Positions 1-64,000 of a stretch of DNA of 64,000 nucleotides are shown in pieces. The DNA comes from Flavobacteriales bacterium TMED123. Its GTDB lineage: Bacteria; Bacteroidota; Bacteroidia; Flavobacteriales; BACL11. Position 1 is the stretch's first letter, and each line of letters begins with the position of its first letter. The DNA is taken from NCBI GenBank assembly GCA_002170165.1, contig NHFY01000062.1, positions 131,670 to 195,669 on the forward strand. The letters are read 5' to 3'. Position numbers and translations under genes: made by a program. Below the pieces are notes generated by a model. That model saw only the letters and a list, made by a program, of their open reading frames with translations, searched no databases and was not told the origin of the DNA.

Positions 1-2384
1 GTATGGCGACTGACACAGAAGATATCGATACCATTACTGCTACAATGGATGCGAGAATAGATACTCAATTATATCCTGGTGCTGTTGAGGTAAGTTGTTT
101 TGGCGCTAATGATGGAATGGCAATTGTTTCAACTTGGGGAGCACATGCACCTTATACTTATCAATGGTATGGTCCAAATAGTTACACTGCTACCAATGAT
201 AGTATTTATAATTTATTTGCAGGCACTTATTCCGTTACAATTAGTGATACCAATAATTGTTCAATTAATAGAAGTATAAATCTTACTCAGCCAGATGCGC
301 TTGTTTTTACAACATTTTCATCCTCAAATGAAACATGTTTAGGAGCTGCTAATGGCACAGTAAGTATTGATATACAAGGTGGTTCTTCCCCTTACACAGG
401 AATAGCAACTGACAATAATAGTGGTGTTGTTAGCACTCATTTAATGCAAAATGATACTGTTATCCCAGGAATTACTTCAGGTATTTTTACCATAAGTTTA
501 ACGGATGCTAACAACTGTAGTAGTGCATTAATTCTAGGAGGAAATGATCAGCAAATTATTGGGACAACAATTGCTACATATGCCAATATTGACCCTTCTT
601 CTGTAGTGCATTTAGACTGTTATGGTATTCCAACTGGTGTCGCTACTGTTCAAAACCCAATAAACCTATCAAATTACAGTTATAGCTGGCAAGATATTGC
701 TGGCAATAGCTATGGAACAGACACTATAGCAGAGAATCTACTGGCAGGAACTTATGTGCTTTTTGCTCATTATTCTGATTCTTTAGGAGCTTATCCTGGT
801 TGTACAACTACCGATACTGTTGTGCTCACACAACCAGATGAAATTCAAGTTAATCCAACTCTTATAAAAGATGCAGATTGTTTTGGAGGAAATGATGGTA
901 GAATTCAGACTCAAATTAGCGGTGGAACACGATTTCCTGGAGGACCAAATAGTTGGTACCAATTGCTCTGGAATTCTGGGCAAACAACAAGAAACATCAA
1001 TGGACTAACTGCAGGAACTTATATCATAAATATTACAGATGCAAATGGATGTTTGCAAGCAGATACATTTGCAGTTGCAGAGCCATTGGATTTAATTTCT
1101 ACAATTACTCCATCTGATTATAATGGTTATGGTATCAGTTGTTTTGGTGGAAATAATGGGGTCATCAATTTAACTATAGATCAAAATACTGGAACAGCTC
1201 CATACGTTTACACTTGGAGTAGTGGGCAATCATCTCTAAATATTTATAATCTTTCATCTGGACAGTATACTGTTACTATTACAGATGCCAAAGGTTGTAC
1301 TTACACCAATAGCACCAATTTAACTGAACCAGCTCAATTGCTACCATCTCCAGTAGTAAGTTCAGATTATTTTGGAGCTCATATTTCTTGTTTTGGTGCA
1401 GCTGATGGAGAGCTTACTGTTTCAACAATAGGAGGAGTGCAGCCATATGATATTTTATGGAATGATGGTTCAGTTAATTCTACTAATTCAGGTTTAATGT
1501 CGGGAATATATAGTGTTAGTGTTACAGATGAGAATGGGTGTATTGAGAATGCTTCTATCACATTGGTAGATCCTGTAGCTTTAAGTATTGATTTGAGTAT
1601 AAGAGATAGCCTTACCTATAATGTAAGTTGTTTTGGAATTTGTGATGGCTGGGCTTTAGCAACAGCTATTGGAGGTACAGGATCGTACACATACGCTTGG
1701 AGTGATGGTCAAACATCTGCTCTTGCTGAAGGGCTTTGTTCAGGATCGGCTTATACTATTACCGTTACAGATGCTAATGGTTGTGATCAAAGCAATACGA
1801 CCATAACATTTGCTCAGCCACCAGCTTTTGAAGCAGAAGTGTCAACTCCCAATTATTTCGGTCCGGCCAAACCACCACTTGATGTAACATTTGCTGATAG
1901 TACTTATTTGAGTACGGTTCACCCAATGCTATTTACATGGATTTGGCCTGATGGTGGTATTGAACCAATTGCATGGGAGTTTGGAGAAAGTGGTATTAAC
2001 ACATCTTATTCTTTTACTGATTTAGGAGAAAATAAAGTCAATTTAATAGTGCTTAACAGAACAACAGGATGTGCCGATACTATTGATTTTATTATTGATG
2101 TTCAGGGCTTAGAAGAAATCAATAATGTATTTACACCAAATGGAGATGGAGTGAATGATGTATTTGTATTTGAAAATAATGGCATGGATATTTTAAGTGT
2201 GATGATATTTAATCGTTGGGGTCAAAAGGTCTTTGAAACAGATTTAAGAAGTCCGCAATGGGATGGTAAAAATTTGAAAGGCAATGATGAATTGGCTGGC
2301 ACTTATTTTTATGTACTTACTGCCCAAGGAAAAGATGGTTATAGGTATGAGGAAAAAGGAGCTTTGATATTAATAAGGGAATAG
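1..2384 (+). CDS. SprB-repeat surface protein with type B T9SS signal (5' partial)
   Basis: This is the C-terminal part of a giant secreted, adhesin-like protein whose start lies before the window. The in-frame ATG at base 3 is not the start: aligned with the paralogues at 2509 and 10352 it falls in mid-repeat, where they read C-I-A-S/T-D-T. About seven SprB-type repeats of 75-95 residues are visible, each with a C-F-G-x-x-D/N-G core, a P-Y-x-Y-x-W core and a G-T-Y-x-V-x-x-T-D-x-N-G-C core. A PKD-like stretch follows. Residues ~707-793 are the gliding-motility-associated C-terminal domain (NVFTPNGDG, IFNRWG, WDG), the type B signal of the type IX secretion system. Cell-surface location is inferred from that signal. 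Ligand and role in gliding or adhesion cannot be read from the sequence. Confidence 0.9.
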   Translation, partial: MATDTEDIDTITATMDARIDTQLYPGAVEVSCFGANDGMAIVSTWGAHAPYTYQWYGPNSYTATNDSIYNLFAGTYSVTISDTNNCSINRSINLTQPDALVFTTFSSSNETCLGAANGTVSIDIQGGSSPYTGIATDNNSGVVSTHLMQNDTVIPGITSGIFTISLTDANNCSSALILGGNDQQIIGTTIATYANIDPSSVVHLDCYGIPTGVATVQNPINLSNYSYSWQDIAGNSYGTDTIAENLLAGTYVLFAHYSDSLGAYPGCTTTDTVVLTQPDEIQVNPTLIKDADCFGGNDGRIQTQISGGTRFPGGPNSWYQLLWNSGQTTRNINGLTAGTYIINITDANGCLQADTFAVAEPLDLISTITPSDYNGYGISCFGGNNGVINLTIDQNTGTAPYVYTWSSGQSSLNIYNLSSGQYTVTITDAKGCTYTNSTNLTEPAQLLPSPVVSSDYFGAHISCFGAADGELTVSTIGGVQPYDILWNDGSVNSTNSGLMSGIYSVSVTDENGCIENASITLVDPVALSIDLSIRDSLTYNVSCFGICDGWALATAIGGTGSYTYAWSDGQTSALAEGLCSGSAYTITVTDANGCDQSNTTITFAQPPAFEAEVSTPNYFGPAKPPLDVTFADSTYLSTVHPMLFTWIWPDGGIEPIAWEFGESGINTSYSFTDLGENKVNLIVLNRTTGCADTIDFIIDVQGLEEINNVFTPNGDGVNDVFVFENNGMDILSVMIFNRWGQKVFETDLRSPQWDGKNLKGNDELAGTYFYVLTAQGKDGYRYEEKGALILIRE

Positions 2385-2465
2385 TAAATAAAAGAGTGTA
2401 AAAATTATAATAGCGAAATGGCTAATTATCAACATATAACTGTTGCTTAGTTTGAGGGGTGTAAA

Positions 2466-2496
2466 TTTGCTGTTTTAATTTTAAGGTTATATTTGC
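2466..2496 (+). promoter_or_regulatory. Bacteroidota-type promoter of the giant protease/SprB gene
   Basis: A TTTG at 2466-2469 and TATATTTG at 2488-2495 match the -33 (TTTG) and -7 (TAnnTTTG) boxes of Bacteroidota promoters, with 18 bases between them. The ATG at 2509 lies 13 bases after the -7 box, so the leader would be only a few bases long. Inferred by pattern match. Confidence 0.6.
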
Positions 2497-2508
2497 AAAA
2501 AAACTGAT

Positions 2509-5500
2509 ATGAGTAATTTATATAAATCTGTAGTTTGTGCCTACATTTTTTTAACGGAGGTAAATCCCAAAAGCATAAAGGCTACTAGTAAAAGATTACT
2601 ATTTTTAGTAGTCTTTTTTTCCTTTATACTTTCACCTGTCAAACATCTTTATTCACATCATATAATAGAGCAGAGTTTTGCTATTAAAACCCAAGCTTCC
2701 TCACTTATTGTTGAAGCGAAAATTATTCAGAAGCAATCTTTTTGGAATGATGCCAATAATAGAATCTATACTGCAAATGAGATAGAAATATATAAAGTTT
2801 TTAAAGGTCAAGTCTCATCTAGAAGACATTATGTAATCACCCAAGGAGGGACTATTGGAAATGATAAATTAGAAGTTATTCCTTCTTTGCAGCTTACTGT
2901 TGGAGAGATAGGGGTTTTTATGTTGGAAAATTCAACTGCTCAATTATCATCAGTTAATGGAATAAAACTAGATCCTGTTGCAGAAGAGCAAGCTTTTTAT
3001 AGGTACGATGAAATTAGTGGAAAAGCATTATCGCCATTTGATAACTACCACACAGTTACTGCTCTACATAATGATATACAAGTTCAGGCTAATCAATTAT
3101 TTAATGAAATATATCCTTATACTTTTGAAAAGATTCAATTTCCTGAAAGTGTATTACCACCTCAGATAACAGCTATTAGTCCAACCAATTTAAATGGAGG
3201 TGTAGGAGATGTGTTAACAATTACTGGTACAGGATTTGGCGTTCAGTTACTTACTTCAAAAGTGATGTTGTATGATGCCGATGTTGGTCCAGGAGTTTTT
3301 TGGGAGGATGTTACTACATTTATAACTTGGACAGACACACTTATTCGATTAACTGTTCCTAATAGAGGGGATAATGGCAAAACAGTAGGAAGTGGAAATG
3401 TGCAAGTACAAACTCAATTAGGATCTAGCATCAGCTCACAAGTTTTGACTATCAATTATAATCATATAAATATATTGAATCAAGAAACCCAGCATATGGA
3501 TAAGAATGGTTTGGGTGGTTATACTTTTACTTTTAACAATGCCTTCGAATCTACTGTAGCTGGAAGTGAAGCTGCTTTTACAAGAGCATTAGAAAATTGG
3601 AGATGTGCTACTAGAGTAAATTGGGATGTTGATGCAATAAATACACCAATTGCATCAAACGCTAATGATGGAGTAAGTGTTGTCGCTTTTGTATCTACTA
3701 TTTCTTCTTTGGCTACGGCCTATAGTTGGTATTCCAATTGCGGAGGAAATAATTGGTATGTAACTGAAATGGATATTGAATTTAATACTGCTATTCCTTG
3801 GTATACCGATACCACTATGCCACTTGGAGGAAACGCTGATTTAGAGTCAGTAGCGTTACATGAACTAGGGCATTCTCATCAATTAACTCATGTTAGGGAT
3901 CAATCTGATCCACTTTATTGGTCTATAGGATTTGGCCAAGCAAAAAGAAGTTTATTACAGAACAATATTGATGGTGGTATCTATGTAAAAGATAAAAGCG
4001 TAAATACATCAATTTGTGGACAGCCTGCAATGATTATGTACCCACAATGCCCACAGCCACTTTCTTGCTCGGTGAGTATTACAAATGCACCTGCAATTGT
4101 ATGTAATGCTGATAGCACCATGATTTATGCTGATGTAACAATAACAGGAGGTGCTCCAGTTGTTTCCAATAATTTCAATTATTTGTTAAGTTTTAATGGA
4201 GCAAGTGTAGATAGTGTAGTTAATACTACAGACACTTCTATATTTTTTCCAATGCCAGTTGCTTTAAGCGGCAACTATTTGGTAACTGTAGTTGATGACT
4301 CTACTCAATGTATAGCTTCTGATTCTTTGACATTAAATATTCCTTTTCCACTTGCTTTAAGTACTTCTGTAAGTTATACCTCAGCATTAGGGGCTTGTGA
4401 TGGTAGTGGAGTAGCGAATATAGCAGGAGGTATACCACCATATTCTTATGAATGGAATGATGCATCAGCTAATGTTATTGCTACAACTACTTCAGTTTCT
4501 AATCTTTGTACAGGAACTTATACTGTTTGTGTTACCGATGCCTTAGGATGCCAAGTATGCGATATTATTCAAATTTTCTCAGGAGGTTGCACATTGTTCA
4601 CTAGTACAAACACCTCATTCTGTGATGGAGATTCAACAGCGATTACTGCCATAATGCTTGGAGGTGGAGGTGGTTTGGCTGCCAATGCTTTCGAATTTGA
4701 ATTATTAGATATGTCTGGAAATGTTGTAGCTGCCGATTATAATGCTGATAGTACATCAACTTTTTACATTAGTACAGCTGGAACATTTGTTTTGCAGGTT
4801 AGCAATACAGTTTCAGGATGTATAGCTTCGGACACTTTGAATTTTATTTCTTATCCTGCTGTTTCAGTTAGTATAACCTCAGGAAACACTTCTTTGCCTG
4901 GCGCTTGTGATGGCTATGCACAAATCAATACTTCATCAGGAACATCTCCATTTGCTTACCAGTGGGATACCTCAGGAGTGCTTTATTCAAATAATGCAAC
5001 TATTCAAAATATTTGTGAAGGATGGTATAATTATACCGTAACGGATGCCAATGGATGTAGCAGCTCCGATAGTATTGAAATTATCTTGGTTCCTTGTGAT
5101 TTAGACATCACATTAGCAGATCCTATATTGTGTCATGGTGATGATGATGCTAGAATAAAGATTAATGTGATAGGATCAGGTGCTGGTTCTATAGCTTACA
5201 CAGTTCGCTATTTGTACAGTTTATATACAGCTAATCCAACTCAATTGCAAGGATTTATTGCTTCAAATATTGATTCAGTTTTCTTTTCATCATTACCTCC
5301 AGCAACTTACTTTTTTACTGTATATGATTCTTCTTATGGGGCTTACTGTACAACTGATACTTTGGTGGTTACTGAACCCCCACCTCTGAATGCTTATGTT
5401 TCTGTTGCTAATGCAACAAACCTTTGGACCTGTGATGGAAATATGTTTATTGATTCTGTAAGTGGAGGCATATTCCCTTGGTCTAGTCAATGGTTTGATG

Positions 5501-8500
5501 CAAATAACAATTTAATTTCTCTCAATCCTTTTTTGAATAATGTTTGTTCAGGAACATATCAGTTAAATGTTACTGATGCAAATGGTTGTATTGATACTAC
5601 CTATCATTTTGTTCCAGCAGGTATTTCTTGTGATTCACTCGCGATAGCTTCAACGCAAACAAACAATGTACTTTGTAGTGGAGATAGTACAGGTTCAATA
5701 ATTATTTTTCCTGATTCTGTTGGTGTATATTCGGTTCCTCCTTTGAATTATATATTTACTAATATTTCAGGAGACACATTGCTTAATCAGACTAGTTCAT
5801 TTCCGCCTTTTGTTGGCGCACTTTTTAACCAGCCACCTGGTGACTATTTTGTTTCATTGACTGATTCTAATGGCTGTAATATTCAAGAGTCTTTTGAAAT
5901 ACTTGAAAATAATCAGCTTATTTTTGATTTAGGTGATGATGTTATAATTCCTTGTGGTTCGGATACAATTTTACAAGCAGGACAAGTTGTAGGTGGTGTT
6001 GGTAATTATAATTTTCTTTGGCAACCAACTAGTAGTACGGCAGACACAACCATTGCCTATCCAGGGACAACACCTGTAGATTATGTGTTGACCATTACTG
6101 ATAGTGTTGGATGTTCAGTAAAAGATACAGTAAATGTTTCTTGGGATCTATATGTCATTGAAATTAATTCAGTTTTGACGACCAATGTTTCTTGCTTTGG
6201 AGATTCAACAGGTTTAATTAGTGTTGTTGTAGATTCATCTACTGGTTTTGGCTCTTATTTTGCTGTTAATCAGTTTTCTGGTATATCCAATACTATTCCT
6301 TTGGACAGTTCTTTTGTTGGTTTACCATCAGATACTTTCATAATTAATATCGTTGATAGTATTGGTTGTTTATCTATTGATTCAACTGTGATTCTTACTC
6401 AGCCTTCTGTTCCTTTAACTACAACAGCAACAGATTCTTCTTTTACTTGTTATTTTGATAGTATTGGTTTGGGTATTATTACTGCTCTGGGAGGAACACC
6501 TTATACAGTTGGTGATCCTTATTCTTACGTATGGGAAGATATAAATGGAGTGGTTTGGAGTATTAATGATACTGTTATTGGATTGCCAGCAGGCACTTAC
6601 TATGCAACCACAACTGATAGTTTAGCTTGTTTTGTTATTGACACTATGCAAGTTTTAGAGCCAAGCAATTCGATAAATCTGGATTCCATAGCAATAGTTG
6701 ATGTGCATTGTAAATACGATTCAACAGGTAGCATATCAGTATCTTTCTCAGGAGGATTTATCCCTTACAATGTAATACTAATTTTAGGTTCTGATACCAT
6801 GCACACTCAAGGCTTAATCGATTCTGCAATTACAATAAGCGGTTTGCCTTATGGAAATTATGATTTATTAGTTTACGATTCTATCAACTGTATCAACGTT
6901 TATAATGCATTTATTAATGAGCCGCTAGATACTTTATCAAGTTCCATACATACCTTAACCGACGTTTCTTGTTGGGGTGACTCAACAGGGCAAGCTATAG
7001 TAACGGTAATTGGTGGTCAGTTCCCATACACTCATCTTTGGTCAAATGGAGAAACAAATGCCCTTAATGCTACATTAAATGCAGGATGGCATTATGTAAC
7101 CTCTACTGATGCTAATGGATGTATTATTGAAGATAGTGTGGAGATTTTCCATATAAACCCGCTTATTCAGGGTAATATAAACATTGTTCAGAATGTTTCT
7201 TGCTTCAATGGTTGTGATGGTATAGCAACTATTACTTCTGTTGGAGGTGTATTGCCACATAGATACAGTTGGAGTAATGGACAATTAGGAACTTTTCAAC
7301 CTGATACTACATATAATCTTTGTTATGGAAGTTATTATGTTATAATTGAGGATGCTGTTGGCTGTAGGGTCCTCGATAGTGTTTTTATTTCTCAACCGGA
7401 TGAGTTAAAGGCACAAGCATCTTTTATTGCACATATAACTTGTAATGGATTTGATAATGGAATCGCATATGCTACAGCAACAGGAGGTACACTACCTTAT
7501 TCTTTTGTATGGGATAGTATTAATGGTCAAGTAGGAGATTCCGCATTTAATTTAACCCCAGGAGTACATACGGTATATCTTACAGATGATAAAGGCTGTA
7601 CAGCTTTAGATACAGTAGTGATTACAGAGCCTGATGTTTTAGAAGTTGAAATTATTGATAGTCTAACGGTACTACCTTATTGTACTGGTGTTGCAACAGC
7701 TTCATTAACAGCAACAACATGGGGAGGTACAAAGCCATATAATTACTCATGGTCTTTAATTAGTGGTTCTGGATCACCTCTTAATCAGTTTGATTCTGTG
7801 GCCACAAATCTTTTGGCAGGAATATACTCTGTAATTGTGATGGACGAAAGAAATTGTATTGCATCTGATACAATGGATATTGATACGGTTACCAATACTA
7901 TGGATGGTTATGTAACGAGCGATAGTATATCCTGCTTTGGCGCTAATGACGGATCAGCTCAAGCAATTGTTTGGGGCGCGCATTCACCATATACTTACCA
8001 GTGGTTTGGGCCATTGGGTTATTCCAATACAGGTCAAGCAATAAATAGTTTATTATTTGGAACGTATTCCGTAATTGTGAATGACACAAACGATTGTGAG
8101 ATAACACGATTTGTAGATGTTAAACAACCAGATAAACTGGAATATACTACCTATCATGTAATAGATGAAAGCTGTGATGGGAGTTGTGATGGTCAAGTGT
8201 ATGTAGATATTTCTGGAGGAACAGGTCCTTTCCGTTATGAATGGAACAATTCCAATGGAAATTCAGTTTCATTTGTCGACAATAAATCTGTGATAAATGA
8301 TTCTATTATTCCTAATTTATGTTCTGCTGAGTATGACTTTTATATTACAGATACTAATAATTGCCAAGGTTATGTGCTTTGGGGAGGCAGATGGCAAGAA
8401 ATTGTATCGCCATTAGTAACTGTAGGTGGTTTAGTAGATGATCCTAATAGCTTAGTACATTCTAATTGTTTCAACACACCAAATGGAAGTGCTTCTGTTT

Positions 8501-10218
8501 TAAATCCGAATCCGAATTACTCTTATGTTTGGCAAAATATTCAGGCAATAGGTACAGTTGTTGATTCAGGAACTACAGCTTATAATTTGGCTGGAGGTAC
8601 CTATCAGTTACTTACTTATTATGGCGATTCAGCAGGCTATTATTTAGATTATTTGGGCTGTACAGATACTTCTGCTCCATTTACCATTAACCAACCACTG
8701 CAAATTACGCCTCAGTACAATATCGATCATGTAGATTGTTTTGATGATAATGATGGAAGAATTAGCATTACGAATATTTTTGGAGGTTTAGGTAATTTCT
8801 CTGCTGGTAATTTTGATGTGTTATGGAATCCGAATATGAGTACAAACAATACTATCAACAATTTGATTGCAGGAACTTATGCCGTTAGTATTACAGATAC
8901 TGCTGGTTGTGAGTTTGTTGATACTGTAATAATTAATGAGCCTGATCCACTTACTACAGATATTGCTGTTACTGATGTAATTTGTAATGGCGACCCAACA
9001 GGAACGGCTGTTGTAACGCCAGTAGGAGGAACAGCACCTTACATTGAAGATTGGAATGGTGAAAATCCAAATGCATTGGCTGTAGGTGTTTATCCAGTTA
9101 CTGTTACAGATGATAATGGTTGTCAAACAATAGATACTGCAATTATCAATCAACCTTTAGCTATTATAGCGCAAGCTATTGTTTCATCTGATTACAGTGG
9201 CGCTGATATCTCTTGTAATGGACTTAGTGATGGTGAAGCTGCTGTAAACCTATCAGGTGGAGGTTTTGGAAATTTAACTTATGATTGGCAGCCAGGAGGA
9301 CAAACTACGTCAACTGCAACAAATCTTTCTGCAGGCAATTACACTGTAACTGTTAGTGATGATAATGGCTGTACTGAAAGCGCTTCGGTTACATTAACAG
9401 ATCCTGCAGTATTGCTGGCTAATATCAGTTTTGATGAGAACATTACTTGTTTTAATGCTTGTGATGGTTGGGCAGAAGCTACTCCAACTGGCGGAACAGT
9501 TTTGAGTGTAAGCAATTATCAGTATTCTTGGACAAATTCACCTGGAGTTACTATTTCTGGACAAAGTAGAATAGAAGATTTATGTGCAGGAAATTCATTC
9601 TCAGTATTGGTAGAAGATGCTAACGGTTGTCAGGTAACAGCAAGCACACCGCTATTTACTGAGCCAGCAGAGATTATAGCCAATATTACAGCTTCTGATA
9701 CTGGAGCAGCTCATCCGCCATTTGCAGTTGAATTTATAAGCAGTACTATGCCGGTAGCCGCATACAATTACATTTATAATGTTAATCTTGATGGTGTTTC
9801 AGTTCAAGCTGGTTTGGATGTAAATAATCCTTTCTGGATTACTTTTACTAATCCTGGTGCAAATATGGTTACTTTCTTAGTGGAAGATCAGGTAAATGCT
9901 GGAGTGGGTTGTTATGATACCATTACAATGACCATTCATGTTCAAGGTGTAGATGTGCCAAATGTATTCACACCAAATGGTGATGGTACAAACGATTATT
10001 TTGTAGTAGACAATCACGGAATCGAAACTCTCAATATGCTGATATTCAACCGTTGGGGAGCTAAAGTTTATGAGTGGAATACAACCCAAACTGCTTGGGA
10101 TGGGACAGGCTTAGATGGAGAAGATGTAGCAGATGGTGTTTATTATTATATTCTTACTGCAGTGGGTGAAGATGGATACCCTTATGAAGAGAGAGGAGCC
10201 GTGACTTTAATACGATAA
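2509..10218 (+). CDS. Giant SprB-repeat protein with metzincin-like protease head and type B T9SS signal
   Basis: A 2569-residue secreted protein. The N terminus has a basic region and a hydrophobic segment (~28-45) as signal peptide, then a ~150-residue head typical of Bacteroidota matrixin-like proteins, and an IPT/TIG domain from ~217. A metzincin-like zinc site, HELGHSHQLTH, lies at 451-461 (HExxHxxxxxH; the usual Gly at position 8 is Gln). PAMIMYP near 506-512 could be the Met-turn. About twenty SprB-type repeats follow, many with CFGDSTG or CFGANDG cores. Residues ~2484-2569 form the gliding-motility-associated C-terminal domain (NVFTPNGDG, IFNRWG), a type B T9SS signal. A promoter precedes it and a hairpin terminator follows. 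The likely role is a large cell-surface adhesin with a protease domain. Whether the protease is active is unknown. Confidence 0.92.
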   Translation: MSNLYKSVVCAYIFLTEVNPKSIKATSKRLLFLVVFFSFILSPVKHLYSHHIIEQSFAIKTQASSLIVEAKIIQKQSFWNDANNRIYTANEIEIYKVFKGQVSSRRHYVITQGGTIGNDKLEVIPSLQLTVGEIGVFMLENSTAQLSSVNGIKLDPVAEEQAFYRYDEISGKALSPFDNYHTVTALHNDIQVQANQLFNEIYPYTFEKIQFPESVLPPQITAISPTNLNGGVGDVLTITGTGFGVQLLTSKVMLYDADVGPGVFWEDVTTFITWTDTLIRLTVPNRGDNGKTVGSGNVQVQTQLGSSISSQVLTINYNHINILNQETQHMDKNGLGGYTFTFNNAFESTVAGSEAAFTRALENWRCATRVNWDVDAINTPIASNANDGVSVVAFVSTISSLATAYSWYSNCGGNNWYVTEMDIEFNTAIPWYTDTTMPLGGNADLESVALHELGHSHQLTHVRDQSDPLYWSIGFGQAKRSLLQNNIDGGIYVKDKSVNTSICGQPAMIMYPQCPQPLSCSVSITNAPAIVCNADSTMIYADVTITGGAPVVSNNFNYLLSFNGASVDSVVNTTDTSIFFPMPVALSGNYLVTVVDDSTQCIASDSLTLNIPFPLALSTSVSYTSALGACDGSGVANIAGGIPPYSYEWNDASANVIATTTSVSNLCTGTYTVCVTDALGCQVCDIIQIFSGGCTLFTSTNTSFCDGDSTAITAIMLGGGGGLAANAFEFELLDMSGNVVAADYNADSTSTFYISTAGTFVLQVSNTVSGCIASDTLNFISYPAVSVSITSGNTSLPGACDGYAQINTSSGTSPFAYQWDTSGVLYSNNATIQNICEGWYNYTVTDANGCSSSDSIEIILVPCDLDITLADPILCHGDDDARIKINVIGSGAGSIAYTVRYLYSLYTANPTQLQGFIASNIDSVFFSSLPPATYFFTVYDSSYGAYCTTDTLVVTEPPPLNAYVSVANATNLWTCDGNMFIDSVSGGIFPWSSQWFDANNNLISLNPFLNNVCSGTYQLNVTDANGCIDTTYHFVPAGISCDSLAIASTQTNNVLCSGDSTGSIIIFPDSVGVYSVPPLNYIFTNISGDTLLNQTSSFPPFVGALFNQPPGDYFVSLTDSNGCNIQESFEILENNQLIFDLGDDVIIPCGSDTILQAGQVVGGVGNYNFLWQPTSSTADTTIAYPGTTPVDYVLTITDSVGCSVKDTVNVSWDLYVIEINSVLTTNVSCFGDSTGLISVVVDSSTGFGSYFAVNQFSGISNTIPLDSSFVGLPSDTFIINIVDSIGCLSIDSTVILTQPSVPLTTTATDSSFTCYFDSIGLGIITALGGTPYTVGDPYSYVWEDINGVVWSINDTVIGLPAGTYYATTTDSLACFVIDTMQVLEPSNSINLDSIAIVDVHCKYDSTGSISVSFSGGFIPYNVILILGSDTMHTQGLIDSAITISGLPYGNYDLLVYDSINCINVYNAFINEPLDTLSSSIHTLTDVSCWGDSTGQAIVTVIGGQFPYTHLWSNGETNALNATLNAGWHYVTSTDANGCIIEDSVEIFHINPLIQGNINIVQNVSCFNGCDGIATITSVGGVLPHRYSWSNGQLGTFQPDTTYNLCYGSYYVIIEDAVGCRVLDSVFISQPDELKAQASFIAHITCNGFDNGIAYATATGGTLPYSFVWDSINGQVGDSAFNLTPGVHTVYLTDDKGCTALDTVVITEPDVLEVEIIDSLTVLPYCTGVATASLTATTWGGTKPYNYSWSLISGSGSPLNQFDSVATNLLAGIYSVIVMDERNCIASDTMDIDTVTNTMDGYVTSDSISCFGANDGSAQAIVWGAHSPYTYQWFGPLGYSNTGQAINSLLFGTYSVIVNDTNDCEITRFVDVKQPDKLEYTTYHVIDESCDGSCDGQVYVDISGGTGPFRYEWNNSNGNSVSFVDNKSVINDSIIPNLCSAEYDFYITDTNNCQGYVLWGGRWQEIVSPLVTVGGLVDDPNSLVHSNCFNTPNGSASVLNPNPNYSYVWQNIQAIGTVVDSGTTAYNLAGGTYQLLTYYGDSAGYYLDYLGCTDTSAPFTINQPLQITPQYNIDHVDCFDDNDGRISITNIFGGLGNFSAGNFDVLWNPNMSTNNTINNLIAGTYAVSITDTAGCEFVDTVIINEPDPLTTDIAVTDVICNGDPTGTAVVTPVGGTAPYIEDWNGENPNALAVGVYPVTVTDDNGCQTIDTAIINQPLAIIAQAIVSSDYSGADISCNGLSDGEAAVNLSGGGFGNLTYDWQPGGQTTSTATNLSAGNYTVTVSDDNGCTESASVTLTDPAVLLANISFDENITCFNACDGWAEATPTGGTVLSVSNYQYSWTNSPGVTISGQSRIEDLCAGNSFSVLVEDANGCQVTASTPLFTEPAEIIANITASDTGAAHPPFAVEFISSTMPVAAYNYIYNVNLDGVSVQAGLDVNNPFWITFTNPGANMVTFLVEDQVNAGVGCYDTITMTIHVQGVDVPNVFTPNGDGTNDYFVVDNHGIETLNMLIFNRWGAKVYEWNTTQTAWDGTGLDGEDVADGVYYYILTAVGEDGYPYEERGAVTLIR

Positions 10219-10239
10219 AAAATTATGAAGATATTAACA

Positions 10240-10271
10240 AAAAGTCCTAATCCTATGATTAGGACTTTTTT
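10240..10271 (+). terminator. Intrinsic terminator after the 2569-aa SprB gene
   Basis: A perfect 10-bp stem, AGTCCTAATC (10243-10252) with GATTAGGACT (10257-10266), has a CTAT loop and is flanked by A and T runs, ending in T6. It separates the second giant gene from the third. Confidence 0.9.
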
Positions 10272-10303
10272 GTTTATGAGTGAATAAGATTTAGTTTTTA
10301 GGC

Positions 10304-10336
10304 TTTGTACACAAACTACATTTACCCTTATATTTG
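10304..10336 (+). promoter_or_regulatory. Bacteroidota-type promoter of the third giant gene
   Basis: TTTG at 10304-10307 and TATATTTG at 10329-10336 match the -33 and -7 boxes, 21 bases apart. The ATG at 10352 is 15 bases downstream. The -7 box is identical to that of the preceding giant gene. Together with the terminator at 10240-10271, this suggests the third gene has its own transcript. Confidence 0.6.
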
Positions 10337-10351
10337 TAAAAAATATAAAAT

Positions 10352-13300
10352 ATGATAAAACGCTTTACTTTTGTTTTTATATTTCTTTTCTCAATAGCGG
10401 CAAATGCACAAATCATTTTAACGCCAGATACTACTATTTGTGGAACTCAGAATTTAACACTTCAAGGTTTTTCAGGTGGCACAAATGGTAATTCGTTGTT
10501 TTTATCTGATGATGCTTGGAGTCCAGTTGTGAATATTGGCTTTCCATTTACTTTTTACGGAACAGCCTACTCAGATTTATTAATTTGTACTAATGGATTT
10601 TTAACTTTTGACTTAGCAAATGCTGGTCAAACATTAGCACCTTGGACAAATAATGCTCCACTTCCTACACCTGGTCAACCACCAGAGAATGCAATTTTAT
10701 TTCCATGGCATGATGTTGATCCTGGTGTTGGAGGGGTTATATATGAAGGAGTAAATGGTGTTGCTCCTAACAGGGTTTATGTTGTAACATTTTGTGCTAT
10801 ACCATTGTTTTCATGTAATAATATGTTAGTAACCCAACAAGTTAAATTGTATGAGGGATCCAATAAAATTGAAATGTATATCCAGGACAAGCCACTATGC
10901 ATTAGTTGGGCTGCAGGAACTGCTGTTCAAGGTTTAGTTAGTCCTGGTAGTGCTTTTACTGATATTGTAAATGACCCTACATTATTTTTACCTAGAAATT
11001 GGCCACTTACCTGGACTGCTACAAATGAAGGCTGGGAGTTTATTCCTAATGGGCCTAACTCTTATACTATTAATTCGATTCCCTTTCAACCTATTGTTGC
11101 TGGTAATGTAACTTGGTATGACAATAATTTAATTCAGATTGGAACAGGAGACTCTATAACCGTCTCTCCATTATCAACAACAACTTATTATGCAAGTGTG
11201 GATAGGTGTGACGGTGTTGTTGCGGTTTTTGACTCTATTGAAATAACATTAGGTTCTGCAATTACTTCTGAGCTTAATTCAACTAATGCTAGTTGTTTAG
11301 GGAATGACGCTACACTTACAGTTACACCCGATTTAAATACTACAACTCCACCATGGAATATTAATTTAATGGATTCCAATGGAAATGTGTTGCAAACGCA
11401 AAATAATGTTTGGAACAGCCATACATTTACAGGGCTTTTTCCAGGAACTTATATGGTAAATGTTATTGAGCCAATAACTGGTTGTTCGGGCTCAAATTCC
11501 TTAGTGGTAAAGCAAGTGGATATTGATTTATCACTTAATGCATATTCGGATAATGTAAGTTGTTTTGAAGGTAATGACGGATATATAGCTGTATATGCCG
11601 ATAGTGGTTATCCGCCATATCAGTATTTTATTGATGGAATATTAAATACCAATCCCCCACCATACGATACGGCATTTTTTGATAATTTGACAGCAGGAAC
11701 CTATGTTCTTTCTGTGTTAGATACTGTAAATTGCATGATGAGAGACACAGTAACAATTACTGATCCATCTTATCCTTTGCAAGCATTAGCAGCAAGCAAA
11801 TCCACAACTTGTTATGGGCAAGCAGAAGGAACAGCAGTTGTGCAAGGGGCTGGAGGAACACCTCCTTACAGTTACAATTGGTACAATTTTGGGCAAGTGT
11901 CCTTCTCGCTTAACGATTCTGTTTCTGGTTTATTTGCGGGCACCTATTATGCTAAAGTTACAGATGCTAATGGATGTGATACTCTTGCAAACATAAATGT
12001 AATTCAGACTCAAACCCCTCTTACTGCTGCTATTCAAATAATGGATGTAGCTTGTAAAGGAGATAGTAGTGGATATATAGTAGCTACTGCTGGAGGAAGT
12101 TATGCGCCTTATACTTATTATTGGCTTTCTGGTTCTGATACTTTAAGAAGTGCTAGTCACCCTGTAACTATTACTAGAGATAGTTTGAATAATTTGCCAG
12201 TTGGAAGCTATGAATTACATGTATATGATGCTTGGGGATGTATGGAGAGTTATTCTAATGTAGTAAGCGAACCAATTAATCCGCTTTCTTCTACATTGAA
12301 TAAAATACAAGATGTAGATTGCTATGGAGATAGTACAGGTGCTGTACAGCTTATTGTAAGTGGAGGCGTTCCTAATTATACTTATTTGTGGGACAATGGA
12401 GAAACTTCAATTGTGGCTACTAAGCTTACTGCTGGCTTGCATACAGTATGGATTACTGATGATTGGAATTGTACCATTGAAGATACCATTTCTATTAGTG
12501 AGAATTCACTGATTGAAGATAACATAATCATTATTCAAAATGTAAGTTGTTATGGCGGTTCAGATGGTGCTGTAGTTATTTCAAGTAGTGGAGGAATATT
12601 TCCACATTCTTATGATTGGAGTAACGGGCATTTGGGCACATCACAGCCAGATACCAATTCAGGATTGTTGTACGGATCTTATTATGTGCTTATTGAAGAT
12701 CAGTTGGGCTGTAGAGTAGTGGATAGTGTATTTATATCTGAGCCAGATGTTTTGGAAACTGAGGCTACAAAGTTAGCACATGTAACTTGCTATGACTTTA
12801 ATGATGGTATTGCAACTGCAATAGGGATAGGAGGAACGGTTCCTTATACTTTTAATTGGACGCCAGGAGGACAAACAGGAGATACCGTTTATGGTTTAAC
12901 TCCAGGAGTGCATACAGTTAATGTTATGGATGTAAAAGGATGTACAGCATCCGATACTGTTGTGATTATACAGCCATATCAATTGTTTGTAAATATTGTA
13001 GATAGCCTAATCATTCATCCTTATTGTACTGGCGTAAACTCTGCCGAGCTTACTGCTGTTACAAGTGGTGGAACGCCTGCATACAGCTACCTTTGGGATG
13101 ATAATGCAACCATTCCGCAAACTACTGCTACAGCTACTGCACTTGCTGCTGGTATTTATAGCTTAACGGTAACCGACAATAGGGGTTGTATTGCGACTGA
13201 CACAACAGATATCAGTGTTTACACCCATTCTATGGATGCAAAAATTGACAGCCAACTTTATGCTGGTGGTGTAGAAGTAAGTTGCTTTGGAGCAAATGAC

Positions 13301-14710
13301 GGAATTGCAATTGTTTCGGCTTGGGGAGCACATGCGCCTTATTCGTATCAGTGGTTTGGTCCTAATAATTATACCGCAACAAATGACAGTATCTATAACC
13401 TTTTTGCTGGAGCCTATTCTGTAAATATTGAAGACACCAATGGCTGTTTAATTACAAGATACATCAACCTTGCAGAGCCAGAATTATTACAGTTTACTTC
13501 CTATTTTTCAACAGATGAAACTTGTCTTGGTGCTTGTAATGGAACAGTTACTCTAGAGCTAACAGGAGGCGTAATGCCCTATTATGGTATTGCTACAGAA
13601 AACACAAATACGAATGTAATAACAGCCTCAATATTGGCCGATACCATTACATTCCCTAATATTTGTTCTGGAAATTACACCATAAGCATCACAGATACCA
13701 ATAACTGTCAAAGCAGTTTGATTCAAGGCGGAAATAATCAACAAACAATAGGCACAAGCATTACAACTGTGGCTAATATTGATGCTGCTAATGCTGTTCA
13801 TTTAGTATGCTACAATGTGCCAACTGGCGCAATTGCTGTATCAAATCCTATGGCAGCTCCTAACTATACTTATAGTTGGGAAGATTTGCTTGGAAACAGC
13901 TATGGAACAGACACCATTGCAGAGAATCTAGCAGCAGGAACTTATGTGCTTTTTGCACATTATTCCGATTCTTTGGGTGCTTATCCTGGATGTACAACAA
14001 CTGATAGTATAATGCTAAATCAGGCAAGTGAAATAATGATAAATGCAACTGTAAATGATGTCTTATGTTATGGGCAAAGTAGCGGAGGTATTACTACTGC
14101 TGTGAGTGGTGGAGCACCTGGCTATACTTATTTCTGGTATCCTAATAGCCAAACTACTGCTAATATCAATAATATATCTTCAGGCACTTATTCAGTTGAG
14201 GTTACCGACAATACCAATTGCTACAAAACCGATACTTTCAACCTTGCTGAGCCAAGCCTTTTGCAGGTAAGTATAGTACAAAATGGCAATCAGTTGCAAA
14301 GTACAGTAAGTGGTGGAACGCCTGGCTATATTTATCAATGGAGTAGCGGACAAACAGGGCTTAATATTATAGCTAACAATCCTGGGGTATATACACTAAC
14401 GGTAACAGATGATAATGGTTGTATTGTGGTTTCCAACACCATTATTATTACTGCTGTTGAGCTTGTTGAAGTTGAGGTATTCAGTATTTATCCTAATCCT
14501 TTTAAACAACAAACGCTTTTAGAGTTTGGCGATTTAAAGTCAGTGGTGTCAGTAAAATTATTAGATGTTTGTGGCAATGCTTTAGAAACTTACGATTTGA
14601 AAAATACTGAGCAATTTACCATTAAAAGAGGCACTAAAGCATCTGGTATTTATTTCTTGGAGGTGAAAATGGATGGTGAAACGCATCACAAAAGATTGGT
14701 TATTCAGTAG
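10352..14710 (+). CDS. SprB-repeat surface protein with type A T9SS signal
   Basis: A 1452-residue secreted protein. A clear signal peptide (1 to ~19, ending ANA-Q) leads to a globular head (~30-220) with a nidogen-like pattern (CTNGFLTF, APW, FPWHDVDPG). An Ig-like segment ending TTTYYASVDRCDG follows, then about thirteen SprB-type repeats. Repeats 5-12 are colinear with a block in the gene at 2509 and with the first gene. The last ~79 residues (from ~1374: FSIYPNPF, LLDVCGN, SGIYFLEV, KRLVIQ) are the type A T9SS sorting domain, unlike the type B domain on the two upstream paralogues. Type A substrates are normally processed and anchored by the PorU sortase. The likely role is a surface or secreted adhesin, with unknown ligand. 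Confidence 0.92.
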   Translation: MIKRFTFVFIFLFSIAANAQIILTPDTTICGTQNLTLQGFSGGTNGNSLFLSDDAWSPVVNIGFPFTFYGTAYSDLLICTNGFLTFDLANAGQTLAPWTNNAPLPTPGQPPENAILFPWHDVDPGVGGVIYEGVNGVAPNRVYVVTFCAIPLFSCNNMLVTQQVKLYEGSNKIEMYIQDKPLCISWAAGTAVQGLVSPGSAFTDIVNDPTLFLPRNWPLTWTATNEGWEFIPNGPNSYTINSIPFQPIVAGNVTWYDNNLIQIGTGDSITVSPLSTTTYYASVDRCDGVVAVFDSIEITLGSAITSELNSTNASCLGNDATLTVTPDLNTTTPPWNINLMDSNGNVLQTQNNVWNSHTFTGLFPGTYMVNVIEPITGCSGSNSLVVKQVDIDLSLNAYSDNVSCFEGNDGYIAVYADSGYPPYQYFIDGILNTNPPPYDTAFFDNLTAGTYVLSVLDTVNCMMRDTVTITDPSYPLQALAASKSTTCYGQAEGTAVVQGAGGTPPYSYNWYNFGQVSFSLNDSVSGLFAGTYYAKVTDANGCDTLANINVIQTQTPLTAAIQIMDVACKGDSSGYIVATAGGSYAPYTYYWLSGSDTLRSASHPVTITRDSLNNLPVGSYELHVYDAWGCMESYSNVVSEPINPLSSTLNKIQDVDCYGDSTGAVQLIVSGGVPNYTYLWDNGETSIVATKLTAGLHTVWITDDWNCTIEDTISISENSLIEDNIIIIQNVSCYGGSDGAVVISSSGGIFPHSYDWSNGHLGTSQPDTNSGLLYGSYYVLIEDQLGCRVVDSVFISEPDVLETEATKLAHVTCYDFNDGIATAIGIGGTVPYTFNWTPGGQTGDTVYGLTPGVHTVNVMDVKGCTASDTVVIIQPYQLFVNIVDSLIIHPYCTGVNSAELTAVTSGGTPAYSYLWDDNATIPQTTATATALAAGIYSLTVTDNRGCIATDTTDISVYTHSMDAKIDSQLYAGGVEVSCFGANDGIAIVSAWGAHAPYSYQWFGPNNYTATNDSIYNLFAGAYSVNIEDTNGCLITRYINLAEPELLQFTSYFSTDETCLGACNGTVTLELTGGVMPYYGIATENTNTNVITASILADTITFPNICSGNYTISITDTNNCQSSLIQGGNNQQTIGTSITTVANIDAANAVHLVCYNVPTGAIAVSNPMAAPNYTYSWEDLLGNSYGTDTIAENLAAGTYVLFAHYSDSLGAYPGCTTTDSIMLNQASEIMINATVNDVLCYGQSSGGITTAVSGGAPGYTYFWYPNSQTTANINNISSGTYSVEVTDNTNCYKTDTFNLAEPSLLQVSIVQNGNQLQSTVSGGTPGYIYQWSSGQTGLNIIANNPGVYTLTVTDDNGCIVVSNTIIITAVELVEVEVFSIYPNPFKQQTLLEFGDLKSVVSVKLLDVCGNALETYDLKNTEQFTIKRGTKASGIYFLEVKMDGETHHKRLVIQ

Positions 14711-14815
14711 AAAATAGTTGTTGGTTTACTTTTTGCTAGCAGCGTTCCTTTTTTTCAATCAAAGACCCCAATAGAAAGTGATAATGGGGTTAATATTTTA
14801 AGTATAAATTCTTTA

Positions 14816-15059
14816 TTATATTATCATGCTTCTAGCCATCTCCAAAATTCTGTTATCTTCAATATGTACATAACCGCCATCTCTTCCCTTTTCTAATATT
14901 TATACCAGCACTTTTTCCTTCCCCTTCTTTGTAGTGTGTGCCTCCAAAATAATTTCTTAACGTATCTTTCTCAATATCTAACTGATCAGCAATTTTTTTC
15001 ATACTACCATCTGGCAGTTTATCTTTTAATTCTCTGATTTCATTGAATGTAAGAATTAT
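14816..15059 (-). pseudogene. Frameshifted small DNA-binding (HTH-like) protein
   Basis: Read on the minus strand from an ATA at 15059, the frame gives ILTFNEIRELKDKLPDGSM, then KKIADQLDIEKDTLRNYFGG, then THYKEGEGKSAGINIRKG. The frame then breaks. Removing one A in the AAGAGA run near 14888 restores GRDGGYVHIEDNRILEMARSM and a stop at 14816. The span is 244 bases, one more than a whole number of codons, as expected for a single inserted base. The sequence resembles a small helix-turn-helix protein common in Flavobacteriia. No ATG is present where the start should be, and ATA sits there instead. Both defects suggest a dead gene, though a sequencing error could explain the frameshift. Confidence 0.7.
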
Positions 15060-15480
15060 ATAGTTTGGGTTTTTTAGGTGCCGATAAATTCAAAACAAAA
15101 TTTCTTACTTTTCAAAATTATTTAATGGTTTTTTCTGCTGTTATTCTTACTGTTATGTTAGCTATGGAAGCTAAAGGAAACTATCAAGTAATTAAGGTGA
15201 AAACACCTCTTTCCGAATTGGATAGGTATTGCACTTCTTTGCTCTCAATTACGCAATGAAAAGGAAGTTTTTTCAGCCGATTTTTTGAGTATGTAATTGT
15301 GCCAAATGATGTTCAATTTAAATTGGTGAGCAAAAATTAACAAAATTTTATTGTAAAACTTTGTGCTTTTTGCACTAAAATATCAGAATAAAAGTGCCGT
15401 ATGGTACTTTTGGTTTTTTTAGCGAAAAAATTAATGATAAAAAAAACGAATTTTACTTTTTAGTTCTATTAATAAATTCA
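15060..15480. other. AT-rich non-coding gap upstream of rpsL
   Basis: I see no convincing gene here. A 64-codon plus-strand frame (15065-15259) has a hydrophobic segment but no recognisable family and no promoter or start context, so it was not called. The last ~150 bases are very AT-rich and lead into the rpsL promoter. Confidence 0.5.
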
Positions 15481-15488
15481 TACATTTG
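15481..15488 (+). promoter_or_regulatory. -7 box of the ribosomal superoperon promoter
   Basis: TACATTTG matches the Bacteroidota -7 consensus TAnnTTTG exactly. It lies 36 bases before the rpsL ATG in a strongly AT-rich region. A clear -33 TTTG at the usual distance is not seen. Confidence 0.6.
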
Positions 15489-15524
15489 CCGCCCGTTAAA
15501 ATAAGGATTAAAGTTTAATTATTT

Positions 15525-15899
15525 ATGCCAACTATACAACAACTAATAAGAAAAGGCCGACAAAAGCTTGTTAAAAAGAGTAAATCTTTAGCCTTGAATA
15601 GCAGTCCGCAAAGAAGGGGTGTTTGTACCAGGGTTTATACCACAACTCCAAAAAAACCAAATTCTGCTTTAAGGAAAGTAGCTAGGGTGAGATTAACAAA
15701 TGGAAATGAGGTGAATGCCTACATTGGAGGAGAAGGACATGCATTGCAAGAACACTCTATTGTGCTTGTAAGAGGAGGAAGAGTAAAAGATTTGCCAGGT
15801 GTTAGGTACCATATTGTTAGAGGAGCATTAGATACAACAGGGGTGGACGGAAGAACACAAAGAAGGTCAAAATACGGAACAAAAAGGCCAAAAAAATAA
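15525..15899 (+). CDS. rpsL: Small ribosomal subunit protein uS12
   Basis: uS12 of the 30S decoding centre, 124 residues like E. coli. The conserved [14 protein letters not shown] and [14 protein letters not shown] segments are intact. Lys43 and Lys88, whose mutation gives streptomycin resistance in other bacteria, are wild type, and Asp89, the methylthiolation site in some species, is present. It is the first gene of the superoperon, 36 bases behind a -7 promoter box and 9 bases before rpsG. Confidence 0.99.
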
Positions 15900-15908
15900 A
15901 AGCATACA

Positions 15909-16379
15909 ATGAGAAAAGGAACAGCTAAAAAAAGAATTTTGTTACCAGATCCTAAATTTGGTAACACCCTTATTACACGCTTTGTTAATAACATTATGTT
16001 AGATGGCAAAAAAAATACTGCATATCAAATATTCTATGATGCAATGGATATTGTTGCTACTAAATTAACGGAGGAAGATCCGGTAACCGTTTGGGAAAAA
16101 GCATTAGAAAATGTAATGCCTGCAGTAGAGGTAAGAAGTAGAAGAATTGGAGGGGCAACATTCCAAATTCCACAACCTGTAAGAGAAGACAGGAAAATTT
16201 CTTTAGGAATGAAGTGGATGGTTGGCTTTACAAGAAAAAGAAATGAAAAAACAATGTGCGAAAGATTAGCTGCAGAAATTCTAGTAGCTTACAAGGAAGA
16301 AGGCGCAACATTCAAAAAGAAACAAGATACTCACCGAATGGCAGAAGCAAATAAAGCTTTTGCTCACTTCAGATTTTAA
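15909..16379 (+). CDS. rpsG: Small ribosomal subunit protein uS7
   Basis: uS7 nucleates assembly of the 30S head and contacts E-site tRNA and the 3' domain of 16S rRNA. At 156 residues it is of normal length. [18 protein letters not shown] is the typical start, and the [20 protein letters not shown] and [14 protein letters not shown] segments are conserved. It lies between rpsL and fusA in the usual str order, with a 14-base gap to fusA. Confidence 0.99.
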
Positions 16380-16393
16380 TTTACATAGTAGCA

Positions 16394-18505
16394 ATGGCGA
16401 AACAAGATTTAACATACACTAGAAATATTGGCATCATGGCGCACATTGATGCTGGTAAGACTACAACTACAGAAAGGATTCTATATTATACAGGGCTTTC
16501 TCATAAAATAGGAGAGGTACATGATGGTGCGGCAACCATGGATTGGATGGAGCAAGAGCAAGAAAGAGGAATTACTATTACTTCTGCTGCTACTACTACT
16601 TTCTGGAAATATAGAGGAGATGAGTTCAAAATGAACATTATTGATACTCCAGGGCATGTGGACTTTACGGTTGAGGTAGAAAGATCATTAAGGGTATTGG
16701 ATGGAGCAGTTGCACTTTTTTGTGCTGTTGGTGGTGTTGAGCCACAATCCGAAACGGTATGGAGACAAGCGGACAAATACAATGTGCCAAGAATTGGTTT
16801 TGTAAATAAAATGGATCGTTCTGGGGCCGACTTTTTTGAGGCTGTTAGCCAAATCAAAGATAGATTAGGTGCAAACCCTATTCCTTTGCAAGTACCAATT
16901 GGTTCGGAAGCAGAATTCAAGGGAGTTGTTGATTTGATTAACAATAAAGCTATTGTATGGAATGAGGAAGATATGGGGATGACTTTTGAAGAAATCGACA
17001 TTCCTGAAGATTTAAAAGGAGCTGTGTCTGAGTGGAGAGAAAAATTAATCGAAGCAGTTGCTGAACAAGATGACACTTTATTAGAAAAATTCTTTGAAGA
17101 TGCTGATAGCATTACAGAACAAGAGATGATGACCGCAATTCGTAAAGCAACAATTGCTATGGAAATTACACCAATTCTTTGTGGTTCTGCATTCAAAAAT
17201 AAAGGAGTTCAAACTTTGCTAGATGCTGTCATGTCTTATCTACCAAGTCCATTGGATGTAGGTGCTGTTGAAGGTACTCATCCAGAGACTAATGATGTAG
17301 AAAAAAGAGAGCCAAAAACAACAGATCCAATGTCGGCTTTAGCTTTCAAAATTGCAACAGATCCTTATGTAGGCAGGTTATGCTTTTTCAGAATGTATTC
17401 TGGAAAATTAGATGCAGGTTCTTATGTGATGAATTCCAGAACAGGAAATAAAGAAAGAATTTCTAGAATATTCCAAATGCACTCGAATAAGCAAAATGCA
17501 ATCGATTGTATAGATTCTGGAGATATTGGCGCTGCTGTTGGATTTAAAGATATTAGAACTGGCGATACGCTTTACCAAGATAAGCCAATAGTTTTAGAAT
17601 CTATGACTTTCCCAGATCCTGTAATTGGGGTTGCAGTTGAGCCAAAAACACAAGCTGATGTAGATAAATTGGGTGCGGCGCTTGGTAAATTAGCAGAGGA
17701 AGATCCTACATTTACTATCCGTACTGATGAAGAATCGCACCAAACGATTATTTCTGGAATGGGAGAGCTGCATTTAGAGATTATTGTAGATAGATTAAAA
17801 AGAGAGTTTAAAGTAGAATGTAATCAGGGCGCTCCTCAAGTTTCTTATAAGGAATCAATCACTTCCTCAGTTACAGAAAGAGAAGTATACAAAAAGCAAT
17901 CAGGTGGTAGAGGTAAGTTTGCTGATATTCAATTCGAGCTTTCCCCAGTTGATGCTGATTTTGAGGGAGATGGTTTACAATTTATCAATGAAATAAAAGG
18001 AGGAAATATTCCAAGAGAATTTATTCCATCTGTAGAAAAAGGCTTTGAAATGGCTATGAAAAATGGTGTATTAGCAGGTTATCCAGTTGATTCGATGAAA
18101 GTAAGGCTATTTGATGGTTCTTATCATGATGTAGATTCTGATGCGCTTTCTTTTGAGATTTGTGCAAAAATTGCATTTAAAGGAGCTTGCAAGCAAGCAA
18201 AGCCTGTATTGATGGAGCCAATTATGAAGTTAGAAGTGGTAACACCAGAAGCAAATACAGGAGATGTAGTTGCTGATTTGAACAGAAGAAGAGGGCAGTT
18301 GGAAGGTATGGATTCAAGAGGAGGGGCACAAGTAGTAAATGCTAAAGTACCTCTTTCTGAAATGTTTGGTTATGTTACCGCCCTTAGAACAATTACTTCT
18401 GGGCGTGCAACATCTACAATGGAATTTGCTGAATATCAGCCAGCACCAAAAAATATTGCAGAATCTGTAATTGAAAAAATTAAAGGAACAGTAGAACAAA
18501 ATTAA
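16394..18505 (+). CDS. fusA: Elongation factor G
   Basis: EF-G, the GTPase that drives ribosomal translocation; 703 residues. GTP-binding motifs are intact: P-loop AHIDAGKT (16-23), DTPGH (84-88, with the catalytic switch II His88) and NKMD (138-141). Domains II-V follow, including [12 protein letters not shown] of domain IV and the [16 protein letters not shown] segment of domain V. It sits 3 bases before rpsJ. The tuf gene that often separates fusA from the S10 operon is absent, as is common in Bacteroidota. The complete P-loop and domain IV favour the canonical translocase over a paralogous EF-G2. Confidence 0.99.
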
Positions 18506-18508
18506 AAT

Positions 18509-18817
18509 ATGTCACAAAGAATTAGAATAAAATTAAAATCGTTTGATCACAATTTGGTAGATCAATCTGCTGAGAAGATTTCAAAAACAGTAAAGAATTC
18601 TGGTGCAATTGTGAGTGGTCCAATTCCGCTTCCAACACACAAAAAGATTTATACTGTATTGCGTTCTCCTCATGTAAACAAGCAAGCTAGAGAACAATTC
18701 CAATTCTCAGCACACAAAAGATTAATGGACATATATAGCTCATCATCAAAAACAATTGATGCACTTATGAAATTAGAACTTCCTAGTGGAGTAGATGTAG
18801 AAATTAAAGTAATCTAA
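18509..18817 (+). CDS. rpsJ: Small ribosomal subunit protein uS10
   Basis: uS10 of the 30S head, also the transcription-coupling partner of NusB and NusG in antitermination. It has 102 residues with [17 protein letters not shown] at the start and the conserved [22 protein letters not shown] loop. It starts 3 bases after fusA, which joins the str and S10 clusters into one transcription unit. Confidence 0.99.
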
Positions 18818-18827
18818 AAAAAGAAAA

Positions 18828-19445
18828 ATGCCAGGTTTAATAGGAAAGAAAATAGGAATGACAAGTATTTTTAATGAGGAAGGGAAAAATCTTCCTTGTA
18901 CTATCATTCAAGCAGGGCCTTGTGTCGTTACGCAATTAAAAACTGAGGAGGTCGATGGCTATGCTGCAGTTCAACTTGCCTATGATGAGCAAAATGATAA
19001 AAGAATGACTAAAGCCATACTTGGTCATTTTGCAAAAGCTAAAACTACAGCAAAAAAGAAATTAGTGGAGTTTGATATGCCAGAAGAAGAAATGAATTTA
19101 GGAGATACTGTTGGGGTAGATATTCTTGAAGAAGGGTCTTTCGTAACTGTGGTAGGGACTTCTAAAGGAAAAGGTTTTCAAGGTGTTGTAAAAAGACATG
19201 GTTTTGCTGGTGTAAATGATGCAACACACGGGCAGCACAACAGACAAAGACATCCAGGTTCTATTGGCGCAGCTTCTTATCCTGCAAGAGTATTCAAAGG
19301 AATGAGAATGGCTGGACAAATGGGAAATGCTAGGGTAAAAGTGGAGAATTTGCAAGTATTAAAAGTGATGCCTGAAAAAAATATTGTTTTGCTAAAAGGA
19401 GCAGTTCCTGGAGCTAAGAATTCATATGTAATAATTGAGAAATAA
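18828..19445 (+). CDS. rplC: Large ribosomal subunit protein uL3
   Basis: uL3 is an early 50S assembly protein whose extended loop reaches the peptidyl transferase centre. It has 205 residues with [15 protein letters not shown] at the N terminus and a central [20 protein letters not shown] and [13 protein letters not shown] loop of the Bacteroidota form. Its stop codon shares one base with the rplD start (TAATG), suggesting translational coupling. Confidence 0.99.
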
Positions 19446-20080
19446 TGAAAGTAGCAGTACATAATATAAAAGGAAAAGAGACATCCAAAAAGGTTGATTT
19501 GAAAAAAGACATCTTTGGAATTGCTCCAAATGATCATGCTATTTATTTGGATGTAAAACAATATTTAGCTAATCAAAGAAGTGGAACAGCCAAGTCAAAA
19601 GAAAGAGGAGAGATTAAGGGAAGTAGAAAGAAATTAAGAAAACAAAAGGGAAGCGGTATGGCTCGTGTTGGTGATATTAAAAGTCCTATATTAAGAGGTG
19701 GAGGTCGTGCTTTTGGTCCTAAACCAAGAGATTACTCTTTCAAGCTTAACAAAAAGGTAAAAAGATTGGCTAGAAAATCTGCCTTAACTTATAAAGCAAA
19801 AGACAACAATATCATTGTTTTGGAAGATTTTAAACTAGATAGCCCAAAAACAAAAGATTATTTAAACATTCTAAATAATTTAGAGCAAGCAGATAATAAA
19901 ACCTTAATGATACTTGCTGAGGGGGACAATAATATTGTTTTGTCTTCAAATAATTTGAAAAACGCAAAAGTGGTAAGAGCATCTGATTTATGTACTTACG
20001 ATATTATGAATGCGAATAAACTTTTAGTTTTAGAGAGTTCAGTAAAAGTAATAGAAGAAACATTAAATAAAATAAGCTGA
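19445..20080 (+). CDS. rplD: Large ribosomal subunit protein uL4
   Basis: uL4 lines the nascent peptide exit tunnel; in E. coli it is the autogenous repressor of the S10 operon. It has 211 residues. The tunnel-loop region carries the conserved AKSKERGEIKGSRKKLRKQKG and RGGGRAFGPKPRDYSF segments. It overlaps rplC and rplW by one base each (TAATG and TGATG). An E. coli-style S10 leader is not evident here because fusA directly precedes rpsJ. Confidence 0.99.
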   Translation: MKVAVHNIKGKETSKKVDLKKDIFGIAPNDHAIYLDVKQYLANQRSGTAKSKERGEIKGSRKKLRKQKGSGMARVGDIKSPILRGGGRAFGPKPRDYSFKLNKKVKRLARKSALTYKAKDNNIIVLEDFKLDSPKTKDYLNILNNLEQADNKTLMILAEGDNNIVLSSNNLKNAKVVRASDLCTYDIMNANKLLVLESSVKVIEETLNKIS

Positions 20081-20370
20081 TGAGTATTTTGATAAAACCA
20101 ATAATCACTGAGAAAATGACCGATCAAAGCGAGAAGTTCAATCGTTTTGGTTTTGTGGTTGATAGGAATGCAAATAAAATTGAGATAAAAAAAGAAGTAG
20201 AAGTTACCTATAATGTTACAGTTGATTCTGTTAAAACGATGGTTTGCATAGGTAAAAAAAGAGTAAGAGGTACAAAATCAGGACAAATAATTGGTAAAAC
20301 TAAAACCTATAAAAAAGCAATTGTGCAATTAATAGAAGGCGATACAATTGACTTTTATAGCAATATATAG
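20080..20370 (+). CDS. rplW: Large ribosomal subunit protein uL23
   Basis: uL23 sits at the tunnel exit and docks trigger factor and SRP. It has 96 residues, beginning [20 protein letters not shown], and ends with the [22 protein letters not shown] segment that packs on 23S rRNA. It overlaps the rplD stop by one base and is followed 5 bases later by rplB. Confidence 0.99.
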
Positions 20371-20375
20371 TAAAA

Positions 20376-21203
20376 ATGGCAGTAAAAAAATTAAAACCAA
20401 TAACCCCAGGGCAAAGACATAGGATAAAACTATCTTATGAAACTATTACTACATCTACTCCTGAAAAGAGCTTGATAAAAAAGCTTAAAAAAACGGGAGG
20501 TAGAAATGATAGAGGTAAAATGACCATCAAGCATGTAGGTGGCGGTCATAAAAGAAGGTATCGTCTAATTGATTTCAAAAGAGAGAAATTTGGTATTCCA
20601 GCAAAGGTAGCTGCCATTGAGTACGATCCAAACAGAACTGCTAATATTGCTCTTTTACATTATCTTGATGGAGAAAAAAGATATATAGTTGCGCCAACTG
20701 GATTAAAAGTAGGAGATGAAGTTGTCTCTGGAAAAGGCTCATCAATTGAGATCGGGAATACATTACCCATTTCTGATATTCCAATGGGTACTATTATTCA
20801 TAATATTGAAATGAGACCTGGTCAAGGCGCATTACTTGTTAGAAGTGCAGGTGCATTTGCACAGTTGATGGCAAGAGAAGGTAAATATGCTACCATCAAG
20901 CTTACTTCTGGAGAGATTCGTCAAATCTTAGTAACATGTTTGGCAACTATTGGCTCAGTATCAAATGCAGAAGCACAATTAGCCAGAAAAGGAAAAGCTG
21001 GTAGAAACAGATGGATGGGAAGAAGACCAAGAACAAGACCAGTTGTTATGAATCCTGTTGATCATCCTATGGGTGGTGGTGAAGGAAAAGCATCAGGAGG
21101 TCATCCTAGAAGTAAGAATGGAATTCCAGCCAAAGGCTTTAAAACAAGAGCAAAGAAAAAAGCTTCAAATAAGTATATATTAGAAAGAAGGAAAAAGAAA
21201 TAA
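20376..21203 (+). CDS. rplB: Large ribosomal subunit protein uL2
   Basis: uL2 supports subunit association and the peptidyl transferase centre. It has 275 residues with an intact [20 protein letters not shown] segment and the hallmark [17 protein letters not shown] loop. His230 corresponds to the E. coli histidine important for activity. The C terminus is strongly basic. It lies 3 bases before rpsS. Confidence 0.99.
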
Positions 21204-21206
21204 ACT

Positions 21207-21473
21207 ATGGCAAGATCGTTAAAAAAAGGACCGTATGTTCATTATAAATTGCAGAGAAAAATTGATGCAATGAATGAAAATGGGAAAAAAACAGTAGTAA
21301 AAACTTGGTCAAGAGCATCTATGATTACTCCTGATTTTGTAGGAAAAACTATTGCGGTACATAACGGAAGACAATTTATCCCTGTTTTTATTACAGAAAA
21401 TATGGTTGGGCATAAATTGGGAGAGTTTTCTCCAACAAGAACTTTTAGAGGTCATTCAGGAAATAGAAAATAG
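21207..21473 (+). CDS. rpsS: Small ribosomal subunit protein uS19
   Basis: uS19 of the 30S head, next to uS13 and the A-site finger. It has 88 residues and the classical [15 protein letters not shown] start. [24 protein letters not shown] and [18 protein letters not shown] are conserved. It lies 5 bases before rplV. Confidence 0.99.
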
Positions 21474-21478
21474 TAAAA

Positions 21479-21886
21479 ATGGGAGCAAGAAAAAGAAATA
21501 CAGCTAATGCAAGAAAAGAAGCGAAAAAGAAAATGGCTTTTGCAAAATTGAACAATTGTCCTACTTCTCCAAGAAAGATGCGATTAATTGCCGATTTGAT
21601 AAGAGGTATGGATGTTGAAAAAGCTTTAGCAGAGTTAAAATTAAATCCGAAAGAAGCTTCAGGAAGAATGGAGAAACTACTGCTTTCAGCACTCGCTAAT
21701 TGGGAAGCTAAGAATGAGGGTAAAAGAATGGATGAGGGAAGTCTTTATGTTTCGGAAGTAAGAGTTGATGGTGGTAGAATGCTGAAAAGAATTCAGCCAG
21801 CACCTCAAGGAAGAGCACACAGAATAAGAAAAAGATCAAATCATGTAACATTAGTGGTTGATAGTAGAAATTCAGACAATAATTAA
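21479..21886 (+). CDS. rplV: Large ribosomal subunit protein uL22
   Basis: uL22 spans the 50S and its beta-hairpin narrows the exit tunnel, where macrolide-resistance changes occur in other species. It has 135 residues with a ~20-residue basic N-terminal extension before the core ([21 protein letters not shown]). The tunnel hairpin region reads [23 protein letters not shown], with no obvious insertion. The rpsC ATG follows its stop after one base. Confidence 0.98.
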
Positions 21887-21887
21887 T

Positions 21888-22583
21888 ATGGGACAAAAAA
21901 CGAATCCGATAGGTAACAGATTGGGCTACATCAGAGGATGGGAGTCAAATTGGTTTGGTGGTAATGATTTTGGTGATAAATTGGCAGAAGATGAGAAGAT
22001 AAGAAAATACATCAACATCAGACTAGCCAGAGCAAGCGTGTCAAGAATTCCAATTGAACGCACTATGAAAATGATTACAGTAACCATTCACACTGCTCGA
22101 CCAGGAATTATCATTGGCAAAGGAGGACAAGAAGTAGAAAAATTGAAGGAGGAGTTAAAAAAATTAACTAAAAAAGATGTTCAAGTAAACATCTTTGAAG
22201 TAAAGCGTCCAGAGCTTGAAGCTACATTGGTTGCTAATGGAATTGCCAGACAAATTGAAGGTAGAATTTCATACAAAAGAGCAATCAAAATGTCAATTGC
22301 TTCTACAATGAGAATGGGTGCAGAAGGAATAAAAGTGCAGATTTCAGGAAGGTTGAATGGAGCTGAGATGGCAAGGTCTGAAATGTTTAAAGATGGTAGA
22401 ACGCCTCTTCATACTTTTAGAGCAGATATTGATTATGCATTGGCTGAAGCACAAACTACTTATGGAAAAATAGGAGTAAAGGTTTGGATTTGCAGAGGAG
22501 AGGTTTATGGTAAAAGAGATTTGATGCTTCATTTCAAGAGTGGAAAAGCGAAAAAAGGAAACGAAAGAAGATCAAGAAGATAA
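21888..22583 (+). CDS. rpsC: Small ribosomal subunit protein uS3
   Basis: uS3 forms the mRNA entry site of the 30S subunit. The start at 21888 ([13 protein letters not shown]) is chosen over the longer frame from 21858, because GQKTNP is the invariant N terminus of the family and the extra ten residues would overlap rplV. The protein is 231 residues. The KH domain GxxG loop is seen in [15 protein letters not shown], and the C-terminal domain reads [25 protein letters not shown] 27-base gap leads to rplP. Confidence 0.98.
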
Positions 22584-22610
22584 TATTAAAAAAGATAAAA
22601 GGGAAAAAAG

Positions 22611-23039
22611 ATGTTACAACCAAAGAAGACCAAATTCCGAAAAATGCAGAAAGGCAAAATGAAAGGTAATGCCCAAAGAGGTAGTAGAATAAGCTTTGGG
22701 ACTTTCGGTATTAAAGCGTTAGAGGAATGTTGGATTACAGCTCGTCAAATTGAGGCAGCGCGTATTGCGGTTACAAGAGAAATGAAAAGACAAGGACAAG
22801 TTTGGATTAGAATTTTTCCCGATAAGCCAATCACAAAAAAGCCTGCTGAGGTAAGAATGGGAAAGGGAAAAGGAGCTCCAGAATATTGGGCGGCAGTAGT
22901 AAGACCAGGCAGAATGTTATTTGAGGTTGATGGAGTAGATTTTGATACCGCTAGAGAAGCATTACGATTAGCATCTCAAAAACTACCTGTTAAAACAAAG
23001 TTTATTGTAAAAAGAGATTATAAAATAGAAGAAGAATAA
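22611..23039 (+). CDS. rplP: Large ribosomal subunit protein uL16
   Basis: uL16 organises the A-site tRNA-binding region of the 50S. It has 142 residues beginning [60 protein letters not shown] and [16 protein letters not shown] are conserved. It lies 4 bases before rpmC. Confidence 0.99.
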
Positions 23040-23043
23040 GGAG

Positions 23044-23253
23044 ATGAAATCAAACGTATTAAGAGAAATGCCAGAAAATGAGTTAAACGATCTTTTGTTT
23101 GAAACAAGAGATAGGTTAGCTAAAATGAAAATGAGCCATGCGGTTTCTCCTTTAGAAAATCCGCATCAGATGCGGTATGCAAAAAAAGATATTGCTCGAA
23201 TATTGACTGAAAAAAGAAGAAGAGAAATCGAAAGCGAGCAAAAAAATAAATAA
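23044..23253 (+). CDS. rpmC: Large ribosomal subunit protein uL29
   Basis: uL29 is a small two-helix protein at the tunnel exit beside uL23. It has 69 residues; ENELNDLLFETRDRLAKMKMSHAVSPLENPHQMRYAKKDIARI fits the family pattern. Its stop codon is immediately followed by the rpsQ ATG. Confidence 0.97.
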   Translation: MKSNVLREMPENELNDLLFETRDRLAKMKMSHAVSPLENPHQMRYAKKDIARILTEKRRREIESEQKNK

Positions 23254-23511
23254 ATGATGGATAGAAAATTAAGAAAAGAAAGAACAGGAATAGTTACCTC
23301 TAACAAGATGGAAAAATCGATAGTGGTAATGGTAGAAAGAAAGGAAAAACATCCTTTGTATGCAAAGTTCGTGAAAAAGAGTAATAAGTTTATTGCTCAT
23401 GATGAGGAAAACACTTGTAATGAGGGAGATAAAGTGAGAATAATGGAAACACGACCACTTAGCAAAAGCAAAAATTGGAGATTAGTAGAAATTTTAGAAA
23501 GAGCAAAGTAA
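23254..23511 (+). CDS. rpsQ: Small ribosomal subunit protein uS17
   Basis: uS17 is an OB-fold protein binding 16S rRNA helix 11. It has 85 residues from the first of two adjacent ATGs; the second (23257) gives [13 protein letters not shown], closer to usual family starts, so the true start may be one codon later. [23 protein letters not shown] and [23 protein letters not shown] are conserved. One base separates it from rplN. Confidence 0.98.
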
Positions 23512-23512
23512 A

Positions 23513-23881
23513 ATGGTACAACAAGAATCTAGATTAAAAGTTGCGGATAATAGCGGAGCAAAAGAAGTACTTTGTATACGTGTATTAGGAGGAACTAAAA
23601 AGAGATATGCTTCTTTGGGAGATAGTATTGTGGTTACGGTAAAACAAGCTGACCCTTCAGGAGGGGTGAAAAAAGGACAAGTTGCAAAAGCTGTAGTTGT
23701 AAGAACAAAAAAGGAAGTAAGAAGAAAAGATGGTTCATATATTCGCTTTGATGACAATTCTTGTGTGTTGCTTGATGAAAATGGAGAGATGAGAGGAACG
23801 CGTGTTTTTGGTCCAGTTGCAAGAGAATTGAGAGAGCATAATTATATGAAAGTTATATCATTAGCACCAGAAGTGCTTTAA
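23513..23881 (+). CDS. rplN: Large ribosomal subunit protein uL14
   Basis: uL14 lies at the 50S subunit interface and binds RsfS and other dormancy factors in several bacteria. It has 122 residues. [27 protein letters not shown] and [28 protein letters not shown] are the usual signatures. It lies between rpsQ and rplX with an 11-base downstream gap. Confidence 0.99.
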
Positions 23882-23892
23882 TATTTGATAAA

Positions 23893-24222
23893 ATGGGAAA
23901 AGTAAAAATAAAAATAAAGAAGAACGATATCGTAAAGGTAATGGCGGGGGCTTCTAAAGGAAAAGAAGGAAAAATTATCAAAGTTTTTCCTAAAACCTAT
24001 AGGGCAATTGTAGAAGGAGCGAATATGGTTTCCAAACACACTAAGCCAAATGCAGCTAATCCTCAAGGAGGAATTATTAAGCAGGAAGCTGCTATACACA
24101 TTTCTAATTTGATGTTGATTGATCCAAAATCTGGTGAGATAACTAGAATTGGAAGAAAAAGAGATGAGAAAACAGGAAAAATAGTAAGGTATTCAAAAAA
24201 ATCTAAAGAGGTAATTAAGTAA
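23893..24222 (+). CDS. rplX: Large ribosomal subunit protein uL24
   Basis: uL24 is an early 50S assembly protein with a KOW motif, seen here as [20 protein letters not shown]. It has 109 residues. The central [21 protein letters not shown] segment is typical. Its stop overlaps the rplE start by one base (TAATG). Confidence 0.98.
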
Positions 24223-24968
24223 TGGCATATACACCAAGATTAAGAGAAAAGTATAATTCTGAGATTGTAAACAATCTTAAAGGGAATTTTAAATCGGTAA
24301 TGCAAGTTCCGAAATTGGTTAAAATTTCATTAAACCAAGGGGTAGGAAAAAATAGTGCTGATAAAAAGTTTATTGAGAACGCTCAGCAGGAAATGACTGC
24401 AATTTCTGGTCAGAAAGCGCTTATTACAAAGTCTAAAAAAGATATTTCTAATTTTAAAGTAAGAAAAGGCATGCCTGTTGGTATCATGGTTACTTTAAGA
24501 GGAGATAAGATGTATGAGTTCTTGGATAGGTTGATTTCCGCTACTTTACCTAGAGTTAGGGATTTTAAAGGCGTTTCTAAAAATGGTTTTGATGGAAGAG
24601 GAAATTATACTTTAGGTATTAAAGAGCATATTGTTTTTCAAGAGATTGATTTGGATAAAATCAATAAAATTACAGGAATGGATATTACCATTGTAACCAA
24701 TACTGAATCTGATGATGAGGCTTTTGATTTATTAAAAGAATTTGGTATGCCATTTTCTGAAAATGGAGATACAAAAAGAGTAGCTGAAGAAGCAGAAAAG
24801 AAAAAACAAGCAGAGTTGAAAAAACAAGCTGAAGCAGCATCAGTTGAAGCATCAGACTCAATTGAAGAAGATAATACACAGGAGGAAGCAGAAGCTACTC
24901 CAGTAGAAAATATTGAAGATAATAATAACGAGTCATCAGCTAATGTTGATGAATCTGAAAACAAATAG
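24222..24968 (+). CDS. rplE: Large ribosomal subunit protein uL5 with acidic C-terminal tail
   Basis: uL5 binds 5S rRNA and forms the central bridge to the 30S head. The core (1 to ~182) is normal: PRLREKYNSEIV, KLVKISLNQGVGKN and RDFKGVSKNGFDGRGNYTLGI, ending LLKEFGMPFSENG. Residues ~184-248 are an added low-complexity tail. It starts as a Lys/Glu/Ala-rich probable helix (VAEEAEKKKQAELKKQ) and ends Glu/Asp/Asn/Ser-rich. Most bacterial uL5 proteins are 178-190 residues, so ~65 residues are extra. The tail reads straight through in frame with a clean stop 3 bases before rpsN, so it is not a frameshift product of the neighbour. Confidence 0.97.
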   Translation: MAYTPRLREKYNSEIVNNLKGNFKSVMQVPKLVKISLNQGVGKNSADKKFIENAQQEMTAISGQKALITKSKKDISNFKVRKGMPVGIMVTLRGDKMYEFLDRLISATLPRVRDFKGVSKNGFDGRGNYTLGIKEHIVFQEIDLDKINKITGMDITIVTNTESDDEAFDLLKEFGMPFSENGDTKRVAEEAEKKKQAELKKQAEAASVEASDSIEEDNTQEEAEATPVENIEDNNNESSANVDESENK

Positions 24969-24971
24969 TTT

Positions 24972-25241
24972 ATGGCTAAAGAATCAATGAAAGCCCGTGA
25001 GGTGAAAAGACAAAAATTGGTAGCAAAATATGCTGAAAAAAGAGCAGCACTTAAAAAAGCTGGTGATTATGAAGCATTACAAAAGCTGCCTAAAGATGCA
25101 TCTCCTGTTCGTTTGCACAATAGATGTAAAATTACGGGAAGACCTAAAGGTTACATGCGTCAGTTTGGTATTTCTCGTGTGCTATTTAGAAAGATGGCAA
25201 ATTTTGGTAAGATTCCAGGCGTGAAAAAAGCAAGTTGGTAA
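24972..25241 (+). CDS. rpsN: Small ribosomal subunit protein uS14 (zinc-less form)
   Basis: uS14 of the 30S head. At 89 residues it is the longer form without the CxxC-CxxC zinc ribbon; the only cysteine is in [22 protein letters not shown]. The C terminus [12 protein letters not shown] is canonical. It lies 3 bases after rplE. Confidence 0.99.
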
Positions 25242-25260
25242 AAAATATAAAATAAAGACA

Positions 25261-25662
25261 ATGAATACAGATCCAATAGCAGATTTTTTAACAAGATTGA
25301 GAAACGCTTCAAAAGCTACTCATAAGGTTGTAGATATTCCAGCTTCTAATATCAAAAAAGAGATTACTAAAATTTTGAAAGATAAAGGGTATATTTTAAA
25401 CTATAAATTTGAAGAAACAGAAAACAATCAGGGTAATATTAAGATTGCTTTAAAGTATCATCCGCAAACGAAAAAATCTGCATTCAAAAAGTTATTAAGA
25501 GTGAGTACACCAGGTTTAAGAAAGTATACAGATACTAAAAACATGCCTAGAGTATTAAATGGATTAGGAGTAGCCATATTATCAACCTCAAAAGGAGTGA
25601 TGACTGATAAGGAAGCGAGAGTACAAAAAGTTGGTGGTGAGGTTTTATGTCATGTTTATTAA
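25261..25662 (+). CDS. rpsH: Small ribosomal subunit protein uS8
   Basis: uS8 binds the central domain of 16S rRNA; in E. coli it is the spc operon autoregulator. It has 133 residues. MNTDPIADFLTRLRNASKA starts it, and the RNA-binding C-terminal motif reads LGVAILSTSKGVMTDKEAR. It lies between rpsN and rplF. Confidence 0.99.
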   Translation: MNTDPIADFLTRLRNASKATHKVVDIPASNIKKEITKILKDKGYILNYKFEETENNQGNIKIALKYHPQTKKSAFKKLLRVSTPGLRKYTDTKNMPRVLNGLGVAILSTSKGVMTDKEARVQKVGGEVLCHVY

Positions 25663-25685
25663 TTAAAAGATAATAAATCGAAAAA

Positions 25686-26240
25686 ATGTCAAGAATAGGA
25701 AATAGTCCAGTAATTATAACAGAAGGGACTTCAGTCTCAATTGAAGGTACTGTTGTATCCGTAAAAGGAAAGCTTGGAGAGTTATCTCAGCAAGTTGATG
25801 GTCGCATTAATGTTACTGTTAATGAGAATCAGATTTTGTTTAGCAGAGATTCTGAAGATAAAGAAGTAAGATCTCTTCATGGTCTTTATCGTTCACTTCT
25901 TGCAAATATGGTTGAGGGAGTAACTAATGGGTTTACTAAAAAATTAGAGTTTGTTGGAGTTGGTTATAGAGCTGCTAATCAAGGGCAGAAGTTAGATATA
26001 TCTGTGGGTTATTCTCATAATATCATTTTTGAAATCCCCGCTGATGTTAAGGTTAGTACAGAATCAGAAAAAGGAAAAGCACCTATTGTAACACTAACTT
26101 CTCACGACAAGCAGCTTTTAGGAGCAGTAGCTGCAAAAATTCGTTCTTTCAGGAAACCAGAACCATACAAAGGAAAAGGTATTCGTTTTGTAGGAGAACA
26201 AATCAGAAGAAAAGCTGGAAAAACTGCGGCGTCAGCTTAA
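25686..26240 (+). CDS. rplF: Large ribosomal subunit protein uL6
   Basis: uL6 lies near the factor-binding site of the 50S. It has 184 residues in two repeated domains. [14 protein letters not shown] starts it and the C-terminal signature is [24 protein letters not shown]. It is followed 11 bases later by rplR. Confidence 0.99.
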
Positions 26241-26251
26241 AATTAAATAAG

Positions 26252-26605
26252 ATGAAATCTAAAAAAGAAAAAAGACAAAATAGTAGATACAGAATCAGAA
26301 GAACAATTAAAGGAACTCCTGATTCACCAAGGCTAGCTGTTTTCAGAAGTAATAAGCAGATTTATGCTCAGCTTATTGATGATGTTGCAGGAAACACTAT
26401 AGTTGCTGCTTCTTCAAGGGACAAATCGTTAGATGGTAAAAAAGTAAATAAAACAGAGCAAGCAAAACTGGTTGGTGCTTTAATTGGTGAAAAAGCAATG
26501 CAAGCGGGTGTTGATTCTGTAAAGTTTGATAGAGGAGGATTTATTTATCATGGTAGAGTAAAAGCTTTAGCTGAAGCTGCTCGTGAATCAGGATTAAAAT
26601 TTTAA
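26252..26605 (+). CDS. rplR: Large ribosomal subunit protein uL18
   Basis: uL18 binds 5S rRNA together with uL5. It has 117 residues. [20 protein letters not shown] and [24 protein letters not shown] are conserved, and the basic N-terminal arm is present. It lies 6 bases before rpsE. Confidence 0.99.
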
Positions 26606-26611
26606 TAAGAT

Positions 26612-27136
26612 ATGTTTAAATATTCAGATAGTAAAAGAGTGAAGCCATCAGGAGATATAGAACTGACAGATAGGCTCGTAGGCGTACAAAGGGTAACAAA
26701 AGTTACTAAAGGTGGTCGTGCATTTGGTTTTTCTGCAATTGTTGTAGTAGGAGATGGTAATGGAGTTGTAGGAATTGGACTTGGAAAATCAAAAGATGTT
26801 TCAAATGCAATTGCAAAAGCCATAGATGCTGCAAAGAAAAATTTAGTAAAAGTTCCTGTTTATAAGGGAACAATTCCTCATGAACAAACTACTAAATTTG
26901 GAGGTGCTCAAGTGATTATCAAACCAGCATCAAATGGTACAGGAGTAAAAGCTGGAGGCGCAATGCGTGCAGTGTTGGAAAGTGCTGGTGTAACAGATGT
27001 ATTGGCAAAATCTAAAGGATCTTCTAATCCTCACAATTTGGTAAAAGCAACTTTAAAAGCACTTCTAGAATTAAGAGATGCGCGTGAGGTTGCTATGCAA
27101 AGAGGAGTAAGTATGGAAAAGGTATTTAACGGATAA
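26612..27136 (+). CDS. rpsE: Small ribosomal subunit protein uS5
   Basis: uS5 contributes to decoding fidelity and mRNA entry; its loop is the site of spectinomycin resistance in other bacteria. It has 174 residues. The double-stranded RNA-binding part reads [30 protein letters not shown]. The C-terminal domain has [20 protein letters not shown] and [20 protein letters not shown]. It lies 10 bases before rpmD. Confidence 0.99.
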
Positions 27137-27146
27137 TTGTAAGACA

Positions 27147-27323
27147 ATGGCAAAGATTAAGATTAAACAAGTTAGAAGTAGAATAGGACGACCTAAAGAT
27201 CAAAAGAGAACTTTAGATGCATTGGGTTTAAAAAAGATGAATGCTATTGTTGAGCATGAATCTACTCCTCAAATTTTAGGCATGGTACATAAAGTAAAGC
27301 ATTTAGTAACTGTTTTAGAATAA
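27147..27323 (+). CDS. rpmD: Large ribosomal subunit protein uL30
   Basis: A small 58-residue gene in its expected place between rpsE and rplO. The product starts [19 protein letters not shown], continues with [19 protein letters not shown] and ends [12 protein letters not shown]. This matches the uL30 fold and the LGL-K-M and HLV signatures. uL30 lies on the 50S surface near 5S rRNA. The ATG at 27147 follows the rpsE stop by 10 bases and the TAA at 27321 precedes rplO by 8. Confidence 0.97.
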
Positions 27324-27331
27324 TATCAGAT

Positions 27332-27787
27332 ATGGAATTACACAATTTAAAACCTGCAAAGGGTTCTGTTAAACAACGAAAGAGACTTGGTAGAGGAGAA
27401 GGATCTAAAAAAGGAGGCACTTCTACAAGAGGGCATAAAGGTGCAAAGTCTCGATCAGGATATTCAAGAAAAACTGGATTTGAAGGCGGACAGCAGCCTC
27501 TACAAAGACGAGTACCAAAGTTTGGATTTACTAATCCAAACAGGCTAGAATATCAGAGTGTAAACTTAGATAGATTGCAACACCTTGTTGACAATAAGAA
27601 GATAAAAACAAAAGTAGATAAGCAAATTTTGGTAGATAATGGCTTGGTGAAAAAGAAAGATTTAGTTAAGATATTAGGTAGAGGAGAGTTGTCTGCAAAA
27701 TTAGATGTTACTGCTCATGCTTTTTCTGCTTCAGCAAAAGCAGCAATAGAAAAAGCTGGTGGAAGCGCAACTGTAATAGAAAAGTAA
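27332..27787 (+). CDS. rplO: Large ribosomal subunit protein uL15
   Basis: uL15 is a late-assembly 50S protein with a long extended N terminus. It has 151 residues. The Gly/Arg/Lys-rich signature reads RLGRGEGSKKGGTSTRGHKG, then FEGGQQPLQRRVPKFGF. The globular C-terminal part ends AAIEKAGGSATVIEK. secY begins one base after its stop. Confidence 0.99.
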   Translation: MELHNLKPAKGSVKQRKRLGRGEGSKKGGTSTRGHKGAKSRSGYSRKTGFEGGQQPLQRRVPKFGFTNPNRLEYQSVNLDRLQHLVDNKKIKTKVDKQILVDNGLVKKKDLVKILGRGELSAKLDVTAHAFSASAKAAIEKAGGSATVIEK

Positions 27788-27788
27788 G

Positions 27789-29129
27789 ATGAAAAAGTTA
27801 ATAGAAACAATAAAGAATATTTGGCAGATTGAGGATCTTAGAAATAGGATTCTGATTACCTTGTCATTTATTGCTATATATCGTTTTGGTTCATTTGTCG
27901 TATTACCAGGGGTTGACCCATCTCTTTTAGGAAATTTACAACAACAAACTTCTGATGGTTTATTGGGATTATTGAATATGTTTACAGGAGGAGCATTTTC
28001 TCAAGCTTCCATTTTTGCATTAGGGATTATGCCTTATATTTCTGCTGCTATTGTTATCCAATTGTTGGGAATGGCAATTCCATATTTTCAAAAACTACAG
28101 AAAGAAGGGGAAAGTGGAAGAAGAAAAATCAATAACATTACAAGATATCTAACCATTCTTATTACTGGAGGTCAAGCTCCAGGATATATTGCGAATCTAA
28201 AAGCAACCCTTCCTGCAGAGGCTTTTTTACTTTCTCCAGGTATTTTTTGGTTATCGTCTATTGTAGTGCTTGTTACAGGAACCATGTTTGTAATGTGGTT
28301 GGGAGAAAAAATTACGGATAGAGGAATTGGGAATGGTATCTCTTTGCTTATTATGATTGGTATTATTGCTTATTTCCCTCAATCATTGATGATGGAATTA
28401 GCATCAGGATTGGAAGATCAAGGTGGCGGTTTAGTACTTTTCTTGGTAGAGATGTTGGTGCTACTTTTAGTAATTATGGTTTCGATATTATTAGTGCAAG
28501 GCACAAGAAGAATTCCTGTACAATATGCTAAAAGGGTAGTTGGTAATAAACAATATGGAGGTGTGCGTCAGTTTATTCCATTAAAGGTTAATGCTGCTGG
28601 AGTAATGCCGATAATTTTTGCACAGGCTATCATGTTTGTGCCTATTACTTTGGTAGGTTTTTCTGATTCAGAAACCCTACAAGGATTAGCAGGCGTATTA
28701 ACTGATTTTGCAGGATTTTGGTACAATCTTATGTTCTTTGTTATGGTGGTATTATTTACTTATTTTTATACTGCTATTACGGTTAATCCTAACCAAATGG
28801 CAGATGATATGAAAAGAAATGGTGGTTTTATTCCTGGCGTAAAACCAGGTAGAAAAACTGCTGAATATTTAGATGCGGTAATGTCAAGAATTACATTACC
28901 AGGAAGTATATTTTTAGGAATTGTTGCTATTCTCCCAGCATTTGCAATGCAAGCGGGAATCAATGCGCAATTTGCTCAATTTTATGGGGGGACCTCACTA
29001 CTTATTTTAGTTGGTGTAGTATTAGATACTCTTCAACAAATTGAGAGCCATCTATTGATGCGTCATTATGATGGATTGATGGATTCAGGAAGGATAAAAG
29101 GAAAATCTTCAGGCAGTATGGTAGCATAG
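27789..29129 (+). CDS. secY: Protein translocase subunit SecY
   Basis: Central channel of the Sec translocon in the inner membrane; 446 residues with ten hydrophobic segments. The N-terminal cytosolic helix leads to ILITLSFIAIYRFGSFVVLPGV. The plug region has GLLGLLNMFTGGAFSQASIFALGIMPYISA, and the cytosolic C4/C5 loops carry RRIPVQYAKRVV and PGRKTAEYLD. It lies one base after rplO. The adk gene that follows secY in many bacteria is absent, and map comes next. Confidence 0.99.
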   Translation: MKKLIETIKNIWQIEDLRNRILITLSFIAIYRFGSFVVLPGVDPSLLGNLQQQTSDGLLGLLNMFTGGAFSQASIFALGIMPYISAAIVIQLLGMAIPYFQKLQKEGESGRRKINNITRYLTILITGGQAPGYIANLKATLPAEAFLLSPGIFWLSSIVVLVTGTMFVMWLGEKITDRGIGNGISLLIMIGIIAYFPQSLMMELASGLEDQGGGLVLFLVEMLVLLLVIMVSILLVQGTRRIPVQYAKRVVGNKQYGGVRQFIPLKVNAAGVMPIIFAQAIMFVPITLVGFSDSETLQGLAGVLTDFAGFWYNLMFFVMVVLFTYFYTAITVNPNQMADDMKRNGGFIPGVKPGRKTAEYLDAVMSRITLPGSIFLGIVAILPAFAMQAGINAQFAQFYGGTSLLILVGVVLDTLQQIESHLLMRHYDGLMDSGRIKGKSSGSMVA

Positions 29130-29136
29130 TTTTGCT

Positions 29137-29901
29137 ATGATTTACTATAAGTCGGAAGAAGAGATAGATTTAATAAGAAAAAGTTCTTTACTTGTTGGAA
29201 AAACCCATGCAGCAATTGCATCGCTTATAAAGCCAGGGGTTACTACTTTGGAATTGGATAAAATTGCAGAAGAGTTCATATTGGACAATGGAGCAATACC
29301 TGCTTTTAAAGGTTATGGTGACTTCCCAAACACCTTGTGTATGTCTCCAAATGAACAGGTAGTACATGGCATACCTAACAATAAACCATTAAATGATGGA
29401 GATATATTATCAGTTGATTGTGGGGTGTTAAAAAATGGTTTTTATGGAGATTCGGCTTATACTTATGAAGTTGGAGAAGTAGATTCAGAAGTTAGAAATC
29501 TTCTTAAAGTAACAAAGGAATCTTTGTATAAGGGCATTGAGCAAGCGGTTGCAGGAAAAAGATTAGGAGATATAGGATTTGCTATTCAAGAACATGCCGA
29601 AAGTTTTGGTTATGGAGTAGTTCGAGAGATGGTAGGGCATGGATTGGGTAGAAAATTGCACGAAAAACCAGAAGTACCAAACTATGGTAGAAGAGGAAAA
29701 GGAATAAAGCTAAAAGAAGGTTTGGTAATTGCAATTGAGCCAATGATTAACATGGGAACAAAGTCTATTCATCAGCATGCTGATGGCTGGACAATAACAA
29801 CAGCAGATGGTGATTTTTCTGCACATTTTGAGCACACTATAGTAGTGCGAAAAAATAAAGCAGAAATCTTATCTAGTTTTGAAGATATAGAAAAGTATTA
29901 A
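29137..29901 (+). CDS. map: Methionine aminopeptidase, type I
   Basis: Removes the N-terminal methionine from new proteins; a cytosolic dinuclear metalloenzyme. At 254 residues it has the type I length without a zinc-finger extension. Metal ligands are visible in SVDCGVLKNGFYGDS (two Asp), GHGLGRKLHEKPEVPNYG (His), IAIEPMIN (Glu) and FEHTIVV (Glu). VVHGIPNNKPL contains the substrate-binding His. It lies 7 bases after secY and 13 before infA. Confidence 0.98.
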   Translation: MIYYKSEEEIDLIRKSSLLVGKTHAAIASLIKPGVTTLELDKIAEEFILDNGAIPAFKGYGDFPNTLCMSPNEQVVHGIPNNKPLNDGDILSVDCGVLKNGFYGDSAYTYEVGEVDSEVRNLLKVTKESLYKGIEQAVAGKRLGDIGFAIQEHAESFGYGVVREMVGHGLGRKLHEKPEVPNYGRRGKGIKLKEGLVIAIEPMINMGTKSIHQHADGWTITTADGDFSAHFEHTIVVRKNKAEILSSFEDIEKY

Positions 29902-29914
29902 ATAAAAAATAAAA

Positions 29915-30130
29915 ATGGCAAAACAGCCAAATATAGAACTTGACGGAATTATTAAACAAGCATTGTCTAATGCTATGTTTAGGGTTGAGCTTGAGAATGG
30001 GCATATTATTACAGCTCATATTTCAGGGAAAATGAGAAAGTACTATATCAAGTTGCTACCAGGAGATAAAGTGAAATTAGAAATGTCGCCTTACGATTTA
30101 ACAAAGGGACGCATAACATATAGGTACTAA
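29915..30130 (+). CDS. infA: Translation initiation factor IF-1
   Basis: IF-1, an OB-fold protein that occupies the 30S A site during initiation; 71 residues as usual. [59 protein letters not shown] and the final YRY are family hallmarks. It lies between map and rpmJ. Confidence 0.99.
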
Positions 30131-30142
30131 AAATTAGAAATT

Positions 30143-30259
30143 ATGAAAGTACGAGCATCAGTAAAAAAGAGAAGTGAAGATTGCAAAATTGTCAAAAGAA
30201 AAGGACGGTTATATGTGATCAATAAAAAGAATCCAAGATATAAACAAAGACAAGGATAA
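30143..30259 (+). CDS. rpmJ: Large ribosomal subunit protein bL36 (zinc-less form)
   Basis: A 38-residue gene just after infA, its normal place. The product reads [19 protein letters not shown] then [19 protein letters not shown]. Of the four zinc ligands of the E. coli-type protein (Cys11, Cys14, Cys27, His33) only Cys14 remains; the others are Ser, Asn and Tyr. This is therefore the C-minus form, which does not bind zinc and is usual in Bacteroidota. The ATG follows infA by 12 bases and rpsM follows 3 bases after its stop. Confidence 0.97.
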
Positions 30260-30262
30260 AAT

Positions 30263-30640
30263 ATGGCAAGAATTAAAGGTATAGACTTACCAAAAAACAA
30301 AAGAGGAGAAATTGGCCTTACCTATATTTATGGTATTGGCAGATCTTTTGCTAAAGCAATTTTAGACAAAGCAGATGTTCCTTACCAAACTAAAGTCCAA
30401 GATTGGGATGACAATCAGATAAATACGATTCGTTCCATTATTAATGAGGAATATAAAGTAGAAGGAGAATTGCGAGCTGAGACGCAAATCAACATTAAAA
30501 GATTGATTGATATAGGTTCTAACAGAGGTATTCGTCATAGAAAAGGTTTGCCACTTAGAGGGCAAAGAACCAAAAATAATTCTAGAACTAGAAAAGGAAA
30601 AAGAAAAACAGTTGCAAATAAAAAAGTAGCAGTTAAATAA
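30263..30640 (+). CDS. rpsM: Small ribosomal subunit protein uS13
   Basis: uS13 of the 30S head bridges to the 50S and contacts P-site tRNA through its basic tail. It has 125 residues. [28 protein letters not shown] starts it, and the C-terminal signature reads [28 protein letters not shown]. It is the first alpha-operon ribosomal protein here. Confidence 0.99.
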
Positions 30641-30649
30641 TAAATAAAT

Positions 30650-31033
30650 ATGGCAAAGTCATCAAAAAAGAAAACTAAAGTTAGGGTAGATGCTGAAGGT
30701 CAAGCGCACATTCAAGCTACTTTTAACAATATTATTATCTCATTAACCAACAAGAATGGCCAGGTTATCTCATGGTCATCTGCTGGAAAAATGGGTTTTA
30801 GGGGGTCAAAGAAAAACACTCCATATGCTGCACAAATGGCAGCAGAAGATTGTGCTAAACCAGCAATGGAACAAGGGCTTAGAAAAGTAAAAGTATTTGT
30901 AAAAGGTCCTGGTTCAGGAAGAGAATCGGCAATTAGAGCACTCCACAATAGTGGAATTTTGGTTACTGAAATTGTAGATGTTACACCACTTCCACACAAT
31001 GGTTGTCGTCCTCCAAAAAGAAGAAGAGTATAA
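30650..31033 (+). CDS. rpsK: Small ribosomal subunit protein uS11
   Basis: uS11 lines the platform near the mRNA exit and E site. It has 127 residues. [40 protein letters not shown] and [17 protein letters not shown] are the conserved core and tail. It lies 9 bases after rpsM. Confidence 0.99.
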
Positions 31034-31052
31034 ATTTTAATAATAAAAGAAA

Positions 31053-31658
31053 ATGGCAAGATACACAGGTCCTACATCTAAGATAGCAAGAAAATTCGGA
31101 GAGCCAATTTTTGGTCCTGACAAAGTTCTAGACAAAAAGAATTATGGTCCAGGTCAGCATGGAAATCAAAGAAGAAGAGGAAAGCAATCCGAATACGCTA
31201 TTCAATTACAGGAAAAGCAAAAAGCAAAATATACTTATGGAATTTTAGAGAAACAATTCTCTAATCTTTTCAAAGAAGCTTTAAGACGAAAAGGAATTAC
31301 AGGTGAGATTCTTTTGCAACTATGTGAGACTAGGCTAGACAATGTGGTTTACAGATTAGGAATTGCGCCTACAAGAAGGGCAGCAAGGCAAATGGTAACG
31401 CATAAACACATTGTCGTGAATGATAATATTACCAACATCCCTTCTTATTCGTTAAAAATTGGGGATGTGGTAAGTGTAAGAGAAAAGTCACAATCATTAG
31501 AGATGGTAAGCGCATCTTTAGCAGCTTCATCTCATCAATCAGATTGGTTAGAATGGAATATAGACACCATGACAGGAAAAGTTTTGGCTTTACCTGAAAG
31601 AGAGCAAATTCCAGAAAATATTAAAGAACAACTTATTGTTGAACTTTATTCAAAGTAA
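31053..31658 (+). CDS. rpsD: Small ribosomal subunit protein uS4 (zinc-less form)
   Basis: uS4 is a primary 16S-binding protein and, in E. coli, the alpha-operon translational repressor. It has 201 residues. The N terminus [21 protein letters not shown] has no cysteine cluster, so this is the form without a zinc finger. The S4 RNA-binding domain reads [30 protein letters not shown]. It lies 19 bases after rpsK. Confidence 0.99.
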
Positions 31659-31681
31659 AAAATAAACTAAAAAATAAAATT

Positions 31682-32665
31682 ATGTCAATATTAAATTTTC
31701 AAAAGCCAGATGAGGTTGTAATGCTTGATTCTGATGAAAATGTAGGGAATTTTGAGTTTCGTCCGCTAGAGCCTGGATATGGCCTAACTGTTGGGAACGC
31801 AATAAGAAGAGTGCTGCTTTCTTCATTAGAGGGTTTTGCGATTACTTCTATAAAGATAGAAGGGGTGGAGCATGAATTTTCTACAATTGATGGAGTAATT
31901 GAAGATGTAACAGAAATTGTTTTGAACCTAAAAAAGATTAGGTTCAAGCAACAAATTGAAGATGAGAATAGTGAAAAGGCAATCATAAAAGTTACAAATC
32001 AAAAAACAATAACTGCAAAGGATATTGCAGCAGGACTGTCTAATTTTCAAGTATTAAATCCAGAGCAATTAATTTGTAGTTTAGATAATAATATTAATTT
32101 TGAAATGGAAATTATTATCGAAAAAGGAAGAGGGTATGTTCCAGCAGAAGAAAATTCAAATAACGATACTGCAATCGGTACTATTGCTATCGATTCTATT
32201 TTTACGCCAATTAAGAATGTAAAATATGATGTGGAGAATTATAGGGTTGAGCAAAAAACAGATTTTGAAAAATTGAATATTCATTTAGTGACAGATGGTT
32301 CAATTACGCCAAAAGATGCATTAACTGAGGCCTCAAAAATCCTTATCCAGCACTTTATGCTTTTCTCGGATGAGAAAATCACTTTTGGAAAAGATTTAGA
32401 AGATGAGTTTGATGAGGATACTTTGCATATGCGTCAACTTTTGAAAACTATGCTTTCAGAAATGGGCTTGTCGGTTAGAGCGCTAAATTGTTTAAAAACT
32501 GCAGAAGTACAAACCCTAGGCGAGTTGGTGTCTTTCAACAAATCAGATTTGCTTAAATTCAGAAACTTTGGTAAAAAATCATTAACTGAATTGGAAGCAT
32601 TGGTAGATGATAAAGGATTAACTTTTGGATTGGATATTTCCAAATATAATTTAGATAACGAATAA
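31682..32665 (+). CDS. rpoA: DNA-directed RNA polymerase subunit alpha
   Basis: Alpha subunit that dimerises to nucleate RNA polymerase assembly; 327 residues. The N-terminal domain (1 to ~230) has [26 protein letters not shown]. The flexible linker around 235-255 is acidic. The C-terminal domain has [20 protein letters not shown] and [13 protein letters not shown], the surface that contacts activators and upstream DNA elsewhere. It lies between rpsD and rplQ. Confidence 0.99.
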
Positions 32666-32669
32666 TAAA

Positions 32670-33563
32670 ATGAGACACGGGAAGAAATTTAATCATTTAG
32701 GAAGAAAAGCGGCACACAGAAAAGCAATGCTTGCCAATATGGCTTGTTCGCTTATTCAACATAAGCGTATTCAAACTACTGTTGCAAAAGCAAAGGCATT
32801 GAGAGTGTATATTGAGCCACTTCTTACAAAATCAAAGAATGATACTACACATTCTAGAAGAACGGTATTTTCTTACCTTAAGCAAAAACAAGCGATTACC
32901 GAACTATTTGGAGATGTTGCTGCAAAAATTGCAGATCGTCCAGGTGGTTATGTTAGAATTTTGAAGATTAGTAATCGATTAGGCGACAATGCTGAGATGT
33001 GCTTTATTGAATTGGTAGATTATAATGATGACTATACAGCTGAAAAGCCTAAAAGAAAGAAAACAAGAAGAAGAGGTGGTGGTAAATCTGCTAATGAAGG
33101 GCAAAAGGTAGAAGGTGCAAGTACTGAAAAAGTTGTTAGTGAAGAAGTTGTTGAAGCTACAGTAGAAGAGGCAAGAGATATTGTTGAAGAACAGGTAGAA
33201 GAGTCACCAACAATAGAAGCGATAGAAGAAACAGCAAAAGAAGAAGTGGTTGAAGTTACACAAGAAGAGACTATAGAGGCAACTAATGAGGAGGTAGAAC
33301 AAGTTCAAGAAGAAATAGCAGGCTCTGAAACAGAAACTAAAAAAGAAGGAGAGGTTTTAGTAGCGGAAGAAACTCCTGTTGAAGCTGAAGAAGTCCAAGA
33401 AGAAGTTGAAGCAGAGGTAGAAGAGCCAGTTGAAATAACTGCAGCAGCACCTGCTGAGGAAGTAGCTGAAGAAGCTCAACAACAAGAAGCTGATAATGAG
33501 GAAGAAGAAAAAAATGAGGAGGCTACAGACAAATCGAATGAAGAGGAGAAAAAAGAAGAGTAG
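32670..33563 (+). CDS. rplQ: Large ribosomal subunit protein bL17 with very long acidic tail
   Basis: bL17 of the 50S tunnel-exit region. The core (1 to ~119) is normal: [29 protein letters not shown] and [23 protein letters not shown] basic patch ([15 protein letters not shown]) follows, then ~155 residues dominated by Glu with Val, Ala and Thr, forming irregular E-E-V and E-A-x-E-E runs to the stop. The whole tail is ~178 residues, longer than the core. bL17 is ~120-130 residues in most bacteria, with shorter tails in some Bacteroidota. The frame is open, and the stop lies 27 bases before the terminator hairpin, so the tail looks real. Its function is unknown; disorder is inferred from composition. 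Confidence 0.97.
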
Positions 33564-33589
33564 GATGAAATAATTTTTAATAATTAAAT

Positions 33590-33621
33590 GGATAGAGCTT
33601 TCTGCTTTGTCCTTTTTTTTT
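33590..33621 (+). terminator. Terminator closing the ribosomal superoperon
   Basis: GGATAGAGC (33590-33598) pairs with GCTTTGTCC (33604-33612) over nine positions including two G-U pairs, with a TTTCT loop, followed by T9. It lies 27 bases after the rplQ stop and 20 before the carA ATG. Confidence 0.75.
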
Positions 33622-33640
33622 AATTTTATTTTAGAAAAAG

Positions 33641-34744
33641 ATGAAATACAATAAAAGAGAAAAGGCAATCCTCATGTTGCAAGATGGTACTATTTTTCAT
33701 GGTAAAGCCAATGGAATATTAGGGACGGCAACAGGAGAGCTTTGTTTTAATACAGGGATGACTGGCTATCAAGAAGTATTTACCGATCCTTCTTATTATG
33801 GTCAATTGATGATTACCACTAATGCGCATATTGGAAACTATGGCGTGCATAATGAGGAGGTGGAATCAGATGGTATGAAGATTGCAGGGCTCATTTGTAA
33901 GAACTTTAACTTGGGATATTCAAGAGTTGCAGGAGATGGCGATTTACAATCCTATTTTGAAGATCAAAATAAAGTAGTTATTTCTGATGTAGATACTAGA
34001 GCGGTTGTTCGTCATATTCGAGATAAAGGCGCTATGAATGCTATTATATCAACAGAAACCACTGATATTGATGTGTTGTCTAAGCGTTTGGCTGAGGTCC
34101 CGTCAATGGAAGGTTTAGAGCTTTCTTCTTCTGTTTCTACAAAGGAACCATACTTTATTGGAGATGAGTCGGCAGCATTAAAAGTTGCAGTTTTAGATTT
34201 AGGTGTTAAAAAGAATATTTTAAGATGTATGACAGATAGAGGTTGCTACTTAAAAGTTTTTCCAATGCACACTACTTATGAGGAGATGAAAGCTTGGAAT
34301 CCTGATGGCTTCTTCTTGTCAAATGGTCCAGGTGATCCTTCAGCTATGCCGGAAGTTATAGAACAAGTAAAGAAAATAACGGCTGATGGTAGAGCGGTTT
34401 TTGGAATTTGTTTAGGCCATCAAGCGCTTGCACTTTCTGAAGGGATTTCTACTTATAAAATGCACAATGGTCATAGAGGTATTAATCATCCAGTAAAAAA
34501 TTTAGCTAGCGGAAAAGCTGAGGTTACTTCACAAAATCATGGTTTTGGAATTTCTAAACAGGACATTCAAAATAATGCTAATGTAGAAATTACACACATT
34601 AATTTGAATGACGATACTGTTGAGGGTATAAAAATCAAGAATAAGAATTGTTTCTCTGTTCAATATCATCCAGAGTCCTCACCAGGACCACACGATTCAA
34701 GATATTTATTTGACCATTTTGTAAATAATATAAAAGACAACTAA
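33641..34744 (+). CDS. carA: Carbamoyl-phosphate synthase small (glutaminase) subunit
   Basis: Hydrolyses glutamine and passes ammonia to the large subunit CarB, making carbamoyl phosphate for pyrimidines and arginine. It has 367 residues. The N-terminal CPSase_sm domain has [38 protein letters not shown]. The class I glutaminase domain has the nucleophile Cys257 (GICLGHQ) and His343/Glu345 ([12 protein letters not shown]). carB is not in this window. Its stop overlaps the eno start by one base (TAATG). Confidence 0.98.
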
Positions 34745-36030
34745 TGAGTAAAATTGAAAAGATTCATGCTCGTCAAATTTTAGATTCTAGAGGAAATCCT
34801 ACAGTTGAGGCAGAAGTAATTACCACCAACAATGTAGTTGGAAGAGCTGCTGTTCCTTCTGGGGCATCAACAGGAAAGTATGAGGCAGTAGAATTAAGAG
34901 ATGGAGATAAAACAGTTTACCTTGGTAAAGGTGTTTTGAAAGCTGTTGAGAATGTTAAAACCGTAATTTCACAAGAGTTAAAGGGAATAAGTGTGATGCA
35001 GCAATCGCTTATAGATAATAAGATGATTGCATTAGATGGCACTTCAAATAAGGAAAAACTTGGTGCAAATGCAATGCTTGCTGTTTCTCTTGCTTGTGCA
35101 AAAGCTTCTGCCATTGAGCAAAATAAGAATCTATTTACCACAATAGGAAAGGCTGACGCATCTATCTTACCAATTCCCATGATGAATATCTTAAATGGAG
35201 GCTCTCATGCTGATAACAGTATAGACTTTCAAGAATTTATGGTAATGCCTGTAGGTGCTCAATCTTTTTCTGATGCTTTAAGAATGGGAACTGAAGTATT
35301 TCATCATTTAAAGACAGAATTGCAATCTCAAGGATATTCTACAAATGTTGGAGATGAAGGAGGATTTGCGTCTAATTTAGGTTCTAATGAAGAAGCTATT
35401 GAAATCGTATTAAAAGCCATTGGTTCTGCTGGCTACAGAGCAGGAGAGGATATTTATATTGCTATGGATGCTGCCGCTTCTGAATTTTACAATGCTGAAG
35501 AAAATGTGTATCATTTTCATCAATCAACAGGAGATAAATTAACTCCAGCTGAGATGGTTGATTATTGGGTAAATTGGACAAAAAAATATCCAATACTTTC
35601 TATTGAAGACGGATTGGATGAAGATGATTGGTATGCTTGGAAAGATTTAACAAGCAAGATTGGAGACAAGGTACAGTTAGTAGGAGATGATTTATTTGTA
35701 ACTAATGTGGAAAGGCTTTCAAGGGGAATTCAGAATCAGACAGCCAATTCTATTTTAATAAAAGTAAATCAGATTGGCACATTAACCGAAACTATAAATG
35801 CCGTGAAAATGGCACAAAACAATGGATACACTTCTGTAATGAGCCACAGGTCAGGAGAGACTGAAGATACGACTATAGCTGATTTGGCTGTTGCTTTAAG
35901 TTGCGGACAGATTAAAACAGGTTCGGCTTCTCGTTCTGATAGAATGGCAAAATACAATCAGTTGCTAAGAATTGAAGAAATCTTAGCGAAAGATGCGGTT
36001 TATCCAGGAAAAAACTTTATATTGGGCTAG
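34744..36030 (+). CDS. eno: Enolase
   Basis: Converts 2-phosphoglycerate to phosphoenolpyruvate in glycolysis and gluconeogenesis. It has 428 residues. [35 protein letters not shown] and NVGDEGGFA (catalytic Glu) are intact. The family signature reads [14 protein letters not shown], with the catalytic Lys, then [18 protein letters not shown]. It overlaps carA by one base and is 21 bases before gltA. Confidence 0.99.
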
Positions 36031-36051
36031 TTTAAATTTTTGTAAGAGAAT

Positions 36052-37338
36052 ATGGCAAAGAAAGCAGAATTACACATTGATGGAGAAATTATTGAATTGC
36101 CAGTAATTACTGGTACTGAGAATGAAACTGCAATTGATATCAGCAGATTAAGAGCAGAAACGGGAGTTATTACTTTAGACAAAGGATTCAAAAACACAGG
36201 ATCTACCCAAAGTGGAATAACATTTCTGGATGGCGAAAAAGGGATTTTGCGATATAGAGGTTATGCTATAGAAGAATTAGCTGAGGAATCTTCTTTTTTG
36301 GAAGTAGCATTCTTGCTTATTTATGGCGAATTACCAACAAGTGAAGATTTGGCTGCATTTGAAAAAGAGATCTCTGAACACACATTGGTTCATGAAGATG
36401 TAAGATCTATTTTGGATGGGTTTCCTTCCAAAGCACATCCAATGGGTGTACTTTCTTCATTAGTATCTTCATTAACTGCTTTTTATCCAAAATCTTTAGA
36501 TCCTAATCGTTCAGTAGAAGAAATTAACGGAACCATCATTCGTTCTATTGCAAAATTACCAACACTTGCTGCATGGAGTTTCAAAAACAGGATGCGTCAG
36601 CCCGTAATTTACCCAGATAATTCTCTTGGGTATTGTGAGAATTTTATTAGAATGATGTTCTCACTACCTACGCTTAATTATGAAGTAAATCCAGTTGTAG
36701 CAAGTGCATTAAACAAACTTTTAATTTTGCATGCTGATCACGAACAAAATTGTTCTGCATCAACTGTTCGTATTGTTGGATCTTCTCATGCAAGTTTATA
36801 CGCTTCTGTTTCAGCAGGAATTGCAGCACTTTGGGGCCCTCTTCATGGAGGAGCAAATCAGGCAGTGATTGAGATGCTCGAACAAATAAAAGATGATGGA
36901 GGTGATGTAGATAAGTATGTTGCTAAGGCAAAAGACAGATCCGATTCATTCCGTTTAATGGGATTCGGGCATAGGGTATACAAAAGTTTTGATCCTAGAG
37001 CAACCATTATTAAAAAAGCTGCAGATGAGGTTTTAGGGCAATTAGGGGTCGAAGATCCAGTGCTTGATATTGCAAAGAAGTTAGAGCAAGTAGCGCTAAA
37101 TGACGAATATTTTAAAGTTAAAGGATTGTATCCTAATGTAGATTTCTATTCAGGGATAATTTACAGAGCTATAGGGATTCCAACAGATATGTTTACGGTT
37201 ATGTTTGCATTAGGAAGACTTCCAGGCTGGATTGCACAATGGAAAGAAATGAGAGAGAATGGAGAGCCTATTGGAAGGCCAAGGCAAATTTATACGGGTG
37301 CTACAGAAAGAAAATATGTTCCAATCGAAAAAAGATAA
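36052..37338 (+). CDS. gltA: Citrate synthase
   Basis: Condenses oxaloacetate and acetyl-CoA at the entry of the TCA cycle. At 428 residues it has the length of the Gram-negative hexameric (type II) enzymes. Active-site segments are LHGGANQAVIEML and MGFGHRVYKSFDPRA (catalytic His residues) and LYPNVDFYSG (catalytic Asp). The N-terminal ~60 residues form the beta-rich domain of type II enzymes. It closes the carA-eno-gltA group, followed by a hairpin terminator. Confidence 0.98.
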   Translation: MAKKAELHIDGEIIELPVITGTENETAIDISRLRAETGVITLDKGFKNTGSTQSGITFLDGEKGILRYRGYAIEELAEESSFLEVAFLLIYGELPTSEDLAAFEKEISEHTLVHEDVRSILDGFPSKAHPMGVLSSLVSSLTAFYPKSLDPNRSVEEINGTIIRSIAKLPTLAAWSFKNRMRQPVIYPDNSLGYCENFIRMMFSLPTLNYEVNPVVASALNKLLILHADHEQNCSASTVRIVGSSHASLYASVSAGIAALWGPLHGGANQAVIEMLEQIKDDGGDVDKYVAKAKDRSDSFRLMGFGHRVYKSFDPRATIIKKAADEVLGQLGVEDPVLDIAKKLEQVALNDEYFKVKGLYPNVDFYSGIIYRAIGIPTDMFTVMFALGRLPGWIAQWKEMRENGEPIGRPRQIYTGATERKYVPIEKR

Positions 37339-37352
37339 AAGAATTTAATTTT

Positions 37353-37385
37353 AAAAAAAGGGGAGTCATTGGCTTCCCTTTTTTA
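37353..37385 (+). terminator. Terminator after gltA
   Basis: AAAAAGGGGAG (37355-37365) pairs with CTTCCCTTTTT (37373-37383) with one G-U pair and a seven-base loop, in an A-tract/T-tract context. It lies 14 bases after the gltA stop. Confidence 0.8.
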
Positions 37386-37391
37386 TTTTTG
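37384..37391 (+). promoter_or_regulatory. -7 box of the UbiD-family gene
   Basis: TATTTTTG fits TAnnTTTG and lies only 4 bases before the ATG at 37396, overlapping the tail of the gltA terminator. A start site 4-7 bases after the box would make the mRNA essentially leaderless. Pattern match only. Confidence 0.4.
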
Positions 37392-37395
37392 AGCT

Positions 37396-39132
37396 ATGGC
37401 TTATAAGAATTTACAACAGTGTATTTCAGATTTACAGAAAAATGGAGAAGTAAGAATTGTCTCTGAGGAAGTAAGTCCTGATTTACATATGGCTTCTATT
37501 CATTTAGATGAGTTTAAAGAAGGTAAAAAAACATTGTTATTTGAATCAATTAAGGGGACAAAATATAGGTCTGTTTCTAATTTATTTGGAACTTTAGAAA
37601 GAGGAAAGTTTCTTTTTAGAGATAGTATGTCTTTTGTAAAGAATTTAATTGCATTAAAATTAAACCCTACCAATGCATTAAATAATCCTGTAAAATCACT
37701 ATTTACAATTATAAATGGAATTTATTCTATTCCAAAAAAAGTTTCTTTTCCAAAATCATTTAAAGAAATAAAGATAGAGGACTTGCCTCAAATAAAATGC
37801 TGGAAAGAGGATGGGGGAGCTTTTATCACTTTACCTCAAGTATATTCAGAGGATTTAGAAAATCCTGGAATTCTGAACTCAAATTTAGGAATGTATCGCA
37901 TTCAACTTTCAGGAAATGATTATGAGTTGAATAAGGAAGTTGGTATGCATTATCAAATCCATAGAGGAATAGGAGTGCATCAAAAGAAAGCAATTAAAAA
38001 AGGAGAACCTTTAAAGGTGTCTATTTTTGTAGGAGGACCTCCTGCACATACTTTTGCTGCCGTTATGCCACTTCCTGAAGGCATGTCAGAATTATCTTTT
38101 GCAGGAGTATTAGCAAAAAGAAGGTTTAGGTATGCAAAGAAGGATGGTTATACCATTTCTGCAGATGCGGACTTTGTAATTTGTGGAGAATTACACTCAA
38201 ATGATTTAAAACCTGAAGGTCCTTTTGGAGATCATTTAGGTTATTATAGTTTAAAACATGAATTTCCAGTTTTGAGAGTTCATAAGGTGTATGCAAAAGA
38301 AAATGGAATATGGCCTTTTACTGTGGTGGGTCGACCTCCACAAGAGGACTCTCAGTTTGGAGCTCTTATTCATGAGATAAGTGGTAAAGCAATTGAGAAA
38401 GAAATACCTGGTTTAAAATCACTTAATGCTGTAGATGATTCTGGTGTTCATCCATTATTACTGGCTGTAGGAAGCGAACGATACACCCCTTATAATCCAA
38501 CTAAAAAACCACAAGAGTTACTTACTATCGCAAATCGTATTTTGGGAACAGGACAAGTTTCCTTAGCAAAATTTCTATTTATTTGTGATGAGGAAAACGG
38601 ACCTAATGTAAATAATAAAGAGGAATATTTTACGCATTTTCTAGAGAGGGTAGATTGGGCAAGAGATTTACATTTCCAAACTAAAACTACTATAGATACT
38701 TTAGATTATAGTGGAGATGGACTCAATGAGGGGTCGAAAGTTGTAATAGCTGCTGCAGGAGAGATAAAAAGAAGACTATCAGAGAGTTTAACTCAAATTG
38801 ATTTACCGACAGGATTTTCAAATCCTAATTTAGTAAGCAATGGAAATTTAGTTGTTGAGGGTAATGGGGCAATTAAAGATTTAATTTCTATTTTAGAACA
38901 ACAAAATTTGGAGGAGATAGGGCTTATAACTTTAGTAGATGATTCTCAATTTGTTAGTGAAGATTTTTCTAATTGGCTCTGGGTTACTTTTACACGTTCC
39001 AATCCAGCTAGTGATATTTATGGACTTAATTCAGAAACTAAGAACAAACATTATTCATGTTCTATACCTGTTATTGATGCTAGAATAAAAGCACATCACG
39101 CACCTATTTTGGAGAGATATGTTTCTTCTTAA
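37396..39132 (+). CDS. UbiD-family prenylated-FMN decarboxylase
   Basis: Member of the UbiD family of non-oxidative (de)carboxylases that use prenylated FMN; 578 residues. Visible signatures are the PGILNSNLGMYRIQLSG segment, MHYQIHRGIGVHQKKA, FVGGPPAHTFAAVMPLPEGMSE, and EGPFGDHLGYYS at 274-285, where the first Glu belongs to the catalytic and metal-binding region. The 37396 start follows a -7-like box. UbiD itself acts in ubiquinone synthesis, but this genome makes menaquinone, judging by mqnA, so the substrate may differ: a menaquinone-route or aromatic acid decarboxylation is possible. I see no UbiX in the window. Its 3' end overlaps the convergent helicase gene by 29 bases. Confidence 0.9.
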   Translation: MAYKNLQQCISDLQKNGEVRIVSEEVSPDLHMASIHLDEFKEGKKTLLFESIKGTKYRSVSNLFGTLERGKFLFRDSMSFVKNLIALKLNPTNALNNPVKSLFTIINGIYSIPKKVSFPKSFKEIKIEDLPQIKCWKEDGGAFITLPQVYSEDLENPGILNSNLGMYRIQLSGNDYELNKEVGMHYQIHRGIGVHQKKAIKKGEPLKVSIFVGGPPAHTFAAVMPLPEGMSELSFAGVLAKRRFRYAKKDGYTISADADFVICGELHSNDLKPEGPFGDHLGYYSLKHEFPVLRVHKVYAKENGIWPFTVVGRPPQEDSQFGALIHEISGKAIEKEIPGLKSLNAVDDSGVHPLLLAVGSERYTPYNPTKKPQELLTIANRILGTGQVSLAKFLFICDEENGPNVNNKEEYFTHFLERVDWARDLHFQTKTTIDTLDYSGDGLNEGSKVVIAAAGEIKRRLSESLTQIDLPTGFSNPNLVSNGNLVVEGNGAIKDLISILEQQNLEEIGLITLVDDSQFVSEDFSNWLWVTFTRSNPASDIYGLNSETKNKHYSCSIPVIDARIKAHHAPILERYVSS

Positions 39133-40330
39133 ACTTTTTGTTGTTCCACTTTCTTTTTTTCTTTTTCTTAGTAAGTAATTTGTATTCAGGAGCTTTTTCA
39201 AAACCATTTGGTAAGTCCAATTTAGTAATTTCTTTTTCAATTAGCTTTTCAATTTCCATAAAGTTCTTCACTTGTTTTGGATTTATAAAGGTAATTGCTT
39301 CTCCCGTTCTGTCTGCTCTGGCAGTTCTTCCGATCCTATGTACATAATCTTCTGCATCATGAGGCACTTCATAATTGATCACTAGCTCAATTCCTTTAAT
39401 GTCTATTCCTCTAGATAGAATGTCAGTTGCAACTAAAATCTTTATTCTCTTATTTTTAAAATCACGAATAGTTTGTTCTCTTTGTTCTTGATCTAATCCC
39501 GAATGCATTTCTGAAGATTTCATACCTGCTTTATTAAGTGTCTTTTTAATTTCTCTTACACTTTTTATACTTGAAGCAAAAACCAAAACATGACTCAAAT
39601 CTTTACCTTTTCCTTTTAATATTTCTCTAACTAATTTTACTTTTTGACTATCGTGAGTCATATAAGCGTATTGTGTAAGTCCTTCAGCTGGCTTGGATAT
39701 TGCCAAGCTGATACTCTCCGGATTTTTTAGAATATTATTTGCAAGCTCTCTGATTTTTGGCGGCATGGTTGCTGAAAATAAAAGATTCTGTCTTTCTTTT
39801 GGTAGCTCACTTGCAATTTTCATGATGTCATCATAAAAGCCCATGTCTAACATTCTGTCTGCCTCATCCAATATAAAATGCTTTACTCCAGAAGTGTCAA
39901 AATAATTAAAATCTAAATGTGCTAATAACCTTCCTGGAGTACAGATGATAATGTCTGCTCCTTTTTTTAAAGCTTGTTTCTGGTTGTCAAATTCTATACC
40001 AGTTCCTCCACCATAAATAGGGTAGGATGAAGAGTTGGTAAAATAGGAGAATCCTTCAATTTGTCTGTCAATTTGTTTGGCAAGCTCCCTAGTAGGAGCG
40101 ATAATAATAGTGTTTACTTTATTATTTTGCTTGGTCTTAGTAAGTTTATCTAAAATAGGAAGAACAAAGGCAGCTGTTTTTCCTGTTCCTGTTTGTGCGC
40201 AAGCTATTAAATCATTATCTTTTTGAATGATTGGTATCGCTTGCTGCTGTATTGGGGTTGCATCTTCAAATCCCATCATATCTAAACCGTCTTGCAGTTC
40301 GTTTCCGAAGTTAAATGTTGTAAATTTCAT
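39104..40330 (-). CDS. DEAD-box RNA helicase (RhlE-like)
   Basis: ATP-dependent RNA helicase, likely in ribosome assembly or mRNA turnover; 408 residues. Motifs in order are the Q motif with Phe8 and TPIQQQAIP (25-33), motif I AQTGTGKT (45-52), Ia PTRELAKQ (79-86), Ib TPGRL (131-135), II DEAD (155-158), III SAT, V RGIDIKG and VI HRIGRTAR. A short Lys-rich tail ends it. It resembles the RhlE subgroup, but that assignment is by general look. The last 29 bases overlap the UbiD-family gene tail to tail. Confidence 0.95.
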   Translation of the reverse strand: MKFTTFNFGNELQDGLDMMGFEDATPIQQQAIPIIQKDNDLIACAQTGTGKTAAFVLPILDKLTKTKQNNKVNTIIIAPTRELAKQIDRQIEGFSYFTNSSSYPIYGGGTGIEFDNQKQALKKGADIIICTPGRLLAHLDFNYFDTSGVKHFILDEADRMLDMGFYDDIMKIASELPKERQNLLFSATMPPKIRELANNILKNPESISLAISKPAEGLTQYAYMTHDSQKVKLVREILKGKGKDLSHVLVFASSIKSVREIKKTLNKAGMKSSEMHSGLDQEQREQTIRDFKNKRIKILVATDILSRGIDIKGIELVINYEVPHDAEDYVHRIGRTARADRTGEAITFINPKQVKNFMEIEKLIEKEITKLDLPNGFEKAPEYKLLTKKKKKRKWNNKKFKKKHISPK

Positions 40331-40342
40331 TGGCTAAAGATA

Positions 40343-40551
40343 CTAAAAACAATATCTATTTTCCTCAATGAGTTTTTCTGCAATTTCTTTTCTCATCTGT
40401 TTAGTGTTAATGTTGTAAACTTTTGTGAATCGTTTTAGGCCCATTAATAAATTCTTTGTTCGTCTCCTTCTGCAAAATGATACGCAATATGCGATCTAAT
40501 AATTCCAGATCTAATTACCACTGCCTTATTAATATGTTTATTTAGTTTCAT
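40343..40551 (-). pseudogene. Possible broken small gene after the MarR regulator
   Basis: A minus-strand ATG at 40551 overlaps the MarR stop region in another frame, as coupled genes do. It reads MKLNKHINKAVVIRSGIIR, then SHIAYHFAEGDEQR, and soon stops. Shifting two bases reopens a frame (NLLMGLKRFTKVYNINTKQM, then RKEIAEKLIEENRYCF) to a stop at 40343. The total is 209 bases, consistent with one frame error. I recognise no family, so it may be non-coding sequence. Confidence 0.3.
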
Positions 40552-40966
40552 CTATAACTTTATTTATCTTTTTTAGTATGGTAAAGAAGGTGTGTATTTC
40601 TTTTTTTGTAAAGTGAGAAAAAATAGTTTCGTTAAAGTTAATAACTACTTTTTTTGCTACTTCACGTGAATCCATTCCCATTGGAGTAAGGTGGATTACT
40701 ACTTTTCTTTTGTCGTTTGGGTCAGGCTTTCTCTCAATTACACCTAAATCTTCGAGTTTGTTTAAAGAGCGTGATAGGGAAGTAGCTTCCATCCCCATAC
40801 TTGGGCCTAATTGTGTAGAAGGCGTACCTTCCATAATGTCAATGTTTAGAATTATCATACCGAGCGCCATGCTTGCCATATATTCTGTGGCTGTTCGATT
40901 GTACATCTTACTGATTTTATACCAAGTTTTTCTGATGTTGTAGTCAATAGTATCTTCAGGCAACAT
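40538..40966 (-). CDS. MarR-family transcriptional regulator
   Basis: A winged helix-turn-helix regulator of 142 residues. The DNA-binding part reads GTPSTQLGPSMGMEATSLSR, then SLNKLEDLGVIERKPDPNDKRKVVIHLT, including the MarR wing signature D-x-N-D-K-R. The N terminus (TIDYNIRKTWYKISKMYN) resembles MarR proteins located beside fatty-acid beta-oxidation genes in Flavobacteriia. It is divergent from an acyl-CoA synthetase gene, with two palindromes between them, so control of fatty-acid activation by an acyl-CoA-type ligand is plausible. That role is inferred. Confidence 0.92.
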   Translation of the reverse strand: MLPEDTIDYNIRKTWYKISKMYNRTATEYMASMALGMIILNIDIMEGTPSTQLGPSMGMEATSLSRSLNKLEDLGVIERKPDPNDKRKVVIHLTPMGMDSREVAKKVVINFNETIFSHFTKKEIHTFFTILKKINKVIDETK

Positions 40967-40987
40967 ATTTTTTGTATTAATAATTTA

Positions 40988-41001
40988 ATTTTAGCTAAAA
41001 T
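40988..41001. promoter_or_regulatory. Perfect 14-bp palindrome, candidate MarR operator 1
   Basis: ATTTTAGCTAAAAT is a perfect inverted repeat in the 111-base gap between the divergent MarR and acyl-CoA synthetase genes. Its centre is 22 bases from that of the next palindrome. Confidence 0.5.
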
Positions 41002-41009
41002 AAACAATG

Positions 41010-41023
41010 TTATGCATGCATAA
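41010..41023. promoter_or_regulatory. Perfect 14-bp palindrome, candidate MarR operator 2
   Basis: TTATGCATGCATAA is a perfect inverted repeat. It lies just upstream of a TTG (41029-41031) and a TATATTTA (41048-41055) that could be the -33 and -7 boxes of the acyl-CoA synthetase gene. A TTGCATAA at 41029-41036 repeats half of it. Confidence 0.55.
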
Positions 41024-41077
41024 TAAAATTGCATAAAAAATTTCTTTTATATTTATCCTTCAATAAAAAATGAACTG

Positions 41078-42709
41078 ATGAAGTATTTATCACCCCTTGA
41101 GATGCTCTATAAATGGGAGCAAAAAAAAGCAAATGAAATATATTTAAGCCAGCCTATTGATGGCGTATGGCACAATTGGACATGGAAAGAATTAGGGGAG
41201 GAGGTAAGAAAGATGGCTGCTTATTTACAATCTCTAAATCTTCCACAGAAAAGTAAAATAGGAATACTATCTAAGAACTGTTCACATTGGATAATGAGTG
41301 ATTTAGCCATTATGATGAGTGGACATATTTCAGTTCCACTCTATCCTAACTTAAATGCGGCAACTTTACAGAAAATTTTAATCCATTCTGAAACCAAAGT
41401 TTTGTTTGTAGGTAAATTGGATAATTATGAAGTTATGAAGCCTGGTGTTCCAACTGATATACAATGCATTGCTTATCCTTTTTATACAGAAAATTATCCA
41501 ATATGGGATGAAATCACAAAATGTATCACTCCATTATCAGAAAATATAATAAGAAAAGAAGATGAGTTAGCTACTATAATCTATACTTCAGGAACCACAG
41601 GAGATCCAAAAGGAGTAATGCATAAGTTCTTCAATTTTGCATTTTCAACCACCCATGCTGTAAATGCATTACCATTAAAAAATGAAACGTTTTTTTCGTA
41701 CTTGCCACTATGTCATATTGCAGAACGCCTTTTAGTGATGATGGGTAGCTTGTATACAGGAGGTAGAGTTTCCTTTGCAGAAAGTTTAGACACTTTTGCA
41801 TCTAATTTATCGGAAGCATCTCCAACTGTTTTTTTAGGAGTGCCAAGAATATGGACAAAATTCCAACAAGGAATTATAGGGAAGTTACCACAAAAGAAAT
41901 TAAATATTTTATTGTCAATTCCACTAATTTCCTCACTAATAAAAAAGAAGATTCAGAAAGGATTAGGGTTAAGTAAGGCAAATAATATTTTTACAGGAGC
42001 TGCTCCAACACCAGCTCCATTGATAAGATGGTTTGCTAGATTAGGAATTACCATCCAAGAGGCTTATGCAATGACAGAAAACTGTTGTTATTCTCATGTT
42101 AGTTTTAAGCATAAAATCAAAATTGGTTCAGTAGGTCAGGCGCTTCCTAATTGTGAAGTAAAACTTTCTGAGCAAAATGAAATCTTAATAAAGCATGATG
42201 CTTTAATGGATGGTTATTATAAAGACCAGCAACAGACAGCTGAAACCATAAAAAATGGTTGGTTGCATACTGGAGATGAAGGAGCTATTGATGATGAGGG
42301 TTTCTTGAGTATAACAGGCAGAGTAAAAGATATTTTCAAAACTTCAAAAGGAAAATATGTTGCACCTTCACCAATAGAAATGAAGCTTTCAGCGAATAAA
42401 AACTTGGAACAAATATGTGTGGTGGGAGATGGTATTCCTCAGCCTATTGCACTGATTGTACTTTCTAAAAGAGGAAAGACAAAATCTAAAAAATCTTTAG
42501 TCTTAAGTTTAGAAAAGAGCTTGGAAATTATCAATCCTAAAATAGATAGTCATGAGAAGCTAAAAAGTATAGTAGTGCTTGCTGAGGAATGGACAGTTGA
42601 GAATAAATTACTTACTCCCACAATGAAGATTAAGCGTAATTCAATTGAAAAGTTACATAAAGATAATTATACGAAATGGTATGAAAGTGGAAAGATTATA
42701 TTAGAATAA
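41078..42709 (+). CDS. Long-chain acyl-CoA synthetase (AMP-forming)
   Basis: Activates fatty acids to acyl-CoA with ATP through an acyl-AMP; 543 residues of the ANL superfamily. Motifs are the P-loop-like TIIYTSGTTGDPKG (166-179), YAMTEN (A5 region), GWLHTGDEGAIDDEGFLSITGR (A7/A8) and DIFKTSKGKYVAPSPIE. The length and layout resemble FadD15-type long-chain ligases. The start at 41078 gives MKYLSPLEMLYKWEQKKANE; an ATG at 41070 is out of frame. Divergence from a MarR regulator suggests ligand-responsive control. Chain-length preference cannot be read from the sequence. Confidence 0.94.
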   Translation: MKYLSPLEMLYKWEQKKANEIYLSQPIDGVWHNWTWKELGEEVRKMAAYLQSLNLPQKSKIGILSKNCSHWIMSDLAIMMSGHISVPLYPNLNAATLQKILIHSETKVLFVGKLDNYEVMKPGVPTDIQCIAYPFYTENYPIWDEITKCITPLSENIIRKEDELATIIYTSGTTGDPKGVMHKFFNFAFSTTHAVNALPLKNETFFSYLPLCHIAERLLVMMGSLYTGGRVSFAESLDTFASNLSEASPTVFLGVPRIWTKFQQGIIGKLPQKKLNILLSIPLISSLIKKKIQKGLGLSKANNIFTGAAPTPAPLIRWFARLGITIQEAYAMTENCCYSHVSFKHKIKIGSVGQALPNCEVKLSEQNEILIKHDALMDGYYKDQQQTAETIKNGWLHTGDEGAIDDEGFLSITGRVKDIFKTSKGKYVAPSPIEMKLSANKNLEQICVVGDGIPQPIALIVLSKRGKTKSKKSLVLSLEKSLEIINPKIDSHEKLKSIVVLAEEWTVENKLLTPTMKIKRNSIEKLHKDNYTKWYESGKIILE

Positions 42710-42778
42710 AATTTTATTAAAGTCATAAAATATCCTACATAAGATTTTTATATTACATTCATTCTTTTATAAATTATA

Positions 42779-43627
42779 TTATTTTTCTAGCTTTTCTAAC
42801 TTTTTCTCTATGGCTGTGAGTTTCTCTAATATTTCAGTTTCTTTTGATATAATTTCGTTTTCTTTTTCTAATATTTCATTTTGATTTTTGAGTTGTTCTC
42901 TTTGCTTTTTACTTCTAGTTAGCTCAGCAGATACAATCCCTGTTGGGACAGCAATTATACCATATCCTAAAATCATAATAAGTGAAGCCACAAATTTACC
43001 AAGTGTAGTATATGGTACAATATCACCATATCCAACAGTAGTTAATGTTACAATAGCCCAATAAATACTTCTAGGGATGGATGTAAAACCGTGAGTGCCA
43101 TGTTCGATAAGGTACATGAGAGTTCCCATAATAATAACAAGAACAAAAACTGATGTTAGGAATACGACGATTTTTCCTCTACTTTCTCTTAAAGCTGATA
43201 TTAAAGTTCTTGAACCTTTTACATAACGAACTAGTTTTAAAATTCTGAAGATTCTTAATAAACGCAATGCTCTAGCAACAAAGAAGTATTGTGATTGAGG
43301 AAATAAAGGCATTAAATAAGTTGGTGCAAATGCTAAAAAGTCAATTATTCCATAAAAACTGAAAACATACTTTAACGGTTTTCCTGTTGCATAAACTCTT
43401 AGTATGTACTCAATTGTAAAGAGAATCGTTACTACCCACTCGAAAACATTGAATGCAACACCATATTTAATGTTAATAGGTTCAACACTTTCTAAAATTA
43501 CAACGATGATACTTGAAATGATAGCAATTAATAATAGAATGTCAAAAAGTTTCCCTCCAAAAGTATCAGACTCAAAAATGATTTCTTGAATTTTACGTTT
43601 TATTGATTCTGATCTTGCTTTTTCCAT
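42779..43627 (-). CDS. Voltage-gated-type potassium channel
   Basis: An inner-membrane K+ channel subunit of 282 residues in the Kv layout. S1-S3 are hydrophobic segments within ~25-105. S4 is the Arg-rich ARALRLLRIFRILKLVRYVKG. S5 and S6 flank the pore loop, with the selectivity filter TVGYGD at 197-202. The last ~50 residues are a coiled coil with Glu/Ile/Leu heptads, probably cytosolic and tetramerising. It lies 5 bases after the M3 peptidase gene on the same strand. Confidence 0.95.
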   Translation of the reverse strand: MEKARSESIKRKIQEIIFESDTFGGKLFDILLLIAIISSIIVVILESVEPINIKYGVAFNVFEWVVTILFTIEYILRVYATGKPLKYVFSFYGIIDFLAFAPTYLMPLFPQSQYFFVARALRLLRIFRILKLVRYVKGSRTLISALRESRGKIVVFLTSVFVLVIIMGTLMYLIEHGTHGFTSIPRSIYWAIVTLTTVGYGDIVPYTTLGKFVASLIMILGYGIIAVPTGIVSAELTRSKKQREQLKNQNEILEKENEIISKETEILEKLTAIEKKLEKLEK

Positions 43628-43632
43628 GCTTT

Positions 43633-45357
43633 TTATTTTAATTCCGACAATTCCTTTTTAATGAAATCAGCTAATTCTTTCACATAAGTAGCTGAGAAAT
43701 CAAATTGAATGCCAGCAGCATCATAAATCTCCCCAATGGTTTTAGTATATCCTAATTTTAAGGCTGCTACATAATTGTCTAGCGCTTTTTCTCCTAATTG
43801 TTTGTAAGATCGCCACATAGCAATAGCTCCTAATTGTGCCATACCATATTCTATATAATAGAATGGAACTTCATACAAATGTAATTGCCTTTGCCAAAGA
43901 TTAGTATGTACATCTTCATTTCCTTTCCAGTCGATTAACTGGTTGCCCAGTTTAGAAGAAATGTCCAGCCATTTTTCTTTTCTTTCTTTTGCCGTATGCT
44001 TTGTAGTGTAAATCCAATGTTGGAACTTATCAATTGAAGCAACCCAAGGAAGTGTTTCTAGTGCTTTTTCTAATTGTTCCAATTTTGCTCTTTTCAATTC
44101 GCTTTCATTAGTATAAAAAATATCCCAATGATTCATAGATAAAAGCTCCATTGACATAGATGCCAATTCTGCCACTTCAGAAGGAGTAGATTTGAACTCA
44201 GTTAAAGCCAAATCCCTGCTTAAGAAGGAATGAATAGCATGGCCGCCCTCATGAACCATTGTTACTAAATCTCTTTGAGAGCCAACAGCATTCATATAAA
44301 TAAAAGGAACTCCAATTTCGTAAAGTGGATACATAAATCCTCCTGGCGCTTTTCCATCTTTTGACTCTAAATCCAGATGCTTCATGGCTTGCATAGTTGC
44401 CAAACATTCTCCAAAGTAAGGCCTTAATCTGGCAAAACATTGAATAGATTTATCAGTTAGCATTTTTCCGCCTTCAAATGGTTTTAACGGATCTAAACCA
44501 TCTACATCAACAGTTGTATCCCATGGTTTGTAAAAGGCGTACCCCAACTTTTCTTTTCTCTTTCTTTCAAATGAGGTGATAATGGGAACAATTTCCTGTT
44601 CTATTGCATCATGGAAGTTGAAGCAATCTTCAACTGTATAATCAAACCTTCCCATTGCAGAAAACATATAATCTCTATAATTGTCAAAGCCTGCATTTTT
44701 AGCAATTTGCTGTCTAAGTTTAATTAATTCATCAAATAAATCGTCCAATGCTTTTTCATCTTCTAATCTTCTTGCACTTATTTTATTAAAAACACCTTCT
44801 CTTTTTTTTCTATCCGTATCTTTCAAAAGCTGTGCAGCTTGTTGCATGGTAAGTTTTTTACCATCAACTTCAATACTCATTTTTGCCGAGATTGCGCCAT
44901 ATTCTTGTTGTTTGGCTTCCATCTCAGTGAAAAGCGGAATATTCTCTTTCCTGAAAATCTCAATTTGCTTTTTAACACTTCTTAGGTAAATGCGGTATTT
45001 TTCTTGGTCCAACTCTTTTAAGTAAAGACTCTCAATCAATTTTAGATTTAACTTATGTGTATAAGGAGCAGTTTTTGGCGAGATTTCTTTTATCCAAAAA
45101 TGAAATTTTTCGGCTAATGCTTTGTCAGTTGTATCAATGTTCATCTTGATATAGCGCCAAGCCAAATCTTCTTCTAATACCGCGCCTAATTCAGATCTGT
45201 CTAACATCCATCTCTCTAATTCCTCCACTGAACTTATTTCTCTTTCAACTAAATCATCAAAAAGAGGCTTGATTTTTTCCCAAGAATCAACTGCTAAATT
45301 TTCTGAAACAAATTTTCTTTTGGGTCTTTTAGGTATTGAAATTGTTTTGCTTTCCAT
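43633..45357 (-). CDS. M3 family oligoendopeptidase
   Basis: A zinc oligopeptidase of the thimet/PepF family, with 574 residues and no signal peptide, so probably cytosolic and degrading small peptides. The zinc site is HEGGH at 369-373 (TMVHEGGHAIHSFL), with the third ligand in the following TPSEVAELASMSMELL. The M3 N-terminal lid domain precedes it. It starts 5 bases after the DUF5606 gene and is followed 5 bases later by the potassium channel, suggesting one operon without an obvious common function. Confidence 0.95.
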   Translation of the reverse strand: MESKTISIPKRPKRKFVSENLAVDSWEKIKPLFDDLVEREISSVEELERWMLDRSELGAVLEEDLAWRYIKMNIDTTDKALAEKFHFWIKEISPKTAPYTHKLNLKLIESLYLKELDQEKYRIYLRSVKKQIEIFRKENIPLFTEMEAKQQEYGAISAKMSIEVDGKKLTMQQAAQLLKDTDRKKREGVFNKISARRLEDEKALDDLFDELIKLRQQIAKNAGFDNYRDYMFSAMGRFDYTVEDCFNFHDAIEQEIVPIITSFERKRKEKLGYAFYKPWDTTVDVDGLDPLKPFEGGKMLTDKSIQCFARLRPYFGECLATMQAMKHLDLESKDGKAPGGFMYPLYEIGVPFIYMNAVGSQRDLVTMVHEGGHAIHSFLSRDLALTEFKSTPSEVAELASMSMELLSMNHWDIFYTNESELKRAKLEQLEKALETLPWVASIDKFQHWIYTTKHTAKERKEKWLDISSKLGNQLIDWKGNEDVHTNLWQRQLHLYEVPFYYIEYGMAQLGAIAMWRSYKQLGEKALDNYVAALKLGYTKTIGEIYDAAGIQFDFSATYVKELADFIKKELSELK

Positions 45358-45362
45358 TCTAT

Positions 45363-45794
45363 TTATTTTTCGGCAGCAGCCTTTTTGTTTTCCGATTTTT
45401 TCTCAGCTTTTGGTAATACAATCAAGCCTGCAGTTTGCATGCTATTGTACCATTGGATTACTTTTTTAATATCTGAAATGTATACACGATCCTCATCAAA
45501 TTCAGGTAATATTTCTGTGAAATAAGCTATTAATTCTTCTTTACTTGATTTGTGAGAGATAGATTGTTTTGCATTCTCTTTTTTTGAAATAGTGTCAAAA
45601 ATCTTTGATAAAGGTTTAGTGTCTTCATAAGTGTAAATACCAATATCTTCCAATGTATTTGCATGATGTCTAGCAGTTATTGGTATCCTTTTTTTATCTG
45701 CTAAACTTTCTACAATCACAGTATTCTTTCCTTGAGATATTACCTTGAAAAGCCCTGCTTTTCCTGTAATTGCAATAATTCCTTCTAAGTTCAT
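45363..45794 (-). CDS. DUF5606 family protein
   Basis: A 143-residue cytosolic protein of a family largely confined to Bacteroidota. The recognisable N terminus is MNLEGIIAITGKAGLFKVIS, then KRIPITARHHANTLEDIGIYT. The Lys/Ala-rich end (KSENKKAAAEK) looks unstructured. Function is unknown; the N-terminal part looks like a small beta barrel. It is the first gene of the group with the M3 peptidase and the channel, and a -7 box lies 18 bases upstream. Confidence 0.88.
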   Translation of the reverse strand: MNLEGIIAITGKAGLFKVISQGKNTVIVESLADKKRIPITARHHANTLEDIGIYTYEDTKPLSKIFDTISKKENAKQSISHKSSKEELIAYFTEILPEFDEDRVYISDIKKVIQWYNSMQTAGLIVLPKAEKKSENKKAAAEK

Positions 45795-45812
45795 TTTGGT
45801 TTTATTAATTTA

Positions 45813-45820
45813 CAAATTTA
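45813..45820 (-). promoter_or_regulatory. -7 box of the DUF5606/M3/channel group
   Basis: On the minus strand TAAATTTG matches TAnnTTTG, ending 18 bases before the ATG at 45794. No clear -33 TTTG is seen. Confidence 0.45.
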
Positions 45821-45890
45821 CATTTTTTAAGCTTATTGGGGTAAAAAGCGGTTTAGGAATAAAAATTGTATTATTGGCAGTTATAATATA

Positions 45891-47144
45891 ATGATTTTTT
45901 CAAAAATTAAAAATAGAAGGGCGGTTATTGCTTGGTCTTTATACGATTTTGCAAACCAGCCATTCTCTACTATAATCGTTACTTTTATTTATAGTGCATT
46001 CTTTGCACAAGTAATCGCTCCAGACCCTCAAACTGGCACAACAATGTGGGCAAATGCAGTTGCCATTACCGCAATTATTGTTGCTATTTTATCTCCAATA
46101 TTAGGAGCAATTGCTGATAATGGAGGATATAGAAAATTTTTCTTGATTATTTTTACTTGGATTTGTGCTACATTTTCAATCTTGCTGTATTTCCCCTCTG
46201 CTGGTGATATTTATTTCGCACTTACACTTTTTGTAATTGCTAATATTGCATTTGAAATGGGAACAGTTTTTTGCAATTCCTACTTAAAAGATTTGTCTGA
46301 AAAAGCACATGTTGGAAAAATATCAGGTTTCGCTTGGGGATTGGGTTTTGTAGGGGGGTTATTCGCACTTTTTCTATGCCTTTATTTATTTCCTAATTTG
46401 TCTGCAATTGAAATTAGAAAGATAAATGTATTGGTCGGCATTTGGTTTATAATTTTTAGCATTCCTACTTTTTTGTTTTTGAAAGACAGGCAAAAGGAAA
46501 AACTTACAAAAGCGCATTTTTCCAATTCCATCACCGCCATCAAAACCACTTTTAATACCATCACTTACTATAAACAAATCTCACAATTCTTAATCGCGCG
46601 TTTATTTTATAATGATGGTCTGATAACCATCTTTGCTTTGGGAGGAATTTATGCAGTTGGTACAATTAATTTTTCTTTTGATGAGGTAATGCTTTTAGGA
46701 ATTGTGTTGAATATTGCGGCAGCTATTGGCTCTTTTATATTTGGCCATATTGAGGACAAGGTAGGCGTAAAAAAAGTAATAAATATCACTTTATTTGTTT
46801 TGATTGTTGCAACCCTATTGGCCTATTATGCGCCAGAAAGCAATTCTCCAAAAACATTCTTTTGGATAGCAGGAGTTTTGATTGGCTTTATGGTTGGGCC
46901 TAATCAATCTTGTAGTCGTTCGCTTATGACCCAACTTACTCCTAAGAAAAAGCAAAATGAGTTTTTTGGCTTCTTTGCGCTTACAGGAAAGGCTACTTCT
47001 TTTCTAGGTCCATTGCTTTTTGGTATTATTACTTCTTTTTATAGTCAGCAAATGGCACTTTGGGTAGTTATTGTTTTCTTTATTATTGGGTTGTTGCTTT
47101 TTAATCGAATAAATTTTGATAAAAATAATACTTTTGTAAAGTGA
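45891..47144 (+). CDS. MFS transporter, UMF1/Atg22-like
   Basis: An integral membrane transporter of 417 residues with about twelve hydrophobic segments. The N terminus, RRAVIAWSLYDFANQPFSTIIVTFIYSAFF, is the hallmark of the UMF1 (Atg22-like) branch of the major facilitator superfamily, whose substrates are mostly unknown. A long cytosolic loop (DRQKEKLTKAHFSNS) divides the halves. The next gene starts with a GTG overlapping its stop by 4 bases. Confidence 0.92.
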   Translation: MIFSKIKNRRAVIAWSLYDFANQPFSTIIVTFIYSAFFAQVIAPDPQTGTTMWANAVAITAIIVAILSPILGAIADNGGYRKFFLIIFTWICATFSILLYFPSAGDIYFALTLFVIANIAFEMGTVFCNSYLKDLSEKAHVGKISGFAWGLGFVGGLFALFLCLYLFPNLSAIEIRKINVLVGIWFIIFSIPTFLFLKDRQKEKLTKAHFSNSITAIKTTFNTITYYKQISQFLIARLFYNDGLITIFALGGIYAVGTINFSFDEVMLLGIVLNIAAAIGSFIFGHIEDKVGVKKVINITLFVLIVATLLAYYAPESNSPKTFFWIAGVLIGFMVGPNQSCSRSLMTQLTPKKKQNEFFGFFALTGKATSFLGPLLFGIITSFYSQQMALWVVIVFFIIGLLLFNRINFDKNNTFVK

Positions 47145-47485
47145 GATTTTATATAATTACTATTTTATTTTTTTTACTTATAAATGCTTGTGCATACGAT
47201 GAGCTACCACTTTGTGAAATTAATAATCCTTCTTTTACTGAATGTATTAAACCTATTTTTACAGATAATTGTGTGTCATGTCATAATCAGCAACAGCCAG
47301 GAGGTAATTTGATTTTAGAAACTTATTACGATATTAGTCAAGCAGTAAAAAATGGAGACGTAATAGATAGAATATTAAGAGAACATTCAGACCCTCTAGT
47401 AATGCCATTAGGTTCTCCAAAATTATCAGAAAGTGAAATTCAATTAATTATAAATTGGAATGAAAATGAAACGCCTAATAATTAG
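47141..47485 (+). CDS. Small lipoprotein c-type cytochrome
   Basis: A 114-residue secreted haem protein. The N terminus has a signal with lipobox LINAC, so Cys17 would be acylated and the protein membrane-anchored. A single haem-c site CVSCH (44-48) and a likely axial Met88 (VMPLG) fit a monohaem cytochrome c, as in Bacteroidota cytochrome-like domains. The start is a GTG overlapping the MFS stop. It overlaps the YceI-like gene by 26 bases. An electron-transfer role is inferred from the haem motif and neighbours. Confidence 0.88.
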   Translation: MRFYIITILFFLLINACAYDELPLCEINNPSFTECIKPIFTDNCVSCHNQQQPGGNLILETYYDISQAVKNGDVIDRILREHSDPLVMPLGSPKLSESEIQLIINWNENETPNN

Positions 47486-47990
47486 CACTTTTCTCATATT
47501 TTTCTGCTTAACAGTAGATGCGCAAAAATATATAGGCAAAGATGGGGTTATTAGTTTCTTTTCAGAAGCTCCATTAGAGAATATATCTGCAATAAATCAT
47601 AAAGTAGCAGCTGTTTATGACGCTAAAACAAAAGAGATTGTTTTTCACTTGTATATTGAAGATTTTGAATTTCCAATCGCATTGATGCAAGAGCATTTTA
47701 ACGAAAATTATTTAGAATCTGATATTTTTCCAAAATCTACATTTGTTGGAAAGATTATTGAACTAAAAGAAAATATTGCATATGTAGAAGGCGACCTTAA
47801 TATTCATGGACAAACAAATAAGATATTTGCTAATGGAAAATTTGTATTGGAAGATAAAATTGTAAATATTTCTGATGTTAATTTTTTATTAAAGTTAAAA
47901 GATTATAAAATAAAGATTCCTAAGATTGTTTTGTATAAGATTGCTGAAGTAATTGAAGTTAAAGTTGATATTAAAATGAAATTACAATGA
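47460..47990 (+). CDS. YceI-like secreted protein
   Basis: A 176-residue protein with a signal peptide (cleavage near DA-Q, ~22). The body matches the YceI lipocalin-like fold: GKDGVISFFSEAPLENISAINHKV, then SDIFPKSTFVGKI and the EGDLNIHGQTNKI segment. YceI proteins bind isoprenoids such as quinones. A second ATG at 47466 is an equally good start. It overlaps the cytochrome gene by 26 bases and the DUF5777 gene by 4 (ATGA), suggesting coupled translation. Confidence 0.9.
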   Translation: MKMKRLIISTFLIFFCLTVDAQKYIGKDGVISFFSEAPLENISAINHKVAAVYDAKTKEIVFHLYIEDFEFPIALMQEHFNENYLESDIFPKSTFVGKIIELKENIAYVEGDLNIHGQTNKIFANGKFVLEDKIVNISDVNFLLKLKDYKIKIPKIVLYKIAEVIEVKVDIKMKLQ

Positions 47991-48847
47991 GATACACCGT
48001 TATTTTATCATTTATTTTAATAGCAGTTCATGTTACAGCACAAGAAGATTTGTTATCTTTAATTGATGTCAAAGAGTCAAATTATATTTCATATACTTTT
48101 AAAGGAAATAAAATTGTTAATGGAGAGTCTGTTGAAGCTCCATCGGCTGGTGTATTGCAATTTCAAATCCAGCATAGATTTGGGACTTTAAATTCAGGAT
48201 TTTATAATTTATATGGATTAGATAATGCACAAATTAGATTAGGTTTGGATTATGGGTTAAAGGATTGGCTATGTATAGGGATTGGAAGAAGCTCAGCATT
48301 AAAAACAATAGATGTCTCTTCTAAACTCAAAATTATGAGACAAAAAAATGGTATGAACGCATTTCCATTTACTATAGCGTATTACACTTCAGTTTTTCAA
48401 AAGCAATTCACAAAAATTGAGAAGAAGCAAGCAAATTATAAGTTTAGTGATCAATTAAGCTATGTAAATCAGTTACTTATTGCTCATAAGATAAATCGTA
48501 AACTATCATTACAAATTTCACCTACAATTGTTCACTACAATTTAGTGGGCTATGATGAGAGCAATGATCGATTATCTATTGGTTTTAGCTCGAGATATAA
48601 AATTTCTAATAGAGTTTCGATTAATACAGAATACTTTTTACAGGCTGTTGAGAGAACCAATAATGATGTGCTTTCATTTGGCTTTGATATAGAGACAGGG
48701 GGTCATATTTTTCAATTACATTTAAGTAACTCTCCTGCTATGATAGCTCCTGCTTTTATACATGAAACAAAAGGAATATGGGCAAAGGGAGATATTTATT
48801 TTGGGTTTAATATTTCTAGAGTTTTCTCCATAAACGAAAATCGATAA
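47987..48847 (+). CDS. DUF5777 family beta-barrel protein
   Basis: A 286-residue protein with signal peptide (MRYTVILSFILIAVHVTA-Q). The rest alternates polar and hydrophobic residues, as in an outer-membrane beta barrel (QFQIQHRFGTLN, LDNAQIRLGLDYGLKDWLCIGIGRS, then GDIYFGFNISRVF). DUF5777 proteins often sit next to YceI-like and cytochrome c genes in Bacteroidota, as here. Function is unknown. It overlaps the YceI gene by 4 bases and is 7 bases before lhgO. Confidence 0.87.
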   Translation: MRYTVILSFILIAVHVTAQEDLLSLIDVKESNYISYTFKGNKIVNGESVEAPSAGVLQFQIQHRFGTLNSGFYNLYGLDNAQIRLGLDYGLKDWLCIGIGRSSALKTIDVSSKLKIMRQKNGMNAFPFTIAYYTSVFQKQFTKIEKKQANYKFSDQLSYVNQLLIAHKINRKLSLQISPTIVHYNLVGYDESNDRLSIGFSSRYKISNRVSINTEYFLQAVERTNNDVLSFGFDIETGGHIFQLHLSNSPAMIAPAFIHETKGIWAKGDIYFGFNISRVFSINENR

Positions 48848-48854
48848 AGGTAAA

Positions 48855-50069
48855 ATGCAAAAAGCTGCTTTTGACATAGCAATTGTTGGTGGGGGTATAG
48901 TTGGATTAGCTACTGCTTACCAAATACAGCAGGAATTTCCGAAATTAAATCTCATTATTTTAGAAAAAGAAAACGAACTTGCTTTTCATCAAACAGGAAG
49001 AAATTCAGGAGTTATTCATTCTGGGCTTTATTATAAACCGGGTACCCTAAGAGCTAAAAATTGTGTAAGTGGGCGAAAACAACTCATTGAATTTGCTAAA
49101 GCTAATAACATTGAGTATGATATTTGTGGAAAAATTGTTTTAGCTATAAATAAGCAGGAGGAAGAAAGATTAAAGTTTCTAAAAATAAATGGAGAGAAAA
49201 ATGGTTTAATTGGTTTGAAATTGCTTTCCTCCTATGAAATCAAGGAGATTGAACCTTATGTAGAGGGGGTTGCGGCTCTTTGGGTTCCCGAATCAGGGAT
49301 AATTAATTACAAGGCCGTTTGCAATAAACTTTCCAAACGCATAGTTGAAAGAAATCCGAATAGTAAAATAGCACTTAACACAAAACTGTTGGATATTGAT
49401 AATGAAACCTTGTTTTCAACAAAAGGCACCTTTAATGCAAAACATAGTATCTTTTGTGGCGGATTATTCTCCGATAGATTAGCTAAAAAAGACAAACTTA
49501 ACTTAGACATGGAGATTGTAGGTTTTAGAGGAGATTATTATCATTTGTCAGAAATTGCAAAAAGCAAAGTAAACAACCTGATTTATCCTGTTCCTAATCC
49601 TGAATTTCCTTTTTTAGGAGTCCATCTTACAAGAATGATTGATGGCTCTATTGAATGTGGTCCTAATGCGGTATTTACATTTAAAAGGGAGGGTTATCAA
49701 AAAACAGATTTTTCTTGGAGAGACACATTAGAAGCGCTTAGTTTTTCTGGCACTTGGAGGTTGTTCATAAATCATTGGAAATTTGGTTTAAATGAATATC
49801 GTAGAGCTTTTTCAAAAGTTTTATTTTTGAAAGAGCTAAAAAAAATGATTCCAACTTTGGAAATGAAAGATATAATTGAAAGTAGAAGTGGAGTGAGAGC
49901 AATGGCATTAGGAAAAGATGGAAAGATTATTGATGATTTCAAGATTGTTAAAAGTAAAAATAATCTACATGTTTTGAATGCACCTTCACCAGCTGCAACA
50001 GCATGTCTTGCTATTGGCGATCAGATTTTACAGCATGTAAAAAAGCACTTTAACCTAGAAATCAAATGA
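48855..50069 (+). CDS. lhgO: L-2-hydroxyglutarate oxidase/dehydrogenase
   Basis: An FAD enzyme of the DAO family, 404 residues, that oxidises L-2-hydroxyglutarate to 2-oxoglutarate; in E. coli electrons go to the membrane quinone pool. The dinucleotide-binding motif is IVGGGIVGLATA, followed by the family hallmark HQTGRNSGVIHSGLYYKPGTLRAK. The C terminus has SRSGVRAMA and the APSPAATACLAIG FAD-binding segment. It follows the cytochrome/YceI/DUF5777 genes on the same strand. Confidence 0.94.
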   Translation: MQKAAFDIAIVGGGIVGLATAYQIQQEFPKLNLIILEKENELAFHQTGRNSGVIHSGLYYKPGTLRAKNCVSGRKQLIEFAKANNIEYDICGKIVLAINKQEEERLKFLKINGEKNGLIGLKLLSSYEIKEIEPYVEGVAALWVPESGIINYKAVCNKLSKRIVERNPNSKIALNTKLLDIDNETLFSTKGTFNAKHSIFCGGLFSDRLAKKDKLNLDMEIVGFRGDYYHLSEIAKSKVNNLIYPVPNPEFPFLGVHLTRMIDGSIECGPNAVFTFKREGYQKTDFSWRDTLEALSFSGTWRLFINHWKFGLNEYRRAFSKVLFLKELKKMIPTLEMKDIIESRSGVRAMALGKDGKIIDDFKIVKSKNNLHVLNAPSPAATACLAIGDQILQHVKKHFNLEIK

Positions 50070-50620
50070 TAAAATTCTTAGGGTTATTGTCAAAAAAGAA
50101 AAAGATCTCTATCGAAAAAACGGCTAAACTGCTTGTTACAACTCTTGATGAGGTAATTGTAAATGGCTTTGTAGAGATTCAAGATTTTATAAATGACAAT
50201 AATAATTTAGAACGTAATCCCAACCTAACAGATAATGATATTAGGTGGTTTCGCTTAATTGTTTTTGTTGGTAATTTAAAAATCCTTCCTGATTTTTTTG
50301 ATGAAGATCAAGCAGAAAAGTTACATAACCAACTGTTAGATTTTATGGCTGAAAGAATTACTGGAGAAAATGAAATCGCACTTGAACAATTGTCAGATTA
50401 TTGCACTTATTTAGATGAATTGTTGCGAAAATCGGACAATTGCATAGCAGCAATGGCGACAGCTTTATTTGATAAATATAATATTAATGATTTTCAGGTT
50501 AATTTGTTTAAAAGAAAGAATGAGCCTAATCCTGTTTTTTTTCAGGAGCTTAAAAACTTAATAACACACTTTATTTGGAATTGGGAAGACTTTCTTTCCA
50601 AACACAAAGTGGTAGCCTAA
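50066..50620 (+). CDS. Hypothetical protein of unknown function
   Basis: A 184-residue protein I do not recognise. It has no signal peptide or membrane segment, is mostly predicted helical by eye, and is acidic, with a basic start (LSKKKKISIEK). Its ATG overlaps the lhgO stop by 4 bases (ATGA), so it is probably co-translated with that gene. Its last 4 bases overlap the convergent purB end. Confidence 0.75.
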   Translation: MIKFLGLLSKKKKISIEKTAKLLVTTLDEVIVNGFVEIQDFINDNNNLERNPNLTDNDIRWFRLIVFVGNLKILPDFFDEDQAEKLHNQLLDFMAERITGENEIALEQLSDYCTYLDELLRKSDNCIAAMATALFDKYNINDFQVNLFKRKNEPNPVFFQELKNLITHFIWNWEDFLSKHKVVA

Positions 50621-51960
50621 ATTCCAGTATAGTTAAAAGGTGTAATTGATAACAGCTCTTGTTTTACTTCTTCTGAAACGTCTAAGCCATTTATAAAATT
50701 AGCAATGCTTTCAGCATTTATTCTACTATTGGTTCTAGTTAAATCTTTTAATGTTTCGTAAGGGTTTGAGAAACCTTCTCTTCTTAAAAGAGTCTGAATT
50801 GCTTCTGCCACAACTGCCCAGTTTTCTTCCAAATCAGCATCTATTTTTTGTTGGTTTAACATGAGTTTGTCTAATCCTTTTTCTAGAGATGAGAATGCAA
50901 TAATAGTGTGTGCGAATGGAACGCCAATATTTCTCAAGACAGTGCTATCAGTCAAATCTCTTTGTAAGCGAGAGATAGGTAGTTTTGGTGATAAGAAGCT
51001 AAAAACAGCATTTGCCATTGCTAAATTCCCTTCTGCATTTTCAAAATCAATAGGATTCACTTTGTGTGGCATTGCTGATGAACCTACTTCTCCCTTTTTG
51101 ATTTTTTGTTTGAAATAATCCATGGAGACATAAGTCCAGATATCTTTTGCAAAATCAATCAAGATGGTATTGATTCTACTTAGATTATCCATTAGTGCCG
51201 CCAAATTATCGTAATGTTCAATTTGGGTTGTGGTTTGTTGTCTTTTTAAGCCTAATGCCGAATGCGTAAATTCATTTGCAAAACTTACCCAATCAATATT
51301 TGGAAATGCAATATGATGTGCATTAAAATTGCCAGTAGCACCACCAAATTTTGCAGTAAAAGGAATTTTTTCTAGTAATTTAAGTTGATTTTCTATGCGT
51401 TCTTGAAAAACTTTCACTTCTTTACCTAGTCTTGTTGGTGATGCGGCTTGTCCGTGAGTTCTGGCAAGCATAGCAACATCTTTCCACTTTTTTATTTTTT
51501 CTTCTAATTTCTCAATAAGCACTTTAAGATGAGGAAGGTAATTTTCTTCCATAGCGTTCTTTACAGAAAGTGGTACAGCTGTATTATTAATATCTTGAGA
51601 GGTAAGACCAAAGTGGATAAACTCCTTAAACTCTTGCAATCCCAACTCGTCAAATTTTTCTTTAATGAAATATTCTACTGCTTTTACATCATGATTTGTA
51701 GTGGCTTCAATGTTTTTTATTCTTTCAGCATCTTTTGAAGAAAAAGTAGCATACAATTTTCTTAAGTCTGAGAATTTATCAGCTGGAAAATGACCCAATT
51801 GTAGAATTGAACTATTGCAAAGTGCAATAAAGTATTCTATTTCAACCAAAAGTCTATATTTAATAAGAGCTTCTTCAGAAAAATACTGCTTCAAACTTTC
51901 AGTTTTCCTGCTGTACCTTCCATCAATTGGTGATATTGCCGATAATGCAGTAAATGCCAT
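50617..51960 (-). CDS. purB: Adenylosuccinate lyase
   Basis: Acts twice in purine synthesis, splitting SAICAR and adenylosuccinate with release of fumarate. It has 447 residues of the fumarase/aspartase superfamily. The start reads ALSAISPIDGRYSRKTE, the first catalytic region has TSQDINNTAV and ARTHGQAASPTRLGKE, and the superfamily signature is GSSAMPHKVNP. It resembles the E. coli-type PurB. A -7 promoter box lies 22 bases upstream. Confidence 0.98.
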   Translation of the reverse strand: MAFTALSAISPIDGRYSRKTESLKQYFSEEALIKYRLLVEIEYFIALCNSSILQLGHFPADKFSDLRKLYATFSSKDAERIKNIEATTNHDVKAVEYFIKEKFDELGLQEFKEFIHFGLTSQDINNTAVPLSVKNAMEENYLPHLKVLIEKLEEKIKKWKDVAMLARTHGQAASPTRLGKEVKVFQERIENQLKLLEKIPFTAKFGGATGNFNAHHIAFPNIDWVSFANEFTHSALGLKRQQTTTQIEHYDNLAALMDNLSRINTILIDFAKDIWTYVSMDYFKQKIKKGEVGSSAMPHKVNPIDFENAEGNLAMANAVFSFLSPKLPISRLQRDLTDSTVLRNIGVPFAHTIIAFSSLEKGLDKLMLNQQKIDADLEENWAVVAEAIQTLLRREGFSNPYETLKDLTRTNSRINAESIANFINGLDVSEEVKQELLSITPFNYTGI

Positions 51961-51982
51961 TTTTTCACTTTTTTTGTAGACG

Positions 51983-51990
51983 CAAATTTA
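51983..51990 (-). promoter_or_regulatory. -7 box of purB
   Basis: On the minus strand TAAATTTG matches TAnnTTTG and ends 22 bases before the purB ATG. A -33 box is not clear. Confidence 0.45.
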
Positions 51991-52060
51991 CTAAATATTT
52001 GGACAAGAGATCTGATTTTTGAAATCATAAATGAATGCTATTTCGCTACCATTCTTTTGC

Positions 52061-52068
52061 TATTTTTG
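52061..52068 (+). promoter_or_regulatory. -7 box of the DUF456 gene
   Basis: TATTTTTG matches TAnnTTTG and lies 4 bases before the ATG at 52073, so the transcript may be leaderless. Pattern match only. Confidence 0.4.
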
Positions 52069-52072
52069 AAAA

Positions 52073-52561
52073 ATGGATTTCTTAATACTAATATTTGTCA
52101 TATTACTTTTAATTATTGGGCTTGCTGGATGTATAATTCCAGCTTTGCCAGGACCTCCAATTTCTTTTTTAGGCTTACTCCTTTTTCACTTTTTTACTTT
52201 ACACCACATGAACACTAATACGTTATGGTTGTTAGCAGTAGTTGTAAGTGTTATTACTTTTTTAGATTATTGGCTGCAAGTATATGGTGTTAAAAAGTTT
52301 GGAGGAGGGAAAAAAGCAATAAATGGAACGATTGTTGGGTTAATCTTGGGACTTTTTATTTTCCCTCCTTTTGGAGTTATTATTGGTCCATTTATTGGTG
52401 CATTTATTGGCGCAAAAACTGAGGAAAAAGAAGATTCATCTCGAGCCATAAAAATTGCATTAGGTGCACTTGCAGGATTTTTGGGAGGTACTATTCTGAA
52501 ATTTGCCGTAAGTATTTATATTACTATATTAGTTATCAATCAATTCTTTTTAATATTCTGA
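52073..52561 (+). CDS. DUF456 family membrane protein
   Basis: A 162-residue inner-membrane protein with three to four hydrophobic segments. The family pattern is clear: GLAGCIIPALPGPPISFLGLLL, a central LDYWLQVYGVKKFGGGKKAINGT loop, the glycine-rich FPPFGVIIGPFIGAFIGA hairpin, and ALAGFLGGTILKFAVS. Its function is unknown. Its stop overlaps the mqnA start by one base (TGATG). Confidence 0.9.
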   Translation: MDFLILIFVILLLIIGLAGCIIPALPGPPISFLGLLLFHFFTLHHMNTNTLWLLAVVVSVITFLDYWLQVYGVKKFGGGKKAINGTIVGLILGLFIFPPFGVIIGPFIGAFIGAKTEEKEDSSRAIKIALGALAGFLGGTILKFAVSIYITILVINQFFLIF

Positions 52562-53298
52562 TGAGACATAAGCTTTCAGTTGTTTCTTATCTTAATACGA
52601 TACCATTTGTGTATGGGTTGCAACAATCTACTTTTGGTAATAAACTTGATATCAGTTTGGACATACCTTCTGCTTGTGCAGAAAAATTAATTCACGGAAA
52701 TGTGGATATTGGTTTAGTGCCGATTGTGGTGTTAAAACAAATGCAAAACGCTCAAATTATTTCAAATTATTGTATAGGTGCTAATGGAGCTGTTGATACA
52801 GTTTGTCTTTTTTCTAATGAGCCAATTTATAAAATTGAAAGCATTTCACTCGATTACCAATCGATAACTTCAGTAGCGCTTTTGAAAATTTTACTTAATG
52901 AATATTGGAGGATTTCTCCTGAACTATTGCCGTCAAGATCCGGCTATGAGGATGAAATTAAGGGCAAAAAAGCTGGATTAATAATTGGTGATAGGGCTTT
53001 TCAGTATCAAAACAAATTTGATTATAATTATGATTTAGCTGAGATATGGAAATTACATACAGGATTGCCCTTTGTTTTTGCTTGTTGGATTTCTAATATG
53101 AAACTGGATCATAATTTTCAAATTGAATTTAATAAAGCCTTAAGTTTTGGTATCAATAATATTGAGAAGGCAATTGGAGCAGCAGTTGAGATTTATAGCC
53201 ATTGTAAAAATCCTACTGACTATCTAAATAATAAAATTTCGTACCAATTGAATTCTCAGAAAAGAAAAGCAATGCACGTTTTTTTGGAAAAAATCTAA
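52561..53298 (+). CDS. mqnA: Chorismate dehydratase MqnA (futalosine pathway)
   Basis: First enzyme of the futalosine route to menaquinone, making 3-enolpyruvylbenzoate from chorismate; 245 residues with a periplasmic-binding-protein fold but no signal peptide. SYLNTIPFVYGL, PSACAEKLIHGNVDIGLVPI, SRSGYEDEIKGKKAGLIIGDRA and WKLHTGLPFVFACW are family hallmarks. It implies menaquinone as the respiratory quinone. Other mqn genes are not in the window. Its end overlaps the convergent DUF6438 gene by 4 bases. Confidence 0.94.
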   Translation: MRHKLSVVSYLNTIPFVYGLQQSTFGNKLDISLDIPSACAEKLIHGNVDIGLVPIVVLKQMQNAQIISNYCIGANGAVDTVCLFSNEPIYKIESISLDYQSITSVALLKILLNEYWRISPELLPSRSGYEDEIKGKKAGLIIGDRAFQYQNKFDYNYDLAEIWKLHTGLPFVFACWISNMKLDHNFQIEFNKALSFGINNIEKAIGAAVEIYSHCKNPTDYLNNKISYQLNSQKRKAMHVFLEKI

Positions 53299-53762
53299 TC
53301 TGTTAATTTCTTCATTCTTCTGTAATCTATACATCCATCTACCAAACTTTCAAACTCCTTGAGTTTTTTTGGGGCACCATAGTAATCAATAATTTTCTTC
53401 TTTTGCTTATCCTTTTGAATGAAAACTATGGTTTTAGGCAAGTCGGTTATATTTGCAGTATATTTATCTTCCATTTCAAAAAATCCAATTTCAACAGCCC
53501 TTTTTAGGATATAATTAGTAGTTTTTTTACTAACGGAAAACTCATAATCTCCCAAATAATCTACAAAGCGTTCTCCATGATAAAAAGCAGAGCCATCAGA
53601 ATATATTTCTATTTTATAAATAGGGCAAGTGCCATAGCACGCAGTCCTTTCTAGAGTAATAATTAGTTCTCTTTTTTCTTTCTTTACTTTTGATTTTATG
53701 CTTTTTTTACTGCTTCCACAAGCAAAAAGTGCAAAAAGTAAAATCAAAGGGAACCACCTCAT
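53295..53762 (-). CDS. DUF6438 lipoprotein
   Basis: A 155-residue lipoprotein: signal MRWFPLILLFALFACG, with Cys15 as the acylation site, then a Lys/Ser linker. The conserved DUF6438 motif is RTACYGTCPIYKIEIYSDG, whose two Cys lie 4 apart. The core ends around DGCIDYRRMKKL. Function is unknown. It follows yidC with a one-base overlap and ends convergent with mqnA. Confidence 0.87.
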   Translation of the reverse strand: MRWFPLILLFALFACGSSKKSIKSKVKKEKRELIITLERTACYGTCPIYKIEIYSDGSAFYHGERFVDYLGDYEFSVSKKTTNYILKRAVEIGFFEMEDKYTANITDLPKTIVFIQKDKQKKKIIDYYGAPKKLKEFESLVDGCIDYRRMKKLTD

Positions 53763-55582
53763 TATTTCTTCTGCCTATTTCTCATTTGTTGCTCTTGCCT
53801 TCTTTGCATCTCTTCTAGCTTCTTCTGAAACTTAGATTTTGGTTTAGCCGGTTTCTTTTTATTGGCTTCAATTTGTGTCATTATCGCGTCTTCATCAATA
53901 AAGCGTTTCATAAAGTATTGTTGCCCGAAAGTAATCATATTAGCTAAGAAATAATAATAAGAAAGTGCAGCTGCATAGTTGTTAAAAAATCCTAAGAACA
54001 TAACAGGCATAAGGTACATCATCCATTTCATTTGAGCCATTTGCCCTCCCATAGCTTGGGTATTCATTCTAGTATAAAGTATTGTAGAAACAGCCATCAA
54101 AAGTGTAAATAGACTCACATGAGCCCCATAAAAAGGAATCTCAAATGGTAGGCTCGTAATTGAATCATAAGAAGATAAATCATCTGCCCAAAGGAAACTT
54201 TTTTGCCTTAACTCAATAGAGGCAGGAAAAAAACGAAACATGGCAATTAAAATAGGAAATTGAAAAAGCATAGGTAAACAGCCGCCCATAGGATTTACTC
54301 CTGCTTTTCTGTAAAGTGCCATGGTTTCTTGCTGCACCTTCATAGGGTCTTTCTTATTATGCTTTTCACTAATTTTATCAATCTCTGGTTTCAGTACTTT
54401 CATTTTTGCTTGTGAGAGATAGGCTTTGTAAGTAAAAGGAGAAAGTACTAATTTTATGATAATAGTAAGCAGTAAAATGATGAGTCCGTAATTACTCATG
54501 TATTTGCTTAAAAAATCAAAGATATTGATAATAATATATTGATTAACCCACCCAAAAATTCCCCATCCAAGAGGAATTAATTCTTCAAACCCAGCATTGT
54601 AGGACTTTAATATTTTATAATGATTTGGCCCAAAATAGAATTGAAAATTGAGTTGTTCTTTGTTTTTATGCTTGTATGGTAATTCAAATTGAGCACTTAA
54701 ATCCTTAATGTATTTGGAGTTTTCCTTTTTTTTAGAAGATAGATAGGTAGGTTTTTCAAAACCATCTTGCGAAATAAATATACAACTGAAAAATTGCTGC
54801 TTGAAAGCCACCCAATTCAGCTTTGATTTTATTTTTTCCTCATCAGAGGAGGTGAAGCTTAAATAATCAACTTCATCATCAGCACTATATTGGTATTGAA
54901 GGCCAGTATACATATCCTGATTCGATTTGCTTTTTTCAGTTTGTGGCGTTTTCATTTGCCAATGCAAATTCATGTAATTTACTCCAGATGGAATCAGCTT
55001 TTCCATTCCTACCAAATTGATGTCAAAATCTATTAAGTAATCATCAGAAATGGTATACACATATTCAATATAATGATTGGCGTCTACCAAAAGCTTCATG
55101 CTCAGTGAACTACCTTCATTTTTGCTTTCAAAGTAAAGCTCGCTAGTTTCTATCGCTTTTCCAGTCGAGAATTCCAGATTGAGTATGGAAGAATCTGCAT
55201 CAAAAAGCTGTAGCGGCAAACTATCATAAGTTTCAAATTCTTTCAATAACACAGAGGTAATTCTTCCTCCTTTGTTGGAAAAAGTGATTTTCAGCTTATC
55301 GTTTTCTAAAAAAGATTCTGCCTCAACTCCCATTGCAGCATTTGCAAATACACCATACTGATTGATTTGTTGCTGTTTGACAATTGAGTCTACAATTGCA
55401 TCTGCAATTATTTCTGTGTCGTTTTGCTGAAGTGTAGATTCAGTATTTTCACTAGTAAATACTGCCGATTCTTGCTTTGCCGGTTCCACCTCTATTTGCG
55501 GAAAGAAATATGTATTAAAAATAATGAGAATAAATCCCATTAATAAAAGTCCTATTAACGAATTTTTATCGTATTGTTTCAT
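53762..55582 (-). CDS. yidC: Membrane protein insertase YidC
   Basis: Inserts and folds inner-membrane proteins with or without Sec; 606 residues. TM1 is near 8-27 (SLIGLLLMGFILIIFNTYFF). The large periplasmic beta domain spans ~60-340. The conserved core follows, with the positively charged groove region in IIIKLVLSPFTYKAYLSQAK and NPMGGCLPMLFQFPILIAMF. A basic Arg/Gln/Lys tail ends it. Its ATG overlaps the pyrG stop by one base. Confidence 0.98.
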   Translation of the reverse strand: MKQYDKNSLIGLLLMGFILIIFNTYFFPQIEVEPAKQESAVFTSENTESTLQQNDTEIIADAIVDSIVKQQQINQYGVFANAAMGVEAESFLENDKLKITFSNKGGRITSVLLKEFETYDSLPLQLFDADSSILNLEFSTGKAIETSELYFESKNEGSSLSMKLLVDANHYIEYVYTISDDYLIDFDINLVGMEKLIPSGVNYMNLHWQMKTPQTEKSKSNQDMYTGLQYQYSADDEVDYLSFTSSDEEKIKSKLNWVAFKQQFFSCIFISQDGFEKPTYLSSKKKENSKYIKDLSAQFELPYKHKNKEQLNFQFYFGPNHYKILKSYNAGFEELIPLGWGIFGWVNQYIIINIFDFLSKYMSNYGLIILLLTIIIKLVLSPFTYKAYLSQAKMKVLKPEIDKISEKHNKKDPMKVQQETMALYRKAGVNPMGGCLPMLFQFPILIAMFRFFPASIELRQKSFLWADDLSSYDSITSLPFEIPFYGAHVSLFTLLMAVSTILYTRMNTQAMGGQMAQMKWMMYLMPVMFLGFFNNYAAALSYYYFLANMITFGQQYFMKRFIDEDAIMTQIEANKKKPAKPKSKFQKKLEEMQRRQEQQMRNRQKK

Positions 55583-57195
55583 TACTTCTTCTGATTAAGA
55601 CAAGCTTTCAAAAAATGAATAAAAAGTGGATGAGGATTAGACACTGTACTTTTGTATTCTGGATGGAATTGCACGCCTACAAACCAAGGATGATTGTTAA
55701 TTTCAACTATCTCAACCAAATTACTTTTAGGGTTTATTCCAGTTGCATTCATTCCGGCTTTCTCAAACTTTTCTAAATAAGTATTATTGAATTCGTATCT
55801 GTGTCTGTGCCTTTCTTTTGTGGCTTTTTGATTGTATGCTTTTCTTGTTTTTGAGCCACTTTTTATATCGCAAGGGTATTCACCTAATCTCATGGTACCT
55901 CCTTTATTGATGATTTTAGTTTGTTCTTGCATCAAATCAATAACTGGAAATTTTGTTTTTGAATCAATCTCTGTTGTGTGTGCGGTTTTCATTCCTAATA
56001 CATTTCTAGCAAATTCAATTACGGCACATTGCATCCCAAGACAAATGCCAAAAAATGGGATGCTGTTTTCCCTTACATATTTAATTCCTGCAATTTTACC
56101 TTCAATTCCTCTATCGCCAAAACCAGGAGCAACTAAAATTCCATCTAAGTTTTGTAATTCTTTTTTTACATTCTTAGTATCTATACTTTCAGCATGAATC
56201 CATTTTACTTCTACTTCGCAATTATGGTTTGCACCAGCATGAATTAAGGCTTCCGAAATGGATTTGTAAGAATCTTTCAGTTCGATATATTTTCCAATCA
56301 ACCCGATTTTAACTTTTTCCTTAGGATTCTGTAACTTTTTCAAGAAATTATTCCAATTATCAAGGTTTAATTTAGTAGCATGATTCAAATTCAATTTTTT
56401 CAAAACCACTTTATCCAAACCTTCATCTAACATTTTAATTGGCACTTCATAGATAGAATCCACATCAATAGATTCAATTACAGCATCTTTCCCCACATTA
56501 CAGAATAGCGCTATTTTTCTTTTAATATTTGCATCCAAATGATGTTCAGTTCTACAGACCAGTACATCTGGCTGAATCCCAGACTCCAATAGTGTTTTTA
56601 CCGAATGTTGAGTAGGTTTTGTTTTTAATTCTCCTGATGCTTTCAAGAATGGGATTAAAGTAAGATGAATAAACAAAGCATCATCTTCTAGTTCCCATTT
56701 AAGCTGACGAACCGCTTCAATGTAAGGTAATGATTCAATGTCTCCAACTGTTCCGCCAATTTCAGTAATTACAAAATCATATTTTTTAGTGTCTCCTAAG
56801 ATTTTGACACACCTTTTTATTTCATCAGTAATGTGTGGAATAATTTGTACAGTTTTCCCCAAATAGGCGCCCTCTCTTTCCTTGTTTATTACTGTTTGAT
56901 AAATTTTTCCAGTAGTAACATTATTGGCTTGTGAGGTTGGAGTGTTCAGGAACCTTTCATAATGCCCTAAATCCAAATCAGTTTCTGCACCATCTTCTGT
57001 AACATAGCACTCCCCATGTTCATAAGGGTTCATTGTTCCCGGATCCACATTAATGTAAGGATCTAACTTTTGAATGGTTACGGAATAACCTCTAGCAATC
57101 AATAATTTTCCTAATGATGCAGAAATGATGCCTTTACCTAATGAAGAGGTTACACCGCCTGTTACGAAAATGTATTTTGTAGCAGAAATGCTCAC
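55582..57195 (-). CDS. pyrG: CTP synthase
   Basis: Aminates UTP to CTP with glutamine and ATP; 537 residues. The synthetase domain has KYIFVTGGVTSSLGKGIISA (P-loop) and DPYINVDPGTMNPYEHGE. The glutaminase domain has nucleophile Cys385 in GICLGMQ and His511/Glu513 in QFHPEYKS. It heads the pyrG-yidC-DUF6438 group. Some pyrG genes are controlled by reiterative initiation at a G run, and nothing like that is evident here. Confidence 0.98.
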   Translation of the reverse strand: MSISATKYIFVTGGVTSSLGKGIISASLGKLLIARGYSVTIQKLDPYINVDPGTMNPYEHGECYVTEDGAETDLDLGHYERFLNTPTSQANNVTTGKIYQTVINKEREGAYLGKTVQIIPHITDEIKRCVKILGDTKKYDFVITEIGGTVGDIESLPYIEAVRQLKWELEDDALFIHLTLIPFLKASGELKTKPTQHSVKTLLESGIQPDVLVCRTEHHLDANIKRKIALFCNVGKDAVIESIDVDSIYEVPIKMLDEGLDKVVLKKLNLNHATKLNLDNWNNFLKKLQNPKEKVKIGLIGKYIELKDSYKSISEALIHAGANHNCEVEVKWIHAESIDTKNVKKELQNLDGILVAPGFGDRGIEGKIAGIKYVRENSIPFFGICLGMQCAVIEFARNVLGMKTAHTTEIDSKTKFPVIDLMQEQTKIINKGGTMRLGEYPCDIKSGSKTRKAYNQKATKERHRHRYEFNNTYLEKFEKAGMNATGINPKSNLVEIVEINNHPWFVGVQFHPEYKSTVSNPHPLFIHFLKACLNQKK

Positions 57196-57221
57196 AATTA
57201 TATAGCCATTTTAATTGTTGC

Positions 57222-57229
57222 CAAAAATA
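57222..57229 (-). promoter_or_regulatory. -7 box of the pyrG group
   Basis: On the minus strand TATTTTTG matches TAnnTTTG and ends 26 bases before the pyrG ATG. Confidence 0.45.
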
Positions 57230-57294
57230 CTATTTCAAGCCGATTATTTCGAACTTGATAATACTTTTTAATAAAATTTTTAAAATGTCAGAAA

Positions 57295-59550
57295 TTAGAA
57301 TGTGATACTGGCGCCAATACTTGGCATTATTGGTAGTTGATTTACCCTTTCGTACTTAATTCTATTAAAATAAAAAATGTTTTCTCTATTGTATACATTT
57401 GTAACAGATGCACTAATTTCCAAATCTGATTTATTCGCCACTTTTACGATTTTTGATATCGATAAGTCAAGGCGGTGGTAGTAAGGTAAACGCCCTTTAT
57501 TTAATTCAGCATATTGAATTCCTAAATCACCATTTACAGATGTATAATCGGTATTAATGCCATCTTCAAAGGTTAAGCTTTCATAAAATCCTTGTGTTTG
57601 GGTAAAAGGAAATCCAGAACCTAAATTCCATCTTAAATCAGTTTTCCAACTATTATTTCTACCAAATTTGAAAGAGGCGACAAAATTCACATTGTGTCTT
57701 CTGTCAAAATGAGGGGCATATTCTTTAATCCCATCATCCCTACGCACAAAGCCTAAAGAATAAACACCCCACAGATAGAGTTGTTTATTGCTATATTTTA
57801 GAAGTACATCTAATCCTTGCGCATATCCCGTTTCAATAATAAAGTCATCATCTGAATTAGATGTTTTGTTTCTGTTAATATTGGTTTGTTGTGTAAAATT
57901 CTTTCTATACCCCTCAATACTCAAATCCATATTATTACTTAAATCATATTCAATTCCAGATATAAAATGAGTAGCTTTTTGTAGTTTGTGTGGGTATTCT
58001 TCTCCATTGGTTTGAAGTGGAATATCTTCAGGTCCAGATATAAAGCCATAGAATAAATTCACCACATCTCTATCAGAGACTGTGCTTAAAATATTTTGAG
58101 AATAAATTCCTGTGGCGAATTTCAAACGCAATTTATCTGTTAAATTATACTTCATTCCTAATCTTGGTTCAGGAGAAAATCCAAGGGTGTATTTCTGTAT
58201 TCTAAAACCAGGTTCAATTATAAATCGGGTAGAAGTGTATTGATAATTCACATAAGCTGAAAATTCAGAGGTATTTTCATCTTGCTCAATTATAGAGTTG
58301 ACAGAGTTGAAAGTACTAAAATCGGTCTCAAAGCCTAATACATCAAATCCATATTTAATTTTTCCTTTAGAAAGGAAATAAGTAAAATCAAAACCTAAAT
58401 TAAAACCAATAATTTCGCTTGATCTTAATGGGGATGCAGCTTCCTTCATGCTTATTCCATAATTAGAAAAAGCAAAATTTCCTTCAATTAAAATTGGAGA
58501 GCTCCCAGGAACGAGTATAAACTGGCTACCAACTCCTTTGGAATCCCATTCCAAGTCAGATATGTATTGGTAATTCACTCTGTCAGAGAAATTAAAACCA
58601 AATACATTCAATTTGCTGCCGTTATCGCCATGAAACGAAAACTTTCCATACAAATCAGTATAAGAATAGGGTAATCCTTTTTCATCAAAATAAAGGATAG
58701 GATGTTTGTAGAAAAGTTCAGAACTTTTATTCAAATAAGAGGTTTTGCCTGAAAAGACAAAAGAAGACTTTCCCTTTTTACTAAGTGGCCCTTCCAGCAA
58801 TAATTTTGAACCAAAAGTGTTAGCAGATAGTTTGCCTTCAAAGTTTTTCTTATTTCCATCCCTTGTTTTAATATCCATAATAGATGATATCCTACCACCA
58901 TATTCTGCATTAAAACCACCTGTGTAAACATCTGTATTTCTTATAATATCGGTATCAAAAACCGAGAATAATCCAATTGAGTGGAAAGGGCTGTACACAA
59001 TCATTCCGTCTAAAAGCACTTTATTTTGAACGGGAGACCCTCCCCTAATATAGAGCTGTCCACCCTGATCGCCAGTAAAAACAACTCCCGGAACAATTTG
59101 TAAATACTGAGCTAAATCAGGTTCACCTCCAATGGCTGGAATCATTTCCAAATCTTTTGGCGTTATTTTAATTACAGCAGCCTTTACTTCTGTTTTCATT
59201 TCTTGCCTTTCAGCTGACACTTTTACCTCATCTAACTTAATGCTCGATTCAGAAAGTTCAAATTTTTTGGTGAGGATTTTTCCTGCAGACAAATGAATGT
59301 TTGCATGTAATGAATCATAACCCAAATAAGTAATGATGATTTTATAATGGCCAGCAGGCACATTAGCAATAGAAAAAAAACCATTTACATCAGTTGGTGC
59401 CCCTAGTGTTGTTTCTGCTAAAGAAACGTTACAAAAAATAATTGGCTCTGCACTTTCTTTATCATACACAAAGCCTCTTATAGTTCCACTTTGCGCAAAA
59501 ATTATTGTGCTTAACAATAGTAATAAAGATATAGAAAGTAGTTTTTTCAT
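57295..59550 (-). CDS. TonB-dependent outer-membrane receptor
   Basis: An outer-membrane receptor of 751 residues. The start at 59550 (MKKLLSISLLLLLS) gives a proper signal peptide ending FAQ. The longer frame from a TTG at 59571 starts inside the -7 promoter box and is rejected. Residues ~21-105 are a carboxypeptidase-regulatory-like (CarboxypepD_reg) domain (GTIRGFVYDKESAEPIIFCN). The plug follows (LYIRGGSPVQNKVLLDGMIVY, GGFNAEYGGRISSIMDI), then the beta barrel ending PSIGASITF. No SusD partner or specific ligand gene is adjacent, so the substrate is unknown. Confidence 0.93.
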   Translation of the reverse strand: MKKLLSISLLLLLSTIIFAQSGTIRGFVYDKESAEPIIFCNVSLAETTLGAPTDVNGFFSIANVPAGHYKIIITYLGYDSLHANIHLSAGKILTKKFELSESSIKLDEVKVSAERQEMKTEVKAAVIKITPKDLEMIPAIGGEPDLAQYLQIVPGVVFTGDQGGQLYIRGGSPVQNKVLLDGMIVYSPFHSIGLFSVFDTDIIRNTDVYTGGFNAEYGGRISSIMDIKTRDGNKKNFEGKLSANTFGSKLLLEGPLSKKGKSSFVFSGKTSYLNKSSELFYKHPILYFDEKGLPYSYTDLYGKFSFHGDNGSKLNVFGFNFSDRVNYQYISDLEWDSKGVGSQFILVPGSSPILIEGNFAFSNYGISMKEAASPLRSSEIIGFNLGFDFTYFLSKGKIKYGFDVLGFETDFSTFNSVNSIIEQDENTSEFSAYVNYQYTSTRFIIEPGFRIQKYTLGFSPEPRLGMKYNLTDKLRLKFATGIYSQNILSTVSDRDVVNLFYGFISGPEDIPLQTNGEEYPHKLQKATHFISGIEYDLSNNMDLSIEGYRKNFTQQTNINRNKTSNSDDDFIIETGYAQGLDVLLKYSNKQLYLWGVYSLGFVRRDDGIKEYAPHFDRRHNVNFVASFKFGRNNSWKTDLRWNLGSGFPFTQTQGFYESLTFEDGINTDYTSVNGDLGIQYAELNKGRLPYYHRLDLSISKIVKVANKSDLEISASVTNVYNRENIFYFNRIKYERVNQLPIMPSIGASITF

Positions 59551-59568
59551 TTTATTAAAAATTGGTGA

Positions 59569-59576
59569 CAAATGTA
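59569..59576 (-). promoter_or_regulatory. -7 box of the TonB receptor gene
   Basis: On the minus strand TACATTTG matches TAnnTTTG, ending 18 bases before the chosen ATG at 59550. It helps decide against the upstream TTG start. Confidence 0.5.
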
Positions 59577-59582
59577 ATGAAA

Positions 59583-60581
59583 TTAGTGCAGGATTTTATA
59601 TACCAGCTCTTTAAGTAAATCACCATCTTTTGTACTGGAATTGTTTACTCCTTTTGATTTCAAATCATATTGCTTTAAAAAACTGAAAATGTTAAACAAT
59701 TTGGTTTGAGAATAATTTCGAGCAGCACTGCTATATTGTTGTACAAAAAATGGATTTATTTTCAGTACTGATGCAACATTTGCTTTGCTTTTGTCTTTCA
59801 AGCTATGATATGTCATTAGTTTTTGAAAATAAGAAAACAACATGCCAAGTGTGACCACAAAAGGATGATTCTTTGGGTTAGTTGCAAAATGATTTGCAAT
59901 TCTATTGGAACTGAGAATATCCTTTTTACCCAATGCCTGTTGGAATTCAAAAATGTTGTAATCCTTACTTATGCCTATATTTTTCTCAACTATTTCCGCA
60001 GTTATTTTCTTATCATTTTTAACAATTAGAATCAATTTGTCTAACTCATTGCTGATGTTAGAGAGTTGATTTCCTAGAAATTCAGCCAGCATAAAAGCGG
60101 CTTTTTCTTCAATTTGAAATTCTTTTTCGCTTAAATAATTTACAATCCAATACGGAACTTGATTATCATAAAGCTTTTTGCTTTCAAATAACAAAGCCTT
60201 TTTGCTAAGGTTTTTTCCAAACTTTTTTCGCTTGTCTAATTTTTTGTACTTGTAGCAAATCACTAAAATAGTAGAGGGTAGCAGGTTGTCAGTATAGACC
60301 TCTAGTTCCTCAATATTTTTGATGTTTTGAGCTTCTTTAATAATTACTACTCTTTTTTCTGCTCCAAATGGAAATTGCTTTGCTTCTGCAATAATTTGTG
60401 CAACTTCTATGTCTTTTCCATACAATATAGTTTGATTGAATTCTTTTTCTTCAGGAAGCAAAATATTTTTGGAAATATAGTCCGTAATTTTGTCAATATA
60501 AAAAGGCTCTTCTCCCATTAAAAAATAAACAGGATGAAAATTTTTATTCTTTATTTCTGATATGATTTCTTTATAATTCAC
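59583..60581 (-). CDS. holA: DNA polymerase III subunit delta
   Basis: The delta subunit of the clamp loader, which opens the sliding clamp; 332 residues. The start reads KNFHPVYFLMGEEPFYIDKI, typical of HolA, with EAKQFPFGAEKRVVIIKEAQ in the first domain. The C-terminal collar domain reads SYFQKLMTYHSLKDKSKANV, then PFFVQQYSSAARNYS. It lies tail to head with the TonB receptor gene and divergent from the HsdR_N gene. Confidence 0.93.
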   Translation of the reverse strand: MNYKEIISEIKNKNFHPVYFLMGEEPFYIDKITDYISKNILLPEEKEFNQTILYGKDIEVAQIIAEAKQFPFGAEKRVVIIKEAQNIKNIEELEVYTDNLLPSTILVICYKYKKLDKRKKFGKNLSKKALLFESKKLYDNQVPYWIVNYLSEKEFQIEEKAAFMLAEFLGNQLSNISNELDKLILIVKNDKKITAEIVEKNIGISKDYNIFEFQQALGKKDILSSNRIANHFATNPKNHPFVVTLGMLFSYFQKLMTYHSLKDKSKANVASVLKINPFFVQQYSSAARNYSQTKLFNIFSFLKQYDLKSKGVNNSSTKDGDLLKELVYKILH

Positions 60582-60595
60582 TTAATTTGCTTCTT

Positions 60596-61042
60596 ATGGA
60601 AATGCCACAATTAAACTTGCCTTTTGCAGCCATCAAAACTAAATCAGTTGAAGGGACTATACAAGTTTTTGGGCAAGTAAGAAAAAATTATTTTGTTTTA
60701 ACTCCTGAGGAATGGGTGCGGCAACACTTTATACATTACCTTAATAAAGAAAAAGGATATCCATTGGGGTTAATGGGAGTGGAGAAAATGTTTAAATACA
60801 ATCAGTTGCAAACCAGAGCAGACATTGTATTATATAATGCAAATGGGAAGCCAACTATGATTGTAGAATGCAAAGCACCAAATGTAAAAATAACGCAAGA
60901 TGCATTTCACCAAATAGCAAAGTACAATTTCCGATTAAGAGTAAAGTATTTGTTAGTGACGAATGGAATGCAACATTTTTGTTGCAAGATGGATTATGAA
61001 AAAAATGAAATTACTTTTTTAGAAGAGATTCCTGATTGCTAA
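60596..61042 (+). CDS. HsdR N-terminal domain (PD-(D/E)xK nuclease-fold) protein
   Basis: A 148-residue protein corresponding to the N-terminal nuclease domain of type I restriction R subunits (HSDR_N_2), standing alone. The nuclease-like motif is QTRADIVLYNANGKPTMIVECKAP, with Asp, then Glu-x-Lys; LTPEEWVRQHFIHYL is also typical. The ATG at 60596 is chosen over an in-frame TTG at 60587. No hsdM or hsdS gene is near, so it is not a restriction system. The holA-adjacent copy is common in Bacteroidota, and its role is unknown. Confidence 0.9.
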   Translation: MEMPQLNLPFAAIKTKSVEGTIQVFGQVRKNYFVLTPEEWVRQHFIHYLNKEKGYPLGLMGVEKMFKYNQLQTRADIVLYNANGKPTMIVECKAPNVKITQDAFHQIAKYNFRLRVKYLLVTNGMQHFCCKMDYEKNEITFLEEIPDC

Positions 61043-61308
61043 TTCTAATTTCTTTGTTAGTATCAATAAGGTAGCAGCCACAGTAAATTAACCCTAAGCT
61101 AATTTGCAATAATGAGCCATATTTTTGATTCACTAATTTTATAGTACTCGATTTTTCGTATAACAAAGGAAGAAAAAGCAATCGGCACTTCTCCTTTTAC
61201 ACATGACATCCAAACGATAAAAGTGACAAATCCCAAAACATCAAATATCTAAATATTGGGTAAAATAATTACTGGTAAACCAATAAATGAAGAGAACAGT
61301 CCACATTT

Positions 61309-63576
61309 TTATTTACTCTCTTGCTTGATTAAATTCAGTGCAGAACCTGCTTTAAACCAATCTATTTGTTGCTGATTGTAAGTGTGGTTCAGCTTAATAA
61401 AATCAGTTGTTCCATCAGCATGAGCAGACTCTAAAGTAATTTGTTTTTCTTCAGAAAAATCAGCTAAATCTATAAAACTGAATGTATCGTCTTCTTGTAC
61501 CAAATCATAATCAGATTCATGCACAAAAGTTAATGCTAGCATGCCTTGTTTTTTAAGGTTCGTTTCATGGATTCTAGCAAATGATTTTACAATAACTGCT
61601 ATTACACCTAGATGTCTTGGCTCCATAGCCGCATGTTCTCTTGAAGACCCTTCTCCATAGTTGTGATCTCCTACTACAATCGACGTAATACCTGCAGCTT
61701 TATACGCTCTAGCTACATTCGGAACCTCATCAATTTCTCCATTTATTTGATTTACAACAGCATTGGTTTTTTCTCCAAAAGCATTTACTGCTCCTATCAA
61801 ACAGTTGTTAGAGATATTGTTTAAGTGTCCTCTGTATCTTAACCATGGTCCTGCCATAGAAATGTGGTCTGTTGTACATTTTCCTTTTGCTTTTATCAAA
61901 AGTTTCGCTCCTAAAATATTTTCTCCATTCCATGCATTAAAAGGTGTCAATAATTGTAATCTGTTAGATTCAGGATTTACAACTACTTCTATATTACTTC
62001 CGTCTTCTGCAGGAGCTTGATAACCATTATCTTCTACATCAAATCCGTTGGGTGGGAGCTCGAATCCTGTCGGTTCTGCCAATTTAACTTCTGCTCCATT
62101 TTCATTTGTAAGTGTATCAGTAATAGGATTAAAATCTAATCTTCCAGATATTGCAACAGTAGCTACAATTTCAGGAGATGCTACAAAGGCATGTGTGTTT
62201 GGGTTGCCGTCAGCACGCTTTGCGAAATTTCTATTGAAGGAATGTACAATTGAATTTTTCTCTTTCTTTTCCGCTCCTTCACGGTCCCATTGTCCGATAC
62301 ATGGACCACAAGCATTGGTGAAAATTCGTGTTGATGCAAACTTATTAAATGTATCTAAAATCCCATCTCTTTCTGCAGTATACCTCACTTGTTCTGATCC
62401 TGGATTGATCCCTAAAATTGCTTTTGGTTTTATTCCTTTATTTACTGCATCTTGAACAATGGAGGCTGCTCTTGTTAAATCTTCATAAGAGGAGTTAGTA
62501 CAAGAGCCAATCAGTGCCCATTCCACATCTAAAGGCCAATCATTTTCAGTTGCTTTTTTGTTCATCTCAGCAACAGGAGTTGCCAAATCTGGCGTAAAAG
62601 GTCCGTTTAAGTGTGGCGTTAACTCAGATAAATTGATTTCAATTACTTGATCAAAAAAATTTTCAGGATTTGCATATACTTCTGCATCTCCTGTTAAATA
62701 TTTTTTAATCTCATTGGCAGCATCTGCTACATCATCTCTGTCAGTAGCTCTCAAGTATCTTTCCATACTTTCGTCATAACCGAAAGTAGAAGTAGTAGCC
62801 CCAATTTCTGCTCCCATATTGCAAATTGTACCTTTACCTGTACACGATAAAGATTCTGCTCCTTCTCCAAAATACTCCACAATATACCCTGTTCCTCCTT
62901 TTACAGTAAGGATCCCAGCTACTTTTAAGATTACATCCTTTGGAGCAGTCCAACCGTTTAATTTTCCAGTTAATTTTACGCCTATTAATTTTGGAAATTT
63001 TAATTCCCAAGGCATTCCCGCCATTACATCAACAGCATCAGCACCTCCAACCCCAATGGCTACCATTCCCAATCCTCCTGCATTCACCGTATGTGAATCT
63101 GTACCAATCATCATTCCTCCTGGAAAAGCGTAATTTTCTAATACTACTTGATGGATAATTCCAGCACCTGGCTTCCAAAAACCTATTCCATATTTATTAC
63201 AAACTGAAGATAGGAAGTTAAACACTTCATTATTGGCATTTAAGCTGGCTTGTAAATCTTTATCAGCTCCTAGTTTGGCTAAAATTAAATGATCTGCATG
63301 AGCAGTAGATGGTACAGCTGCTTTACTTTTTCCTGCTTGCATAAATTGCAATAGTGCCATTTGAGCCGTAGCATCTTGCATGGCTACTCTATCAGGTCCA
63401 AAATCTACATAGTCTTCACCTCTTGTAAATGCTTGCTCTGCATTTCCATTCCAAAGATGTGTGTATAGTATCTTCTCAGATAATGTAAGCGGTTTTCCAG
63501 TAGCTTTTCTAGCTGACTTAATTGCTTCTGGGTACTTTTTGTACACCTTTTTGATCATTTCAATGTCAAATGCCAT
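61309..63576 (-). CDS. acnA: Aconitate hydratase
   Basis: TCA-cycle aconitase interconverting citrate and isocitrate; 755 residues, of the mitochondrial-like type rather than the ~890-residue AcnA/IRP1 type. The [4Fe-4S] ligands are Cys359 ([10 protein letters not shown]), Cys423 and Cys426 ([10 protein letters not shown]). [28 protein letters not shown] is the N-terminal active-site signature, and [15 protein letters not shown] lies in the swivel domain. The symbol is used loosely. A -7 box lies 28 bases upstream. Confidence 0.96.
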
Positions 63577-63604
63577 CTGTATGTTATAGGTAAAATTAGG
63601 ATTG

Positions 63605-63612
63605 CAAAGTTA
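63605..63612 (-). promoter_or_regulatory. -7 box of the aconitase gene
   Basis: On the minus strand TAACTTTG matches TAnnTTTG and ends 28 bases before the aconitase ATG. Confidence 0.45.
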
Positions 63613-63673
63613 AGAAAAATTAAGGAAGACTAAATAATTTATGCTGCTGCTTTTTGCTATATTGCGATTACCT

Positions 63674-64000
63674 ATGCAAGTCTATTTCGAAAATATAAAA
63701 ATTGCCATTGATGCCATAAGGCACAACCTGTTAAGAAGTATACTCACTATTTTGATTATTGCCATTGGTATAATGGCGCTAGTTGGAATTCTAACTGCTA
63801 TTGAATCAATAAAAGGCTCAATTTCAGAAAATTTCACATCTATGGGGGCAAATACTTTTACTATCAAAAATTATGGAATGCAAATTAGGGTAGGAAAGGA
63901 TGGTGGAAAGCCCAAAGTATATCCACCAATAAATTATAGAAATGCTGAAGATTTTAAAGCTGAATATTATTTTCCTTCCAAAGTATCTATTTCATCTTGG
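63674..64000 (+). CDS. MacB/FtsX-type ABC transporter permease (3' partial)
   Basis: The first 109 residues of an ABC permease that runs off the window. The start MQVYFENIKIAIDAIRHNLL matches MacB-type permeases in Bacteroidota. One hydrophobic segment follows (RSILTILIIAIGIMALVGIL), then the start of the periplasmic MacB_PCD domain (SMGANTFTIKNYG). An in-frame ATG at 63641 would add eleven residues not expected for the family. Substrate unknown; MacB-like systems export peptides, lipoproteins or drugs. Confidence 0.85.
   Translation, partial: MQVYFENIKIAIDAIRHNLLRSILTILIIAIGIMALVGILTAIESIKGSISENFTSMGANTFTIKNYGMQIRVGKDGGKPKVYPPINYRNAEDFKAEYYFPSKVSISSW

What the first reader, a model, noticed from the sequence alone, without database searches (positions are those of the whole stretch)
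3859..3891. Metzincin-like protease head fused to ~20 SprB repeats and a type B sorting domain
HELGHSHQLTH at residues 451-461 has the HExxHxxxxxH zinc spacing, but Gln replaces the Gly usual at position 8 of HExxHxxGxxH, and PAMIMYP may be the Met-turn. A protease at the distal tip of a very long surface fibre suggests a tethered enzyme attacking host or prey proteins or processing neighbouring fibres. Whether the altered site still works is open.
Basis: partly seen in the sequence, partly recalled or inferred. Interest (0 to 1): 0.6.

Follow-up and report, generated by a model that had tools for sequence, protein, structure and literature searches.

The report
Tethered matrixin-like protease on SprB fibre
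A marine Flavobacteriales bacterium carries a very long surface fibre whose outer end looks like a zinc protease of an unnamed, widespread Bacteroidota family, in which glutamine is the normal replacement for a "required" glycine; this copy and one sister also lack the nearly universal Met-turn methionine, so it is a natural test of what such enzymes really need.

Summary
In detail: an intact 2569-aa ORF (2509-10218, +) has HELGHSHQLTH at 3859-3891, about 21 SprB-like units and a T9SS type B sorting domain. The head is signal peptide, unnamed N-domain, IPT/TIG, then a matrixin-like domain (Pfam Peptidase_M10, 29.6 bits; cut-off 24). Two corrections. First, Gln at position 8 is not decay. In 94 Bacteroidota relatives it is the commonest residue (Q 66, L 13, G 10), while H/E/H/H are kept in 93-94 of 94. 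Second, PAMIMYP is not the Met-turn. The Met-turn column lies 8 residues after the third His, as in MMPs, and is Leu469 here (Met in 88/94, Leu in 6/94). Met-to-Leu arose about four times and SprB stalks about five times. The active-site region is under purifying selection. Closest known: matrixins (karilysin, MMPs) and type B SprB adhesins. Best reading: a cell-tethered, probably active zinc endopeptidase displayed by the type IX system, with remodelled zinc-site surroundings; catalysis is inferred (about 0.6). Targets (prey, host, neighbouring fibres) are untested. New variant of a known kind.

The parts
2509..10218 (+). Whole gene: signal peptide + N-domain + IPT/TIG + matrixin-like head + SprB stalk + type B sorting domain, 2569 aa
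2509..2655 (+). N-terminal extension and hydrophobic signal peptide (about residues 1-49); start codon choice unproven but the orthologue L023 has the same long N-region
   Evidence: read by eye
2656..3108 (+). N-domain (about residues 50-200), no Pfam family; found in front of 79 of 94 family heads; possible prodomain (inference)
3160..3447 (+). IPT/TIG domain, residues 218-313; present before 93 of 94 family heads
3496..4083 (+). Matrixin-like metallopeptidase domain, residues 330-525, with conserved Cys366/411 and Cys503/520
3859..3891 (+). Zinc motif HELGHSHQLTH, residues 451-461 (ligands H451, H455, H461; Glu452; Gln458 in place of Gly)
3907..3921 (+). True Met-turn position, DPLYW residues 467-471: Leu469 where 88 of 94 relatives have Met; Trp471 where 56 of 94 have Tyr
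4024..4044 (+). PAMIMYP (residues 506-512), between Cys503 and Cys520; a different conserved column (M508 in 61 of 94), not the Met-turn
4096..9630 (+). Stalk of about 21 SprB-like repeat units, residues 530-2374
9952..10212 (+). T9SS type B C-terminal sorting domain, residues 2482-2568
2466..2495 (+). TTTG-N18-TATATTTG, Bacteroidota-type promoter-like site just upstream of the start (positional argument only; the looser pattern is not enriched in the window)
10239..10270 (+). Intrinsic terminator-like hairpin after the gene (14 pairs, T tail)

Best explanation
The gene encodes a type IX-secreted, cell-surface-tethered zinc endopeptidase. Shown: the anatomy and kinship, i.e. a signal peptide region, an N-domain/IPT-TIG/matrixin-like head found throughout a Bacteroidota family, a SprB-repeat stalk and a type B sorting domain. 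Inferred: the sorting domain holds the C-terminus at a PorP/SprF barrel, the stalk carries the head away from the cell, and the head binds one zinc through His451, His455 and His461 and cleaves proteins with Glu452 as general base. Gln458 is the family's ordinary residue at the helix end. Leu469 takes the place of the Met-turn Met beneath the zinc, with tolerated or reduced activity. The likely use is local digestion of proteins on particles, prey or competitors while the product stays near the cell.
For: Motif and intact ORF. Pfam M10 above cut-off for the domain and hit in 57 of 59 relatives. A family profile finds MMP-16 (6e-11), matrilysin (about 1e-8) and karilysin (1.5e-5) in the PDB with the zinc motif and Met-turn aligned. 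Across 94 relatives H451 93, E452 93, H455 93, H461 94, although Gln is common and Leu at the Met-turn arose about four times: the catalytic residues stay under constraint. Active-site region dN 0.105/dS 1.17 against the sister species, lower dN than the stalk (0.25/1.2). T9SS core GldM and two PorP/SprF proteins are in the genome. Leu or Ser at this Met in MMP-2 had only minor effects (PMC1266349). Type B anchoring through PorP/SprF: PMC9143113.
Against: No structure: both AlphaFold jobs failed (pLDDT 27). The Met-turn Met is absent, and Met-to-Leu compromised protease C of Erwinia (PMC1266349). Trp replaces the commoner Tyr two residues on. No activity data exist for any family member found here. 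No PorP/SprF gene lies beside this gene. dS is near saturation, so the dN/dS values are rough. The 94-member sample was gathered with a profile seeded by this protein's relatives and may favour Gln.
Confidence: 0.6

Rival explanations
1. Pseudo-protease adhesin: the head keeps the matrixin fold, perhaps zinc, but works as a binding tip; the Met-turn Leu and neighbouring Trp reflect lost catalysis.
For: Leu at a position called invariant in metzincins, Trp at Met+2; the large SprB fusions hold two of the four Leu lineages, and SprB-type proteins are adhesins (PMC9143113).
Against: All six Leu members keep Glu and the three His; true pseudo-proteases usually lose these (table in PMC11266112). 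Low dN at the active site. The Leu-SprB link is not significant once kinship is counted.
Confidence: 0.27
2. A maturation protease: the head trims itself or the neighbouring SprB fibres of the same cluster rather than foreign proteins.
For: It sits in a conserved cluster of SprB surface proteins, with the same flanking genes in the sister species.
Against: Most family members are short, stand-alone secreted proteins of 560-900 aa, those examined ending in type A signals, so the head does not need a fibre neighbour; no cleavage-site evidence.
Confidence: 0.1
3. Chance motif in a beta-rich secreted protein.
For: No structure confirms the fold.
Against: Profile hits to MMPs and M10, motif conserved in 93-94 of 94 relatives, 0 of 100 shuffles.
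Confidence: 0.02

Closest known systems
Matrixins (Pfam PF00413, MEROPS M10A: MMPs, karilysin)
   Same: Closest solved structures by sequence profile; HExxHxxxxxH; Met-turn column 8 residues after the third His in 84 of 94, as in MMP sequences aligned; conserved D/W segment and helix before the motif
   Different: Gln instead of Gly at position 8 in most members; Leu instead of Met at the Met-turn here; two conserved Cys pairs; N-domain and IPT/TIG in front; no cysteine-switch motif seen by eye
SprB-type type B T9SS adhesins (Flavobacterium johnsoniae SprB)
   Same: SprB repeats, type B sorting domain, giant surface protein
   Different: Carries a metallopeptidase-like head; 2569 aa (about 0.27 MDa) instead of 669 kDa; no PorP/SprF gene beside it
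NCBIfam NF041905 (MXAN_2677/2678) and NF038122 metalloproteases
   Same: Weak matches over the catalytic region in 45 and 44 of 59 relatives
   Different: Far below the curated cut-offs (about 20 vs 250 and 80 bits); different anchoring
Pappalysin-like T9SS peptidases (M43, e.g. mirolysin, cytophagalysin; also, by look, HEIGHYLGLNH at G000:C88)
   Same: Secreted Bacteroidota metzincins
   Different: Keep Gly at position 8; a different family

Membership tests
Metzincin clan (strict signature) | HExxH...H: three His ligands and catalytic Glu | tested here: met
   Residues 451-461; 93-94 of 94 relatives
Metzincin clan (strict signature) | Gly at position 8 of HExxHxxGxxH | tested here: not met
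   Gln458; Gln in 66 of 94 relatives
Metzincin clan (strict signature) | Met in the Met-turn | tested here: not met
   Leu469; Met in 88 of 94 relatives
Metzincin clan (strict signature) | Metzincin fold | tested here: inconclusive
   AlphaFold with two sequences, pLDDT 27-28
Pfam Peptidase_M10 (matrixin) | Score above the curated cut-off | tested here: inconclusive
   Domain alone 29.6 bits vs 24; whole protein 23.9
Pfam Peptidase_M10 (matrixin) | Closest solved homologues are matrixins | tested here: met
   Family profile: MMP-16, matrilysin, karilysin
Pfam Peptidase_M10 (matrixin) | Proteolytic activity, zinc content | not testable with these tools
   Needs recombinant protein
T9SS type B SprB-repeat surface protein | SprB repeats | tested here: met
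   13 Pfam stretches, 21 by local profile
T9SS type B SprB-repeat surface protein | Type B C-terminal signal | tested here: met
   TIGR04131 45.2 bits vs 35; CHU_C 71.7 vs 27
T9SS type B SprB-repeat surface protein | T9SS and a PorP/SprF shuttle in the genome | tested here: met
   GldM and two PorP_SprF proteins, not adjacent
T9SS type B SprB-repeat surface protein | Surface display and gliding role | not testable with these tools
   Uncultured genome

The most novel reading that the evidence does not exclude
A Bacteroidota-wide metallopeptidase family has remodelled the metzincin zinc site (HQ in place of LG before the third His), and in some lineages, this one included, dispenses with the Met-turn methionine as well while staying catalytic. 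That would show two hallmark features of metzincins to be replaceable in nature.
Probability: 0.4. Interest if true: 0.6.

Novelty: new variant of a known kind. Interest (0 to 1): 0.5.

Why it matters
The Met-turn methionine and the motif glycine are usually treated as fixed in metzincins; a paper read here (PMC1266349) calls the methionine invariant in over 700 enzymes, and its role is still debated from mutants. This family supplies natural variants: dozens with Gln for Gly, a clade that has Gly nested among them, and about four independent Met-to-Leu changes, all with the zinc ligands kept. The repeated grafting of the same head onto SprB, PKD, Ig and beta-helix stalks also gives a clean system for asking what a bacterium gains by holding a protease on a long tether. 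No name for the family was found in Pfam, NCBIfam or the open papers searched.

Tried and rejected
Viral-contig scan for the motif: one hit, L132, a short ORF without any other resemblance, taken as chance. Plasmids and phages: no relatives. Literature: no paper held contains HELGHGHQLGH or related strings, nor SprB repeat with metalloprotease/peptidase; two main Met-turn/metzincin papers are not held. Co-variation of His457 with Gln458 is strong by counts (57/66 vs 2/10 with Gly) but not significant on independent pairs. A link between Met-to-Leu and SprB stalks: Fisher p 0.001, but only about two of four lineages, not significant on the tree. Rfam: nothing in the window.

Full report
What is there. 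The ORF 2509-10218 (+) is intact, 2569 aa. It reads, in order: a long N-terminal region with a hydrophobic signal peptide; an N-domain without a Pfam name; an IPT/TIG domain (aa 218-313, 23.5 bits in the whole protein); a Peptidase_M10 match (aa 354-485; 29.6 bits when the domain is scanned alone, cut-off 24; 23.9 in the whole protein); SprB repeats (13 Pfam stretches, 21 units by an iterated local profile, aa 530-2374); and a type B sorting domain (CHU_C, TIGR04131) at the C-terminus.

Relatives. The same genus holds an orthologue (G003 = L023, JACNLP010000064.1, Flavobacteriales MAG NIOZ-UU86), 2707 aa with HELGHAHQLGH and the same stalk and flanking genes. In the same order and class the head occurs mostly in shorter proteins; those read in full end in type A sorting domains. 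A match at 1e-7 was found in 17 of 396 genomes of the order sample and 106 of 395 of the class sample, some of the weakest being other zinc proteases that share only the motif; 22 of 395 in the phylum sample at 1e-15, including other classes. Ninety-four distinct head domains were extracted and aligned. The IPT/TIG domain precedes 93 of the 94 and the N-domain 79.

The glycine question. At position 8 the family has Gln in 66, Leu in 13 and Gly in 10 of 94, while the first His, Glu and second His are kept in 93 and the third His in 94. So Gln is the ordinary state, not a lesion. On the tree Gln, Gly and other residues interchange (10 changes with three classes); one well-supported clade with Gly (L085, L086, L112) lies within a larger Gln group, though several forks around it are weak. 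The residue before it is His in 57 of 66 Gln members and in 2 of 10 Gly members; on phylogenetically independent pairs this is not significant.

The Met-turn. In MMPs the Met stands eight residues after the third His (read from the PDB alignments). The matching column here is residue 469. It is Met in 88 and Leu in 6 of 94; the spacing is eight in 84 of 94. The window protein and its orthologue have DPLYW. Leu arose about four times by parsimony (this genus; L057/L068; L090; L124), and all six Leu members keep the zinc ligands and Glu. According to the paper read (PMC1266349), Leu or Ser at this position changed MMP-2 activity little, while Leu, Ala or Ile in Erwinia protease C gave stable but compromised enzymes. 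Leu here is therefore compatible with activity but does not prove it.

Is it a matrixin? A profile of 59 family domains finds MMP-16 (6.3e-11), matrilysins (about 1e-8), other MMPs and karilysin (1.5e-5) among solved structures; 57 of 59 members match Pfam M10 at E 0.01; the NCBIfam matches of the window's domain stay far below their cut-offs. Because Gly and Met of the strict metzincin signature were tested and not met, I file the domain as matrixin-like rather than as a metzincin in the strict sense. This does not weaken the claim that it works like one.

Selection. Between window and L023, Nei-Gojobori values are dN 0.105/dS 1.17 for residues 444-500, 0.17/1.34 for the whole catalytic domain, about 0.25/1.2 and 0.23/1.4 for the two halves of the stalk, and 0.12/1.21 for the C-terminal part. 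dS is near saturation, so the ratios are rough, but the active-site region is the best kept part along with the sorting end. This speaks against a freely drifting relic.

Architecture. SprB stalks of three or more units occur in 10 of the 94 and need about five changes on the tree. Examples are L068 (24 units, 2816 aa), L071, L072 and the L085 clade. Other heads sit on PKD, Ig-like or beta-helix stalks. So the protease-on-a-fibre plan has been built repeatedly. Among the large copies examined by Pfam, those with a recognised sorting domain have type A; the type B ending was seen only in the window's genus. Type B proteins are held by PorP/SprF barrels, apparently without loss of the C-terminal domain (PMC9143113), and type B substrates without a neighbouring shuttle gene can share one (PMC12618676). 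The genome has GldM and two PorP/SprF proteins, neither beside this gene. This places the head at the distal end by inference.

Surroundings. The gene is the third of four consecutive SprB-repeat genes, lying between genes that read as a UvrD-like helicase, ribF and atpD on one side and the ribosomal str operon on the other (gene names by eye). The stalks resemble each other but the heads differ. A terminator-like hairpin follows the gene, and TTTG-N18-TATATTTG precedes it, so it may be transcribed on its own.

Verdict. The most likely function is a surface-tethered zinc endopeptidase (about 0.6 for catalysis, about 0.9 for the matrixin-like identity of the domain); a pseudo-protease adhesin is the main rival. 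Targets are unknown.

Noticed in passing
L133:5688-16054 and window 3-14710: Cluster of four consecutive giant SprB-repeat genes (1450, 1975, 2569 and 1452 aa) with similar stalks, different N-terminal heads, three type B and one type A sorting domain; at least the last three are kept in order in the sister species.
   Followed up: partly
window 10352-14710: The downstream SprB protein ends in a type A sorting domain although its neighbours end in type B; its N-terminal head has no Pfam family at the threshold used.
   Followed up: no
L070:8563-17685 (+): A 3041-aa family member whose zinc motif is lost (TLIGFTMLADH in the aligned columns) while the same genome holds an intact copy (L084): a pseudo-protease candidate.
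   Followed up: no
L085, L086, L112: SprB-fused clade with canonical Gly in the motif (HELGHALGLGH and like), placed among Gln-bearing relatives: possible return from Gln to Gly.
   Followed up: partly
window 2466-2495 and 10304-10336: TTTG-N18/21-TATATTTG immediately upstream of two adjacent SprB genes; the looser pattern is not enriched in the window as a whole.
   Followed up: partly
G957:C5:10726-11205, G1049:C14:34191-34691: Distant family heads in ORFs of 3314 and 3384 aa outside the window's class.
   Followed up: no
family alignment, residues 503-520: Second conserved Met column (M508 in 61 of 94) inside a conserved Cys pair at the end of the domain; role unknown.
   Followed up: no
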